From positions 62,001 through 126,000 of the forward strand of contig WIDE01000088.1 of NCBI GenBank assembly GCA_015039315.1: a stretch of DNA of 64,000 nt, written 5' to 3'. Below the pieces are notes generated by a model. That model did not search any database. It worked only from the letters and a program-made list of their open reading frames with translations, and was not told the origin of the DNA. The position numbers and the translations under genes were made by a program. Positions within the stretch are counted from its first letter, which is position 1, and each line of letters starts with the position of its first letter. The stretch comes from Clavulina sp. PMI_390 (Eukaryota > Basidiomycota > Agaricomycetes > Cantharellales > Hydnaceae). This document shows positions 1 to 64,000 of the stretch, piece after piece.

Positions 1-1564
1 GTGTGTTGTCACCGACCATGGGCGGGTTCCAGCCGCTCGGTCTCCAGTTACCTCTTATCAACCGTGTAGTACATAGAGTGGCTAGTTACTATTTTGCAAT
101 CGCGGCGCACCGACTAACCTTGCTACTCGCTCACTGGTGCAAATCCTGTGTAGCGGATCCACAGGGGCGAGCGCAGAAACCCACCCCACCTTGAGGCGCT
201 GGACGCATACGTCGGCTGCCACGGCTCGAGATCGCGATACGGACAGGGTTCGATGGTCGTGATCTCTCAGGCCTTGTCTGCACCCGCATATAATTGCGAC
301 TGTCTGAGTCATGTTGCCGTAGAGCCTTCGAGAAGCTTTTCACTCGGCAACTGTAACTGATGTCCACACTAAACCAGAGCGATGAGTCTAACAACCTGGC
401 GGTTGTCGTGTGGGAGAGATGGAGCTTCCTTCCCCCCTTTTTCTCCATTTGTCCATAAAAAGTCATCATGCTCCCGGGCCCCCTTCTCCCTAAATAATGT
501 CGTCATTTTTTCTTTTTTGAGTTTCGGAAGGGCTGTAACTTGATTGCGCCCGCGGGCCCCCGTGGCCGGCTGATGCTTGTTCCTCACTTCGCAGGCTGTC
601 GGCGGCGCGGCGGTGAACCCTCTCGGGTTGAGTTTGGCAGGGACCTCTCGGTAGAACAAAATAGCACCTGTTTATGTAGAACTGCATTGCATGCATATTC
701 TGAATAAGGAACCAAACGCTCCGAATAGCCCCCTCTTCATCACTGCATTGAACATCCAACAAAAACCAATTTCCCGTCTCGACAAAGCAGGTCTGCGTGT
801 AAACCGAGGCGCAATTGGCCAGTCAGAAAGCTGTCTGTCAGGATCGGAAGCAATTACTCCGTGGATTGCCAATTTGCGATTGAGAGGTTATCAATTCGCT
901 TTTCACGGACCGCGTCCTCCCTTGTCAGGCATGATATGCACATCACAAAGAGCTGGACTACACGAGGATGATTAGATGCATTCATGGGAGGGTTTAGAAT
1001 TAACTTGGCAACACGTTCTCAACCGTCGAAATTCACTCTTTTGTTGTTGTATTCTAGCTCGACCTCCGTCAATTTCCGCTTGACTAGGATCAATTGCAAT
1101 ATTGTAAGAATTGATGGCGCGCAAGTGACGAAAGGCACCAGAGGGGCGGCGGTGGAGTGATGATAAGTTGCATATGGGGGAGCCGACAGCGGCAAGAGAC
1201 GAGAATGGAAAGGGGGTGACGACAAAGGAGGATAATGCCCAGAAAAGTGAGGAAACGAGGGATTAGCAATTTGACAGTAATAAAGCATAGTGAGACTACT
1301 ATGGTAGCTAGCTTGACACGAAAGGAAAGAGAGCAATATGACATCGACGGAAGATGAACGAAGAAGCTGTAAGCTCACGGTATTATTACAGAGAACGCAC
1401 AGGCTTTAACAGGGGGAATATTCGTATAGCGAATATTAGAGCATGGTTGGTTTCGCAGGGAGGGGGATAAGCAATAGGAAAGCGAATGAAAAGATAGCGA
1501 GGCATACACGAATAGCTGGGAAAAGCTTCAAGATGTTAAAGAGAAGAAAGGAAAGGGGAGGGGC
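1..1564. other. No gene recognised
   Basis: Only short overlapping open frames are present and none resembles a known family or carries convincing splice sites. The purine-rich stretch at about 1200-1560 lies just downstream of the GATA-factor stop codon and is probably its 3' untranslated region read from the other strand. I see nothing else here. Confidence 0.5.
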
Positions 1565-4500
1565 TCAATGATAGCTCGGGCGACGAATCTGGGGGCTGCC
1601 CATGGCAGATGCCAAGTGGCGGCCATCATCGGCAGGCTGGATGTGCACGGTCGCACTCATGCCCATGCCCATCATCCCTCCAGAGGCAGATAGCGGGCCG
1701 CCAAGGGTGGTCGTAGTGGGGGGTGGGATGAGGATGATGTCCTCGCCCGTGTTTTCCCCTTTGGACGATTTGGCCTTTGCTTCGGCAGCACTCCGTTTAC
1801 GTAGGACCTTTGCCCATACCAATCCGCAAGCATTACAGAGTGTGCGTGGACCTGGATGAAATGAAGGAATTGGATGAAGAACAAAGGGTGGAAGAGTTGA
1901 ATAGTGGAGAAGAATAATAATAAGACGTCAGTTCAGCTGGTTCATTTCCGCGAATATGAAGAATAGTAGTGGAAATTATGAAGGCGCGGGCGCTATGCAG
2001 ATCCCCTTCAAGAAGACACAGAGAAGGCAGGAAGAAAGGGTGTAGTTGATTCATGAAGCTCGCTCGCGTGAGCGCATAATAAAAAGAGGAGGAGAAATGA
2101 AGGAATGGATCCGAGTTGTAAGGGGATCGCCCCTTCGCCGCTTGCATGTGCTTTGCGTCACGGCCGATGGAAAGACGAATTCAAGTGCGCGTAGCTCGGC
2201 GAAACGAGTGCAGAGGAATCGCCGCGTGAGAAAACACACAGCAGCCCAAAAGCCCAAAAAGAGCAGGTGTAGACGAAAAGCACTGGAAGAGGAGAACGAG
2301 GCGAAAAAGGGAACGTACCCATAGGACCCTTCCTCCATTCCGGCGTCGAAGTACTGCCACAGCTGAGACATTTCTGGAGCATGCGGCGCTGCAGGTTTTT
2401 AATAATGAAAAGGCAGAAAGCACCCGGAAATGAAAATAGAGAAGAAGCAAGGGGAGAGATGATGTCAGCGAAGAAGCTCGAGCGAAGGAGAGACAGGCCC
2501 AGTTGAAGGGGAGGCACTGCTAGTTTAGAAGGAGGCGGCCGCAACGCACCCGTTTGGTCCGCAATATTGGCTGTGAGTCAGCCTGAGCTTGCGCAGTGCT
2601 ACTCAATCCAGACCCCATACCCCCCGTGATTACGCCACCTCCTGCACCCCCACTCCCTGGGCTCCCGGCCTGGGATAAGCCCCCGTGTCCCAGCTCAGGG
2701 CTCAGGCTCGGGTTCGAGCTTGCATAGCCATGGCTGTTGGAGTGGGAGAGCTTGACAAACACTTCGTCGCTCGCCGGGCTGACGCGCACGTTGGGGTCGA
2801 GCGTCTGTAAGCCTGACACGGCAGTGGAGACCAGTTCAGTCAGGACTGAGGGGCTGTATTGTGAGCGCGTGCGGGAATCCTCCCATCCAGCGGGGGTGGG
2901 GAGCCCGGACAAAATCTGTTCGTACGACCGCAGAAGCTATAGACGCCAATGGGAAGAGGGGTGGACAATCGTCGTGATGAGGGGGGAGGAGAAGCGGGCG
3001 AGCGTTAATCCAGTGAGCACCCGAGAATTGAATGTGGCATGTGTTGGGTTGTTCGTCGAGGTTGGGACGATCGCCATGGGATTGTACAGGGGGGGAGTTG
3101 TAAAATGGGAATTACCGTGGAGCGAAATTCCAGGGAATGTGTGGGGACGCATGCAATGCAATGCAAGGAATGATCCGTTGTCGCGTTAGTACCCTTCTAA
3201 TCAAGTCGGACAGTAGAGCAGAACAAAAAAGTGAAATGCCGATGTGAAAGGGAAGGAGGGGGATAATAGTACCATGGTTTCGGGAAGGAAGGAGAACAAA
3301 GGTGAATAGGACCAAACCAAAGCCGACACGGAAACCCACCCCACCGCACCACAGGCTAGCGGTGATCAAGGTGAATAGTCGGATGGAAGAAGGGGGGGAG
3401 GGAAATTAGAGAGCGTCGCTCTCTTTGAAGAGAGGGGGGCTAGACCTCAGTGGAGCATAACCAGAGGCATCGCTTTGGATATGAATAAATTGCGAACAAA
3501 AACGAGGCGCTCTCGCAGGACAGAGGCGGGCAGGGACCTTGGCGACAAGGTTGATCGAGGTATCGGGGCCTGAACGCTTATCATCCATCCATCCATCCAT
3601 CCATCAGCAAGGATGGAAGCACACCTCTTAAATCATGCGCCTGGTCCTTTTCCCCCGCATGGCCTCGCGCGCGCTGCTTTGCTCAAAATAGCAACTGCGT
3701 TCTGCTCGCGATCGAAGACCAACGAGCAAATGAAGATGAAGAAGAAGAAGAAAGAGGGGAACAAAGTAACGCCCGCCAAATATAGAAAGAAAGAAAAATA
3801 ATAGGTAAAAAAAATTGTATGCTGACCTGACTGTAATCGGCTTTGGGCCGTTGAGGCTGGGGTGCAACAGTTTCGCCACCGGGCCCTCCCGGTGCCCCCG
3901 AAACGCCTGCAGGCGAAGCATATGCGAGGCCAGAAGAGGTCACGTTCGTACTGATATTTGCATTCGAGCTAGGATTGGATGCATTCGTCGAATCGTTCCC
4001 TGCATCGGGATGCTGCGGTGCGGCATAGCCCTCGCTTCCATTGCTGCTGCTCCCATGCGATGGACCGTGCTGATGATGGTTATGATGATGAGCGCTTCCA
4101 GTGCTGCTGCTGTTGTTGTTGGCGCCATATTCGGGAGCCACAGGCCCGGGACCGGGATTTGACGTTGATGGCGACTGCTGCTGGTGCTGTTGGTGGTGCT
4201 GCTCATAGGGTGATGATCGGGACGCCGCCATGGTGCGCGGGGAAGACTTGTCGGTGAGGGACGAGGGCCCCATTCCCGCACCAGCATAAGAAGAAGACGA
4301 AGAAGCCCCGGCGAGTCCAGCATGATGCTGCTGGCTAGGGTTGTGAGAGGAAGAAGCTGGCGAAGCAGACGAGGATGCCGAGGGATAATGATGGTGATAG
4401 GAGGATTCGTATTGCCGTGTCGAATCGTATGCTGGAGTATACCGAGCATAGTGCGCATGGGAGTGGGAATGGGAAGAATGTGCTGCTGGGTGCGGGTGTG

Positions 4501-5116
4501 CAGGGTTCAAGGGGCTGTCGATCGGCGACGAAAGCGCATGCGCTTGGTCTCCAGAAGCAGCAGTACCAGTCGAGTGGGAGGCTGGGCCTTGCTGCTGCTG
4601 GTGAGAGAGGTATGGTGTAGTGTGATGAGATGCGCGCTCGTGGGGGAGATACGGGCTGCTCTCGGGGGGCGGGTGCGGATGCGGCGGCGGCGCATGGACA
4701 TGATAGGCGGCCTGTGTCGGGCGCGTCGGCTGAGAAGGAGAATAACCTCCGCCTGGTGCTCCTGCAGCTGCTGGGGTGGATGTGGATGCAGATGCAGAGT
4801 AGTTGTAAGAGTCGTAGCTCGACGACGACGACGACGCGATGTGGTGGGCTCCCCCCGTCGGACCAGATGGCATAGCACCCCAAGACGACGATGAGTGCGG
4901 GGCGGTGGAGTGGTAGGGGGAAGAGGACGAGCTGGAGAGCAGAGGGGCTGCTGCTGGATGAGTGGATGATGAGGAGAACGAATGGTACAGTGTCGGTCCC
5001 GCCGGGTCAGGGCCTTGCCCATTTCGGCCCTCGTTGAAGTGGTAACCACTGCCGCGGCGCGCCCATTCGGAGTGGGGAAACGCGTCCGGGAGGGCAGAAG
5101 CGACAGAGGACGACAT
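1565..5116 (-). CDS. GATA-type zinc-finger transcription factor
   Basis: Proposed structure complement(join(1565..1851,2319..2388,2550..2936,3827..5116)), 677 residues, all junctions in frame with GT-AG ends. The first exon is a long low-complexity region rich in Ser, His, Pro and Gln, usual for fungal activation domains. The zinc finger spans exons 3 and 4: CLSCG...TPEWRKGPMG from exon 3 joins PRTLCNACGLVWAK from exon 4, giving Cys-X2-Cys-X18-Cys-X2-Cys. An X18 loop is the class found in the WC-1/WC-2 photoreceptor partners and some other fungal regulators, not the X17 loop of AreA-type nitrogen factors. A basic stretch (KVLRKRSAAEAKAKSSK) follows and is a likely nuclear signal. No PAS domain is visible, so WC-2 identity is not supported. 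The intron between exons 1 and 2 would be 890 bp, very long for this genome; a small unrecognised exon may lie in it. Family assignment is sure; biological role is unknown. Confidence 0.85.
2937..3826 (-). other. Unusually long intron of the GATA gene
   Basis: An 890-bp gap separates the exon ending at 3827 (donor GTCAGC) from the exon starting at 2936 (acceptor CTATAG). All other introns measured in this window are far shorter. The gap holds a CATC tetranucleotide run at about 3582-3604. No coding exon was recognised, but a missed short exon or an internal promoter is possible. Confidence 0.5.
3582..3604. repeat. (CATC)n microsatellite
   Basis: About six tandem copies of the tetranucleotide catc, inside the long intron of the GATA gene. 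Confidence 0.9.
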
Positions 5117-6094
5117 CCGAAGAGGTGCTCTCGAGGTTCAAAAAAATTTAAAGATGATGAACGTCAAGTTGGACAAGAGAAGACGAAGAAGCAAACGCAA
5201 ATGGCCTGGATGAAAGTTGAGGGGCGTGCGAGGAGGCGCAAGGAAAAGAAGAAAGATTGTCGATTGGGTCGCACTTAATATTGCTCCCCCTCTGATGCAT
5301 TTTCTTTTTCGAATGTATTCTTCTTCGTCTTTCATATTGCTATACATCCCGTCTAATCAACAGCTTCCTGGCCCATACAATTCCCCACCTTTGACAAGCT
5401 CGTCGGTTTGTCGCACACCTATTGAAAAGGCTGGTCGGTGTCACTCTGCCCCTCCCCTCCCTCCACCCATAATAACAATCACCACGCAATCAATCCCAAG
5501 AGAAATGAAAGAATTAAAATGGACGAGGGTACGGCCCGACCTTCTGATTATTCAAGTGGGTTTAGGTCAATCGGCTCCTCCTCCTTTATTTTTTCCAATC
5601 AGCCTAATAATTCGAGTCACAGCTTTCCCCCCTTCCCCCTTTTGCGGCTCACACAAGCGCGCACACAATAGACGGGGCACGGAAACGGATAAGAAAATAA
5701 ATAATTGAATAAATCAAACAATGGAGACCAGAGGGAGAGCGCTGATACATGCAATTTATCCCTCTCCCCCGTCGCCCCGCACTACCGGTCAAAACACAAA
5801 ACATCTTTGCACAGATTTGAATCGCAAGGCCTTGCAAGGCCGACCCAGTCGCCCAACTTCCGCGCGCCTCCTCGACCACTCCCCCGCAGGGATTCGGGCA
5901 CGTCCACACCGTGATAACGAAATGTATAAAAAGGAAAGAGACTCTCTCTCGCTCCCTCGCCACTCCATTCACTTCAAAGCCCAGGCCCAGGGACGAACAA
6001 TGTACGAAATGCAATGTAATGATGAGCACAGAAATGCAATAGATACAATACCTCGGGTGTGGTGGCTCTGTTACGCTGGGAAGTTCTTCCTGGA

Positions 6095-6114
6095 GTGTGC
6101 GTGCGCGCGCGCGC
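6095..6114. repeat. Alternating purine-pyrimidine run
   Basis: A tgtgcgtgcgcgcgcgcgc-type stretch of alternating purines and pyrimidines followed by a T run. Such sequence can adopt Z-DNA in principle; no function can be assigned from sequence. Confidence 0.7.
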
Positions 6115-6255
6115 TTTTTTGCTGTTGGAGGAGTTGCTGGCTGACGGGTGGCCCAGGGCGGCGGAAGGAACGAGAGCGACCGCGAGAGTTTCAATCAATG
6201 ATCAGCACGACAGAAACAGAATTGGTACCGTTGGTCGTACGTAGTATGTAGTCAC

Positions 6256-6286
6256 ATACATACATACACATATATATTATATATCT
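6256..6286. repeat. TACA/TA microsatellite
   Basis: Tandem tacatacatac followed by tatatattatatat. A simple repeat in intergenic DNA. Confidence 0.8.
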
Positions 6287-7831
6287 ATACAGGTGGCACC
6301 TCCAAGCCCTCGTCTTTGGTGGCTGTTGATCATGAACGAAGCCGTGATCGGGGGCAACCCTTGATGCGAACACCTGGTCAGCCCCCCCAACTATCGTCTG
6401 ATAACGGCGCAACGGTACTATTATGATAACGGTTCACGGGGGCCAAGGATGGGCCACCACCTGATGATGATGATGCGATGAGGGGGTGATGATCGATGCT
6501 CTTTCCCCTTCTGGTAGGGTTAGGCTCTGGGGGGGCGCGCAACAATTCATCTTACAAAAAATTCATTCAAAATGACCTGATGTCCCTTAGCTCATTTCCC
6601 GAAACCCCACCGGAATGCAATGCAAAACTGCGACATCAATAATAACAATAATAATGCAACCAGAGAGGGGAGAGCAGCAGCGCTCAACTGATTTGAGTAA
6701 GGGAAGGGAGGGCCTGAGGTTCTGAAACCTGATGTCCCCATCCATTCACCAGCCCCCCCTTCCCTATTCAAACCTCATAAATTGCAATGCAGTTTTGCAA
6801 CGCATTCTCTCGCTCCCCTTGTCGGAGATGAAGCCACCACGGCGGTATGGCCGTGGGTTGAATGGAAACTCGGGAGGCGCATTGCTCGTTGTGTGTGTGA
6901 CCACGTGGGGAGGGTGTATTGTAAGAAAACCGACCTAATGATTCACGGCTCACCAACGTTTGGAGTCTGACAGGGGCAAAGGCAAAAAGGAGAGTTCCGA
7001 AACCGGGGAACCTAAACTTTGGGTGTTTTGGGAAGGATCACGATCATCATGTGTCGACGCGCAGTTCGTGGAATTCACCGGAAGCCGGAGGCACTAATCG
7101 GTAGACAGCATGCAGTCCAAAGCAAGAGTCTCCCTGCACGCAATCCAAACACGGTGTATCAACTTCGGCTACTGGGTCAGCTTAAAAAAGAAACCTGGCT
7201 TGAACACATGCACGGATTAACCCATCGTGCTGTCAGGATCGGAGGGTAGGTGTGAATTGCAGGGATTTTCTGTTTGGATCAAGCACACACAGCTGAGCCA
7301 ATTTGAAGTGGGAGTGAAGGGGAGGTATGCGAGGTGATGAATAGGGAGTGCAGGGTTGTATGCTGGTGGTAAAGAATGAACTTATTGATGGAGATATATG
7401 TGGCGGTGGGGGGAAACGAGGAGAGGGAGCGAGATGATACGAAGGGTAGGGACGGTATGGGGGCATGAGGGAATTAATGAGGATGGACGGAAGGGTGGAT
7501 TGGTTTGATAAGAAACGAGATGCAGACGATGAGATGAATGATGACGAGAGAATGTGGGGGGCGGGGGTGATGAGGACAATCATGAAGCAGGAAATCATAG
7601 GAACGAATGCCCAGCGGTCCACGTAATGATGGGGATTGCCAAGGCAAAAGAAGAAGAAAGGGGATTCCATAGAAGGAGAACAAAGGTGAAAGGAAAAGAT
7701 CATAGAAAGAGAGAACAAAGAGAAATGTAAGATGAGTGCGGGTAATGCATGATGGGCAAAGTCATGCCGTCGATGCATACGACCTCTATGAGCCACGAGA
7801 TGTGGAAGAGGTGGCATCGAGTAGTCACCGA

Positions 7832-10539
7832 TCATCCGGCGCCATGGTCACCTCCAACAGCAGCTTGAAGGGCCATCGCAGTCCCCGAACGCACTAGTCC
7901 AGGGCCAACATCGGCGCCCGACATCTGAGCAGTCTCATAAGGCGGATCGACCCCATCATCATCGTACCCGCCTTCCTCCTCAGTCTCGCCCTGGTCCTCA
8001 CCCTCGCCATCCTCCACATAGTCACCCTCTTCACCCTCATCGTCATCATCGCCTCCACTTCCACCAGCGCCACTGCTCGGGGCTACTCCACTAGCCGCCC
8101 TAGCTGCTCTCTCCCTCGCTCGGCGCCTCCTACGCAAGATCTTCTTTCGCTGCCTTAGTGCCCGTCGGAACGATGCTTCACCTCCAAAGAACAGATCGTA
8201 TTCGCAGAAGGAGCAGATCCACTCGTCAGGGATGACAACGACACTATCGGCACCATTAGTATTGGTTGGGGGGTAGTACGAGTGCTGGGGCTGAGGACCC
8301 GACTTGCGCCGACCACCATTTGCCTGCTGCTGTGCGTGATACGAAGGAGCAGTACCGCCCAAAGAAGACGATCGTGAACCAAGCTCCGCAGTAAGGAAGC
8401 GATACGGCGCAGGACCAAGGAATTGCAGTGCCGCCTGCGTAGCACTCATGGTGACAGGTGGAGGCCCTGCATTCGGCAGGCGCGACGGAACATAATTCCT
8501 CAAATGATGTGGATTCGATGCATTCGCTAGGGCAGAGCGCTTTTTCTTCTTCGCCTTGCCGCCTCCGCGAGCATTTCCACCGCCAGTGCCCGTAGCAGCG
8601 GGGGCAGATCCGTTCGTGTCGACGCCACCAGTATTAGGCCCACTACCAGCCTGCTGATGCGCACCCTGTTGCTGCTGGTGATGGCTACCGCCACCTGCCG
8701 CACCCTTTCGATAATGTGGATCAGCAGCTCCCCGCATACGCTGCGATTTAGCACCGCCGCCAGCGCTCATACTCGCAGCTGTTTTGGACAGTGCTTCGCT
8801 GTTGGCCGCGGCCGCTTCCCGAGCAGCTTGGGCAGCGGCAGCGGCCTGGCGGTCCAGTTCAGTCTGGAAGCGGTTGATCAGGTCCGATACCTCTGCTCGC
8901 GTCGCGATGAAACGGTCCGTAGCTAGAACAGCATTGTAGAGCAGGTTGGTGCAAAATGTAGAGGGTGTTGGTGGCAGATAGGTCGGTGAATGAAGGATAT
9001 CATGCAATCGACGGCGATTGGAAACGGGAGGAATTGAGGAAGAAAGAGAGACGATGATGAGCCTCCAACGAGTTCGACGAAATTCCTACCCAAATAGAGT
9101 AACATAGAGAGATCAATAAACTCACTATCAGCGAGACATTCAAACGTGAATAGCATGTCGCCCCATAACGCCACTCGTGGCCAGTCAGGGCCCACATCTT
9201 CCTCGTCGTCCTCGTTCTTTTCCACCCGCTTGCGCCTCCACGCACCCGCCAAAACCTGGCGCTGACGCTGGTACAGGCGCTGATTTTCGCGGTTTTCTCG
9301 TTGGCGTCGTCGATGCATCCTCAGCTGGACGCTTGTCGCGGGGCGATACCACGACAACTTGCTCGAGAGAGCCTGATCGAGGACGAGCGCCTCCGCGTTT
9401 GGAGGGAGCGAATTGACGACGGCAAGAACCTGTCTCTTGCGACTCTTGAGCATCTCCTTATGCTTGAGCCCCGTCATCGTGGCGGGGCTCGTGCGATAGC
9501 GGCGATGAGCTCCGCTATATCCATGAGGCGCATCAGGGTGGGCATCAGAGCCACCAGTAGTGTTATTATTATTGTTGCTCATGAGCCCATCGAGGCCCAT
9601 GCCAAATCCAAGGCCGAGGCCATTGGAAAAACTCAAGCCGAGCGCGCCTTCTTCACCAGTCATCGCAGTACCCGATAGATCATCAAATTGCGCTCCGCCA
9701 AACATGCTGATGTGGGCTGCGGGGACTTTACGCTTTTTCGTGTTGCCTGGCTGCTGGAGATGATCGACATAATCGCCATCGGCATTGTGATCGTCATCAT
9801 CTTCATTGGCACCTCCTCCGCCATTGGTGACACTGCTCGTGACTGTACTAGCGCCATTTCCGCGCAACGCAGCCATGAATAGTTCGTGTTGCTGTTGAAG
9901 GGGCGCAAGGTTGGGCGTTCCAGCAAAGCGCGATATCGTAGATGGCAAATTTGGATTGGCATGCTGGGTAGCAAGGGATCCAACAGCTGCAGCATCAGCG
10001 ATCTGACCAGCTGCTCCCGTACCCGTGCTTGACACCGCAGCCTGGAGTTGATTATCCACAGTAGTGCCGGGAAGATTGAGCGAGGACGCAAACTGTTGAT
10101 AGTATGCAATGATATCTGGATGGAGCAGATCGAAATTGGATGATGCCGACGACGCGGAAGCAGATAGCCCTCCCGAATTGGTGGCAGTTGCAGCAGCAGC
10201 AGCGGCCGCGGCAGCCAAAATATCATAAGCACCTGAAGCCTGCTGCTGGTTTTGTTGTTGCTGATCAAGATTGACACTGCTTCCATTACTAGTGGCGGTG
10301 GCATTGGCCCCAGCGACGAAAGCAGCGTACGCGGCCGCCAGCTCAGCAGCAGACTCCACGTCCGATGTCCGTCGCCGCTTGGGCAAAGGCTTTACTCTCC
10401 TTTGGATCTGCTGCGTTTGCATTTGCGTCGTTTGCATCGTCATCGTAGGTGTCGTAGCATACTCAGGATTATTGACATTGACATTAGGCTGGGGCGGAGG
10501 ACTGGCACTCGTTCCGCCTGGACCGTCCGCCATGCTCAT
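7832..10539 (-). CDS. Conserved fungal protein of unknown function with a CxxC motif
   Basis: Best model complement(join(7832..8922,9090..10539)), 846 residues. The N-terminal half is Gln-, Ala- and Ser-rich with a basic patch (RRVKPLPKRRRTSD). A conserved-looking core follows: a basic helical stretch (KEMLKSRKRQVLAVVNSLPP), an Arg-rich stretch, the segment ALWGDMLFTFECLADSEF and, after the intron, ATDRFIATRAEVSDLINRF. Near the C-terminus DEWICSFCEYDLFFG carries a single Cys-X2-Cys pair before a strongly basic helix (RKKILRRRRRARERAA), then an acidic Asp/Glu-rich tail. I do not recognise a named family. Nuclear location is a guess from the basic patches. The intron is a choice between donor GTAGGA at 9089 (used here, 167 bp) and GTGAGT at 9125 (203 bp); both restore frame with the acceptor at 8923. 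Confidence 0.7.
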
Positions 10540-11881
10540 CGACGGTCGAAAGAACGGCTAAATTACCCAGCGGAAGTCTATGAATCAATCCTGATCGATT
10601 GTAGAATGAAAAGGATGGAAATTAGATGGAATAAGGTCAGTACAGGTGGCCATTGCCCCTTGGATGTACTGGTGCGATCTTAGATGATAGGAGGGATATC
10701 ATACGTGTGCGATATGGGTATGAAAGCTCCAAAATAAGGATCCAATTCCACCGAAGAAAGCGAAGAAAAGAGATTGAGATTTTAGTGTTGCCAGCAGAAA
10801 GAGGTGTGGCGGTCGACGTGCAAGCGCCCTCGTTGTATCCTGGTTTGTCAGTGTCACGGTGGCGCCTGGACCCGCCCGATGCTTCTCATTCAGGGTCTAT
10901 TCTGAGGTCAGCAAAAAGCAATATGGATTGGTTCCCTAACAGGCAGCCGGCGCTTAGGACTCAGTGGGGGCAAGGGACAGTTTTCGAGAAATTTCGGTTC
11001 GGGCTCCGGTTCGGGACAAGTCAAGTGGAAAAGAAATCTAGAGAGAATCTTTGTCTATACAAGTGCCAATGCTCGGTATGCTAGTACTACACGCTCGTGA
11101 GTCGTTGAAAGCGTAGAATATGACAAACAGAAAAGAAAAAAAAAACAGCAGCAGTCGAATGTAAGGAATCAAATCGAATCCCCAGATCTAAAGTCTATAG
11201 TGTGGAGATAATGACATCAGAGCCAGGGGATAGGGGTACTACTACTGCAAGTAAGATAGGGATATCTGGATCGTGGATCATGCACGGTAGGTATGCATCA
11301 GCAACATAAAAAAAGAAAACAGAACGAACAAAATATGTCCGTCGTTTTTGGAGGGGGAATAAGATGAACGACCTGATAGTCGAATATACTAATAGTGCGA
11401 TGGTGGTGCTGCAAAGGCCTCGTCTGTTCGGCCAAAAAAGTCTACGATGCATATGAAGAGTGATTGGGGAATTGGGGATTGGGGATGATGTAAAGTAGTA
11501 TGAAGTCATGGACGAGAAATAAGGTAAGCAATATACCGCACGATTAGAATGTTGATGACGATCATGACGATGCTGGGATGTTGATGATGCGAGCGACAAT
11601 GATGATCAAATGCATGGAGGGATGAGTCGTGAGCCAGATAGACCAGAATGAATCCAACAAGAACAAGAATACGAGCGCGTGGTGAAATGGGCACGGTGAG
11701 CACAGACAATGCGACAGACAGCATAACAAGAGAGTAGCCGGAGAACAGACAGGAGAACGAAAGAGCCTGCGAGACATCAAGATGGAAGTCTCATGTCAGG
11801 CAGAAGAGGGAGGGCATATTGGCATAGGGGCATAGGTCGGGGACAGCGAGCCACAAGTGGGCAGAGCCCAGGGTAGTCAAA
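10540..11881. other. Intergenic region upstream of the unknown-function gene
   Basis: No coding sequence was recognised between the start codon at 10539 and the DED1 stop at 11882. The part nearest 11882 is probably DED1 3' untranslated sequence. The rest should hold the promoter of the gene at 7832-10539. Confidence 0.5.
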
Positions 11882-14093
<2,212 letters not shown>

Positions 14094-14328
14094 GATGTGT
14101 AAGGAAAAAAGAGAGCTCGACTCGGAAGATGCCGCGCGCTAATATACCCTCCGGGACCGGAGATCGACTCAGAGTGGTAAAATCAAGAAAAATCGATAGA
14201 ATTCTGAAATATACTAAGATCGGCAGTATGGATAGAGAAGAGAAAGAATTTAAAGAAGGTGTGGTTGAACTGATAATAACGTATGAAGAAAAAAAGGATC
14301 CCAAACTCCCAGAGCAAAAAGCTGACAA

Positions 14329-16444
14329 TCAAAGCTTGGTGACCAGCAAAATCGCCGATACCAACACTTCCTTATCATCAGCAGTATCGCAAAAGAGTTG
14401 CATAGTGCCATCATGGAATTCAATTGCGAACGAGTGCGGAATGCTCTGTAACTCGTCGTGCTTTTCCGTGATGGCTCGCGCCTTGCCGTCAAGCGGCAGC
14501 AAATCGAGACGATTTGAGAGCGTCTGTTGAATCATTCGGAATGAGATCAGTATGACGAGCCGAAAAAAAGCTAGGAGATTTGCACGAACGTCGGATGATT
14601 TGTAGAAGGCCATTCCTTGTGAGGACAGCTCAAAGTACCTCCTTCGCCAATACTATCGGATGAGTTTTGTCAGCAAATCACTATACATCATCAGGAATGA
14701 AGGGCGAGGCAAGCGCGCACGTACCAGACTGTCATGAGCCTGGGTGGTAACATTTCCTGAATCAAGCCTGTCAGCGTATGCGTCACCATCACACGAAGAG
14801 AATGGACCTCACCAGTGAGTATAATTGAACCACCTCCTCTGACATTTGTAAACTGCTGCTGGATTTCTCGCTTTGATGCAAGCGACGCTTCTTCCTCCTT
14901 TTGCTTCTCCAGCGCGAGTCGCTCCCTCTCTTCCTCCGCCTCTCTCTCCCGCTTGATTCTTGCCGCGACTTCCTCTCGCCTCCTCTGGGCCTCCATCGCC
15001 TTCTTCTGAGCAACTTCGTCTCGTCGCCTCTGTTCTTCAGCAGCCCGCTCCGCCGCAAGCTTGCGTGCATGTTCCTGCTCGATGGCCTTGCGTCGATCAT
15101 CCTCGTCCATCTCTGCGCGCATGGCATCCTCACGCTCCTGCTTGAGTCGCGCAGAGCGCTCCGCATCATACAATGCCTGCTGTTCCGCCTCAGCCTCGCG
15201 CTGCATCTCGAGGCGCGAGCGCTGGCGTTGCAACACTCGCCGCTCAGTCTCAAGCTCAATGGCCCATTTGGCGCGGGATTGTGCAGCTTGCTCCTGTGCG
15301 GCGGTGCGTGGTGTCGGGTAAGCTAATACTGTAGGGCTACTGGTAGGGCTGAGGTAGCTTGCGCTGCCGCTTGGTTGGCGAGAAGGTGGAAGAGGGACTT
15401 TGGTAGGGGTAACGACGCTTGTAGGTGTGCGGGGTCCAGTGATTGATGAACCATTTCCGGTCTTGGGAGGAATAACGATTGTGGGCTACCGAAACCAAAA
15501 CATGAGACCTCACACAGGAAAAATAGATGGATGACAGGCTGACCGTAGGCGGGAGATCGCGTGTTGGCGCACTAGAATTGCTGTGTAGCGAAATCTGGTC
15601 ACTGACCATCCGCTTCCGATTGCCATTTGGGCTGGTTGGAGGCGACGCAAGCTGTTGAGGAGAGCCACTAACTTGCCTCCCGTTTGTGTATTGGAGTGGT
15701 GGAAAGTTGGATGGGACGGTTTGTGACGGATTAGGTGAGGATGCCCCGTCTGCTGGTAGCTTCAGTTTGGCGCGAACGGCTTCTTCAGTGAGCATATCGG
15801 CCTTTGTAATAGTCCATGCGGCGTGGTGTGCCTAAGCCAATAAAATCAGCAAATTTGATGGGCCGAGGTAAATGCGAGGGAGCAATAACAGAGTCGCGCG
15901 TACCTTGAACAGCGACCCAACCGCTCGCGCATGCACCAAAGCTCGCGCTAGAAAGATATGCAGATGGTATTCAGTACACGGAATACGCCGTCAATAATGC
16001 ATAGATTCATCATCTCCCAACGCACCTCGGCGAACGCCACTGATGTCTTCCGGCACGAACGAGATCAAGATGAAGCTCCTGTCCTCGCGCACGAGGGCAA
16101 AGAACACGTCCCCTTGAAGCTTTGGCCTCAACTCGCCAATACCGCCTTCACCGCTTGCATACAGGGACAGTTTATCTCGCGACTATTTGCCCGCACCGGC
16201 CCGAAAACGCGTGAATGGAAGGTCAGACGGTTCATGCATTGACGACCGTATTGTGCAGGACCAACATACCTGACCATAACTCAGGAGCAGCCTGCAGGAG
16301 AAGGTTCAGTCATGAGCCATGCGTTCCACTATTGAGAGGGAGCTATCCGAGAACCGAGCGCACGCACCAGTTGGTCGGAGAAGTGAAGGATGTGATGTCC
16401 TTGTATTTTTCGACGATATTAGGATCACTAAGATCAGCAGACAT
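14329..16444 (-). CDS. ADF-H / coiled-coil / PH-domain actin-binding protein
   Basis: Nine exons: complement(join(14329..14523,14590..14652,14725..14756,14813..15485,15544..15831,15904..15947,16026..16182,16270..16291,16368..16444)), 516 residues, all in frame. Residues 1-135 form an ADF-homology domain of the coactosin/Abp1 kind: MSADLSDPNIVEKY start, GELRPKLQGDVFFALVRED core, then VHARAVGSLFK and AHHAAWTITKADMLTEE. Residues about 150-290 are Pro/Ser/Thr-rich. Residues about 290-400 are a long charged coiled coil (many Glu-Arg-Arg heptads). The C-terminus is a PH domain: GGGSIILTGNVTTQ, then LYWRRRYFELSSQGM and HSFAIEFHDGTMQLF. It should link actin filaments to phosphoinositide membranes; this is inferred from the domains. 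The last residues are uncertain: a 40-nt intron (donor GTATCG) could extend the protein to a stop at 14250. Confidence 0.85.
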
Positions 16445-16703
16445 AATGGATGCAGATATTGGGTATAATCAAATGAGTGGGGTATTGGAGGCCGTTCAGA
16501 CGTAGCTAACGGCGAAGAAGGTCCAGGTAAGGTACAGGGAAGAAGCCCAAGGTGGTCAGGCTAACACGATTTGGGTCGAGGACTTGCGACCAAACATCGC
16601 TGCCAATGTGAATTGAGCGCTTAGGGAACACAAATCTGGGAAAAAGGAGAGTGGAGGGAACGAGCCTGAAATATGGAAAGATTACAATAGATGTATATAC
16701 GTG

Positions 16704-19700
16704 CTATAGCCTGTCGCGGTATCGAGCAAGCTCCTCGTCCACCAGTGCCCCGCGGTATTCAATATTCGCTGTGAACAAGCGTGTAACATCACGCTAGTAC
16801 CCCGCAAACCAAAAGGCAATGCAATCAGCCATCAGCAACCGGTCTACATACCGACGAAACGGAGGCTCCTCGTTCTCGAGGAGTTTTTCCCTCGCAAATC
16901 GACAAATGAAAGAAAATCAGATGGGGACATACCCGAGTCATCATGCCTGTCAGCGTTCCCATGGACGTGAACAACACGAACGGTAAATTTAGGCTCTGAA
17001 ACATCCTCACGACAACTTCAAGCGGAGTCTCCTGCCGCAGCCGCATCGAGTTGTTGCTTAAGCAATTAGATAAGTCGATTGTTTCTTGATGTGTCCGCGA
17101 GCCGGAAGGAACGAAGGTGCAAAGGGTGATGTCGCCGTCTACTCGTCTCCCATCCACAGTCGTGTTAGATAGTATAGGATCTATGGGTGAGGAAGCACAA
17201 ATCTTGTGAGTTACAGTATAGAGACCGATGTCCACATGCTTTGCCTCACCGATGGCATTCCTTATTGCCTCCCGCGTGGCATATCCTAGGAGCAACCCGT
17301 CAACAGTAACGGGAAATCCGTGCACTTCGTTTTGTGAAACAAGATAGTCTGCATATTTCGAGATAAAAAGTATAGAAATATTAGGTCTAGTAACCTATTT
17401 GTGGGGCATGACGTACCTAATTGACGCAACGTCGAACTCTTGCCATCAATAACCTTGATTTCGGAAAGTGGGGTCATGTGGTCCTCTGCTCGATCTCCCT
17501 TGTCACGGTAGTCGCTTGCCGGCATGAATGGGTAGTCGTGCTATAGAATAATCGCACTCAGCTCCTGGTCAATAATGGGTCATAGAGTTCAACTGACCAA
17601 AGAAATCCAAGCGGCATATATTCCCTCAGGGTACATGGACTCGGCCACCCATTTGGATGACATCACAGCAATCATGATAGGCAGCTAGGAAGTCATCAGA
17701 TGGAATGAATGAAACTGCCACTTCGTGAGAGACATACCACATGTGATAACGCGCCCGTAAGCTTTTATCCTGCAAGTTAGTTGGAAAGAACCACAATAGA
17801 ATGAAAAGTACGAACCTCGAAAAGAATCACAACGATAGAAACTAGAAGGGAAATGGTTCATAAGGTTTTGTCAATCAGTAAGTGGAAGGGTACTCACTAG
17901 TCATCCTTGTTACGCCTCCCAGCATCGCTGCTGCGCCAATCACCGCATAAAACCCAGGTGAGATACAATCTCCATCCGCAGGGCAGCTTGTGAACAGATA
18001 TCCTGTTGGGTGCGAGCGATGAAGACCTTGCAACAATATTCCTAGGGCACGGCCAATTGAGGCCCCTACGGCGAGGGATGGAAGAAAGACACCAGCTGGT
18101 ACTTTGACACCAAATGTCCAAGCTGTGAGAGCCAGTTTGAGCATGGCCGTAACGATAAGAGTGAACGCGGTAGACCAAGGAGTGTTAGAGCTAGACATGC
18201 GGCAAGAAATGTTAGCAGGGGCAAGAGAGAAGAATGCACTGATACGAACTTGCAAAGCCCAAAGTATTGCACGCTTGGGTCACAATCTTTGAACAGATTT
18301 GCTACAAGGTCAGATGTTTGAACCCTGGATGATCGGCATGTTAGCATCGCCATACTCTCCAAGTTTTTCAGCTTGCTCACTTCATGAATGGTATCTAAAG
18401 ATTGATAAGAGCATCCTTTGGCTGTGAGATTATGCGAGGGGACACAAGCAGCTGTGGTACATACCAAGAAACTGATGATCGCGGTAACTGCTGAAACCAC
18501 AATTACTTCGCTGACAGGCCACTGCCTCAGAGGACTTCGTTCGCGATATACAGCAATCCGGATGTTTGCTTGGATGAACAGCGAGCCGAGCACACCACCA
18601 ATAGCCCCAAGGATGAGGAATGGCATCTACCACTTTGCGTCAAGCACCGCTCACGTTGAGACTTAGCTTGTGCTCACCAGTTCAAAGGCTAGCCAAGCGT
18701 TCGAACTAGCGGTGATCTAGTGAGCAAATAAATTTAGCCCCTAGCTATCACCCATGGTGGACAAATTAAGACTTACTTGGAATAGCACAAGTTTCCCAGT
18801 TCCGAATGGGTCCATATACTGAAGAGAAACTAATATACAAATGGACATCAGGGATCCTATTACTCCCAGAACCGAGAGGCTACCAACCAGAAGCAATAAC
18901 CGATGTGACGAATGCGGTCCAGATGAGGGTATCATTTGAGAATAGGTCGAGCTCTTCCAGGCCAAAGAGGACCCCTCCCAGAGGGCTCCCGAACGCCACT
19001 GAAACACCCGCCGCAGCTGCGGCAGATAATACAAGGCGCTTGCGAACTTTGGCGAAACAATCGTCAGAGGTGGGTCAATTTATGACTATATCAACGAATG
19101 GGCCTCACTCTCGTTATTCCGGAAGGAGGGGAAGAGTCGAGCGGCAAGAAGGGCTAGGCAACTGCTGACATGCACCATTGGGCCTTCTTTGCCTAGAGAG
19201 AGACCAGAGGCTACTGAAAGAGCTAGACCGAGCCCCTTGATTAGGAGGGTCCATGGGCCCAGAAACGCGTCCAGCACGTAGCCATTCAGGATCTAATACA
19301 GAAAAGAAGCAGTGAGGGCTAGCTCCATACTTTCAGTGACATCACTGACCGCTTTAATCTCTGGAATACCGGTGTGAAATGCACTGTCACCCTACAAGTC
19401 AGTCCTATGATTTTCAGAAGGGGCGAAAGGTGGACAGACTAGGGTGCGTATGTGTACACAAGGACCGCGGCAGCGGCACCATAAGCGATCTGGAACATCT
19501 TTCAGTTGTTTCTCCATAGGATGAACGGTTTAGTTGGTTTGACTTACTGCCAGGATGATATAGGCAATAGCTTGGAGGAGAGAACCCCCAGCGATAGATC
19601 GAATACCAAACCACTGACTCCATGTACGCCACTCGGTGCATATTTCTCCGGCTACAATATAAAGCGTCAGGCGTGTAAGTACTTAAGTGGGGTTCGCACG

Positions 19701-20333
19701 TACGATCGAGCCCACTGCAACACGATAATTCCGTGAATGTAATCCCAGATACGCAGCGCCCGCTGCGCAAGTCGTTCAACCTATGTGGAGCGGGACGTCA
19801 GGGCTGCTCCAGAGGATCTGGCGGACGCGCTTGCGTACCAATGAATTAAAATATCTAACCACCCGCCGACTACACCCACTCCGACGCCTGAAATTAATGC
19901 TTGTCATTTGGTGCATGCGGTGGATGAATCGGATATGGCACTGACCTGTTACAGCCACAATAACGAATATCTGGAACGCCTCGGCCAGAGTCACAGATAA
20001 GCGAGCTGCACCTCTAAGATTCCGATTTTTGTGCTTTCGTGCATTCTCCATCGCGTGCTCCTGAAGCCAGTCTTCATAAGGTAGAAGTCATTAACGAGAG
20101 GCAAGTTCGGAAGCCGAGACAAGCGATGAAGCACCTATAGTATCTCCTTGCTTGTAGTGTTTCGAATGAAGTGGGGTCTCTGCCTCTGCCTCCGCAAGCA
20201 GTCCATCCTCTACTGTGGCCTCAAGCTCGACATCACGCTGTACAGGGGTTTTGGAGGACCTGGGTACTTCTTCCCATGATGCTGAATTATCCCAATCCTC
20301 AGAGAACGCGGTCATATGGTTTGTGCGGGACAT
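16704..20333 (-). CDS. CLC-family chloride channel/transporter
   Basis: A gene of many short exons; I give the span only. It starts MSRTNHMTAFSEDWDNSASW and ends ARYRDRL before the stop at 16704. CLC proteins carry chloride across plasma or endomembranes. The three anion-filter motifs are present: TGIPEIKAV near 19345-19370, GKEGPMVH near 19170-19195 and GVFLPSLAVGAS near 18055-18090. The usual Gly-Ser-Gly-Ile-Pro is His-Thr-Gly-Ile-Pro here, so the selectivity Ser is replaced by Thr. Further membrane segments and AVIGAAAMLGGVTRMT (near 17905-17950) agree with the family. The C-terminal part (about 16704-17530) is the CBS-domain region, including GYATREAIRNAI. The gene is divergent from KEI1 with 144 bp between starts. 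Which subfamily (Gef1-like or vacuolar) cannot be settled here. Confidence 0.9.
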
Positions 20334-20477
20334 GGTGCATCCAAGTGGGGACCAACTGGACTGTTGTCGTCGAAGCCGTCGTGTCCGCGTGGCTTGTTGA
20401 CGTCACAAACAACTCCCTCGTTTTCGTTGACTTTTGCCTCTTGAGAACCCCCCAAACGGCGGGCGGACAAGCTGGAA
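20334..20477. promoter_or_regulatory. Divergent promoter of CLC and KEI1
   Basis: Only 144 bp separates the two start codons, so both transcripts must start within this stretch or overlap it. It contains tgacgtca near 20399-20406, a perfect CRE/ATF-type palindrome that could be bound by a bZIP factor. That role is inference. Confidence 0.5.
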
Positions 20478-21714
20478 ATGGTTATGCGTCTCAGGTTACG
20501 GCCAGAATGGCGGCCTCGGCCTCTGGCATCGGTTCTGGGCTTTATGGACCTCAAAACCGGCAAGCGTCACCCCTTCTCTGCCTGCGGAGTGGCCAAGCTG
20601 ATGAATTTCCAACTATACTACTATACTAGGGGTCACACTGGTTACCATGTTTGCAGTAAGGATAAGCATCCATTCACGCGACTATAACGTACGGACTTAT
20701 CGAAATTATCACTACAGTTATTCAATAAAGTGGCTGGTGTCTATGGATTAATTGCTATCTTCAATGGTGGTTCACTCGCTCAAGTCAGCATGTATGCGTA
20801 CTCGGTAGCTGCGTTGGCCGTGTTTGCCTGGGGTTTGAAGGTCTCCACAGATGTGCGTCACTTCGTTGCAATGCCGTTGGCTTACCCTAACCGCCTCTTC
20901 CCAACCGTGTATAGGAGGATCCCAAGAGGACTCTCTATTTCGCACACCTGTTTGTTGCCGATCATCTCTTAAACACCATTTGGACCGGGTTCTTTGCTGT
21001 AGTGTGGTGGGTCTACAACCCTCATGACGGCAAGCGCATCGCAAATTCTGCTGCGCAGGAGCAGATGATCAGCGCTGGTGGAGGCAAGGCAATGACGGAC
21101 GATGAACGTCGCGTCGCTGCACAGCTCATCTGGAACAAGGAGAAAGGCACTGCAGCCATGTTCCTGGCCATTGGTTGGCTAGCGAAGGTACCTTATTTCC
21201 TTGTAAATTCTTTTCTGATCGTCTAACCCCGCGCTCCCAGGTCTACTTTGCCCTGTTAATCTACTCATATGCTATCCATCTCCGCAAAGGCACCTATCGT
21301 AGCCTTCCACTCTCCAAAGCTCGCGACGACCCCACATCATTCCAGTCAACCTCCGCTCTGGCACCCCCTGGCACGGCCAACGAGTACGAGCTCGATGAAG
21401 AGCGAGGCTTTCCATCTCCTTCCCCGGCCCCCTTCAACAGTAAGCAACGGCCGAATGGCACATCTGGACCCAGCGCATCTGGGAATGGAAGAAATCAGAA
21501 CCACACATCAGCTTCGGCGCGAATATTGCGTGACCTCGAGGCACCAATCGAGTCGGTCCTTTGGGACGAAGACGATGAGGAGATGAGGAACGAAGGCGGG
21601 AGCCGGTTGGCTCCGCCCAGGGCGACGAGCTCGGCTACAAGTGACGCAGAGAGTGAGAGAGGAGATATATCTGGGGCAGGTGCAACCTCCAGCAGAACAA
21701 GAGCATCTTCATAG
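20478..21714 (+). CDS. KEI1: Inositol phosphorylceramide synthase regulatory subunit KEI1
   Basis: Structure join(20478..20559,20630..20655,20718..20852,20915..21187,21241..21714), 329 residues. KEI1 is the Golgi subunit of inositol phosphorylceramide synthase, needed with Aur1 for fungal sphingolipid synthesis. The N-terminus reads LRPEWRPRPLASVLGFMDL, followed by a membrane segment running across exons 2-3 (NKVAGVYGLIA), then DPKRTLYFAHLFVADH, WWVYNPHDGKR and a final membrane segment (VYFALLIYSYAIHLRKGTYR). The tail from about residue 190 is polar and low-complexity. ATG at 20484 is an equally good start and gives the more typical MRL. The first intron begins with GC rather than GT (GCAAGC at 20560). 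The gene converges on the F-box gene with 95 bp between stops. Confidence 0.92.
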
Positions 21715-21809
21715 TGTTCATTCATTTATTTACAGAGCAGCGAATCTTGTTTCTTCATACAATCGTTACCGTAATTCTGATCCATTGCTAAATAATGCCC
21801 AGATCGCCC

Positions 21810-23450
21810 TCAGATCCACCTTCGCTCTGGTTCCGCATCAATGACAACATCCCATGCGAACTGTCCCAGCTCAAGGACTGCGTCATCATCTAGCTTTGAA
21901 AGAGAGATGCGGTCAAGGGGTTTCTCAACGTCAGAACCCATCACTACAGTCCTCTCTCCTAACATCTCAGCTAGTGGGTCCCCAATCGTGGCGAACAGGA
22001 TATCCCCGTTATCGGTTGGATTTCCAAGCTCTAAATAGCTACCAGGGGGTGACGATGTGTCGTATTCGGAGACGAAGTAGGAGAAAGCCAGATCGCGGAG
22101 GTTGGGGACGATCTCTGAGCCGTAGTCTTCAAGAGCAGTGACGAACATTTCGGCAATTCGTACGTCGAGATCAACCGCGAGCCGTTCGAGTTGAGGGTTT
22201 CTGACAAGCTAGGGAGTAGGTTAGCAAACGCAAGCAATGAAATGCGAGTAACTTACAATATCCCCCACGGCGTCGGGAACTTCGGCCGCCCACTCAGCAG
22301 GCCACCGAAAACCTTTTTTCCTGAAGAATGAAAGGGGTGCCCCATCCCCGATGTATCTCGAACAGAAAAGACCCAAATGGCGAATGCTGCCTCCTTTGAA
22401 GTTACTGAGTGCGTAAAGGACATCTCCAGGCAGGAGCTTCGATAGTACGAGGGTATGGAGACTGGAAGGGAGTGTTATATCAGGTGGAGCAGCACCTGAT
22501 GCTCCTGCACCGTACCCATCCTCCTCGCTAACTTCGGAAGAAGAGAAGCCCCCCAACACACGGAGCTCCTCAAGATTTGGACAGCATATCACTATGTAGC
22601 TGATTAAGACCAATGGGGTGCGGACGTTGATGCGGAGATCCCGAAGCTCGTGTGGAAGTATGAATAACAACGGCCGCGGAAGCGTTCCAAGAGAGAGCTT
22701 GCTGATGTTGGGCAGCAGCTCGGTCAATGTGAGCGAATCGCTTGCAAGATTCCACCCTTGTGCTAGGGGCGGAGGAGAATAGTCAAGATGTTTGAGATGC
22801 ATGATTTTGGGCACTATTTGAGTGAATATTCCCCAGAGGGCGGAGGTTGGTGGACCTCCTAGATGAAATGCGGCAACCCGACCAAGGACGGGCTCAAATG
22901 TGGGGCTCAGGATCCAGTGAAGCCCATCCCATCTATGCCTTTCCTTAATCTTCATGAAAATCTCGACTGGGCGATGCTTCGACCTATCAGCCTGTAGCCT
23001 TGCCTGCACTTCTGGCCAAGTAGCTTCAAATGTGGTCCACAGTTCAGAGCAATCAAGGGCAACAGCTCGCCAGCTCCGGCATACTTGGCTAACGTTTCTT
23101 GCATGTTTTGGGAGGACGAGGGGATTGGAAGGAATGGCAAAGCATAACACGCTTGCGAGGATCGTAGGAGTGAGTGTATGAATAGGGACAAATGCGGAGG
23201 ATATTCGGGAGATCTTTTGATCAGCTTCAGCAACCAACCGACGCATCCGCGTCACAAGAAGTGGAATTTTTTGGGAGCAGTCAGTGAGCAACGTCATGTC
23301 TTGGCGCGCTCGCGGCGTCTCGATCAGCTCTTGCCTCGAGCGCATTGACTGGAATTGAAAGAGTTGGTGAGGTATTTGGATGCTATCGATGGCCGAAACC
23401 AGTCCATCGACGAGTTTCTCGAGTTCCTCGACCGAAATTGGTGCCGACAT
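21810..23450 (-). CDS. F-box-like protein with leucine-rich C-terminal part
   Basis: Structure complement(join(21810..22208,22257..23450)), 530 residues. After an N-terminal helical stretch (EELEKLVDGLVSAIDSIQIP and a following coiled region), residues about 95-150 resemble the F-box-like domains common in Agaricomycetes: IHTLTPTILASVLCF, then VSQVCRSWRAVALDCSELW. The remaining 380 residues have irregular leucine-rich repeats (ELLPNISKLSLGTLP, HELRDLRINV, NLEELRVLGG, SLHTLVLSKL). Such proteins usually present substrates to an SCF ubiquitin ligase. This family is expanded in Agaricomycetes, and no specific target can be inferred. Class confidence is good; the ubiquitin role is by family analogy. 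Confidence 0.8.
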
Positions 23451-24536
23451 GGTGATTTAGGTTACAGTGGACAGCCTTCAGTTGATTTCCAATCCCGATG
23501 TAAATAAGTGCCGACAGAGAAAGCTCCGTCGAGAAAGGGGCGATTGCAGCAGCTCAAAGCCGAAACCTCAGTGAGTAATGAGTTTCAAGCACATTGGAGC
23601 AGTGGTGCAACAGCAAACCCAGCGGAGAAAATCGAAAATTGTGGTTTGGATGTGCTGGAACCTCCATTCATGGGACGAGGCACCCTGTTAAGTGAAATAC
23701 CACCCGTCCGTTTACATGGGGCTCGGTGTATTTTGAGCTCCGTGATCGTAATATCGCAAAGCACATTGGTGACACTCCCTATGCGAGTTCCGGCGTGTTG
23801 GTTTATAGACAAATTGTACTCAAACTGAGCATGTAGTCTTCAAAGGGACGAAGTAAGGGGTGAAAACAAATTGCATTTGGTCCATTCGCCGAATACGACT
23901 GCCTGGTTGCACGTTGGTGAAGGGTACGAGACGTTTCGAAGGTGGGCGATGACTGTAACTGCCCTGGTTGAGAGAAGTAGCAGAAATGTCCGTGAGGAGT
24001 TATTTCGATCAAGAAATGCCGTATTCCGTATTAGCAGTGTGGGGGATACGAAGTGGACAATGGAACGGAGAGGCAAAATGCCGGAAAAATGACTGCTTGT
24101 TGGTATTTGGTGCAACGATAAATGCAAACAGAAACCGTCTTGCCAACTTTTGCTGGTCCCTTTCCTGGCTGCCCAATCATTGATAGGTCCAGGCTGATCG
24201 CATATTCATTTAAACTTGTGGCTGCTATGGCTCAAGTCCAACCTAGCGTTGTCCATGTGCTTGCTACCAGCGTGGTTGGGCAACTTTGATGCGAGTTACG
24301 TTCTGTGACTTGTTCGAGTGATGGCTTGGCATCTTTCAATCGCAAAGTAACCCCTGTAACATACTGTCTAGTAAGGGTATCAATCGTGTCAATCCTTTCC
24401 GCGCCTTGGCTATCGTTATGGATGATGATTTATGAACAACGAAGATCACCAAACCACCGCCTCGTTTAGCGTGCCACCCATACAGAAAACTTTGATCATG
24501 ATGTTTACCAACAAGAAAAGACTATGGCCTTTTCGT
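23451..24536. other. Intergenic region, left edge of the accessory island
   Basis: No gene recognised. Short plus-strand open frames at 23508-23828 and 23871-24092 show no signal, domain or splice pattern. Confidence 0.5.
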
Positions 24537-24620
24537 AATATATAAGGTCCACTGCCCAGCTTTGGAGGTTTCCTCAGAGCTGGCTCTCTTTTACGCGCTT
24601 CGTTCATTCTAGCCTCCATC
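24537..24620 (+). promoter_or_regulatory. TATA box and conserved leader of ART-like gene A
   Basis: TATATAAGG lies about 130 bp before the start codon, followed by CAGAGCTGGCTCTC. The same pair (TATAAAA, then CAGAGCTGGCTCTC) occurs at the same spacing before the paralogue at 27139, so the promoter was duplicated with the gene and has been kept. Confidence 0.6.
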
Positions 24621-24670
24621 GTTTCCTAACTTGTCATCAAAGCTGCCGGTTATCAGCACTACCCACTAAG

Positions 24671-26186
24671 ATGCATCTGAATCTCGCCCCTCTCATTTTG
24701 GCTCTCTCATTTTCCACTGTTTTCGCAATTCCCGTCGACCCGTAAGTCTATATCCTTCTTTATCTCCCAAAATTCGACCTAACCTAACGTTTCACCAGGC
24801 CGTCAGAGGTAAGAGAAATTGAATCAAGCTCTATATATCTTCTAAGTAGCTCGATCTAGGCGGATATCCTTGACCGTCGACTGTTCAGCTCCAAAGCACC
24901 CACTGTTGCGGCAAAGCCTGTAATCGCAGCGAAACCTCCCAAAGTGGTCGCTTCGAAGCCCGCAGCTCCCGCTAAACCACCTGTAGTGGCGCCTGCTAAA
25001 GCTCCTGTAGCACCCGCAAAGCCTCCAGCTGCGACCAAGCCGGCTGCACCACCCAAAGCGCCAGTTGCCTCTACTACCAAGGCCGCTGCCCCAGTCAAGT
25101 CGACTTCTCGGGCTCCTACATCCTCATCTAGCACTAGTACTGCCTCAGCGGTGAGCTATATACCCTCTCGCCATGTCGATTGTCATGAATTTACTCATGG
25201 AGTCACGATGCAGTGCCCGAAGCTTCCGAAAAGCACCGTCCTTCCGAGAGCTCCTTCCGTACGTGACGAGCTTGAAAACTTGGTGAAGCGTCATCTTGAC
25301 GAACATGACCTAAGCAAGCGTCTTACTGCCGGCAATGAATTCATTGGGTGGCATGGCACCAACTCGGTGAGAGTCATTGTCAGTTATGCAGTAGTCTCGT
25401 CTCACACTCCAGATAGGATACCGCAGCCCTCTGGGAGAAAACAGGCTCAGTGGTCAAGCCAGTTAGGGATGACGGGTCCGTCGCAGGCACATCCGGTCTA
25501 GATGCTGAATTGGGTCCCGGTCTGTACATCTCGGACACCCTTTCTGTGTCAGTATAGTCCATTCCCCGCTCGCTTCGATGTCATTCTGATACTTCATGCA
25601 TTCAGGGCTGAGGCTGCAGCCACAATCAATGCAAAGACGAACGCTGCATCCGGCGCAACGGCAAAAGCTTGTGCAATCTTCGCTAAATCATCCGTGAATT
25701 GGCGTGGCACGGTCGTCAAGGTTTGCTGAATTCAGCCCTATTATCTAATGCGCTGAATCTCACATTCCTCTCCGTTCTCCAGGCTCAAATTCCGGAATCG
25801 ATTCGCGGCAATGGGGCACAGTTCGAGACCATGCGTCAGCGCTACCTCCCTCTGCTTGGCCGACCTGGCGGCGCAGCTTCTCCAAGGCTTGGGCCACTTT
25901 CTGCAACTAAGAATCAGATGTTAATTCCAGAAGTCCTGAACCCAGGTTTGGAGGCGCAATGCTTTGACGTCGTAAACCTTGTAGCCCAAAACGTCCCCGC
26001 ATCAATCCCAACGGTACGCTTAGGACTAATGTCTTCTCGATCGGGATGTAGTCTTGCGCCATCTAACTTGTTGCGTCAAAATAGATTAGTTATACATCCG
26101 CTAGCATCCTATCTAGCTGGCTTATCAACAAGAATGACGAACAGCTTGCGACCGCTGTCAAGGCTTCCGTGCTGAAGAAGTGTTGA
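24671..26186 (+). CDS. Secreted ADP-ribosyltransferase-like protein, copy A
   Basis: Eight exons: join(24671..24741,24799..24808,24860..25150,25214..25366,25417..25547,25606..25720,25783..26013,26085..26186), 367 residues. A signal peptide (MHLNLAPLILALSFSTVFA) is followed by a short propeptide with a dibasic site (DILDRRLF). Exon 3 adds a Pro/Ala/Lys-rich linker of about 75 residues that copy B lacks. The globular part has NEFIGWHGTNS, GPGLYISDTLSVAE, AKACAIFAKSS and NQMLIPEVLNPGLEAQCFD. His-Gly-Thr followed some 50 residues later by Gly-Leu-Tyr and a Ser-Asp/Ala-Glu helix is the layout of the H-Y-E class of ADP-ribosyltransferase folds (PARP, diphtheria-toxin type); the Glu of LIPE is a candidate third residue. 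Family membership is inference; I know no named homologue. Cys pairs suggest disulphides. The 10-nt second exon is notable. Confidence 0.75.
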
Positions 26187-26996
26187 TTCGTAATATTGGG
26201 AGATAATCTTTGGGTCTTCAACAGCTGGAGCCAGCTCGGCCGGCCACCACCTTGATCGACGCAGCGGTTCTCAGCCACAAACAGACACTAGAGGACGTAA
26301 ATCGGATATTCCCGATTAATCCAGCGCGCAGGGTCACATGCGTTTCGCATGTATATAGCAGGATGCGAGTAGGATAGATGTGTTTGTACATTGCGGTTGA
26401 TGTTTGGCGAGCACACGCGAGCACCCGTGATCAACTCTACTCTCCCTCAATGAATAGCCCTCTTCCACACTCAGAGCGCGATCAAAATCAAAGCAAATTG
26501 ATATGACTATTCTCTGGAATTCTCAGGAGGCTTAAATGGAGGATTCGTGCACCCTCACCTGCGCGCCTCTTCTGCTCAACACCCGCATATTTCCTCCGCT
26601 CCGGAAATAGTGTTCCCGTCAAAGCACAGAACAAGCCGCCAAGCTTTCAAGCGTCCTCGCGACCATCTTGACTGAAGAAGATTGAGTTGGCTACCATTCT
26701 AAAACTTGGTGTATCGCCCATCAGACAGAGTTGATGCCCAATGATGACGCGCCGGGTATCCGGAGAGTCATATCCTCGATCGCCGTCACGGCTCTTCATA
26801 TCGTCCTCGCCACCCAGCCACTCCTGCCAAGCCTTTGATTCTATCAGCTAGCGGGCAAGGAAGGCCCGCTCATTGGCTATTGGGCTGAATGGTACTACCT
26901 GATAGGAGTCTGCAGTAGTCGAGGCGTCAATCCAAGGCTCGATTCGCCCATCATGATGCCTATCGCACCGAACAACGCCGAATATGACATGCAGTG
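26187..26996. other. Intergenic region between ART-like copies A and B
   Basis: Holds the 3' end of copy A and upstream sequence of copy B. No open frame of interest was found. Confidence 0.5.
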
Positions 26997-27075
26997 CCTA
27001 TAAAACCATCCGCTGCGGAGTACCCAAAAGTTCCCCCAGAGCTGGCTCTCCCTCAGTGTGCACTTGTCTACTTGG
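26997..27075 (+). promoter_or_regulatory. TATA box and conserved leader of ART-like gene B
   Basis: TATAAAA lies about 140 bp before the start codon and is followed by CAGAGCTGGCTCTC, identical to the motif before copy A. Confidence 0.6.
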
Positions 27076-27138
27076 CGTTTTATTTCTCTTGCTCCCTCTA
27101 ACAATAATCACCAACTATCACAAGACTTCAGCACCACG

Positions 27139-28453
27139 ATGTATTTCGCTTCCGTTCCCGTTGTTTTCGTTCTTTCTCTCTCTACTGTCCTTGCTGCTCC
27201 AGCTCATGCGTAAGTGTGTTTTTCCTTCCTACTCTATTGCGGAGAATCTGACCATTTTACAGCCCATCCAAGGTACACTCATTCGTATCAGTAGAACCTA
27301 CTCCTCCTTACCCTATCCGTCCAGGTTCAAGCTCTCGATCGACGGTTGTTCGGTTTTGGCAGCTCAACCACTACGACGACAACCACAGCATCATCAGTGA
27401 GTGAATTCCTATCCGCTTCTCCCTCGATTTTTTACTTTAGGCTAATAGCGGTACATTGGAATCAGTGCCCCGCTATCCCGAAGAGCACCATCCTTCCCGG
27501 AAAGACCTCCCTTCTAGATAAGATCAAGGATATTGTCAAGCGCGAACTCGATGACCCCCACCTGAACAAGCGCCTGACGCCTGGTAACGAGTTTATTGGA
27601 TGGCACGGTACGAATTCGGTAAGTCATGCTTGACATTTAGCAAGTGACGAATGGTCTAATGATATCTGGGACTCGTAGGATACTGCGACCCTTTGGGAAA
27701 CTACGGGATCCGTGGTAAAACCAGTCAGGGACGACGGCTCGGTTGCTGGTACCTCTGGACTGGATGCCGAGCTCGGTCCTGGGCTGTACATATCGGATAC
27801 ACTCTCAGTGTAGGTCTATTTTTGTGATGATTCCACAGCTCGAAGCTGATCGCAGATATTCTGAACAGTGCCGAGTCTGCTGCGACCATCAACGCCCAGA
27901 ACAATGCCGCTACCGGTGCTACCGCCAAGGCCTGCGCCATCTTTGCCAAGTCGTCCACAAACTGGCGCGGAACTGTCGTCAAGGTGTGTACATCACTTCG
28001 CTCGGAGTCCACTCAATCCGATTATTTACTGATGTGAATCACCTTGGGTCTAGGCTCAAATCCCAGAATCCATCCGTGGTAACGCAGCTCAATTTGAGAC
28101 TATGCGTCAGCGTTACATCCCTCTCTTGGGTCTCCCGGGAGACGCTACTTCCCCGAGACTCGGCCCTCTCACTGCGACGAGGAACCAAATGCTTATTCCC
28201 GAGGCCTTGAACCCCGGTCTCGAAGCACAATGCTTCGACGTTGTGAATCTCGTGGCCCAGAACGTCCCCAACACGATCCCACAGGTACATACGCTCATTT
28301 AATGATGACCATACTTTGTGTCCTAACGTCCCTTCTATTGTGTGAAAATAGATCAGCTACACGTCTGACAATATCCTCGCTAGCTGGCTCGTCAATAAGA
28401 ACGACGAGAGCCTCGCAGCTGCCGTCAAGGCCTCCGTCGTCAAAGGCTGTTGA
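27139..28453 (+). CDS. Secreted ADP-ribosyltransferase-like protein, copy B
   Basis: Eight exons: join(27139..27209,27263..27272,27325..27396,27466..27618,27679..27809,27869..27983,28054..28284,28352..28453), 294 residues. Seven of the eight exon lengths are identical to copy A (71, 10, 153, 131, 115, 231, 102 nt); only exon 3 differs (72 against 291 nt). Signal peptide MYFASVPVVFVLSLSTVLAA, dibasic site ALDRRLF, a short poly-Thr linker, then the same core: NEFIGWHGTNS, GPGLYISDTLSVAE, NWRGTVVK, NQMLIPEALNPGLEAQCFD, ending VKGC. The core is very similar to copy A, so the pair arose by tandem duplication with later loss or gain of the linker. The proposed fold is as for copy A and remains inference. 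The gene converges on lipase 1. Confidence 0.78.
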
Positions 28454-29023
28454 GTGGAGAACGACAGCTGGAGATTCTTGGTTTGCTGATGAGTGATATG
28501 ATGGGCACGCATTTTTATCCTTCATATTTTCTTTTGGGACAATGTATCGGAGTGTATGCAGTAGTAGGAGAATATTATACGACCCAACGTTATTTATCCT
28601 CTATATCTTGTGAGAGTGTGTGTGAGAGTCCAAAGGTTGCTCACCCTGACCGAGGAAAAACGGCGTCCCGAACGGCTTGTCCTATACACACGCGAACGCG
28701 TTGAGCACGTTGCTGAAAGCAGGCTTGCTAGGAAAATCGACAAGTTGCATGACAAAGACACCACGAGTCCATTTCCGTTCAAGCTTTAAGCTATCTTCGT
28801 AGGAGAAGCTGAGAGTTGATCTTAGTCGCAAATGGAAATTCTCGCGTTTGAACGTGGATATGTTACCACCAGGAAGGGATTGATCGGATGCTCACAACCT
28901 CATGTAATTATGGCCCCAAAAAGAAAAGTCCATTACTAAAAGTAATCGCGGCGTACAATGTCCAAATCTCAATGAAAAGATATCAAAAGTAGATACTCCG
29001 CTAAACATCTACACGACTGATAT
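28454..29023. other. Convergent intergenic region
   Basis: Lies between the stops of ART-like copy B and lipase 1. The part from about 28913 is repeated near 34351-34446, marking one end of the lipase segmental duplication. Confidence 0.6.
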
Positions 29024-31200
29024 CTAGATATTACTGCCGGCCGGGCACGCACTACGTCCCATCCTTTGAGATCGAAGTATCAGTCAGTCTGAACGAGAAA
29101 TAGTGAAGCTATGGCAACATACCTGAGTCCGGTGTATGGACCACCGTGGTCAGAAAGGGAGTCGTCAATGGTGTCATTGCTGTCAGAGCAATTCTGGAAC
29201 GGGACACGCAATGTTAGCGATGGCATGATAACTAGCCAATTGATTGTTGGGATGACTTACCCCATTTTCCTGGCCAGGGCAGAATACAGTATCGTTTGGC
29301 GCATCGGGCTGCACGAAGACTTCTCCAGAGGGGTGGACGAAACCCAAGAACTCTGGAGGAATAGTAGGGACTGCGGCACGGAGAAAAACATCAGCTAAGG
29401 TCCAGCAAATCACTAATGCGGGGAAACATCACTCACTCGGATCGTGCTTATTATGCATATGTCGAAGGTCGGGAAGCTAATGGAAGGTTTGAGTCGCTGC
29501 TGCGGTATCACAGCATAAAGAAGCAGCTTACATTGGCATCAACGAAGTCAGCCCATGCCTGGTTACCAACTCGCGGAAGGCCGAACACGACCGTGGAGAT
29601 GTTGGTATTGGCAAGGTTTTGTTTGAGGAACGTGGATGTCATGGCTGTTCATATAAGAACGTGTTATTAGCACTTCGACACTGGGAGATAGGTCTGGCAC
29701 TAGATACTTACTTGCGAGCGCAGCACCCAAGCTGTGGCCAGACACCAACACGGTGTTGGCCTGATGGCAAGGTTAGCACTGAGACCAGGTCAATCTATCA
29801 CCAAATGAACTCACATTATTGTCCGACAACGCCTTCTGCACCGTGCTCAGGATGAGATCGGCGGTAAGGGCGAAGGTCTTGCCGAAACCATCGTGCACTT
29901 CTATGCCGGATGGTGCATTCGGGAAGAAGGTGGTATTGAGATCCTTCCGAATGAACTGGGCATCAATGGCGAGCGAGAAGGGATCCTGCGAATTGGTGCC
30001 TTCATGAGCGACGACGATTGCGTTGGAGGCAGGGTCATGTCCAACAAAGACTAGTATCGAGCAAGAAGTGGGAATGATGATTAGTGCCAATATCTTGGCA
30101 GCTGCGGAGGCAAACCAATCGGAAACTTACACCGTGGTGTCGAACCCCCATCGCCACCTGTCAGAATGTAATCGATTGTCGGGAGAGCGACCTGGGGCTC
30201 AGAGCAGTAGGCTGCTTGGGCTAAGAGTGCATGTTGGTGGAAGGCGTTGACAGAGTCATTCGACAAGACGGTGACCGAAGCACTGTTGCTGCGGATCACT
30301 GGACGAGACACAGGATAAGAAAGAACGAGAGAGGCTTGAATAGCCAAAATAAATCCGCTTAGAAACATAATTCAAAAAAGCTCCAGGCTTCAAAGGCGAC
30401 TAGCGCACGGAACGAGAAGAAAAAGAAAGAGAAGATAAAAAGAACAAAAACAAGGGGCGGGGGAGGGATCAGGTCGAAGGCTCGGCCACTCAGTCCTTAT
30501 AGTGCTCAGGTTGTCGCTGATCATAGTGTATTTCCGCCAATATGGTAGCGTCGCAGCTATTGATGATGGCGGGAGTGTCAAGGTTATCGAATCAGCAGCG
30601 CCTTTGATTAATGATGTGGGTCGGCGGGAAGATCACTTTTGATTGGACGTGTTGTTATGTGCATTCATTTGCTTCCAGGCCACCGCGTCTACCAAGCGAA
30701 ACGAAATCTTTGTGCACCGGGCCAATACCGTCCGCCCCGTCCGCCCATTATGAACGGGAGGTATGAGATAGTCACCTGTCCAATCTCGGCGCCTGTATTC
30801 GTTGACGGCCATTTTCTGGGTTATTGTCTCACCTGTTGACGCTGAGAGTGGCGCCTCTATGCACTTATACTCTACAATGACTCATACTAATGACAGTCTC
30901 TGGTGCGTGTTGGAGAGTTCGTGAATCTGTTCTTTGGGGATCTCCCAACCAACGATTTGACTGTGGAAATCAGATCAATCATCTCTCATGGCTCTGACCA
31001 TGGGCACCTGAGCCCGCTGCCCTGAGATTCACGGCTGTAGTTGAAATCATCAAATGAGATCGCTCCGATCTCACTTTAGGCCCTCTTCGGAGCCCTGACC
31101 CCTTCAGCAGCTCTACACTTGATCCCTACTAGCCCAATCACACGCGAGTCTATCGTCCATCATTCCATCGGACAAATGCTTCATGATGAGTCATTCACCT
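28913..31200. repeat. Segmental duplication, unit 1
   Basis: Sequence from about 28913 to about 31200 matches about 34351-36640 in the same orientation. It includes the whole lipase gene, its 3' flank (cccaaaaagaaaagtccatta against ccccaaaagaaaagtccatt) and over 800 bp upstream (for example gatcacttttgattggac and tcatctctcatggctctgac in both). Ends were judged by eye. Confidence 0.75.
29024..30368 (-). CDS. Secreted class-3 lipase, copy 1
   Basis: Eight exons: complement(join(29024..29063,29123..29193,29261..29370,29437..29476,29532..29644,29712..29760,29815..30050,30131..30368)), 298 residues. It should hydrolyse lipid or ester bonds outside the cell. A signal peptide (MFLSGFILAIQASLVLSYP) is followed by HQHALLAQAAYCS, an alpha/beta-hydrolase core (NAIVVAHEGTNSQDP, DAQFIRKDLNTTFFP), and the nucleophile elbow VLVSGHSLGAALA. 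The catalytic Asp lies in HNKHDPIPTIPP and the catalytic His in LSDHGGPYTGL, so the Ser-Asp-His triad is complete. It ends RSACPAGSNI. The fold matches Lipase_3 enzymes such as Rhizomucor lipase and fungal feruloyl esterases; substrate is not predictable. A reverse-strand TATAAGGACTGAG about 130 bp upstream is shared with copy 2. Confidence 0.92.
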
Positions 31201-32568
31201 CGCTGGAAGAGTTATACTTTTCATCCTTGTGTCACACACGGGATTTGAACTCAGGAATATACCTCACTGATACCATTGATAGTATAATATGACTAAGCCG
31301 ACCTTGAGCGCCACTGTATTCTTCAGAGCCATGCCATTTCAACTGAGAGGGGGGGATCGCTGATACCTCTTATAGACTCAAAGCGTTCAGGTCATCATGA
31401 AAGCAGGAACGCTTCAATCCATGAGCTAAATTCCATTCACAGCTGCCTGTCGCCTCCAGCTCTCTTGGAATTTCCCATTTCGCCATAACAGATAAGAATG
31501 ACGAGTGAGGAAATAAATGAAATATGTCGCTTCATTATGATGCACCTCTTCTTCATATTGTTTGCTTTCTCCATATTGGTCTTAACTTCACCCGTTTCTC
31601 TTCCGTAGCAAGCATTTGCCTCGATGAAATCACCCACGTCATCTGATACTTTCTGACAGGCGTTTTCTTTCCGCTCGCCTGTTAGTGTATTTGGCCCACT
31701 TGCTACTGACTCCCATCGAACACCGAAGTGACCGATCGAGATCATATCCACAGCGTCTACCGGAAATCTACGTTGAATCCCATAATCACATGAGTTTGGG
31801 GTGGCGCCTCACCACGTAGTAGTTGTGGAAGATCGATTCGTGGTGCCCCATTGAGCTTCGCGGGCCCAGAGCTAACCCTCCATCTCTTTGAAGTACGTCA
31901 TTCAATACAGTGGCCGAAAGAAAGTCTATTGATGAATTTGAAGTCGCCGTGAAGCAACGACACTCCGCTCTGCATATCACTTCATCGGGTGCTTATGGAA
32001 TCTCCAAAGTAGCATCGAGACCTAACAATTCCACTGTCTCTACCTTCACTCTGCTGCCCCAACCCGAAATGTCAATCCGCAGTATTGGCGCCCGCGCCTA
32101 ACCGTGGCTCACAATCCAATGCGGTGAGAGTTAATATCTCGGCATGATTGACACCTCGCCAATGCGCACTTTCGAAGACCCTTTAGCGTGCACATGCAAG
32201 TCGCGTGGATCTCATTAATCTGGTAGCATCGGTCAGGGCAGACGCCCTTATTTGAGACATAAATGGCTTTCGTGGTTCTCTTTTAAGGAGCAAATTTCCC
32301 TCCATTCAGTGGCTTCCACGTTCCCATCTGGCCGTGAAAGTGCCGAATCGTACGAGACGTCCTATATGATCTATCCTTGAGACCGCTTCCGATAGTTGAG
32401 CAAGGATTCGGTCCTCACTCACTACTTGAGACTACCCTGTATCGCTCAGTAGCGAATTCCGGCAGGTACTCTAGCCAGGATGATTCCGGATCAATTTTTA
32501 TCATGGGGGGTGATTTTATCTCGATTTTACTAAGAGCTTGCGATGACTTTCTGACGGCTACATTCTAG
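30369..32568. other. Upstream of lipase 1 and spacer before the kinase
   Basis: The first 800 bp or so is the duplicated lipase promoter region. From about 31200 the sequence is unique. A tRNA-like stretch lies near 31231-31310. Open frames at 31437-31751 and 31910-32101 are short and unrecognised. Confidence 0.5.
31231..31310 (-). other. tRNA-like (possible SINE-type) sequence
   Basis: On the minus strand GAGTTCAAATCCC fits a polymerase III B box, and CGGCTTAGTCA about 45 bases before it resembles an A box. The stems of a functional tRNA do not form (CTGAG does not pair with CCCGT). It may be a decayed tRNA-derived element or chance. Confidence 0.2.
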
Positions 32569-34081
32569 CGCCGGACTCGCGCTGCAGTTCTCACTCCCCA
32601 AGCTCATGCTCCTGCACAGGTGTGTTTACCCATTGTTCATCACGGTGTTCTTTACATTAAGGGAGCTCTGAATTTTTAGTTGGCCAACCCTGGAGAGCTC
32701 AAGCAATATGGTATCCCAACACTGCAGCTACAGATGTCAGAAATGCTGGGGATAGACCCGCAATTCGATGCGTCAAAGCTTACTCAAGATGAACGAACGC
32801 CCTTTCTGAATCAAATTCACGATGTAAGTTAGCAAGATTCAGGCTCCAGTCTCGCTGAGTATAGCTCCTTACCCTCCCAAAGGCCGTAAAGAAATATTCG
32901 TCCGACTCCGCCATGCGCAGTCTGGCTTTACGATGTCTCCAAGATTTCTGTTTCTACTTCTGCTCTCTCCCTGCTGCATTCAGACTCTACAGCGTCAGAA
33001 TCGAGAGGACCACACCAATGGGGCGAGGTGGCGAGGCTACAACTTATCGTGGCGTAATGGACGGAAAAAATGTGGTCATTCGGGAGGTATTTATGACAAC
33101 AGCAGAATGGCAAGGGCCTATTGGGAAGGAAATTGCTAAAGTAAGGGAACCTTTGCTGAATTTTACTCTACAACGTCTGATGAATCATGGCTAGTTCAGC
33201 TTGTACATCGGGAGGCCATTACGCATTCCCAACTGGATCATGAAAATATTCTCCGTTTTTTGGGAATATATCATGAAGCTGATGATTCGCCTCCACTGAC
33301 TATCGTCCCACATATTCCGGGAGGCTCCCTACAAGCCTTACTAACTCCTGAGAAAATGCTTGGCGCATCCAAGTTCCAAAGCATCGTAAGCTGCTGGTTG
33401 ATGCTTTGAGGGATCTATCGTCTCACCACGATCTCGGTTAATCAACGATCTAGCTTCTAGGCATCAACAAAGGGATTATTTATCTTCATTCTCTCCAACC
33501 ACCGGTGATCCATGGAGACCTGCATCCTGTGGGTGTGCTCTCAAAGCTTTCGTCTCTATTCATCATCTGACGAGAACATTTGGTATTACTAGGGAAATGT
33601 TCTGCTCGACGAAAATGGCTGCCCATATCTGTGTGATTTTGGGCAGAGTCGTATTCGTCATGAGGTCACTCGAACCCGAACAAAGCAACAAGCAGGTGGC
33701 AAAGCTCGTTTTCTGGCTCCAGAGTTAACTGAGAGCTCAATAGACCGGTTTCGCACCAGTTGGAAAAGTGACATCTACGCCTTTGCCATGCTCTCGCTAA
33801 ACATGTGGACTGGGGAAAAGCCCTTCTCGGACATTGAGCTCGAATGGCAAGTGTCCTCTAAATTGGTCAAAGGTGCACGGCCGAAGAAGCCCAGAAATAC
33901 TTCTATCCAAATCAATCTTGACAAATCAGTGGAAAATGCGTTTTGGAACCTCCTTATGAAGATGTGGGCCCAAGATCCGGATTCACGTCCGACCAGTGAG
34001 ACGGTCTCAGAGCGCTTGAAGGAAATATTCGAAGGCCACGTGTCACATCCTACAATTCCCGGGTGCTGCATTATAATGTAG
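32569..34081 (+). CDS. TKL-type protein kinase with C-terminal CaaX box, 5' end unresolved
   Basis: Exons recognised: join(<32569..32619,32680..32823,32883..33140,33200..33385,33454..33528,33593..34081). The N-terminal helical region (LANPGELKQYGIPTLQLQ) leads into a kinase domain: Gly-rich loop MGRGGEATTYRGV, a beta-3 strand NVVIREVF where the usual Lys is Arg, catalytic loop VIHGDLHPGNVLL (HGD for HRD, Asp and Asn kept), activation segment CDFGQSRIR, and SDIYAFAMLSLNMWTGEKPF. This is the style of basidiomycete tyrosine-kinase-like families. The protein ends PGCCIIM, and CIIM is a prenylation (CaaX) signal, so membrane attachment is predicted. No start codon was found in frame: a TAG at 32566-32568 sits exactly where the first exon would begin and may be a splice acceptor or a true stop. 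It lies between the two lipase copies. Confidence 0.72.
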
Positions 34082-34350
34082 TCGAGAACAAAGCGGCCCA
34101 GGAAAGGGTTTGCATGAACTCGGAAATCAACTGCATGAGTACACATCTTGAGCTCTCTTCCTCCTTGCATGCTATATCAGGGATAGTCGCAGGGGGTGAC
34201 AGCTAGTGTCTCAAGAGATTTAGCGAGTCAGTGGTGAACCAGACAATCCCGTACTGCCGGATACTCTGCTCAAGGAAAGTCATAATGCGCCCCATCAGCA
34301 CGAGAGCTCTATTGCGTGAGGATCCAGGACTTGGATAGTCATGTGTATGC

Positions 34351-36640
34351 GCCCCAAAAGAAAAGTCCATTATTAAAAAAATAGTGGCATACAATATCTA
34401 AAAAGATAATAAAAAAAATCTCAAAGGTGAAAAATCCGCCAAGCATCCAATTAATTAGTGTCTATGTATTGCTACCAGCAGGGCAGGCACTCCGTCCCAT
34501 CCTTTGAAATCGAAATATCAGCGACATCAAATGAGAGAGATGCGAAGAGCAAGGTGACATACTGTAATCCAGTATACGGACCAAGGTGGTCAGGAATCGA
34601 GGCGTCAATCGCTTCATTGCTATCCGAGCAATTCTACAATAGCACATGTGATTTTAGTAAATGCACAGCCAGTAAACCGAACGTTGTGGTGACTAACCGA
34701 ATTTTCTTGACCAGGGCAGAATACGGTGTCGTTGGGGGAGTTAGGTTGCACGTAAACTTCTCCAGATGGGTGGACGAAACCCAAGAGCTCGGGAGGGACT
34801 GTAGGGACTGTGGGAGGGAACAATCAGCTGAAATGTCCCACGTAGATAGGTCGAAGGTATCACTAACCTGGATCGTTCTTATTGTGCATATGGCGGAGGT
34901 CGGGGAGCTGGTGGGAAGTCTCAGGGTCAGAAAATACCGTAAGACTGCTATTTTTAGGGACAACTTACCGTAGCATCAACAAAATCAGCCCATGCCTGAT
35001 TCCCTACTCTCGGGAGACCAAATACAACAGTAGAAATGTTGGTGTTGGCAAGGTTTTCTTTGAGGAACACTGCGGTCATAGCTATTCAGGCATGAGTTGT
35101 CAGCGCCCTAGCATCGCGAGAAGCTCAGGGCATCAGATACATACTTGCCAACGCAGCGCCCAAACTATGGCCAGATACCAACACAGTGTTCGCCTGATGG
35201 AAGAGTTAGCGAGAGGGGAGTTAATATATCGCCAAACCAACTCACGTTATTGTCCGACAACCCCTTCTGTACTGTGCTCAGAATTTGATCGGCCGTCAAG
35301 GCGAACGTCTTAGCGAAGCCATCATGAACCTCCACGCCGGATGGCGCGCTCGGGAACAAGGTGGTGTTGATGTCCGTCCGGATGAACTGGGCATCGATAG
35401 CAACTGAGAACGGATCCTCTGCGTTGGTGCCTTCATGAGCAACAACAATTGCATTGGAGGCAGGGTCACGCCCAACGAAGACTAGTGCCAGGAAAAGCAT
35501 AGAGTGGGGCAACGATGAGTGTCGATGTCTTGGCTGTAATTAAGGTGAATCATTCGGAAACTCACATCGGGGCGTAGTTCCTCCATCGCCACCTGTCAGA
35601 ATATAATCGATTGTCGGGAGAGCAATTTGGGGGGAGGAGCAATACGCTGCTTGGGACAAGAGGGCATGTTCGTGGAAGGTGTCGACGGAGTCTGTTGACA
35701 AGACGGAGACTGAAGCACTGTTGCCGCGGGCAATTGGGCGAGATACAGGATAAGAAAGAACGAGAGAGGCTTGGATGGCCAGAATAAATCCGTTTAAAAA
35801 CATAATTCAGAAAGCTCCAGGCTTTAGAGGCGGCTAGCGCACGAGAAGAGAAGACGAAGAAAGGAAAAGGAAGAAACGGAGGGACTGAGAGGGGTGAGGA
35901 TGAAAGCTCGGCTGCTCAGTCCTTATTATAGTTCTTTGGTTGTCTCTGATCATAGTAGATTTCCGTCAATATGGTAGCTTCACGGCGTTTATTAATCGCG
36001 AGAATGTCAAGGTTTTCGAATCAGCGCAGGTTTTGATGAATGATGTCGGTTGGGAGGATCACTTTTGATTGGACTTGTTGTTATGTGCATTGGATTGCTT
36101 TCCGACGCTTCGCCCCCACCTTAGGCGTCTTGCCCAAGACCCTAGTTATGAAGTCGCTATGGCCTTCCATCCAGAGTCTTACTGAAAACAGTCGGGGTTG
36201 CGTATCGAATCACTTTACTTCAGTGACTGGGCTCTTTGGCCTGTTCTCGTCCCAGATCATCACACGTGACCGATAGCTTGGCGCTAGCCTTTTTGTTATT
36301 TTTATCCTACCGACCTATGACAGTGTCTAAAGCGCGCGAAGAGTTCCCAAAAACCTCATCCTAGGGCGCCCCCACTCAACAATCTGACCGCGAACATCAG
36401 ATCAATCTATCATCTCTCATGGCTCTGACCCTGAAAGCCAGAGCCCGCGGCCCCAAGTGTCACATCTCAGGTCAAACGATCAAAAATAGATCCCCCAGAT
36501 CTGAGTCGAACCTCTCCAGAGCCTCAAGCGCCTCGGCATCGCCACACTTGATCTGTCCCTCGATCAGTCAAGCCTATCTCCCATCAGTCAAATGCTGTGC
36601 CACTAGTCATTCAACCCACTCGGGGGCTAGCAGAATTCGC
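34351..36640. repeat. Segmental duplication, unit 2
   Basis: Second copy of the lipase-bearing segment (see 28913-31200). Its upstream end runs to about 36640, just before the decayed ART-like copy C. Confidence 0.75.
34462..35803 (-). CDS. Secreted class-3 lipase, copy 2
   Basis: Eight exons: complement(join(34462..34501,34563..34633,34698..34807,34868..34907,34969..35081,35145..35193,35246..35481,35566..35803)), 298 residues. All eight exon lengths equal those of copy 1. Signal peptide MFLNGFILAIQASLVLSYP, nucleophile elbow GHSLG, Asp in HNKNDPVPTVPP and His in IPDHLGPYTGLQ keep the catalytic triad. Differences from copy 1 are scattered substitutions with no break, so both look functional. 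Its promoter differs from copy 1 mainly around the TATA region (TATAATAAGGACTGAG here). Diversification of substrate range or expression is possible but not shown. Confidence 0.92.
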
Positions 36641-36965
36641 TTCCATTCCCCTGCAGTATTTGTCCTAGAAAATGACATCAGTGATGTCGCTCTTGCCATG
36701 CTGTGACTAAGTCGAGGTCGAAGGCCACTGCACCTCTTCAGTGCCAGCAGTGTTCAGTGGCAACGCGATCCCTTGATCCATCCTATCCGCTGTAGAGAAG
36801 CCCAAAGCCACCTCTGGAGACATAAGGACAGCATGAAAGAACTCTTCATCCTTGAGCTGGTTCTCCCATACATCTGCCCAGTAGCCGTCGTCTCGCCTAA
36901 AGTCGCCCTCACTGTTAACGAATAGCAACAGCGGCTGGGGAAGAATTCATCTGTCAACTTTTATT
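35804..36965. other. Divergent spacer between lipase 2 and ART-like copy C
   Basis: The first part is the duplicated lipase promoter region (to about 36640). The rest has no recognised gene. Confidence 0.5.
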
Positions 36966-37666
36966 ATGCAACTTTCATCCGCTTTAGCCGTCTGCTTCAT
37001 GTTGACGGTAGCTTCTTGCGCCCCCGTTCCGCGACAGTAAGCGTTCATTCAATGAAATATCTCGTGGCATTTCATATCGTTATGCATAGGACTTGCAAGG
37101 TAGGAACAAGGTCCACCTTGCACATATGTTTCCGCTTCCAGGGCATATACTCAAGCCCTTCTGTACTAAAGCCCAGTTCTACAACCTGCTTCTCGGCTTT
37201 TCCATCTAGCTCTTTGCCATACTCACTAATGCCAGCCAGTCCGTCCCCTCTTTCGCCTGCACTGGAGGCCCGAGTATGTTGTTCACCCAAGACTTGGAAC
37301 TAATCCTGTACTGAAAACATCCTTGTGATACGTATAGTCCACCCCTGTCCTCACAGGCACTGTGGCTCCCTCTGATATTTCGTTCTTTGACAGCGTCAAA
37401 GACATCATAGAGCAGGTTCTTGGCGCGAGGCATTCTCTCAAGCGAGAATATATGGGATCTAATGATGACAACGGCGTAAGTGGGAATGTTATTCATATCC
37501 GGTCAGGATACTTGCTGACGACGCCTTCACGGATCCATTTATGCAGCTCTCGACCATGCCTATAACAAAAGCTTGGGCGCTAGTACATGAGCATTCAGAA
37601 CTTAGAGCGCTCAATGTGGGTCTTCTTCTTCATGAGATGCCAATATCCAATTCTGGAGATGACTAG
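36966..37666 (+). pseudogene. Decayed or diverged ART-like copy C
   Basis: The first exon (36966-37036) is 71 nt, encodes a signal peptide (MQLSSALAVCFMLTVASCAP) and is followed by a 10-nt second exon (37090-37099), exactly the lengths of copies A and B. After a Ser/Pro-rich stretch with an in-frame stop at about 37301, an exon at 37357-37475 reads SFFDSVKDIIEQVLGARHSL, matching SLLDKIKDIVKRELDDPHLN of copy B. At the point where A and B have WHGTN this copy has only SNDDNG. A last open segment (about 37535-37666) reads ITKAWALVHEHSELRALN, which I align loosely with the AKACAIFAKSS region. The Gly-Leu-Tyr motif and the Cys-containing C-terminus are missing. It is either a pseudogene or a strongly diverged secreted protein. 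Confidence 0.55.
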
Positions 37667-39174
37667 CCCGATCTCCAGGTTAGTCAGTCAGATACCTGGC
37701 TTCGGGCTCGACTTTCCCGAAGATTTTTAGATATAGATACAGTCATTTGGCACATCACCGCCACATTATTTCCTGGGGTAGTTCTCAGTTCACTTTTACC
37801 TCATCAAATGATATCGGTCGTTGGGATCCACCCCCGAGTCTGTGATTTCCCAAAAGGGATCGCCGTGTTCAATTGAAGGAGGGCGAACCACCCTAGCGGG
37901 GCGCTGCCCGAAGTTGCAGAACGTGTGAGCACATCAACGCCACTTCCCTGCACATTGCTTCCTCTTCGGTTCCAAAACGTGCCCGAGCCCGAGGTGATCT
38001 CAGCAAAAAGGTAGGCTTCTCGTAGCCCGATGAGAATGCGTGTGGCTCCTTATGACCACTCGTGTGCCCGACACGATGATCGAGCCGGCCTCGCGGTTGC
38101 CAGCCCGATAGTTATTACTGGGGGGCATCGGGTGCTCCGAGGGGTTATGTGCTCCAAGGGATTCTGGTCAGAGGGCTCACTCAGGACTCTAGGGCCATCT
38201 ATCATCAAGCATCAACAACACAGGGGGGGGGATGAACTTACCCTCGACTATTTACGTGTTAATACTCAGGATTTCCATCATCTGTGACGGCACAGAGCAA
38301 TCAGCACGTGAACGTATCTTGGCTACGTCGACCTGATTTGAATACGATCCAACGTCGTCGTCTGTATGAGTGAAATGAATTAAACCGGTTTCATGGCTGT
38401 CGTCGTGACTGCGAAAACAACGCTCGAGACCGGGACCGGACCCGCTTGACTGGCTGTCTTCTTCCTGCTTCTTTCTTAAGTGGAGTTCATACCGAGTTCA
38501 TCGGTTTTAGATAGGCAGCAAGGCACGCAAAGCATTTAGTTGGTGTGATCGACCGCCGTCACTATGATACATTGGGGAGTCCTTGCGGCTTAGGGGGCGC
38601 AGATCCTTCACTCTGAAGCCTTTCATCCCATGCTCCTCGAGCAGATCCATCAATAGGGCAACGGTGGAGAGGAATTAGAAAAAAAAAGTTTTTATCACAT
38701 TACTAGTGATGAGGCTTCTGTGTCTTAGGTAGAGATGGAGACAATGTTTGACGAGAAGGGAGAGAAGGACTGCAGATACAAGCAAGAAGTGGAGAGAGTG
38801 AAACGAGCGACAGCAGCTACGAAGAGCAGAACAGTGGAGATGGGGCAGTTGGATGGGGCGACACGGCAAGTGCTTGGAGATGAAGCATGGTACATGATAC
38901 AATGTAGCTAAGAAACAAGTGGGGGTAGTTTCAACACGAGACAGAGATGGAGGTGAAACAAAGGCTTGCATGGAAGCAATTAAGGCAAATCTACTGCAAC
39001 TTGTAGGCTAATGCGGGTTTCATTGTGCAAAAAGGGGGGAGTATTCTGTATGGAGGCGAGATGCCATGCAGCTGTCAAATCGGTAGTAGTGGCACCCTGG
39101 CGAAGGATCGGCAAATGCTTGCGTCCAGCGCAGCAGCAGTAATGACAACAATGACGACGAGCGCAGTCACGTCT
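37667..39174. other. No gene recognised
   Basis: Only short unrecognised frames. The region from about 38680 to 39174, directly downstream of the stop at 39175 on the minus strand, may be 3' untranslated sequence of that gene. Confidence 0.4.
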
Positions 39175-40173
39175 CTAATGCCAGTCGCCACGGGGCTGCA
39201 TTGGGCTATCGGGAAATGCGGGGGGCAAATCGTTTCTGCCGGGGATGCGAAGGGGGGGAAGCCGTCCCGCAGTCGAATTGGCGGCCAAATGACGCGAGGG
39301 CGAAGGCCCAAAGACATCATCAACGACCATAGCAACTCGGGAGTTGTGTTGTGGGGTCGCGATCGGGGTCGAGGGGGCTACGGAGAACGTTGGAGGTGTG
39401 GAGGGGACGAATGAAGGCTGGGCTGGAGGCCGTTCTAGCTGGTGGTACTTTGGTCCGCGGGGTGTGTTGTGGCCCATCGGGACATCGGGTAGAGGTTGTG
39501 ATGCATAGGGGGAAGGAGAGGATGATGCAGAGCCCATGGCCGAGGGGGGTATGGAGGGCAGAGGAGCACTTGGGGGAGGTTTCTTGGCCGGTACCATCCT
39601 TCGCATTCTACACACATGCATGTATTCAACATGAGGTGCAGTACTAGACAGACAGACCCAGCTTGCATACGTACCTCGACACTGGCTTGGGTTTTGCGGG
39701 GGCTCCAGACATGTCAGGCAGTTGACTCACGGTGGTAAGAGAGAGAGAGGATCTCTGGGCCGGTCGTGATGGGGACAATAGTAGGCTTTGCATCCTTGCA
39801 GCAACTTCAGCAGCCTTGATCGGAGTTTTCAAACTTGCAAAGGGGGATGAGGTGGAGGAAGAGAAGGAGGATTTTAACTTCCTCCGGGATGATAAGGCTG
39901 CGAATTGAGTTCTTCTAGAGGGTGACATAACAACACTTGGGTTGGGTGGCACATTGAGCTGGGCACCAAACGTGGGACCACGATTCGCCCGGCGCGATCT
40001 ATGGGTCGATGTCGATGGGAAAGAGACCTGGCCATCTGATTGCTCTTGTGCTCGGTGCAAGCCCGCTGTAAAAAGAGTGGAATAAATCATCCTCCAACAA
40101 GAGCCCTCGTGTTGGTCACAGACTTGCTCAGGCCGTAACGCTCCCAAACATTCGCATACACATTAATGGCCAT
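39175..40173 (-). CDS. Disordered hypothetical protein
   Basis: Two exons are clear: 39675 upstream to about 40090 or beyond, and 39175-39607, joined by an intron with donor GTACGT and acceptor TGTGTAG. The protein is Pro-, Ser- and Ala-rich with basic patches (SRRTQFAALSSRRKLKSS; TPIKAAEVAARMQSLLL) and no globular domain. It ends PMQPRGDWH. The start is unresolved: ATG at 40090 is in frame, while ATG at 40173 opens the attractive MAINVYANVWERYGLSK, but reaching the main frame from it needs a weak donor (GTTACG). I do not recognise a family. Confidence 0.45.
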
Positions 40174-42135
40174 CCGACGAGCGCCGAACTACCACCAAAG
40201 TTCAAAAGACATCAATAACTTTGCGCGCACAATCGTTCCGCAATAGGCTTGGCCTGTACATGACAGACGTCTACGAGCCGCTGCTTCCTTTCGTGCTTCT
40301 CAATCTCGTCAACCTCCCAGCTTTGTGGTCGTGTGAGACATCATGAGTGATTCCAACACTGATTTGCGCCATCTGTCGAACTTTGGACTCCCGGCATTAC
40401 GACCACCAAGCTGCTGGGTCTGCTACTGATTTACGAGTGCCCTCCCTATCTTCATTTGCTGTGATTCTCATCCTTGGCACCGGGGCCGCGATCCCAGGTG
40501 CTGTGACACGATAGCAACCGACTTTACCTGTGTCAACCATACCCATCGCGCAAGTGATGACCATCCCCGAGGTCCCAGACCATTCACCAGATATCCCTGA
40601 ACCTCCAAAAGATCCATGAGATAGGAATGTCTAAGTTTGTGCTAGTGGTGCAGCGGAGATTGCATTGCGTCCAAGTCTAAAATAGAGACTTCATCCTCGC
40701 ATTGGGAAACCCATTGAGAATCTCGTTTGTTGTGGTCTCTTATCCATCCAAAGATCTGTCAGCGTGCACATGGGCTTGGCGATTGAGTTATCCCACTCCT
40801 CGGTCTCCCTCGAGCGTCACAGCCTCCCCTTGACGAGAGGAATATCCGAAAGTAGATATGATTGCTGGAGGCAGCTGGTGGTATACTCGGTGAAAAGAAA
40901 ATCTACTTCACTTGGATGATCTAACGCCCATCTCCCATCCCCAGCATGAATGAACCTTCTGAGATGGGTGTCGCACCGCCTCGAGCTATTTTCTTCAGTG
41001 AATCGAGCGATTGCGACATTTCCCCGACTCTGACCGACCCGCCCGATCCCCAAAGCTTCCTATACGATCTTCATGAGGCTAGTTTAAGACTTCTTCATGC
41101 TGGAACTCCCCCCATCGACCATAAGTGAATCCGGCATCCTAGTGATAACAAGCATCCTCTCGGGCATGAACACTAGCGACTCGCCGGACGCCATATCTTG
41201 CTGCCTCAAAGCTTTACCCATGACACCAAGGTTGGCGGAGGCCGCCACGTATCTCGTTGCTGCATTACCAGCTTCCGGCACATATGCGCGATCACCCGAC
41301 TCCACGTATATGTGCTGTACCAGTCGGATGGTCTCGGACCTCATCGCCCACCCCCTATCAACCTGGAGACAGCGAGTTCTGGTTACTGCGGATTAATCAG
41401 GTTTTAATGAAATAATTTCATCTTCACGACACGCATGGCGTGCAAAGCTGGCGCTATGAACTTCTTAGTTGAAACTAGCGCCTTGGCGTCCACATGTACC
41501 ACCTACTTCTAGTCTCGTCATGCTGTGCTCCAAACTCTCGGGACTTGGTGGATTTTCTTGCTTCTTCCGTCGTCGTTGCGATAGGCTAAGACAAATATCC
41601 CTGATGCGTGTATCGTACCATCAACTTGTGTTCGCCTTGCTGCGGCGATACTGAATCAAGTTCCGTTTCATGCCGGAGAGTTGATCGACGTAGCTAGCTA
41701 ACCGCTATAGCTAATGCGACCAGCATCACGTGTGCATGAATGTTTCGTCCGGCCCTAGTATTCTGGTAAATGGTACCAGTTTTTCATGTCGTAGCGCCAC
41801 GGTCTGTGGAGCCAAACTGTTTCCGAGGCTTCAGGTGCTTAGCGAGTCGATCAAGGTTGCTAGGACAATGGCGGACTGTTTTCCATAGCACAGGTGTTCG
41901 CATATTGGTTTAGGACTGGCGTAAATGGTGGGAACTGATGGAGGACAAGGAAGCCGGTTCGGTATTTGATGGTTGACGGGTGATGGGCCAATGTTTACGT
42001 ATATGTACGCGTCAAGATGAAAGCTGTCAATAACGTGTTAGATAGAGTTGGCAGTGGTTGATCCGACCTGCCTGCATACCATCAAATGATCGGTTCTTAG
42101 CATACATCATCAGAGAAACCACTTAGTTGAGAACG
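40174..42135. other. Gene-poor stretch
   Basis: About 2 kb with no recognised gene. Plus-strand frames at 40946-41128 and 41097-41396 overlap each other and show no signal peptide, domain or clear splice sites; they may be remnants. Confidence 0.45.
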
Positions 42136-42454
42136 TATAAGACCATGCGAGAGATAGAGCTCAGGTTCCTCACTTCACCCAGTCACCTTTCTCCTTCGAC
42201 TCCTTTCGTTCTTCTTCGAGACACTAGTGCACTGGTTGCAGTAAGTCGCACCGTCTGCCATCATACGACTCCCTTGCATTGACTAACTTTGCCTTCTGCT
42301 CCTCCCAGCTTGTCCTTTTACTTCAAGCTTCATTATAATCAGCGTGCACTTTGAAAGTCGCCCTTAGACACTTGTTTCTTCAACTCGTTTAACGACCCCC
42401 ACATCACAACACTCTCACTTAATCTTTTTCATTTCCCCAACAATCTCAATCAAT
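42136..42454 (+). promoter_or_regulatory. TATA box, leader and 5'-UTR intron of the repeat-precursor gene
   Basis: GTATAAG at 42135-42141 is a TATA box. A pyrimidine-rich leader follows and contains a likely intron at 42241-42307 (GTAAGT donor, CTCCCAG acceptor). A TATA box with a CT-rich leader and leader intron is typical of strongly expressed fungal genes. Confidence 0.6.
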
Positions 42455-44662
42455 ATGCGCGCTGCCACTTCCATCGCTCTCATTGCCCTCCTCGCCGCCC
42501 CTGCCTTTGCTGCCCCCATCACCACTGAGGAGCCCCCTGTCGTTGAGGAGCCCACTACCTCCACTACTTCTACCACCAAGAGCAGCGGCAGCGGTCTTGG
42601 ATCCGCTGTCATCTCCTCTGCTGCTGGTGGCGCGGCTGGTGCTGTCGTCTCTAACCTCCTGAACAAGGTAAGCTTATTATCATCAAATATCTTTATAGTG
42701 GCATCCTAAAGCTGACCCAATGCGTCTTGACTACAGATCGAGAGCCTGTTCCGCCGTGATTTCGATGAGCGTGCCACTGGTTCTCTCACGAACATCATCC
42801 AGCAAGCCCAGACCCTGTCTGCTGCCGACAAGGCCACCGTGAAGACTGCCCTCGTTAACAAGATTGGCACTCTTCAGGGCAAGCGCGACGACTCGGAGCT
42901 GGAGGCTCGCGCCCCTCTCTCAGCCACTGGCCTTGGTGGTTCGCTTCTCTCTTCCGCCGCTGGTGGAGCTGCTTCCGGTCTCGTCGGTAACCTCCTCGGC
43001 GAGATTGAGAGCCTCTTCAAGCGTGATGACTTCGAGCTTGAGGCCCGTGCTCCTCTCTCATCCACCAGCCTCGGTGGCTCGCTGCTCTCCTCGGCTGCCG
43101 GTGGCGCTGCCTCCGGTCTCGTTGGCAACCTGCTTGGCGAGATTGAGAGCCTCTTCCGCCGTGGTGTTACCGATGTCCACGACGAGGAGCTCTACGTCAA
43201 GCGTGATGCTAGCTCGATCACCAGCATCATCACTCAGGCGCAGAACCTCTCGGCTGCGGACAAGGCTACCGTCAAGACCGCTCTTGTCAACAAGATCAGC
43301 ACTCTCCAGGGCAAGCGTGACGACTCCAGCCTTGAGGCTCGCTCTCCTCTCACTGCCGCCAGGCCCTCCACCTCCTCCTCCTCGTCTGGTCTTGGTTCCG
43401 CCATCATTTCATCCGCTGCTGGTGGCGCTGCCTCCGGCCTCGTTGGTAACCTCCTCAACGAGATCGAGAGCTTCTTCAAGCGTGACGACTCTGAGCTTGA
43501 GGCTCGCGCTCCTCTCTCCTCCACCAGCCTTGGTGGCTCTCTCCTTTCCTCCGCCGCCGGTGGTGCTGCCTCTGGCCTCGTTGGCAACCTTCTCGGAGAG
43601 ATCGAGAGCCTCTTCAAGCGTGGCGATGACCTTGTCTACTCCAAGCGTGCCACTGGCTCCCTCACCAACATCATCAAGCAGGCCCAGACCCTCTCTGCCG
43701 CAGACAAGGCTACCGTCAAGACGGCGCTGATCAACAAGGTCGGCACTCTCCAGAACAAGCGCGATGACGCCGAGCTCGAGGCCCGCGCTGGTCTTGGTGG
43801 TGCTATCGCCTCGTCCGTTGCTGGTGGCGCCGCTTCTGGCCTCGTTGGCAACCTTCTCGGTGAGATCGAGAGCCTATTCAAGCGTGAGGAATTTGAGCTC
43901 GAGGCCCGCGCTCCTCTCTCCGCCGGCAGCCTCGGTGGCTCCCTCCTCTCGTCTGCGGCTGGTGGTGCTGCTTCCGGTCTCGTCGGCAACCTGCTCGGCG
44001 AGATCGAGAGCCTCTTCCGCCGCAGCGTCACCGACGTTCACGATGAGGAGCTCTACGCCAAGCGTGATGTCAGCTCGATCAGCAACATCATTACCCAGGC
44101 AAAGACCCTCTCCGCTGCTGACAAGGCCACCGTCAAGGCTGCCCTCGTCAACAAGATCGGCACTCTCCAGACCCCCGCCAAGCGTCTGTCTGCCAGCGGC
44201 GCTGCTGGCACCGCGCTCGGCGGCCTTGCCTCTGTTGGCGCCAACTCGATCGTCAGCAGCTTGCTCTCGTCCATTGAGAGCCTGTTCCGTCGCGAGGAGA
44301 TGGAGGCCCTGATGGCCCGCCGCGAGGACAACATGATGAAGCTCCACGGCATGCAGCGCCGCGCTCCTCTGTCGTCCACTAGCCTCGGTGGCTCCCTCCT
44401 GTCGTCTGCCGCTGGTGGCGCCGCCTCTGGCCTCGTTGGCAACCTCCTCGGTGAGATCGAGAGCCTCTTCAAGCGCGAGGAATTCGAGCTTGAGGCCCGT
44501 GCTCCTCTCACCGCCGCCAAGCCCTCTTCCTCTGGTCTTGGCTCCGCCATCGCTTCATCCGCCGCTGGTGGTGCTGCCTCGGGCTTGGTTGGCAACCTCC
44601 TTAGCGAGCTCGAGAGCCTCTTCCGCCGCTCGGATGAGTTTGAGATCAACGATCTCGACTAA
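42455..44662 (+). CDS. Secreted Kex2-processed repeat precursor (KEP-type)
   Basis: Structure join(42455..42667,42737..44662), 712 residues. A signal peptide (MRAATSIALIALLAAPAFA) and a Thr-rich acidic propeptide lead into repeats. Ten type-A peptides share LGGSLLSSAAGGAASGLVGN followed by LLGEIESLF and end in KR or RR. Four type-B peptides share LSAADKATVKTALVNKIGTL and end in KR. Acidic linkers such as DDSELEAR and VTDVHDEELY lie between them. About 19 Lys-Arg or Arg-Arg sites fall at the repeat ends, as expected for cleavage by the Golgi protease Kex2, which would release some 14 peptides. Type A is hydrophobic with Gly/Ala-xxx-Gly/Ala patterns suited to membrane or amyloid packing; type B is a charged amphipathic helix. 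Kex2-processed repeat proteins (for example Ustilago Rep1) are a known class, but I know no named homologue of these peptides. The product's role is unknown. Confidence 0.85.
42590..44634 (+). repeat. In-frame tandem repeat array of the precursor gene
   Basis: The order is A1, then four (B-A-A) units starting near 42758, 43205, 43649 and 44069, then A10. Units 1 and 3 open with ATGSLTNII, while units 2 and 4 open with D-[AV]-SSI and are preceded by VTDVHDEELY-[VA]-KR, so a two-unit block was itself duplicated. Confidence 0.85.
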
Positions 44663-46060
44663 GTGCCTCTACTTCCCTCACCTATCTCTCTTCTTTTCTG
44701 TCCCCATTTTTCGTTCTTACGAGTTGAAGTCTCCTTGCAACCCCCTTACTCTTGTGTCGCTGATAATTATTCCTAACCTGAAGCTTTGGTTTTGTGTACT
44801 CGTAGTCGAGGTGTCTTTGACTGGGTGGGTCACACCTTCTCCCCTTGTAATTAGTTCATTTACGGGTCATCTGTCGTTCGGACAATCCGAGGTGTTCTTT
44901 ACAAATTTTGGATATCCATCTGGATATCTGCAAAGACTGGCGCCTGATCCTCCTGATTCATCCTCGTAAGACCAATATCTGAATCGCTTCAACTTGCTTC
45001 CTCAGCGAGAAACAGTCCGTTAATGAATATCCGCTTGTCTCTTACCCTATTTTCGTCTTTCATAACATATATCTCCAGAGATATAGCCTAACATCTACTT
45101 CCAAGGCAACTCGAACAACCTGACACTGCTCCAACTTCGAACCCGTGGATAAAGCCTTGGCGAATGTACGTATGTATAGATGTATATATCGAGCTATAAT
45201 TATCCGAGGTTGACACGCTGGAGAACCCGCTCGCTCCACTCCATTGTACGTTTCTTTCGAAGTTTCCACTCCACCAGATTGACACATTGCGTTGACAAGG
45301 CACCAAATATAGCTAAAATTTGGTAAATATGGCGCTTGCGCCCCATTAATATCCATCTCCGCAACACCGCGCAAATTTGGTTGCAGCTCTGGTGCTGCGT
45401 GATGCTGAGAGACACATGTACTTATTCTTAGTCTCTCGTCAGTGGAATCCTAGTTACGTTTGGGGGTCGGCATGTGCCGTGCAATTCTTAGGTAGCTCCA
45501 AGCGATCAACTTCTAGTTCAATGGAAACAAGACCTCGATTACGAACTTGGCTCAGCAGCACATCAAGACAAGTGACCAGCAGAAGATAGCTTCACGAGTG
45601 ATCAACATAATGCAAAGCTAGCTACTACTACGAGGTACCAGTGCCAAGGACTAGGAGTACCATGGTGTCGTGTGGACGTCTGTCTGTTGCAAGAAGATGA
45701 TGAATGAATGAACCAACCCAATCAGCAGCAAGGTAATTACGAGAGACCGAAATAATAAGAAAAGAAAGAGCAAAAGGTACGTGAAGTATCGCGTCAATGT
45801 CCGTTTTGCACATGCATAGATGACGAGAGAAGAGGGCAACAACAACGTATGCGGAAAATGATCCCAGGAAGGAGAAGCGAGTGATAAGGAAGAGAGGGAA
45901 TGCGACTATTATTGTGATTAACGGATGGCGGTGCTGGGGAAGGAACCGGCTATCGGGATATGTCCCGAGAAAGATGGACGTAAACACACGTAACAAGGGC
46001 GACGACACCAATGAGCGCCTCGCTTGGCATTGCATTGTTGTGCGCACAAGGTTGCTTTTC
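44663..46060. other. Intergenic region downstream of the repeat-precursor gene
   Basis: The pyrimidine-rich 300 bp after the stop is probably 3' untranslated sequence. No gene was recognised; the open frames at 45377-45589 and 45628-46047 have no support. Confidence 0.5.
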
Positions 46061-47258
46061 TCAGAACGAAGTCACAGCCACGGCACCGGCCATGATGGCA
46101 CCAACGAGGGCCATGATGGATGTCGACGAGGACGCCACAAACGCCTTAGCAGCACCGCTCGAGGAAGTGGTGGTGGTCGACGATGTGGGGGCAGAGCTCG
46201 AGCTGTGGGAGGTCACAGTGGACATTGTGCTTGAGCCGGTCTTGGAGGCGGTTGAGCCTGTGGAAGTGGCAGTGCTGGAGCCAGTGGTGGTTGAGCCAGT
46301 GGTGCTGGTTCCATTGCCAGGAGCACCTTGGAGCTGCCCGTTACCAGCCAAATAGCCTGGGATCGCGTTGTAGAGGGAGGTGTCGGTGAAGTGGGCAATA
46401 CCCCATGGAACACCGTTGGAATCGGTGTTGGGTGCAGCAACAGTGGCACCAGACTCAGTCGCAATGGTGAAGCGGGTGACCCATTGCAAGTTGGTGGGAT
46501 CGCTTGGCTGGGAGAGGACATTGGTGAGCGGTAGTTGCTAGGAGGGAAAGGTACAAAAAGGTACACACGTCGCTGAATTGGTAGAAGCTGTAAAGAGAGT
46601 AAGGTCAGTAGGAACTCGGGGTCAAAATACGTGAAACATATATGGACGTACACGACGGGTGCGTTGAGATCAACCTGTTTACGAGGACGGTGACGGAGAA
46701 GGAAGGGACAGAGAGCGGGGTATCATCAGTTTGCTATTCACGTCACTACAGCTACGTAGAAAGCTCATTCGATGAATGCTTGGACGTACGTCAGGGCAGG
46801 TCCACGAGAAGGTGGTGGTCTTGGTGGTATCAATGCCAGAGGCGATGGCTGAGAGAGACTTCGTGAGTGGAAGCTCCTCAAAAAATAAAAACGTAAAATA
46901 CGTACTTCGCATGTGGGTCATCTGGGCATTTTCACCAGTCATCAACTCTAAGGGAAGATTATTTCGGGTCAATCTTTTCGAACAAGGTGGATGAATATGC
47001 AGCGAGGAGACAAACCGATGGTCATGTTGTTCCAGGGTTTCACCGTAGCAGTGTCAGCGGTCCAAGAGATATCGCACGCGCTCTGGGCATTGACAACGGT
47101 GTTGGGGCCGGGCTATACGAATGAAAAACGCGAGAAAGGGATAAGGGTTTTGTTCCACTGCCGCCACAGAACACGTTTTGACGTACGCCGGTGGGGGTCG
47201 GGGCTGCGAGGACAGCAGAAGCAACGGTGAGAGCAACAACGGCAGCACTGGAGAACAT
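46061..47258 (-). CDS. GPI-anchored Kre9/Knh1-like Ser/Thr-rich cell-wall protein
   Basis: Seven exons: complement(join(46061..46537,46569..46587,46652..46674,46790..46848,46906..46947,47016..47112,47187..47258)), 262 residues. Signal peptide MFSSAAVVALTVASAVLA. The N-terminal domain matches the yeast cell-wall synthesis protein Kre9/Knh1 N-terminal domain (Ser-Thr-rich GPI-anchored family): ACDISWTADTATVKPWNNMT, IELMTGENAQMTHMR, TTFSWTCPDV, FYQFSD and WVTRFTIATESG. A Thr/Ser/Gly-rich stalk, likely O-glycosylated, follows. The C-terminus is a hydrophobic tail (IMALVGAIMAGAVAVTSF) after small residues, as needed for GPI attachment. It should sit at the plasma membrane or wall; its exact role in basidiomycetes is unclear. 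Exons of 19 and 23 nt are present. Confidence 0.85.
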
Positions 47259-47579
47259 GTTGTAGAACGGAGAGGGGTGGTGGTGGGGTGAAGAGGTAAA
47301 AGAAAGACAAGAGGGGGAGTGGTCGGATATAAGCGAGCGGGGTGGAAATGAGAGAGAGAGAGAGAGTGACTGGGAGGTTGATGGAAGAGGGTTGTTGTTT
47401 ACCTCTGTTGTGGGCACAATTGCAAAATATCATAGGGGATCAAATCCAATGATCACTCAAACCAGAATATCACGCATCAGACACCAGAGAGCATAGCTTT
47501 TTATGTAGGTAATAAGCAGATGGATCATCAAATGGTACTCTATCCGAGCAGCAATTACAAGTACTACTATGCAGGCCAG
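47259..47579. other. Promoter region of the Kre9-like gene
   Basis: Contains an (AG)n run at about 47349-47366 close upstream of the start codon (CT-rich on the coding strand). No gene. Confidence 0.5.
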
Positions 47580-50500
47580 TTACATCGGAGTACGACGCTT
47601 CGAGACAGGGCGTGCCCTCTTCCCCTTCTTCCCATTTGCAAATGCGTTTGCACTCCTGTGCTCGCGTCCAAGAGGGTCCTCCTTCTTGACCTCGTAGATG
47701 CGGACCTGTTACGAAAAACAAGATGCAATCATGATCGGTCCTTGAGTAAAGACGCATTATGGATGAGAAAATCCGGGGATGACTCACGATCCAGTTTTCC
47801 GAGGTGAAGGCCTCCTCTGCAACCCAAAAAAACTCGGTCAGTTCCTGGGCGCTAAAAAGTCGCGTAGCAGCACAGCAATTACTCACCAAGATAATCTAGC
47901 TGCACACCGCCAACCGGGATAGTCTGTCCTCTCACACGGTCCTGTGGAGGTTGGCCGCCGTACAGCTCGTCAAACCGCCAGTAGCTAAGCTTGTACAGTA
48001 AGCTGTCACGCATGGTCTTGGACGCTTCGGCATCGACCTTGTACTCCCCACGGCTCGTGAAGTACTCGTTCTCCTTCACCTCATCGGGCCACACACCCTG
48101 CGCGATACGGATCATCCACAGGAACTTGTTGATGTCGTCGCCAGAGTAGCCAATCAGCCCACCAAAGATGACAAGCACGTACGAAACGTCATGCTTGCGG
48201 AGGATGGGGTAGGCAACCTCTTCGGAGAGGGACATGGCTTTACCGACAGTAGCGATATGTGCTGTGGACAATACATTCGTTAGTACAGTCGCTATAGTCA
48301 ATGTAGTGAAAACACTCACTATTGTTCCAAGTGTTGTTGTCGACCAATGTGGGGCGGTCAGCGAAGCCTGCAATCTGGTAGCCGTAATCCCACCAGCTCA
48401 TCACGACCGCATCCTCCGCAGTGTTCATGCGAATCCAGTAATAAGCCTCACGGAAATCATCGATGATATTTTGGCTCCCATCATTGTTTCGCGAGGCAAG
48501 GACGACGGACGGAGACGAGTATGCGTTCGAGGTCACCCATGTGCAGTGCAGAACGAAGATGAGAAGGAGGAAAGTGGTGTTGAAGATGACACCAAGACGC
48601 GTGTCAAGGCCGAACACGCCAGTCTTCTTTTTGGGGCGCGAGACGGGTGCGGACGCAGCGCTGCCATTGGCAGGGGTGGGCGTAGCGCCAACAGCAGCGA
48701 CGGCAGCAGCAGCAGCCTTTTTGGCCTTGCGGCTAGCGGGAGTATCAGCAGCAGCGCGAGTAGCAGAGGCAGGACTCTCATCCTCGTCCTTCTCTTCCTC
48801 TGGCTCCTCCAGGTCAACGTACACATCGAACAGAGAGCTCAGTGCAATGGCAGCGCTGACACACACAACGGGGGTGAGCGTGAGCATAAGCCGAACCATG
48901 ACACCTGCAAAGTACGACGCGAAGACGGCGTAGATGATGATGAAGAGGTGCTCGTCGCGCAGCTCGCGGAAGCAGAGCAGGACACCGGCAGGGAAAACGA
49001 AGATGAGCAGGTTGAGATCCATGAAGAAGGCGGGCCAGGCGGTAGGCTGGTGCTCAGAGACGGAGGCGATGATAGGGATGTACCTGACGCGGTAAAAGTC
49101 AAATTAGTTAGATAAAAGGGGAAGAATACTCTGCATATCGGAGTTGACTTACTTCTTGGCGTACTCGGTATCCCAAAGTGAGTAGAAACGACCAGTCCAG
49201 GGAGCGATCTTTCCAGTAACAGTCAGCGCGACGAATGCACCAACGCCGAGAAGACCAATCGCAGCCATGCTCCAGCGAAGCAGAGTTTGGAACTGCTTCT
49301 GCGCCACGTGGGAACGGACCAGCTCGGTGAAGGCAACGAGTTGCATGAGGCCAAACACGCCTGAATGGTCCATAGTGGTCAGACAGGGAAAAAAAAACAC
49401 CAAGCACTGTTCACTTACCGAGAGCACCCATATGATCACTGGTGCTGACAGGCTGGAAGCCTACGAAGGGGACCTGCATGCTTGCCAGTGTACCGACGGC
49501 GTACCAAGTTGAGTAGGCAATGTATAGACGGTTGGAGAAGCGGCCCATGAGGGTGAGCACAAGGGCGTGAAGCGGGATCATGTTGGTGATAAATACGTAT
49601 CCACCTATAAATGAGCCAAGGGGGTCAGCGAATGGTTCAGAGAGCATTACAAGTAGGCCTAATTCGGCGTAGACTCCTCAAAGAACAATGATACATACCC
49701 CAAGCAGCCACCATGTAGAAGTAGAAAACAGCAGCGCCAGTTCCGTACAGAACGCTTCCATCCTTCATAGCCTTGATCCACAAGTAGAAAGTGAACATGA
49801 GGAGGAAGATGGCGATGGCTTCGTTATCGTAGGACCCAGCGACTGAACGAGAGATGTAGCCTGGGACGATGCCAATGAATGCGGCAGCGAGAAGGCCTGC
49901 AGAGGGGTCTTTCATCTCGCAGGTGAAACTGAGTCATGGAAAGAGCATCAACAAAATGACTCCAAGAAACGACACCTGGGAAGAAAGAAACTCACAGGTA
50001 GGTAGCAAACGCAGTGAGGGCACTGAACCCAGGTGCGAGCATAACACAAACATCTCGAATGTTAACAGGAAGGTGGAGGGCGTGGAGGAAGTTGTAGATA
50101 ACACCGCTGGTGGCCATAAGACCAGGATAGATAGTGCCACCGACGACACGACCCAGTGGGTACCATGCTGTGGGGTCGAACCAGTTCCAGAATTCCTGAG
50201 TGACGTAGGTGGTAGTTAGCTTTCAAAGACACCGCTCAAGAGGAAAGAGGGCATACATAGAATCCTTGGGCAGTGAGTACTCTTGTTGCGCGACTAGAGG
50301 AAGCATGTGGGGTATATTTAGCCCAGCATCCACGTATGGAGTATCAGCGACGTACTAATTGAACCAAGGATCGCTAAGAAAAGGAAATTGAGCTCTATCA
50401 TCACATTCTTCGGAGAATTGTCAGGTATCGTACTCACAATTCGTGGATAATACTCTCAAAGTTTACGACAGCGAATAACCTATGGAGGACCCATGAGAGT

Positions 50501-50653
50501 GAATATGCAGCACGAAAACAATTACCAAGAGCCCAGAACAGACCTCGAAGCGATAGCAGCACATGAGACAAAGGTGAGGGTCAAGATTCTTAGTAGGGAT
50601 GCGGTATTGGCCACCGTCGCTGGCGCGAACTGCGGCAGCGTCACGGACACCAT
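47580..50653 (-). CDS. STT3: Oligosaccharyltransferase catalytic subunit STT3
   Basis: Multi-exon; span given. STT3 transfers the lipid-linked oligosaccharide to Asn in the ER lumen. It starts [15 protein letters not shown]; the early exons give [20 protein letters not shown], the acidic first-loop motif. Other landmarks are [33 protein letters not shown] near 49048-49068 (the SVSEHQP loop), and the sequon-binding WWDYG near 48381-48395 within [14 protein letters not shown]. The tail after QLDYLGE ends in a basic stretch ([13 protein letters not shown]). Between membrane segments at about 48600-48830 is a cytosolic loop of Glu/Ala/Lys-rich low complexity ([15 protein letters not shown] and an Ala run), as seen in fungal STT3 proteins. 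The first intron uses donor GTCTGT, chosen because it gives the conserved SRLFAV. Confidence 0.95.
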
Positions 50654-50846
50654 TTTAAGAAAAGCGGAAAGCGCTGGCGCTTATTTGCGCTCTTTCAATG
50701 AGAGTTGTTCAGAAAGGAAAAATGGTGAAATGAGAGCGAATTTTGGCAGGGTTGTGTGTGGACACGTCGCGTTTGCTGGCGAGTGCCCGTAGTTGGGAAA
50801 GTGTGACCAAACACGCGACAATACACAACCTTCTTGTGCATCATTC
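50654..50846. promoter_or_regulatory. Divergent promoter of STT3 and ARP2
   Basis: 193 bp separates the two start codons, so the genes share this control region. No TATA box is evident, which suits housekeeping genes. Confidence 0.6.
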
Positions 50847-52373
50847 ATGGATCCAAGTACTCCCCTCGTCGTCGACAACGGCACTGGCGTACGTTTCAAC
50901 CTGCTATATAGCCAAGATGTCGATTCGATGACTCTCTTGTGAATAGTTTGTCAAAGTGGGCTATGCAGGCTCCAACTTTCCCGAGCACGTCTTCCCTTCG
51001 ATCGTTGGTCGTCCGATCCTGCGAGCGGAAGAGCGACTAGGGAACCTGAACATCAAGGACATCATGGTTGGAGACGAAGCCGCTGAGGCGCGTAATTTCC
51101 TCCAGGTCACGCAGCCGATGGAGCACGGTATCGTCAAGAATTGGGAAGATATGAAGATCCTCTGGGACTACACGTTCGACGAGAAACTCAGGGTCGATCC
51201 GCAAGGGAAGAAGGTGCTCCTCACAGAGCCGCCAATGAACCCCAAAATCAACCGGCAGAGAATGGCCCAAGTCATGTTTGAGGAATATGGCTTCCAAGGC
51301 GTATACATCGCGATCCAGGCCGTGCTGACCCTATACGCACAAGGTGAGGCGCCCCTTTCTTTCCCTTGCACAGGTATATACTCAATAGAATAATCCATGT
51401 GCTATCAGGTCTGCGAACTGGTGTCGTTGTCGATTCCGGAGACGGTGTAACACACGTTGTCCCTGTCTACGACGGCTTCGCCATCCCCCATCTAACCCGA
51501 CGACTAGATATCGCAGGTCGAGATGTAACGCGCTACCTGATCAAACTCCTCCTCATGAGGGGGTATGCCTTCAATCGAACTGCGGACTTTGAAACTGTGC
51601 GCGAAATCAAGGAGAAGCTATGCTATGTCAGGTCCGTGCTGCGTTCTTGTTCTTGGCGAATGTGCCTCTTATGGTGGGCCCTAATATTATTTCTCCAACC
51701 TGCAGCTATGACCTAGACCTCGATACCAAATTATCAGAAGACACTACCGTTCTTGTCGAAAATTACACTGTGCGTACTTCAATCAATCTGCTGTCTCCCG
51801 CAGTTGGTTCTATACTGATTTATTGTCCCTTTGATGCAGCTCCCGGATGGACGCGTCATCAAAGTCGGTTCAGAGCGCTTCGAGGCCCCCGAATGCCTTT
51901 TCCAGCCTCACCTCGTCGACATCGAGCAGCCCGGCATGGCCGAGATGCTCTTCCAGACGATCCAGGCCTCCGCCGTCGATACCCGTTCCGATCTATACAA
52001 ACACATCGTGCTCAGTGGCGGTAGCTCCATGTATCCCGGCTTGCCTAGCAGATTGGAGAAGGAGATGAAGCAGCTGTATCTCACAAGGGTGCTGAACGGC
52101 GATCCAACCCGATTGAACGTATGTCCCCTGTGCCCATCCACGTTCGGAACTTCATCTTACTTCTTGACTGACATCAATGTCTTTACGCGAACTTATAATC
52201 AGAAATTCAAAATCCGTATCGAGGATCCCCCGCGCCGAAAACACATGGTTTTCCTTGGAGGTGCCGTCCTTGCCGATATCATGAAAGCCCAGGAGGCATT
52301 CTGGATCACGCGAGAGGAGTGGTATGAGCTGGGGCCGCAGCGGGCGCTGGAGAAGCTCGGGAGGGCGGATTAA
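50847..52373 (+). CDS. ARP2: Actin-related protein 2 (Arp2/3 complex)
   Basis: Structure join(50847..50888,50947..51343,51409..51631,51706..51769,51840..52118,52203..52373), 391 residues, the usual length. ARP2 nucleates branched actin with ARP3 and five other subunits, at endocytic patches in fungi. [14 protein letters not shown] opens the actin fold, followed by [20 protein letters not shown] (ATP-binding loop), [45 protein letters not shown] (second phosphate loop), [13 protein letters not shown], and [12 protein letters not shown] near the end. [14 protein letters not shown] and the retained LTEPPMNP distinguish it from actin and ARP3. All introns are GT-AG. Confidence 0.96.
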
Positions 52374-52770
52374 GATTCGGACCAACTGCGATCCAGGGCG
52401 GTGGGGGCATAGCACTGCAAACTGGATACATGTCTGAATACCTCTTGCACTGTAATCTCTTCCCTCACCTCCAATAATACATATTCGAGATGTTGTGGAG
52501 TTAGTTTCGGAATCCATTCCATGAACCCTGGAACTTAGGGCTAGCAATTTCTTGAATAATTGATTGGACTGAGGGGGGTATAGGTCATAAAAGATCGTAA
52601 TAGGGACATAGCAAAGCACTAATCAAGTATGCATGTACATTGGATGAGAGGAGATAGATAGCGAAAGCGAGATGCCCAACAGTAATTTGATAGAAATGAA
52701 GTATTGGTGCCGAGGCGGAGGGCAAGGGGGATTGACGCATGATCTACGACGTAGACGGAGTAGCAGACGA
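52374..52770. other. Convergent spacer between ARP2 and the Ran-binding protein
   Basis: Nearly 400 bp between two stop codons, presumably both 3' untranslated regions. No gene. Confidence 0.6.
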
Positions 52771-55700
52771 CTATACCGCGTCCTCTGCCCCACCACTCTC
52801 TTTTGTAGCAGTCTTTCCAGGTTCGGGGATGTTTTCATGTATCAGATCCACAAAAGCCTGAGCGTTCCTTGGGTTCCCGACCTATCATGCAGGAAACAAG
52901 CCCTCATTAGCGTTATTTGTCACAAGAGGGGGCACAGTAGGAAAGAAAATGCCTTTGAGAGAGAAAAGGAGCCCACCTTGATTGCGTGATGTACAAAAGC
53001 ACCATTCTCAAGTGTGGAGATCTTGATGAACTTAGGATCGCTCCCGATTACGCATGACATGCCTGGGAAGAGCGATGCGTTCATGAGGAGACGCAGCACA
53101 CCGTCCGCGCGCATGACTATGGTTCAGGGCAAAGGGAAAGTTTTGGATAAGTCGATTGAGCAAATAGCAGAGTTTGAGCCAAAAAGGAGGTATACGCACT
53201 GATCCGCGGCCCAAGCCCATCGCTCTTGCGCACGTTGAGCTTGAGCATCCCCATGCCCTTCTCCTTGTATGTGCTTGCCGAGTCCATCGTGTACAGTTTG
53301 GCGCGCACCTGCTGTAGTGTCATTTCATCTTCTTCACCCGTGTGCACTAGTAGTCAGTGCACCAGGAGTCGTCAAGCACGACAGTGCAGATGGAAAGAGA
53401 GAAAGAACAGCGAGTCAGCGAACATGAATGAGGACAGATGGGAAACTACGCACCTTCAACCTCTTCCAGATGGAGTTTTCTTTTCCTCTCTTCTTCAGCT
53501 TCAGCATCGGCATCTGTACGCCCACCAGCACTCGCTAAGATCTCCTCAAACGACGGTGGGGCAGTCGCTTGGGCCTCACTCTTCTTCTTTTTTACCTTGT
53601 CCGAAGAACCCTCCTCGCTATCTTCGTCCTCATCATCGCCACTCTTCTCTTCACTATCCTCGTTCCCATTTGAGTCGTCCTCCTCTCCTCCCGATGCTTT
53701 CCCCGCTACCGCAGCGGCAGGCTTAGGCGATGCAGTCCCAGATGCAGAGGGGCTGCCGCTCCCAAGACCACCAAAGCGCGTCGCGCCAGTCGAGAACGCT
53801 CCAAACGCCTCGCTCGCTTTCGGCACAGAGCCCTTGGGGCCCATAGTGAACGATGACCCAAATACGGCTTTCGCTTGAGGCCCTGAGCCCGACGCAGTGG
53901 CTAACGGGCCACCGAACACGGATGAGGAAGGTGGGGACTTGGCACCCAGCGCAGAGGGGCTCCCGAACGCTGGTGGGCTCCCTCCGCCTCCCAGGGCGGA
54001 AGCAGACGAGGCGGCGGAAGCGAGGAAGGGTGAGGGCTTACTCGCAAACGAGTTGAACCCGCTCATGGCAAAGCTGGGCTTGCTCGCTGGGGATGAGCTT
54101 GCGGTCGGTGGGTCAGTGGGTGCAGGGGAGCCTGGTTTGGGCGAGGATGCGAATTTGGCGAAGAGGGATGAGGACGCGAACGAGCCGAACGAAGGCTATA
54201 TTTGAGCAAGCCAAGAATGAGATCGATCATGCACGAATATATAGTATGAGGATTGAAGAGCACTCTGAATACGACTTACTCTCTGTGATGGTGTTGGATC
54301 ATCGAATATCGACGAACTCGAGCTTGCTCCTTTTAGGAAGGGAGACCCTGAGGAGGAATAGGACGCAAAACCGTTCTGTAGGTCAAAGTAAAAGCGAAGC
54401 CCGTGGCGTCATCAATCTTTGGCTTGCTTCATAAAAAGACTACACAAACTACTCACATATTTATTGGGGGATTTGGTCCTCGGGGGTGTTGCAGGGACCG
54501 CTTCTGATGCCTTTGTCTTCGTCGCAGGGCTCGCAATGCTTGCACTAGCGGCAGCCGCGGGGTCATCCTTGGCTTTTTTGTACGGATCATCCTCTGTGAC
54601 GTCTCCCGAGGCGAAGAATACCGAGTCGCGCGACTTGCGCTTGAGGCTTTTGTCTGTCCCTGGACGGGGGATGGCGACACCCGCGGCAGCTGCTTCTGGG
54701 GGCGCAATGGTAGAAGGAGGCGCCGTGGGTGCGGGTTTGGATTTGGTAGGTGGTGGTGGGAGTGGTATTTTGGAGTCGGATGGGAGAGGCGCAAGAGTAT
54801 CAGCTTCAGCTGCTTCTGCTTCTTCTGATGCATCAGCGCTAGATTCAGGTGCAGCTTCTTCCTCCCTTGGGGCGGCCGATTCGGTGTCAGCCTCCGGTAG
54901 TTTCGCCTCGCCTGCGTCATCTGGTGCGACCGTAGAGGTGCTGGTCGAAACTTCTATGACCCCAGCAGGGGCGGGCTCATCAGCACTTGTGCTGGGATCC
55001 ACAGATGATTCGTCTGCTGAAGCTGGAGCAGCACCCTCGCCATGAGCCCCAGTAGCAGCTGGCTCCTCCGAGACGACATCCTCGCCCTCCTTGGGAGATT
55101 CATCGGCTGCATCCATGGGTGACTCCCCATCCTCCTCGTCAGCCTCCACCAGAGGAAGCTCTTCATCCTCGTCTTCGCCGTCCCCTTCTCCTTCCTCCCA
55201 GTTCAGATCCTTGACCTGTTTGCGGATTTGCTTGACCTTGGGGGCGATAGGCGAGGCTCCTGGGTCAGGAGTTTCACCACTTATGGCAGCAGCAGAGGAG
55301 GCATCGGGAGGCGGCGAGGCAGACGAATTGGAATTATCGGAGCCTCCAGGGGATGAGGACGCGTTGGTCTTATTCTTCTTGTGTGTCCGTGAAGTTCGGC
55401 CACGGCTTGCGTCGTCCTCGTCTTCGGCGGGGTTCTGATAAGCCGACACCATGCACGCGTGCGAGTGATGGACACATTGGGGAAAGCACGTTAGTGGAAC
55501 GATTGGGGGGATGTTTTATGGAATATTTCAGACAAATGGCGGGAGTGGTCGCCGACGAAAGAAAGGCTGGGAAGAATGACAGGTGCACATACCACAGGAG
55601 TCGATGGCTCGATGGACACCTCGCGCCCGCGTTTCCTCCCACCAGTTGCTTTCAGGTCTACTGGAGCAGATAGCATCGTGTATGAGAATGTCCAGGGGGC

Positions 55701-55875
55701 AAAAAGAGGAAAGCGAGTGTCGCATCGCGTATCAGCTATCAATCCGAATATGATACATCCAAGAAACCATGAGGCTTGAACACAGACCGGTCGTGGAAGA
55801 CGATGTCGAGCCCGGCACAGCGAGCGAAGACGCAGCTTCAGGCGGCGGGGACGATGACCCAGGCGATCCAGACAT
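52771..55875 (-). CDS. RanBP3/Yrb2-like Ran-binding protein
   Basis: Multi-exon; span given. It starts MSGSPGSSSPPPEAASS, then TGGRKRGREVSIEPSTPV (a basic import-signal-like patch typical of Yrb2/RanBP3). A very long acidic and Ala/Ser/Pro-rich region follows (54412-55452), then LKRKSRDSVFFASGD, then FG-containing segments (GAFSTGATRFGGLGSG; KAVFGSSF), an acidic EDDSNGNEDSEE stretch, and a C-terminal Ran-binding domain: QQVRAKLYTMDSASTYKEKG, MLKLNVRKSDG, RADGVLRLLMNASLFPGMSC and AFVHHAIK. The Phe-Gly and Ran-binding elements suggest a nuclear transport cofactor that helps Crm1-dependent export. Yrb2 against Nup2-type cannot be told apart with certainty, but the VFFASGD motif and order favour RanBP3/Yrb2. 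Confidence 0.85.
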
Positions 55876-56366
55876 TATCGGTTACTCCAGGGTCTTATTG
55901 TTATATACTCGTTGTGGTTTGTGGTGAGCTATGTAGTTAGAACGGAAGAACAGATGCGCATAAAGTACAGGGCTGGCTTCGGCACATCCCGCGCAGAACG
56001 ACCACCCCGCCGCCTCGTGTCTTCCTTCTTTGTATAAAAGAAACTGCGACCTGGTTCCAAGAAAAGATGATTGCATGATGGCTGGTAGATAACGAGTACA
56101 GCGGTGAGAGAGGAAAAAAAAGCAGCGTCCCCTAATGAGAAAAATGCGTGTAAAATGCTCAAGGGGCAGGTAGATTTTTAAGATAATTAGCATGACCCCC
56201 GCGACTACCCTGAAAGATACCAGAAAGAACGAAGAAAAAAAATGAAAGATATACTAAAACTGAATGATAGCTTGTGATAAATGCATGCGGATGAGGGTCA
56301 CAGGGGGGGACCAGGATTGACAGCAAAGACTCCAAAGAGTCATAGATAGTGTGGAGAGTAGATCTT
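55876..56366. other. Spacer between histidine kinase and Ran-binding protein
   Basis: About 490 bp holding the 3' end of the kinase transcript and the promoter of the Ran-binding protein. No gene recognised. Confidence 0.55.
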
Positions 56367-59300
56367 TCACGCCGAGGGGGTTTTCTCTTCCCCAGGCGAT
56401 CCGCTCGGCGACCCCGACGCACTGTCTCCAGTATGCGCTAAGGAGGGTTTTCGCCGATCTAGCGCATACCGGAGCATCTCGCGCAGACTACGCTCCAGAA
56501 CAGGCTTCGTCAGCACGCGATCGAGGCCTGCCTCCATATATTCGACTTGGTCCTCTTTGAGCGCGTTACCTGTGATGCCAACTGTGGGTGTAGGGGGTGA
56601 AGAGTGAGCAGTAGATATGAGAATAAAAAAAGGTCATACACACCAGTGAACTCGGTCCGCCCTTCCTCGCGAAGTTTCTTCACCATCGCTACCCCACTCA
56701 TGATAGGCTATAATGCAATGACAACATTATCATCATGTCAGCACGCGACGAGCAGACCATCGACACCTGACAGCGAAATGAATGACAGCGACGCACCATC
56801 TGGTTATCCAAAAACACTACATCATAATTGCTCTCCGTCTTGCTTGGATGAGCCGCATTTTCATCTTTTGCATCTCCAAGAATCATGTCTAGAGCCATCT
56901 GCCCATTCTCAGCCGTATCCACTACGCACCCAATTCGCTGGAGCATACGCTCCATCAAACGCCTTGTGAGCGGATCATCGTCTACCACCAATGCACGCAC
57001 GCTGCCAATCTCGGACCCTTGACCCACAGAACTGGGACTGGCGTTACTGGGATTCGAACGAGGATTGTAATTGGTGACAGCGCCAAAGCTTGAAGGCGTA
57101 CTAGCAGGCGTCTTCACGGCACCACTCGTAGAGCCAGAATTAATGGCAGCAATGGCAGAGATGGTGGATGAATCAGTGGCGGTAGGAAGGCGAATAAGAT
57201 TCGGTCTTGCAGCAGGGCCACTACTTCCACCATTTGTAGAGGCAGTAACATTCACGCTGGAGAGGGGATTGTGAGGAAGAGAGCCCAATACGGGTGGGCG
57301 CGCCCTTGGTCCCGATCTTGCGGACAGTGAAGGGGAAGGGTCTCGAGGCGAAACCTGGCTGCCCGCCATCGATCCCCTACTTTCTGTCTTCATCAGCGGA
57401 TTCATACCAGAGGGAAGCGCTAGTGAGCCAGATCCGCCAGAACCCATGCCAATTCCGGCAACGGCTGCGCTTGTTAGTGCAGGGATTATCGGTGGTGTAG
57501 GGCTCGTAATCACCTCCAGAGGATTCTGAGTCGTGTTTGGGTCGTAGTTGTTTTGAGCCAATGAAGGAACGGGCATGGCGATTGGAATGGAGATAGGCAT
57601 GGAAATGGAGGTAGCATTGTTGACATTGGAAATGGAGGCGGAGCGTAGATGTGAAGGCGACTCGGAGGCGGAACGGGAGTGTGACTGTCGTGAGTCATTA
57701 GAAGGCACTGGAGAAATAGGGGGATGGAACTGAGACTGGGATGAGCGGCCAAGGGGCTGGAGAGGGATGTTTACTGTAAAGGGAGGAGATGGAATAGTAG
57801 ACGTGGCAGGTGCAGGCATCGGCAGGAGGGGGCCGGTTCGCCCATCCTGTATGGTTGCTGACCCCGATCTCGGTGTTGGGGACCCACTACCGTCACCCAA
57901 CTTGACAGGAGTCGGTAACGCGCTATCAGGCAGCTCGTCGACGATAGTATCCATCATCTCGGCTGGTACAGTTGGCCCTTTCAGATCGAGGAAATTCGGT
58001 GCATTCGTGAATCCCGAGGATTGAGTAGCGTCTGTAAACGGAGTTGTGGCGTCATTGCCGAGGTATGAGAAGGGATCGCGTTGAGGGAAAGGGGTTGGCA
58101 TTGGCATGGTGTGGTCAGTCGCCTGAGTTGGGATTCCGAAGGGGAACTACCATGATTCCAGCAATAGGTCAGTGGTAAGCGAAAACCAACACACGTAAAT
58201 GCTCACCTCAACCCAGAAGCAACTGCCGCCCTCTGGCCGACTTTGCACGCCTAGTCGACCTCCACTAAGCTTGACAATATGGCGGACGAGAGCCAAGCCG
58301 AGTCCAGTGCCCTGAACAAGAAAATCATTCATTAGGATATCTCCCAAAACAATAAAAGTCGATGATGCGTACTTTGCCGCCTTGGTGTCTCCCAATTTCC
58401 GTTTGCACATAGGGACTGAACAGCTACAAACACAGCAAGTCAGCATAAGTAACTATGCCTGGAGTTGGTGGGGTGGCCTAGATTAACATACCCGATTGTC
58501 AATCATGTCTCTCGGCTTGATCCCCACTCCCGTGTCATGAACTTCGATCCTCACAACAATAGTCTTTCGAGCACGTTGTTTGGTTCTCTGGCCAGCATCT
58601 TCCCTTGCCTCCTCTTCAAGCACTTTCTTCTGCGCCTCGGCCTCCATAGCTTCATCGTGTCCCTTGAGACGGCTGACGGAGAGGCCTCCATCCTGCTCCA
58701 AGTCCCTAGAGCTTTCGAGCTCTACGGCTGTGGCATCTGTGCTCTCCGTCAGGGAATGGTGAGGCTGCCTGCGGTTCGGAGCTAGTCGTCCGTTAATGAC
58801 AGTGGCCTCAGAGGAGGGGCCGGACGCCGTGACAGTCGTAGCTGTCTGAGAGCCAGGCTCTGGGTACAGAAGTTTGGTCCGTACGGTGATGCGTCCACCT
58901 GGTCCACCAGGGGTGAACTGTAGAGACAAATGGAGGGGAGAATATGATCAGCCAAGTATTCCTACCAGAAGGATAAGAAACTGAGTACGCACCTTGTATG
59001 CATTTGAAGTCAGGTTCGTCACGACTTGGGTCAGCCGCATCTCATCCCCTAGTACCTCCGCATCCTCTGGCGGACCACAAGCCAAGTGCCACGCAATCCA
59101 TTCCTCCGTCTGTCCCTGCGCGCGGAACATCATAGAGCGCGCAACAAGATCAATATTGCGATCAAAGTCGGTGACGAGTTCGAGCCCCTTGGAGTTAGCG
59201 AGCAACTGCAGGCCAACCATGGACGATCGGATGACTTTGTGGAATGCAAAAGGTTTAGAGACAGATTCAAAACGACCGGCATCCATGCGATTGCTACGAT

Positions 59301-61481
59301 AAAGAAGGTTATCATCAGGAAAAGATTCCAGAAACTTTCAGGCTCACAAGTCAAGGACATCTGACAGAAGTAGATATTCAATATAGGTAAGTGCCAGTTT
59401 CCAGTGAGACGCGGGAGTTTAGAGAGAACTTATCTTTCGACATCATGCTTAACGAGGCGTTCAGAGCTCCCAGTTCGATTGCTTGATCCGAGTCCCGTTG
59501 GGAATCTGGGAAGGTGGCCTCGAGGTTCTGCAGAGCAAGCACTGCGAGAGGATAATTAGATAGGCATAAAACTGGATATTGTAGTATACTTACTGGCGGT
59601 GTTCAAAGGCACACGGACTTCATGGAAGATGTACGACGTGAGACGTCTGGAGATGAATGCTCAGTTCACAATCGTGGCAATCACTAAATTACTGAGGGTT
59701 CAAACCTCTTTGAATCGCTAGCCTTGCGTTCGCTAACTTGGGCCTTTTGTGTTGCTTTATACTGTTCAAACGACACGGTGAGGTCATGTGACAGGAACAC
59801 TGAGGGAACACGACACTTACCTGCAACTTGACCTGATCACGAAGTGTGTACAACCTCCGCTCAGCCTGGAAAGGAAATTCATGAGACAGTAACTTTGACT
59901 ACAGTTTCGTTAGGAGATGGGCTAACATGTTCTCGCATCTATACCAATACAGTCACGCGGTTATTAGCACTGACATCATCGAGCCACGAGGCGGACTTAC
60001 GAAGTGGGCATAGAGAAGGATGACGTGGAAAATGAGGACATTCAGCAGGTTTCGCACAAATGAGCGGCGATATGGAAGCCTATGAGAGGTGAGGTATGGT
60101 TTAGTGAAGGTATTGGTTTAGAGTCGGGAGGGAAAACCGCACACTAAAGAACCGGCAATAATGAAGAAAGAGAGGCCGCCAAAAAGGGCAGGCACCCGCC
60201 TCTGCTGAAGGGCGAACAGTCCTACTGTTGGAAACGCTGCGGCGAAGCTGACGATGACGTCGCATCAGATACTGGGCTGAGCAGGAAGGGCATTTATTGG
60301 ATACATACTAAAACATGCCTTGCTGCGAGGGAACAGATCAGTTTACCTCAGTCGCGGAGTATTAAAAGGGGGAACGTACGAAATCTTTCGCACCGCAGGT
60401 GAAAAACCTGTGCATTGGAGGATAGTATCCACACAGTCGAAGAGTGAGCAAGTTGTAAAACGCCCTAAAAACCACTTTCGTCAAGACTTATCCATAATAG
60501 TTGGATGACAGCATGATACTTACCAGGTCCATAGGGTGACTGTGAGCCATGACTGATACAAGATTGGTCGCTTGCGAGGCCAGTCGAAAATGATCATGAT
60601 TGGCACTGGGATATTCAAAAATGCGGAAAGCTAAGGGTAGCCCAGGAGGTGAGTAAACATCGTCCCAATCGCTTAGATGGGGATGCACAGAAGAGAACGC
60701 ACCCCATAATAAAATGCCTTATCTGGGACGGTCAGATTAGTGGCGACGGCACAAGTGATCACCCAGTTAAGAATCAACCAGCAGCCTGTCAAGATAGCCA
60801 GAGCCTTGTTTGAGTACCTGGAGGGTATCATCTGGTTAAGAAACATCATTGTAGCATGGGAAAGGTGTGGAATACACACCAGGACTCTCGAGAGTACTGT
60901 GCCTCCGAATTAGGATCCGCGAACGAGAGGCTGTGGAATCGTGCAAAGCCAGGAATAATGCGCCATCGAATGATGCTAAGGATAACCCATCTATCCCACA
61001 CGGAGAGAGTCGTAGTAGATTCCTTGTCAGTGGTGGGGTGATTGTGGCTCGACGTGCCCGCATCTGGGTGCTTTTCTGACGTCGTGCGGCCCGTGTGCGA
61101 CTCGTTCTCCTCGTCGGGGGCACCATAGCCTAATCCAGCGTAGGAGTTGTTGACCACAATCTCGTCGACCTCCTGGGGCTCGTTTTCCTGGCCTCCGACG
61201 TTGTTCCATGCGCCCCCTGTGCCCGCTCCCACATGTGAGCTACGATTATCGCTTGCACGACGCCATGTTCCGCTGCCGTCCAGAGTATCATCGTAGGCGC
61301 TCTCAGAGGGGGCATCTGCCGACCCAGTACCAATCCGTTTCCGCAGACGTGCCCAGTGGACCCGGAATCGTTGCACATTCGAAGTTGCCGGTGCCGCAAA
61401 GCGGGTGCGGCTAGTGCTCATGGCGCTAGCAGGTGCCTGGACGGGAGGAGGAAGCCCATCCTCTTTGTCGGGTGCAGACAT
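56367..61481 (-). CDS. Membrane-bound hybrid histidine kinase
   Basis: Multi-exon; span given. It senses an unknown signal and passes phosphate from His to Asp, normally on to a phosphotransfer protein and the HOG MAP-kinase pathway. The N-terminus (MSAPDKEDGLPPP) is a polar cytosolic region of about 200 residues, then several membrane segments (for example ALAILTGCWLILNWVITCAV) encoded by many small exons at 59700-60850. The H box is YIFHEVRVPLNTALLAL near 59590-59620; the N box is VVTNLTSNAYKFTPGG; the ATP lid has VHDTGVGI and GTGLGLALVRHIV. A long Ser/Pro-rich linker (57030-58110) precedes the receiver domain: VRALVVDDDPLTRRLMERML, phospho-acceptor Asp in VVFLDNQM near 56813, and Lys in VLTKPV near 56505. 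The lid carries an inserted charged segment of about 90 residues (58540-58850). It is laid out like Sln1, but with less extracellular sequence. Confidence 0.9.
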
Positions 61482-61800
61482 GCGCCCGGTTTTTTGGCGT
61501 CGCTCAGCGCAGGCGCGACGATTTGGTGCGTGGTGTTCGCAAACGTAGGGGTTAATAGGTGGCTGATACCTACTTGGGGCCAAACAATGCACTACTAAGG
61601 GGGCAATTCAAATCTAATTTACTTGCTGTGAAAAAACCTAAACTATATATATAGGGCTAACTCTACCATGTAACGAGCGTCGTCCGCATGCCGCGACGGA
61701 ATTCGCGAGGGTTACCCCCAGTCTCTGTAAGCTTCGCAAGGAAGATGCTGTCATTTAGATCTGTCAAGTTGGAAAGTAATCAGCCACGTGGAAGTCACTT
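61482..61800. promoter_or_regulatory. Promoter region of the histidine kinase
   Basis: Lies between the kinase start and the mS29 stop on the same strand. An AT-rich ATATATATAG stretch near 61645-61654 reads as a possible TATA element on the minus strand. Confidence 0.4.
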
Positions 61801-63714
61801 TCATTGGCGACAATCAGGCCCCGCACCTGAATGGAGCACACCATTCTGAGCCCAGACCTCCATCAGGGCAGCACCCTCCTGTACCGTCAGCCGAGACGGT
61901 ACCTCAACGGGGACAAGCCCCTTGGCGTACTCAGAGTACTCTGAGTGGCGCTCTGCCCATGGCGCACCTGCTCGCTGAGGAGTACGCCCCAAACCGTCAA
62001 GCAGCTCGAGAGGCACGGGGAACTCTCGGCTGGAGCTAGATAGTGCACCGAAGATCGCACCTCGTCCCTGGTAACGAGTGACGTCATCAGGAGGTGGCGA
62101 GCGGGAAGGATCCACCAATCAGATACTCATAGCAACAATTTGGTTCCGAAACAGACGCACAAATGACTTTTGCCCAGAAACGTATTCCAGCACCAGCCGT
62201 GGGACCGAGAGGTGCAGCGCCTGAATGTAATTGAAGTCTGGGTCGCGGTAGCGGGACTGGCCAAATATAGCCTGAATATCGTCTACAGCCAACAGAACAG
62301 GGACGCTGGAGATAGATGAATATATGAGCGGCTGAAACCGAAGCCATGGGGATAATGAAACCTACTCTTGCTGCTTTGCCAATATCTCCAGTGTCTCTCG
62401 CAAAATATTCATCGAAGAATTAGGATCCATCACACCAGCATCAACGAGCTCCGCCAGCTTAGCGCCAGCCGCAATTGTTGTGCGGTCGAGCACAATCTCT
62501 TTCGGTGTTTTCAGAGCCGACAGTACGTTAGCATTGAACTTGGCGAAGTTTGATAACAGTTCTCGCGCGAGGGCGCTCTGGATGAATGTTCCAGACTTTG
62601 CATCGTACTGGAAAGTAGTAGTGGAGTTGACCCAATCAATCGCTGGACAACCATCTCTGTTAGTGACGCGATCCATGTATCTAAATCCTCGGCACACCTC
62701 TCGGAACGTAGAATACGGCCCAACCATGGCGCGCACAGTACTCGGCCGTCTGAAGTAGCGTGACACTCTTCCCGGAGCCCTTCTCGCCAGCTGAAGGAGG
62801 GCATGAATTAATACAAAGAACATTTTTGGGCAACAAAAGCTGACTGACTGAGAACATAACGATTCTGCCGGCTTTCGCTTTGCGAAGCAGCATCCATCTG
62901 TTTGAAAGAGCTTAGTGATATATCTCTGATGATGGAGAACGCCTGGTCCATATGGATTCGCTGGTGGAGAAATGAGTGAAATCGCAAGTTTGAGTGGCAT
63001 TCAGAATTATGGACTTACGTCTTCTCGCAGAGAACGAGGAACACCAAATGTCTCCTGTAGGGACCCCTTCCCTGAGTCAAAGGCTACGGGTCTGGCTCGA
63101 AGGCTTGGGTTAATCTCGACCTATGCAAACAATTGTGAACTTCGTCAACTACCGCGAGGAATGATATCACATACGTTGGTGAGCTGAGGAAGAGCAGTAG
63201 ATGGGTTCTGGTTCCGGAATGAGCTAGAGTTTTCGCTCAAGGGCATTGGAGCCATCTAGCAGGACCAAACGAACGCCAAGAGAGGGTATATGCAAATGTT
63301 ATAGCAAAAGGTAGAACGTCAATGAAGGTTTGGATTAGGTAGAGCATGTGCGAGGCGACGTACCGAGCCACCAGACCTAATACTGTGCTGCTTCTTCTTT
63401 GAGCCAAAGCCTGAGCTCTGTTTGGTGCGTGCCATTGTCGAGCTATTTGCTGTGGGAGGCGAGCCGTGTATTCAAGCAGTTCAGGGCCAGAGAAACGAAG
63501 GAATGGGGATATTAGGGAGCAGTAGACGTCGAATAAAGTTAGTAGTCTTGGATAGCGAGGTATGGAATGCGTCCTCACCAGGAGCAGCGAGGACGCTCGC
63601 TGTCGAGGCTATCCCTCTTCGCGACAACACAATAACGGACGAAGCCGGAAGAGAGGTACTCCCCACCGTCAGCCTCGGGCGGCAAACGCGTAGTGCACGG
63701 CTTGTACTGGCCAT
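61801..63714 (-). CDS. Mitochondrial ribosomal small-subunit protein mS29 (DAP3 family)
   Basis: Multi-exon; span given. mS29 is the nucleotide-binding P-loop protein of the mitochondrial small ribosomal subunit. I place the start at 63714: exon 1 (63579-63714) encodes MASTSRALRVCRPRL with further Arg and Ser and no acids until its end, an ideal mitochondrial presequence, and joins in frame to exon 2 (from 63449) reading ANSSTMARTKQSSGFGSKKK. Later landmarks are RPVAFDSGKGSLQETFGVP, Walker A GEKGSGKSVTLLQ, TAEYCARHGWAVFYVPR, Walker B VPVLLAVDDIQAIF, LPLELLDGLGR-type PLELLD, and the family C-terminus LTVQEGAALMEVWAQNGVLHS (first 20 residues shown in part). A downstream ATG at 63435 would lose the presequence. 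The equivalent yeast gene is RSM23. Confidence 0.9.
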
Positions 63715-63857
63715 CCTTTCGTCGGAGAGAACTGGATAGGCTGGCAATATTTGAACAGAGCGTCCAAAAAGTTCACTTCACGCCGTGGGAGAGTTTCACG
63801 TGATCAATCTCAACATCATTTCTCAAGGCTCGATCTGTCTGTTCGGAAAATTTAGCC
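63715..63857. promoter_or_regulatory. Divergent promoter of mS29 and the Nro1-like gene
   Basis: 143 bp between start codons of two oppositely transcribed genes. It contains cacgtg near 63798-63803, an E-box/CDE1-type palindrome. Confidence 0.5.
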
Positions 63858-64000
63858 ATGTCCAAGAGACCCAAAGGATTGGCGAAATCCCAGGAAAAGA
63901 AGCGCGGGGCCGAACCAGCGTCGAAGAAACAAAAACTTGAAACAGAGGAAGAATCTCTCCTCTCAGATGACTGGGAGGATTTGCAGGAATTGTTCGCTCG
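63858..64000 (+). CDS. Probable Nro1/Ett1-family protein, 5' end only
   Basis: The window ends after 47 codons. The visible start MSKRPKGLAKSQEKKRG with the following basic then acidic stretch (SKKQKLETEEE, DDWEDLQELFAR) resembles the N-terminus of Nro1/Ett1 proteins (usually M-A-K-R-P-L-G-L-G-K), nuclear regulators linked to translation termination and, in fission yeast, oxygen sensing. The match is short, so another basic nuclear protein is possible. Confidence 0.45.
   Translation, partial: MSKRPKGLAKSQEKKRGAEPASKKQKLETEEESLLSDDWEDLQELFA

Follow-up and report, generated by a model that had tools for sequence, protein, structure and literature searches.

The window, the whole stretch of 64,000 nucleotides of the soil fungus Clavulina sp. 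PMI_390 that was analysed (contig WIDE01000088.1), carries a plus-strand gene at 42455-44662 which consists of two exons (CDS 42455-42667 and 42737-44662) and codes for a product of 712 residues. The coordinates, frame and length assigned to it in an earlier note on this DNA were right, the two-exon reading giving the 712 residues. A single coding intron is retained (42668-42736; 69 nt, GT..AG, phase 0), situated within the first of a series of repeat units that are here termed A, B and C. Elsewhere in the window, Pfam matches were obtained for STT3 (48240-49103), a DEAD-box helicase (11882-13171) and DAP3 (62362-63000), all on the minus strand, while a plus-strand open reading frame at 24860-25501, without a Pfam match at E 0.001, encodes repeats rich in Ala, Pro and Lys, after which come dibasic sites and a GWHGTN motif. 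The features of the repeat gene and its leader are as follows:

42136..42141, plus strand: TATAAG promoter box; TATAAG/TATAAA in 11/11 paralogue upstream regions
42241..42308, plus strand: 5' leader intron, 68 nt; GT 11/11 and AG 11/11 among paralogues, flanks alike, body not
42455..42757, plus strand: signal peptide (by inspection), Thr/Pro-rich stretch and first A unit (end IESLFRR), with the coding intron inside
42668..42736, plus strand: coding intron, 69 nt, phase 0; same-codon introns in A units yield open paralogue models
42758..42886, plus strand: B unit 1
42887..43024, plus strand: A unit with DDSELEAR spacer
43025..43162, plus strand: A unit with DDFELEAR spacer
43163..43204, plus strand: acidic spacer peptide GVTDVHDEELYV-KR; 22 spacer matches across the window and fetched loci
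43205..43318, plus strand: B unit 2
43319..43483, plus strand: A unit, N-terminus rich in Ser, with DDSSLEAR spacer
43484..43621, plus strand: A unit with DDSELEAR spacer
43622..43648, plus strand: short spacer GDDLVYS-KR
43649..43762, plus strand: B unit 3
43763..43885, plus strand: A unit, short variant AGLGGAI, with DDAELEAR spacer
43886..44023, plus strand: A unit with EEFELEAR spacer
44024..44065, plus strand: acidic spacer peptide SVTDVHDEELYA-KR
44066..44185, plus strand: B unit 4, end TPA-KR, followed by C
44186..44293, plus strand: C unit, third long type; 24 C cores across the window and fetched loci
44294..44362, plus strand: Met-rich double spacer EEMEALMA-RR, EDNMMKLHGMQ-RR
44363..44476, plus strand: A unit with APLSS.. 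start directly behind a dibasic site
44477..44629, plus strand: last A copy, with EEFELEAR spacer
44630..44659, plus strand: acidic C-terminal tail SDEFEINDLD; INDLD in the Clavulina protein P0001, INELD in P0003, P0004 and P0005, neither in P0002

A secretion signal, MRAATSIALIALLAAPAFA-AP, was recognised by inspection at the N-terminus, where the earlier note had also placed a signal peptide. It is followed by a Thr/Pro-rich part and by units in the order A B A A s B A A B A A s B C m A A, in which s is a 14-residue spacer, (G/S)VTDVHDEELY(V/A)KR, and m the double Met-rich spacer, and the precursor closes with the acidic tail. Fourteen long units are thus present, nine of type A, four of type B and one of type C (A:B:C = 9:4:1), and Lys-Arg or Arg-Arg closes all 14, as had been claimed for every copy. 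The count of ten A and four B copies in the earlier note stands for B, while its ten A resolve into nine A and one C. Profile comparison identifies C (44186-44293) as a third long type whose C-terminal part is akin to A (hhalign probability 90% over 16 C-terminal columns). The same comparison bears out A and B as unrelated kinds (0.1%; B against C, 0.4%), but not the notion that there are only two kinds, as type C recurs in 9 of 11 family gene models. The A units of the window gene are hydrophobic and rich in Gly, Ala and Ser, and acidic spacers separate the long units, the precursor containing, besides the long units, six short pieces when the C-terminal tail is counted. An 8-residue acidic spacer ending in (E/S)LEAR precedes seven of the nine A units within the same dibasic-bounded piece, so that the released A peptide may comprise either ~36 or ~44 residues. 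The A unit at 44363-44476 begins immediately behind a dibasic site, which suggests APLSS.. as the N-terminus of mature A.

Loss of the dibasic sites in homologues had been named in the earlier note as an observation that would speak against cleavage. The A and C ends were therefore counted with Arg demanded at P1 and P2 left free, over the window and twelve fetched stretches (L009-L020, with L021 left out), and P2 proved to be Lys or Arg in 116 of 125 ends in these 13 stretches (85 RR, 31 KR). The nine others keep the single Arg (SR 3, QR 2, GR 2, ER 1, NR 1). Seven of these nine occur in one locus, L015 on C240 (SR, GR, QR, ER), which, judging from these ends, may be losing its Kex2 sites. 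Reading of the Ramaria relative P0006 likewise showed KR behind ..ESLF. Twelve codon pairs encode the dibasic site among 41 A units that were selected for KR or RR ends. The 43 B ends and 60 LEAR sites that were also counted constitute no evidence of conservation, since the search patterns had already demanded the basic residue.

The units themselves are constrained. For the last 27 codons of nine window A units taken by position, pS was 0.482 and pN 0.112, a ratio of 0.23 (95% bootstrap 0.11-0.40), while the four B units taken by position gave 0.28 (0.13-0.50) and the ten LF-ending window units, C included, 0.36 (0.24-0.53). Shifting the A stretches to frame +1 gave a ratio of 2.2 (8 stop-free units), while in frame +2 stop codons spared too few A units for a ratio. 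Earlier ratios from pattern-selected units (A 0.088 in the window and 0.106 in all; B 0.186 and 0.169; C 0.168) are biased low because the units were chosen by pattern, and are superseded for the window by the position-based values. At the codon level, these ratios show that both A and B units are under purifying selection. The nearest synonymous neighbour of 36 of the 41 pattern-selected A units lies in another locus and of only five in the same stretch, and mean pS of A units amounts to 0.61 when different stretches are compared and to 0.47 inside the window gene. Concerted evolution or gene conversion as the source of their likeness is not supported by the count of five in 41. Diverged synonymous sites, steady peptides and neighbours mostly elsewhere indicate that selection, more than homogenisation, holds the A copies alike, and the high synonymous divergence, together with neighbours that lie mostly in other stretches, implies that the copies are old.

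When the 39.4 Mb assembly of Clavulina sp. PMI_390 was searched exon by exon, 85 matches were returned, and these were grouped by eye into ~17 family loci. These are distributed over C289 (the window gene, and a second locus at 1.3-2.4 kb), C274 (three), C54 (two), C144, C113 (two), C117, C240 (two), C192, C292, C248 and C247. A further match on C33 (E 5e-6) was discarded, the unit motif being absent from the examined stretch. Eleven loci, the window gene among them, share the gene start MRAATS(I/V)ALI. Some pairs are close, L009 and L011 for instance being 93.7% identical over 2.1 kb, and may represent recent duplicates or haplotypes; stretches of N lie within or adjoin family members in L012, L017 and L018. 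In the paralogue models introns were permitted at one codon of A alone and several models end early, so that their unit counts are lower bounds; 24 introns were placed in 11 models, many A units having theirs at one and the same phase-0 codon, the only codon examined. Ten of the 11 gene models contain both A and B, the exception being L012, which is ended by a masked stretch. The A:B ratio has a lower limit of 1.25, or of 1.0 if an incomplete model is counted, and an upper limit of 4.0 among 16 models and NCBI proteins, some of which are the same gene and several of which are incomplete. The co-release of A and B at a fixed ratio of about 2:1, as formerly proposed, is thus not a property of the family, as A:B differs between its genes (~1:1 to 4:1). 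The strain name Clavulina sp. PMI_390 also appears in the available text of an algal co-culture study (PMC6634985).

A TATA box lies at -300 to -319 from the ATG in all 11 paralogue upstream regions (TATAAG in ten, TATAAA in one). The leader intron of the window gene is supported by comparison of 11 aligned paralogue leaders, in which the GT and AG ends are invariant and mean pairwise identity is 0.89 over the 40 nt 5' of the intron, 0.44 in the intron body and 0.82 over the 40 nt 3' of it. The presence of both elements at all 11 readable starts suggests that regulation is probably common to the family. Codon adaptation of the window copy, relative to a reference of a single gene (EF1A, 353 codons), is 0.583, the highest of ten copies (0.327-0.583), and nine other exons of the window score lower (0.219-0.461). 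Together with the common TATA box and leader intron, this codon usage makes the high expression anticipated in the earlier note probable.

Outside Clavulina, the exon-2 search, in which the 7,994 best word-sharing candidates were scored, recovered five Clavulina proteins (P0001-P0005), one Ramaria rubella protein (K439DRAFT_1637870, P0006) and one metagenomic protein (P0007). A profile search, with 7,997 such candidates scored, added the metagenomic P0008 and P0009. As scoring was confined to the candidates with most words in common, relatives were possibly missed. By reading, P0001 corresponds to L012 on C144. Profiles of A, B and C were compared with the four outsiders P0006-P0009 against 500 shuffles each; the pattern used for collecting A units fused three of them with a preceding C tail, and these were kept in the profile. 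The A profile scored well above the shuffle maximum in P0006 (28.7 vs 7.3), P0008 (15.9 vs 6.7) and P0009 (16.9 vs 8.2) and was marginal in P0007 (6.6 vs 5.4). The C profile was recovered in P0009 (19.7 vs 9.2) and P0008 (10.3 vs 3.9), reached only a borderline score in P0006, in overlap with A (6.7 vs 6.0), and was not significant in P0007 (6.6 vs 6.7). The B profile was significant in none of the four (best 3.2, in P0009, vs 7.7). Of 818 candidates, none but the five Clavulina proteins were recovered by a query of spacer, B and C alone, under a length limit that shuts out P0008 and P0009. The search of A and B against fungal proteomes recommended in the earlier note hence succeeded for A, in Ramaria and in uncultured sequences, and for B yielded nothing outside Clavulina among the candidates scored. 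On these profile scores, A is common to Clavulina and other fungi, while B is known here from Clavulina alone. The A-type units of P0006, P0008 and P0009 end in ..LF-KR/RR as in Clavulina, and P0009 further resembles the Clavulina family in its C-like unit; all three differ from the Clavulina precursors in having no significant B. At the acidic precursor ends (window 44645-44659), INDLD or INELD occurs in four of the five Clavulina proteins, P0002 and likewise P0009 being without the motif, and HDLD, NELD and VDLD are found in P0006, P0007 and P0008, respectively. This short acidic C-terminal motif may serve as a sorting signal.

The two main peptide types differ in their chemistry. Trimmed A (a 36-mer) has a GRAVY of 0.80 and a charge of -2 and trimmed C values of 1.09 and -1, while the four B pieces range from -0.18 to 0.24 with charges of 0 to +3; the window precursor minus its signal carries a charge of -13. 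Leaving aside the first, the A/C pieces, nine in number, measure 34-53 aa once the basic pair is trimmed. The maximal hydrophobic moment of the A/C pieces is only moderate (0.28-0.37). Small residues recur at every fourth position of A (G18, S22, G26 and G30, by reading), a spacing which is presumed to resemble a glycine zipper. AlphaFold placed B helices at 4-18 and 22-51, the latter extending into the spacer, and an A helix at 72-88 in a B-A module (mean pLDDT 62), from which B is weakly predicted to form a helix-turn-helix. The exon-2 model was poor (mean pLDDT 47), so that no fold backs any function, and a compact fold was supported by neither model. The window protein yielded four Pfam matches, all under the cut-off, and two NCBIfam matches far under it. 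In the PDB sequence search the best match of exon 2 had an E of 0.56 and A had none up to E 1, and Foldseek of the B-A model returned no convincing structural match (best E 5). A 12-residue PDB match of B to the N-termini of haemoglobin alpha (LSAADKATVK; best E 0.025) is probably due to chance. The idea that the peptides replace hydrophobins was set aside, the zero matches to PF01185 carrying no weight because the controls were equally silent.

Precursors with at least three similar repeats bounded by KR or RR are counted as Kex2-processed repeat proteins (KEPs), and the window product contains nine A plus one C and four B units of this form. It is very probable from this layout, from the 14 of 14 dibasic ends in the window and from the 116 of 125 in the family that the gene encodes a Kex2-type multi-peptide precursor, as the earlier note held. 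Searches of the assembly for a kexin, with P_proprotein and with two kexin motifs as DNA patterns, each gave no match, both being unspliced searches that are weak in an intron-rich genome. The Peptidase_S8 matches, when read by eye, were taken to be proteinase K-like (L022, L023) and sedolisin-like (L028-L031). In an unspliced search, UstYa (DUF3328) had 18 matches in the genome (C2, C60, C198 and C237) and none on C289 or the other family-bearing contigs, which favours linear peptides and led to the rejection of a cyclic dikaritin RiPP. Eleven of the 18 fall within ~37 kb (C2:52753-90023), a possible RiPP-type cluster. An alpha-pheromone-type KEP was likewise rejected, given that the long units start with DDSELEAR, EEFELEAR, ATGS, DASS, LSAS or APLSS and, by reading, lack the XA/XP runs of the STE13 signature.

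The favoured reading, which is held to be somewhat better than even, is that the window gene encodes a KEP whose A peptides are surface- or membrane-active and whose B units and spacers solubilise A during export. For its parts, a surface or membrane activity of A has about an even chance, while the role of B as chiefly a solubilising partner is put forward tentatively. The precursor would be directed to secretion by its signal and cut behind KR/RR by kexin in the late Golgi, as in the known KEP pathway, and perhaps also behind the single Arg of LEAR. The latter cut is possible because KEP products are apparently cleaved after a single Arg in the available text of one study (PMC9769878), and because one A unit starts with APLSS directly after RR. 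A Kex1-like carboxypeptidase would then remove the basic residues, leaving hydrophobic A/C peptides of ~34-44 residues with ..ESLF at the end, B peptides that are soluble (~36 residues) and short acidic peptides. A would be the likely effector, probably self-associating at the hyphal surface or in its surroundings in the manner of the smut repellents, and B and the acidic spacers would most likely act in cis, so that the ten hydrophobic stretches stay in solution until they are cut apart, by analogy with Ece1. The absence of significant B from the four relatives outside Clavulina counts against this role for B, as A-type precursors seem able to do without it. The nine monobasic ends, the poor exon-2 model, the only moderate hydrophobic moments of A and the empty, if weak, kexin searches likewise weigh against the favoured reading. 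A wider form of the reading, considered rather unlikely, would see in the family an export system of hydrophobic effector repeats interleaved with single-use B solubilisers acting in cis, with A:B:C and unit order tuned per gene. The phase-0 introns inside A units would in that case make the B-A block a swappable exon module, by which splicing or recombination could alter the peptide mix.

Joint action of A and B outside the cell, for example in a mixed film, fibril or pore, would account for their co-occurrence in 10 of 11 gene models, for purifying selection on both and for the net negative charge of A beside the neutral to positive charge of B. A ratio that varies from ~1 to 4 among genes argues against a fixed assembly, however, as do the four relatives without significant B, and such a two-component product is judged unlikely. 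A role of the units as secreted linear peptides for signalling or antimicrobial defence, unrelated to surface coating and kept up by a multi-gene family, is similarly improbable: the ~17 loci, their varying unit order and the mostly biotic roles of characterised KEP peptides in the text consulted (PMC9769878) would fit, but the units are conserved rather than diversified and A appears longer and more hydrophobic than a typical soluble signal. An uncleaved structural wall or extracellular protein with incidental dibasic sites, to which the silent, weak kexin searches and the nine monobasic ends could be reconciled, is very improbable in view of the 116 of 125 free P2 positions occupied by Lys or Arg and the lack of a predicted compact fold.

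As a class, KEPs are well established (Le Marquer 2019, PMC6339444; Umemura 2020, PMC7329392; Vogt 2022, PMC9769878), and most of them have no assigned function according to the available text of the last of these papers (PMC9769878). The same text describes linear KEP peptides detected by mass spectrometry in other Agaricomycetes, some of which fit single-Arg cleavage, and, in Coprinopsis, six KEP knockouts without phenotype and synthetic peptides without antibacterial activity (PMC9769878), which counts against the favoured reading of A as a surface- or membrane-active peptide with B as its carrier. Like KEPs, the window precursor combines a secretion signal with peptide repeats between KR or RR, and like most of those in the 2020 survey, as far as its text was available (PMC7329392), it has no UstYa/DUF3328 match near its family. 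It departs from the KEPs described in the consulted parts of these papers by the alternation, within a single precursor, of long repeats from two families without relation to each other (A/C and B), and by belonging to a family of ~17 loci. Clavulina and Cantharellales have no matches in the main texts of PMC6339444 and PMC7329392, whose supplementary tables lay outside the search and may list the family. With the class itself known, what appears to be new relative to those texts is that long repeats of two unrelated types are interleaved, and this across a large family under a common promoter. Dikaritins of the ustiloxin type share Kex2-processed repeats with the window precursor, but differ from its family, whose contigs gave no UstYa match in the search.

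Resemblances to Rep1 and Ece1 are analogies of mode of action and do not imply membership. Rep1 of Ustilago maydis (652 aa) carries 12 amphipathic repeats, each of 34-55 aa and flanked by Kex2 sites, and the peptides cut from it act at the hyphal surface, where they form fibrils, while the amphipathic repeats of Hum3 number 17 and measure 31-36 aa (PMC4617103, in the text available). The A/C pieces (34-53 aa) fall within the Rep1 repeat length criterion of ~34-55 aa, and A resembles the Rep1 repellent peptides in size, hydrophobicity and repetition. The consulted text on Rep1 and Hum3 does not mention a B-like soluble repeat (PMC4617103), and fibrils are a feature described for the Rep1 peptides. 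In Candida albicans, companion peptides of Ece1 are described in the available text as preventing intracellular aggregation of a very hydrophobic peptide (PMC12153327). Ece1 is like the window precursor a Kex2/Kex1-processed polyprotein with a hydrophobic peptide and companions (PMC12153327), the likeness again being one of mode. It differs in comprising eight peptides with one known effector and no repeated A/B blocks, and A is not claimed to be a toxin. Ece1 is, to our knowledge, the sole case where passage of a very hydrophobic peptide along the secretory pathway has been demonstrated to depend on its companions. With its ~17 loci in one fungus and many natural ratios of hydrophobic to soluble repeats, the Clavulina family offers a comparative series for solubilisation by companion repeats, and its layout could shed light on the safe export of sticky peptides by fungi. 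Should A coat the hyphae, repellent-like surface peptides could gain another example, here from the Cantharellales, an order of mushrooms that diverged early.
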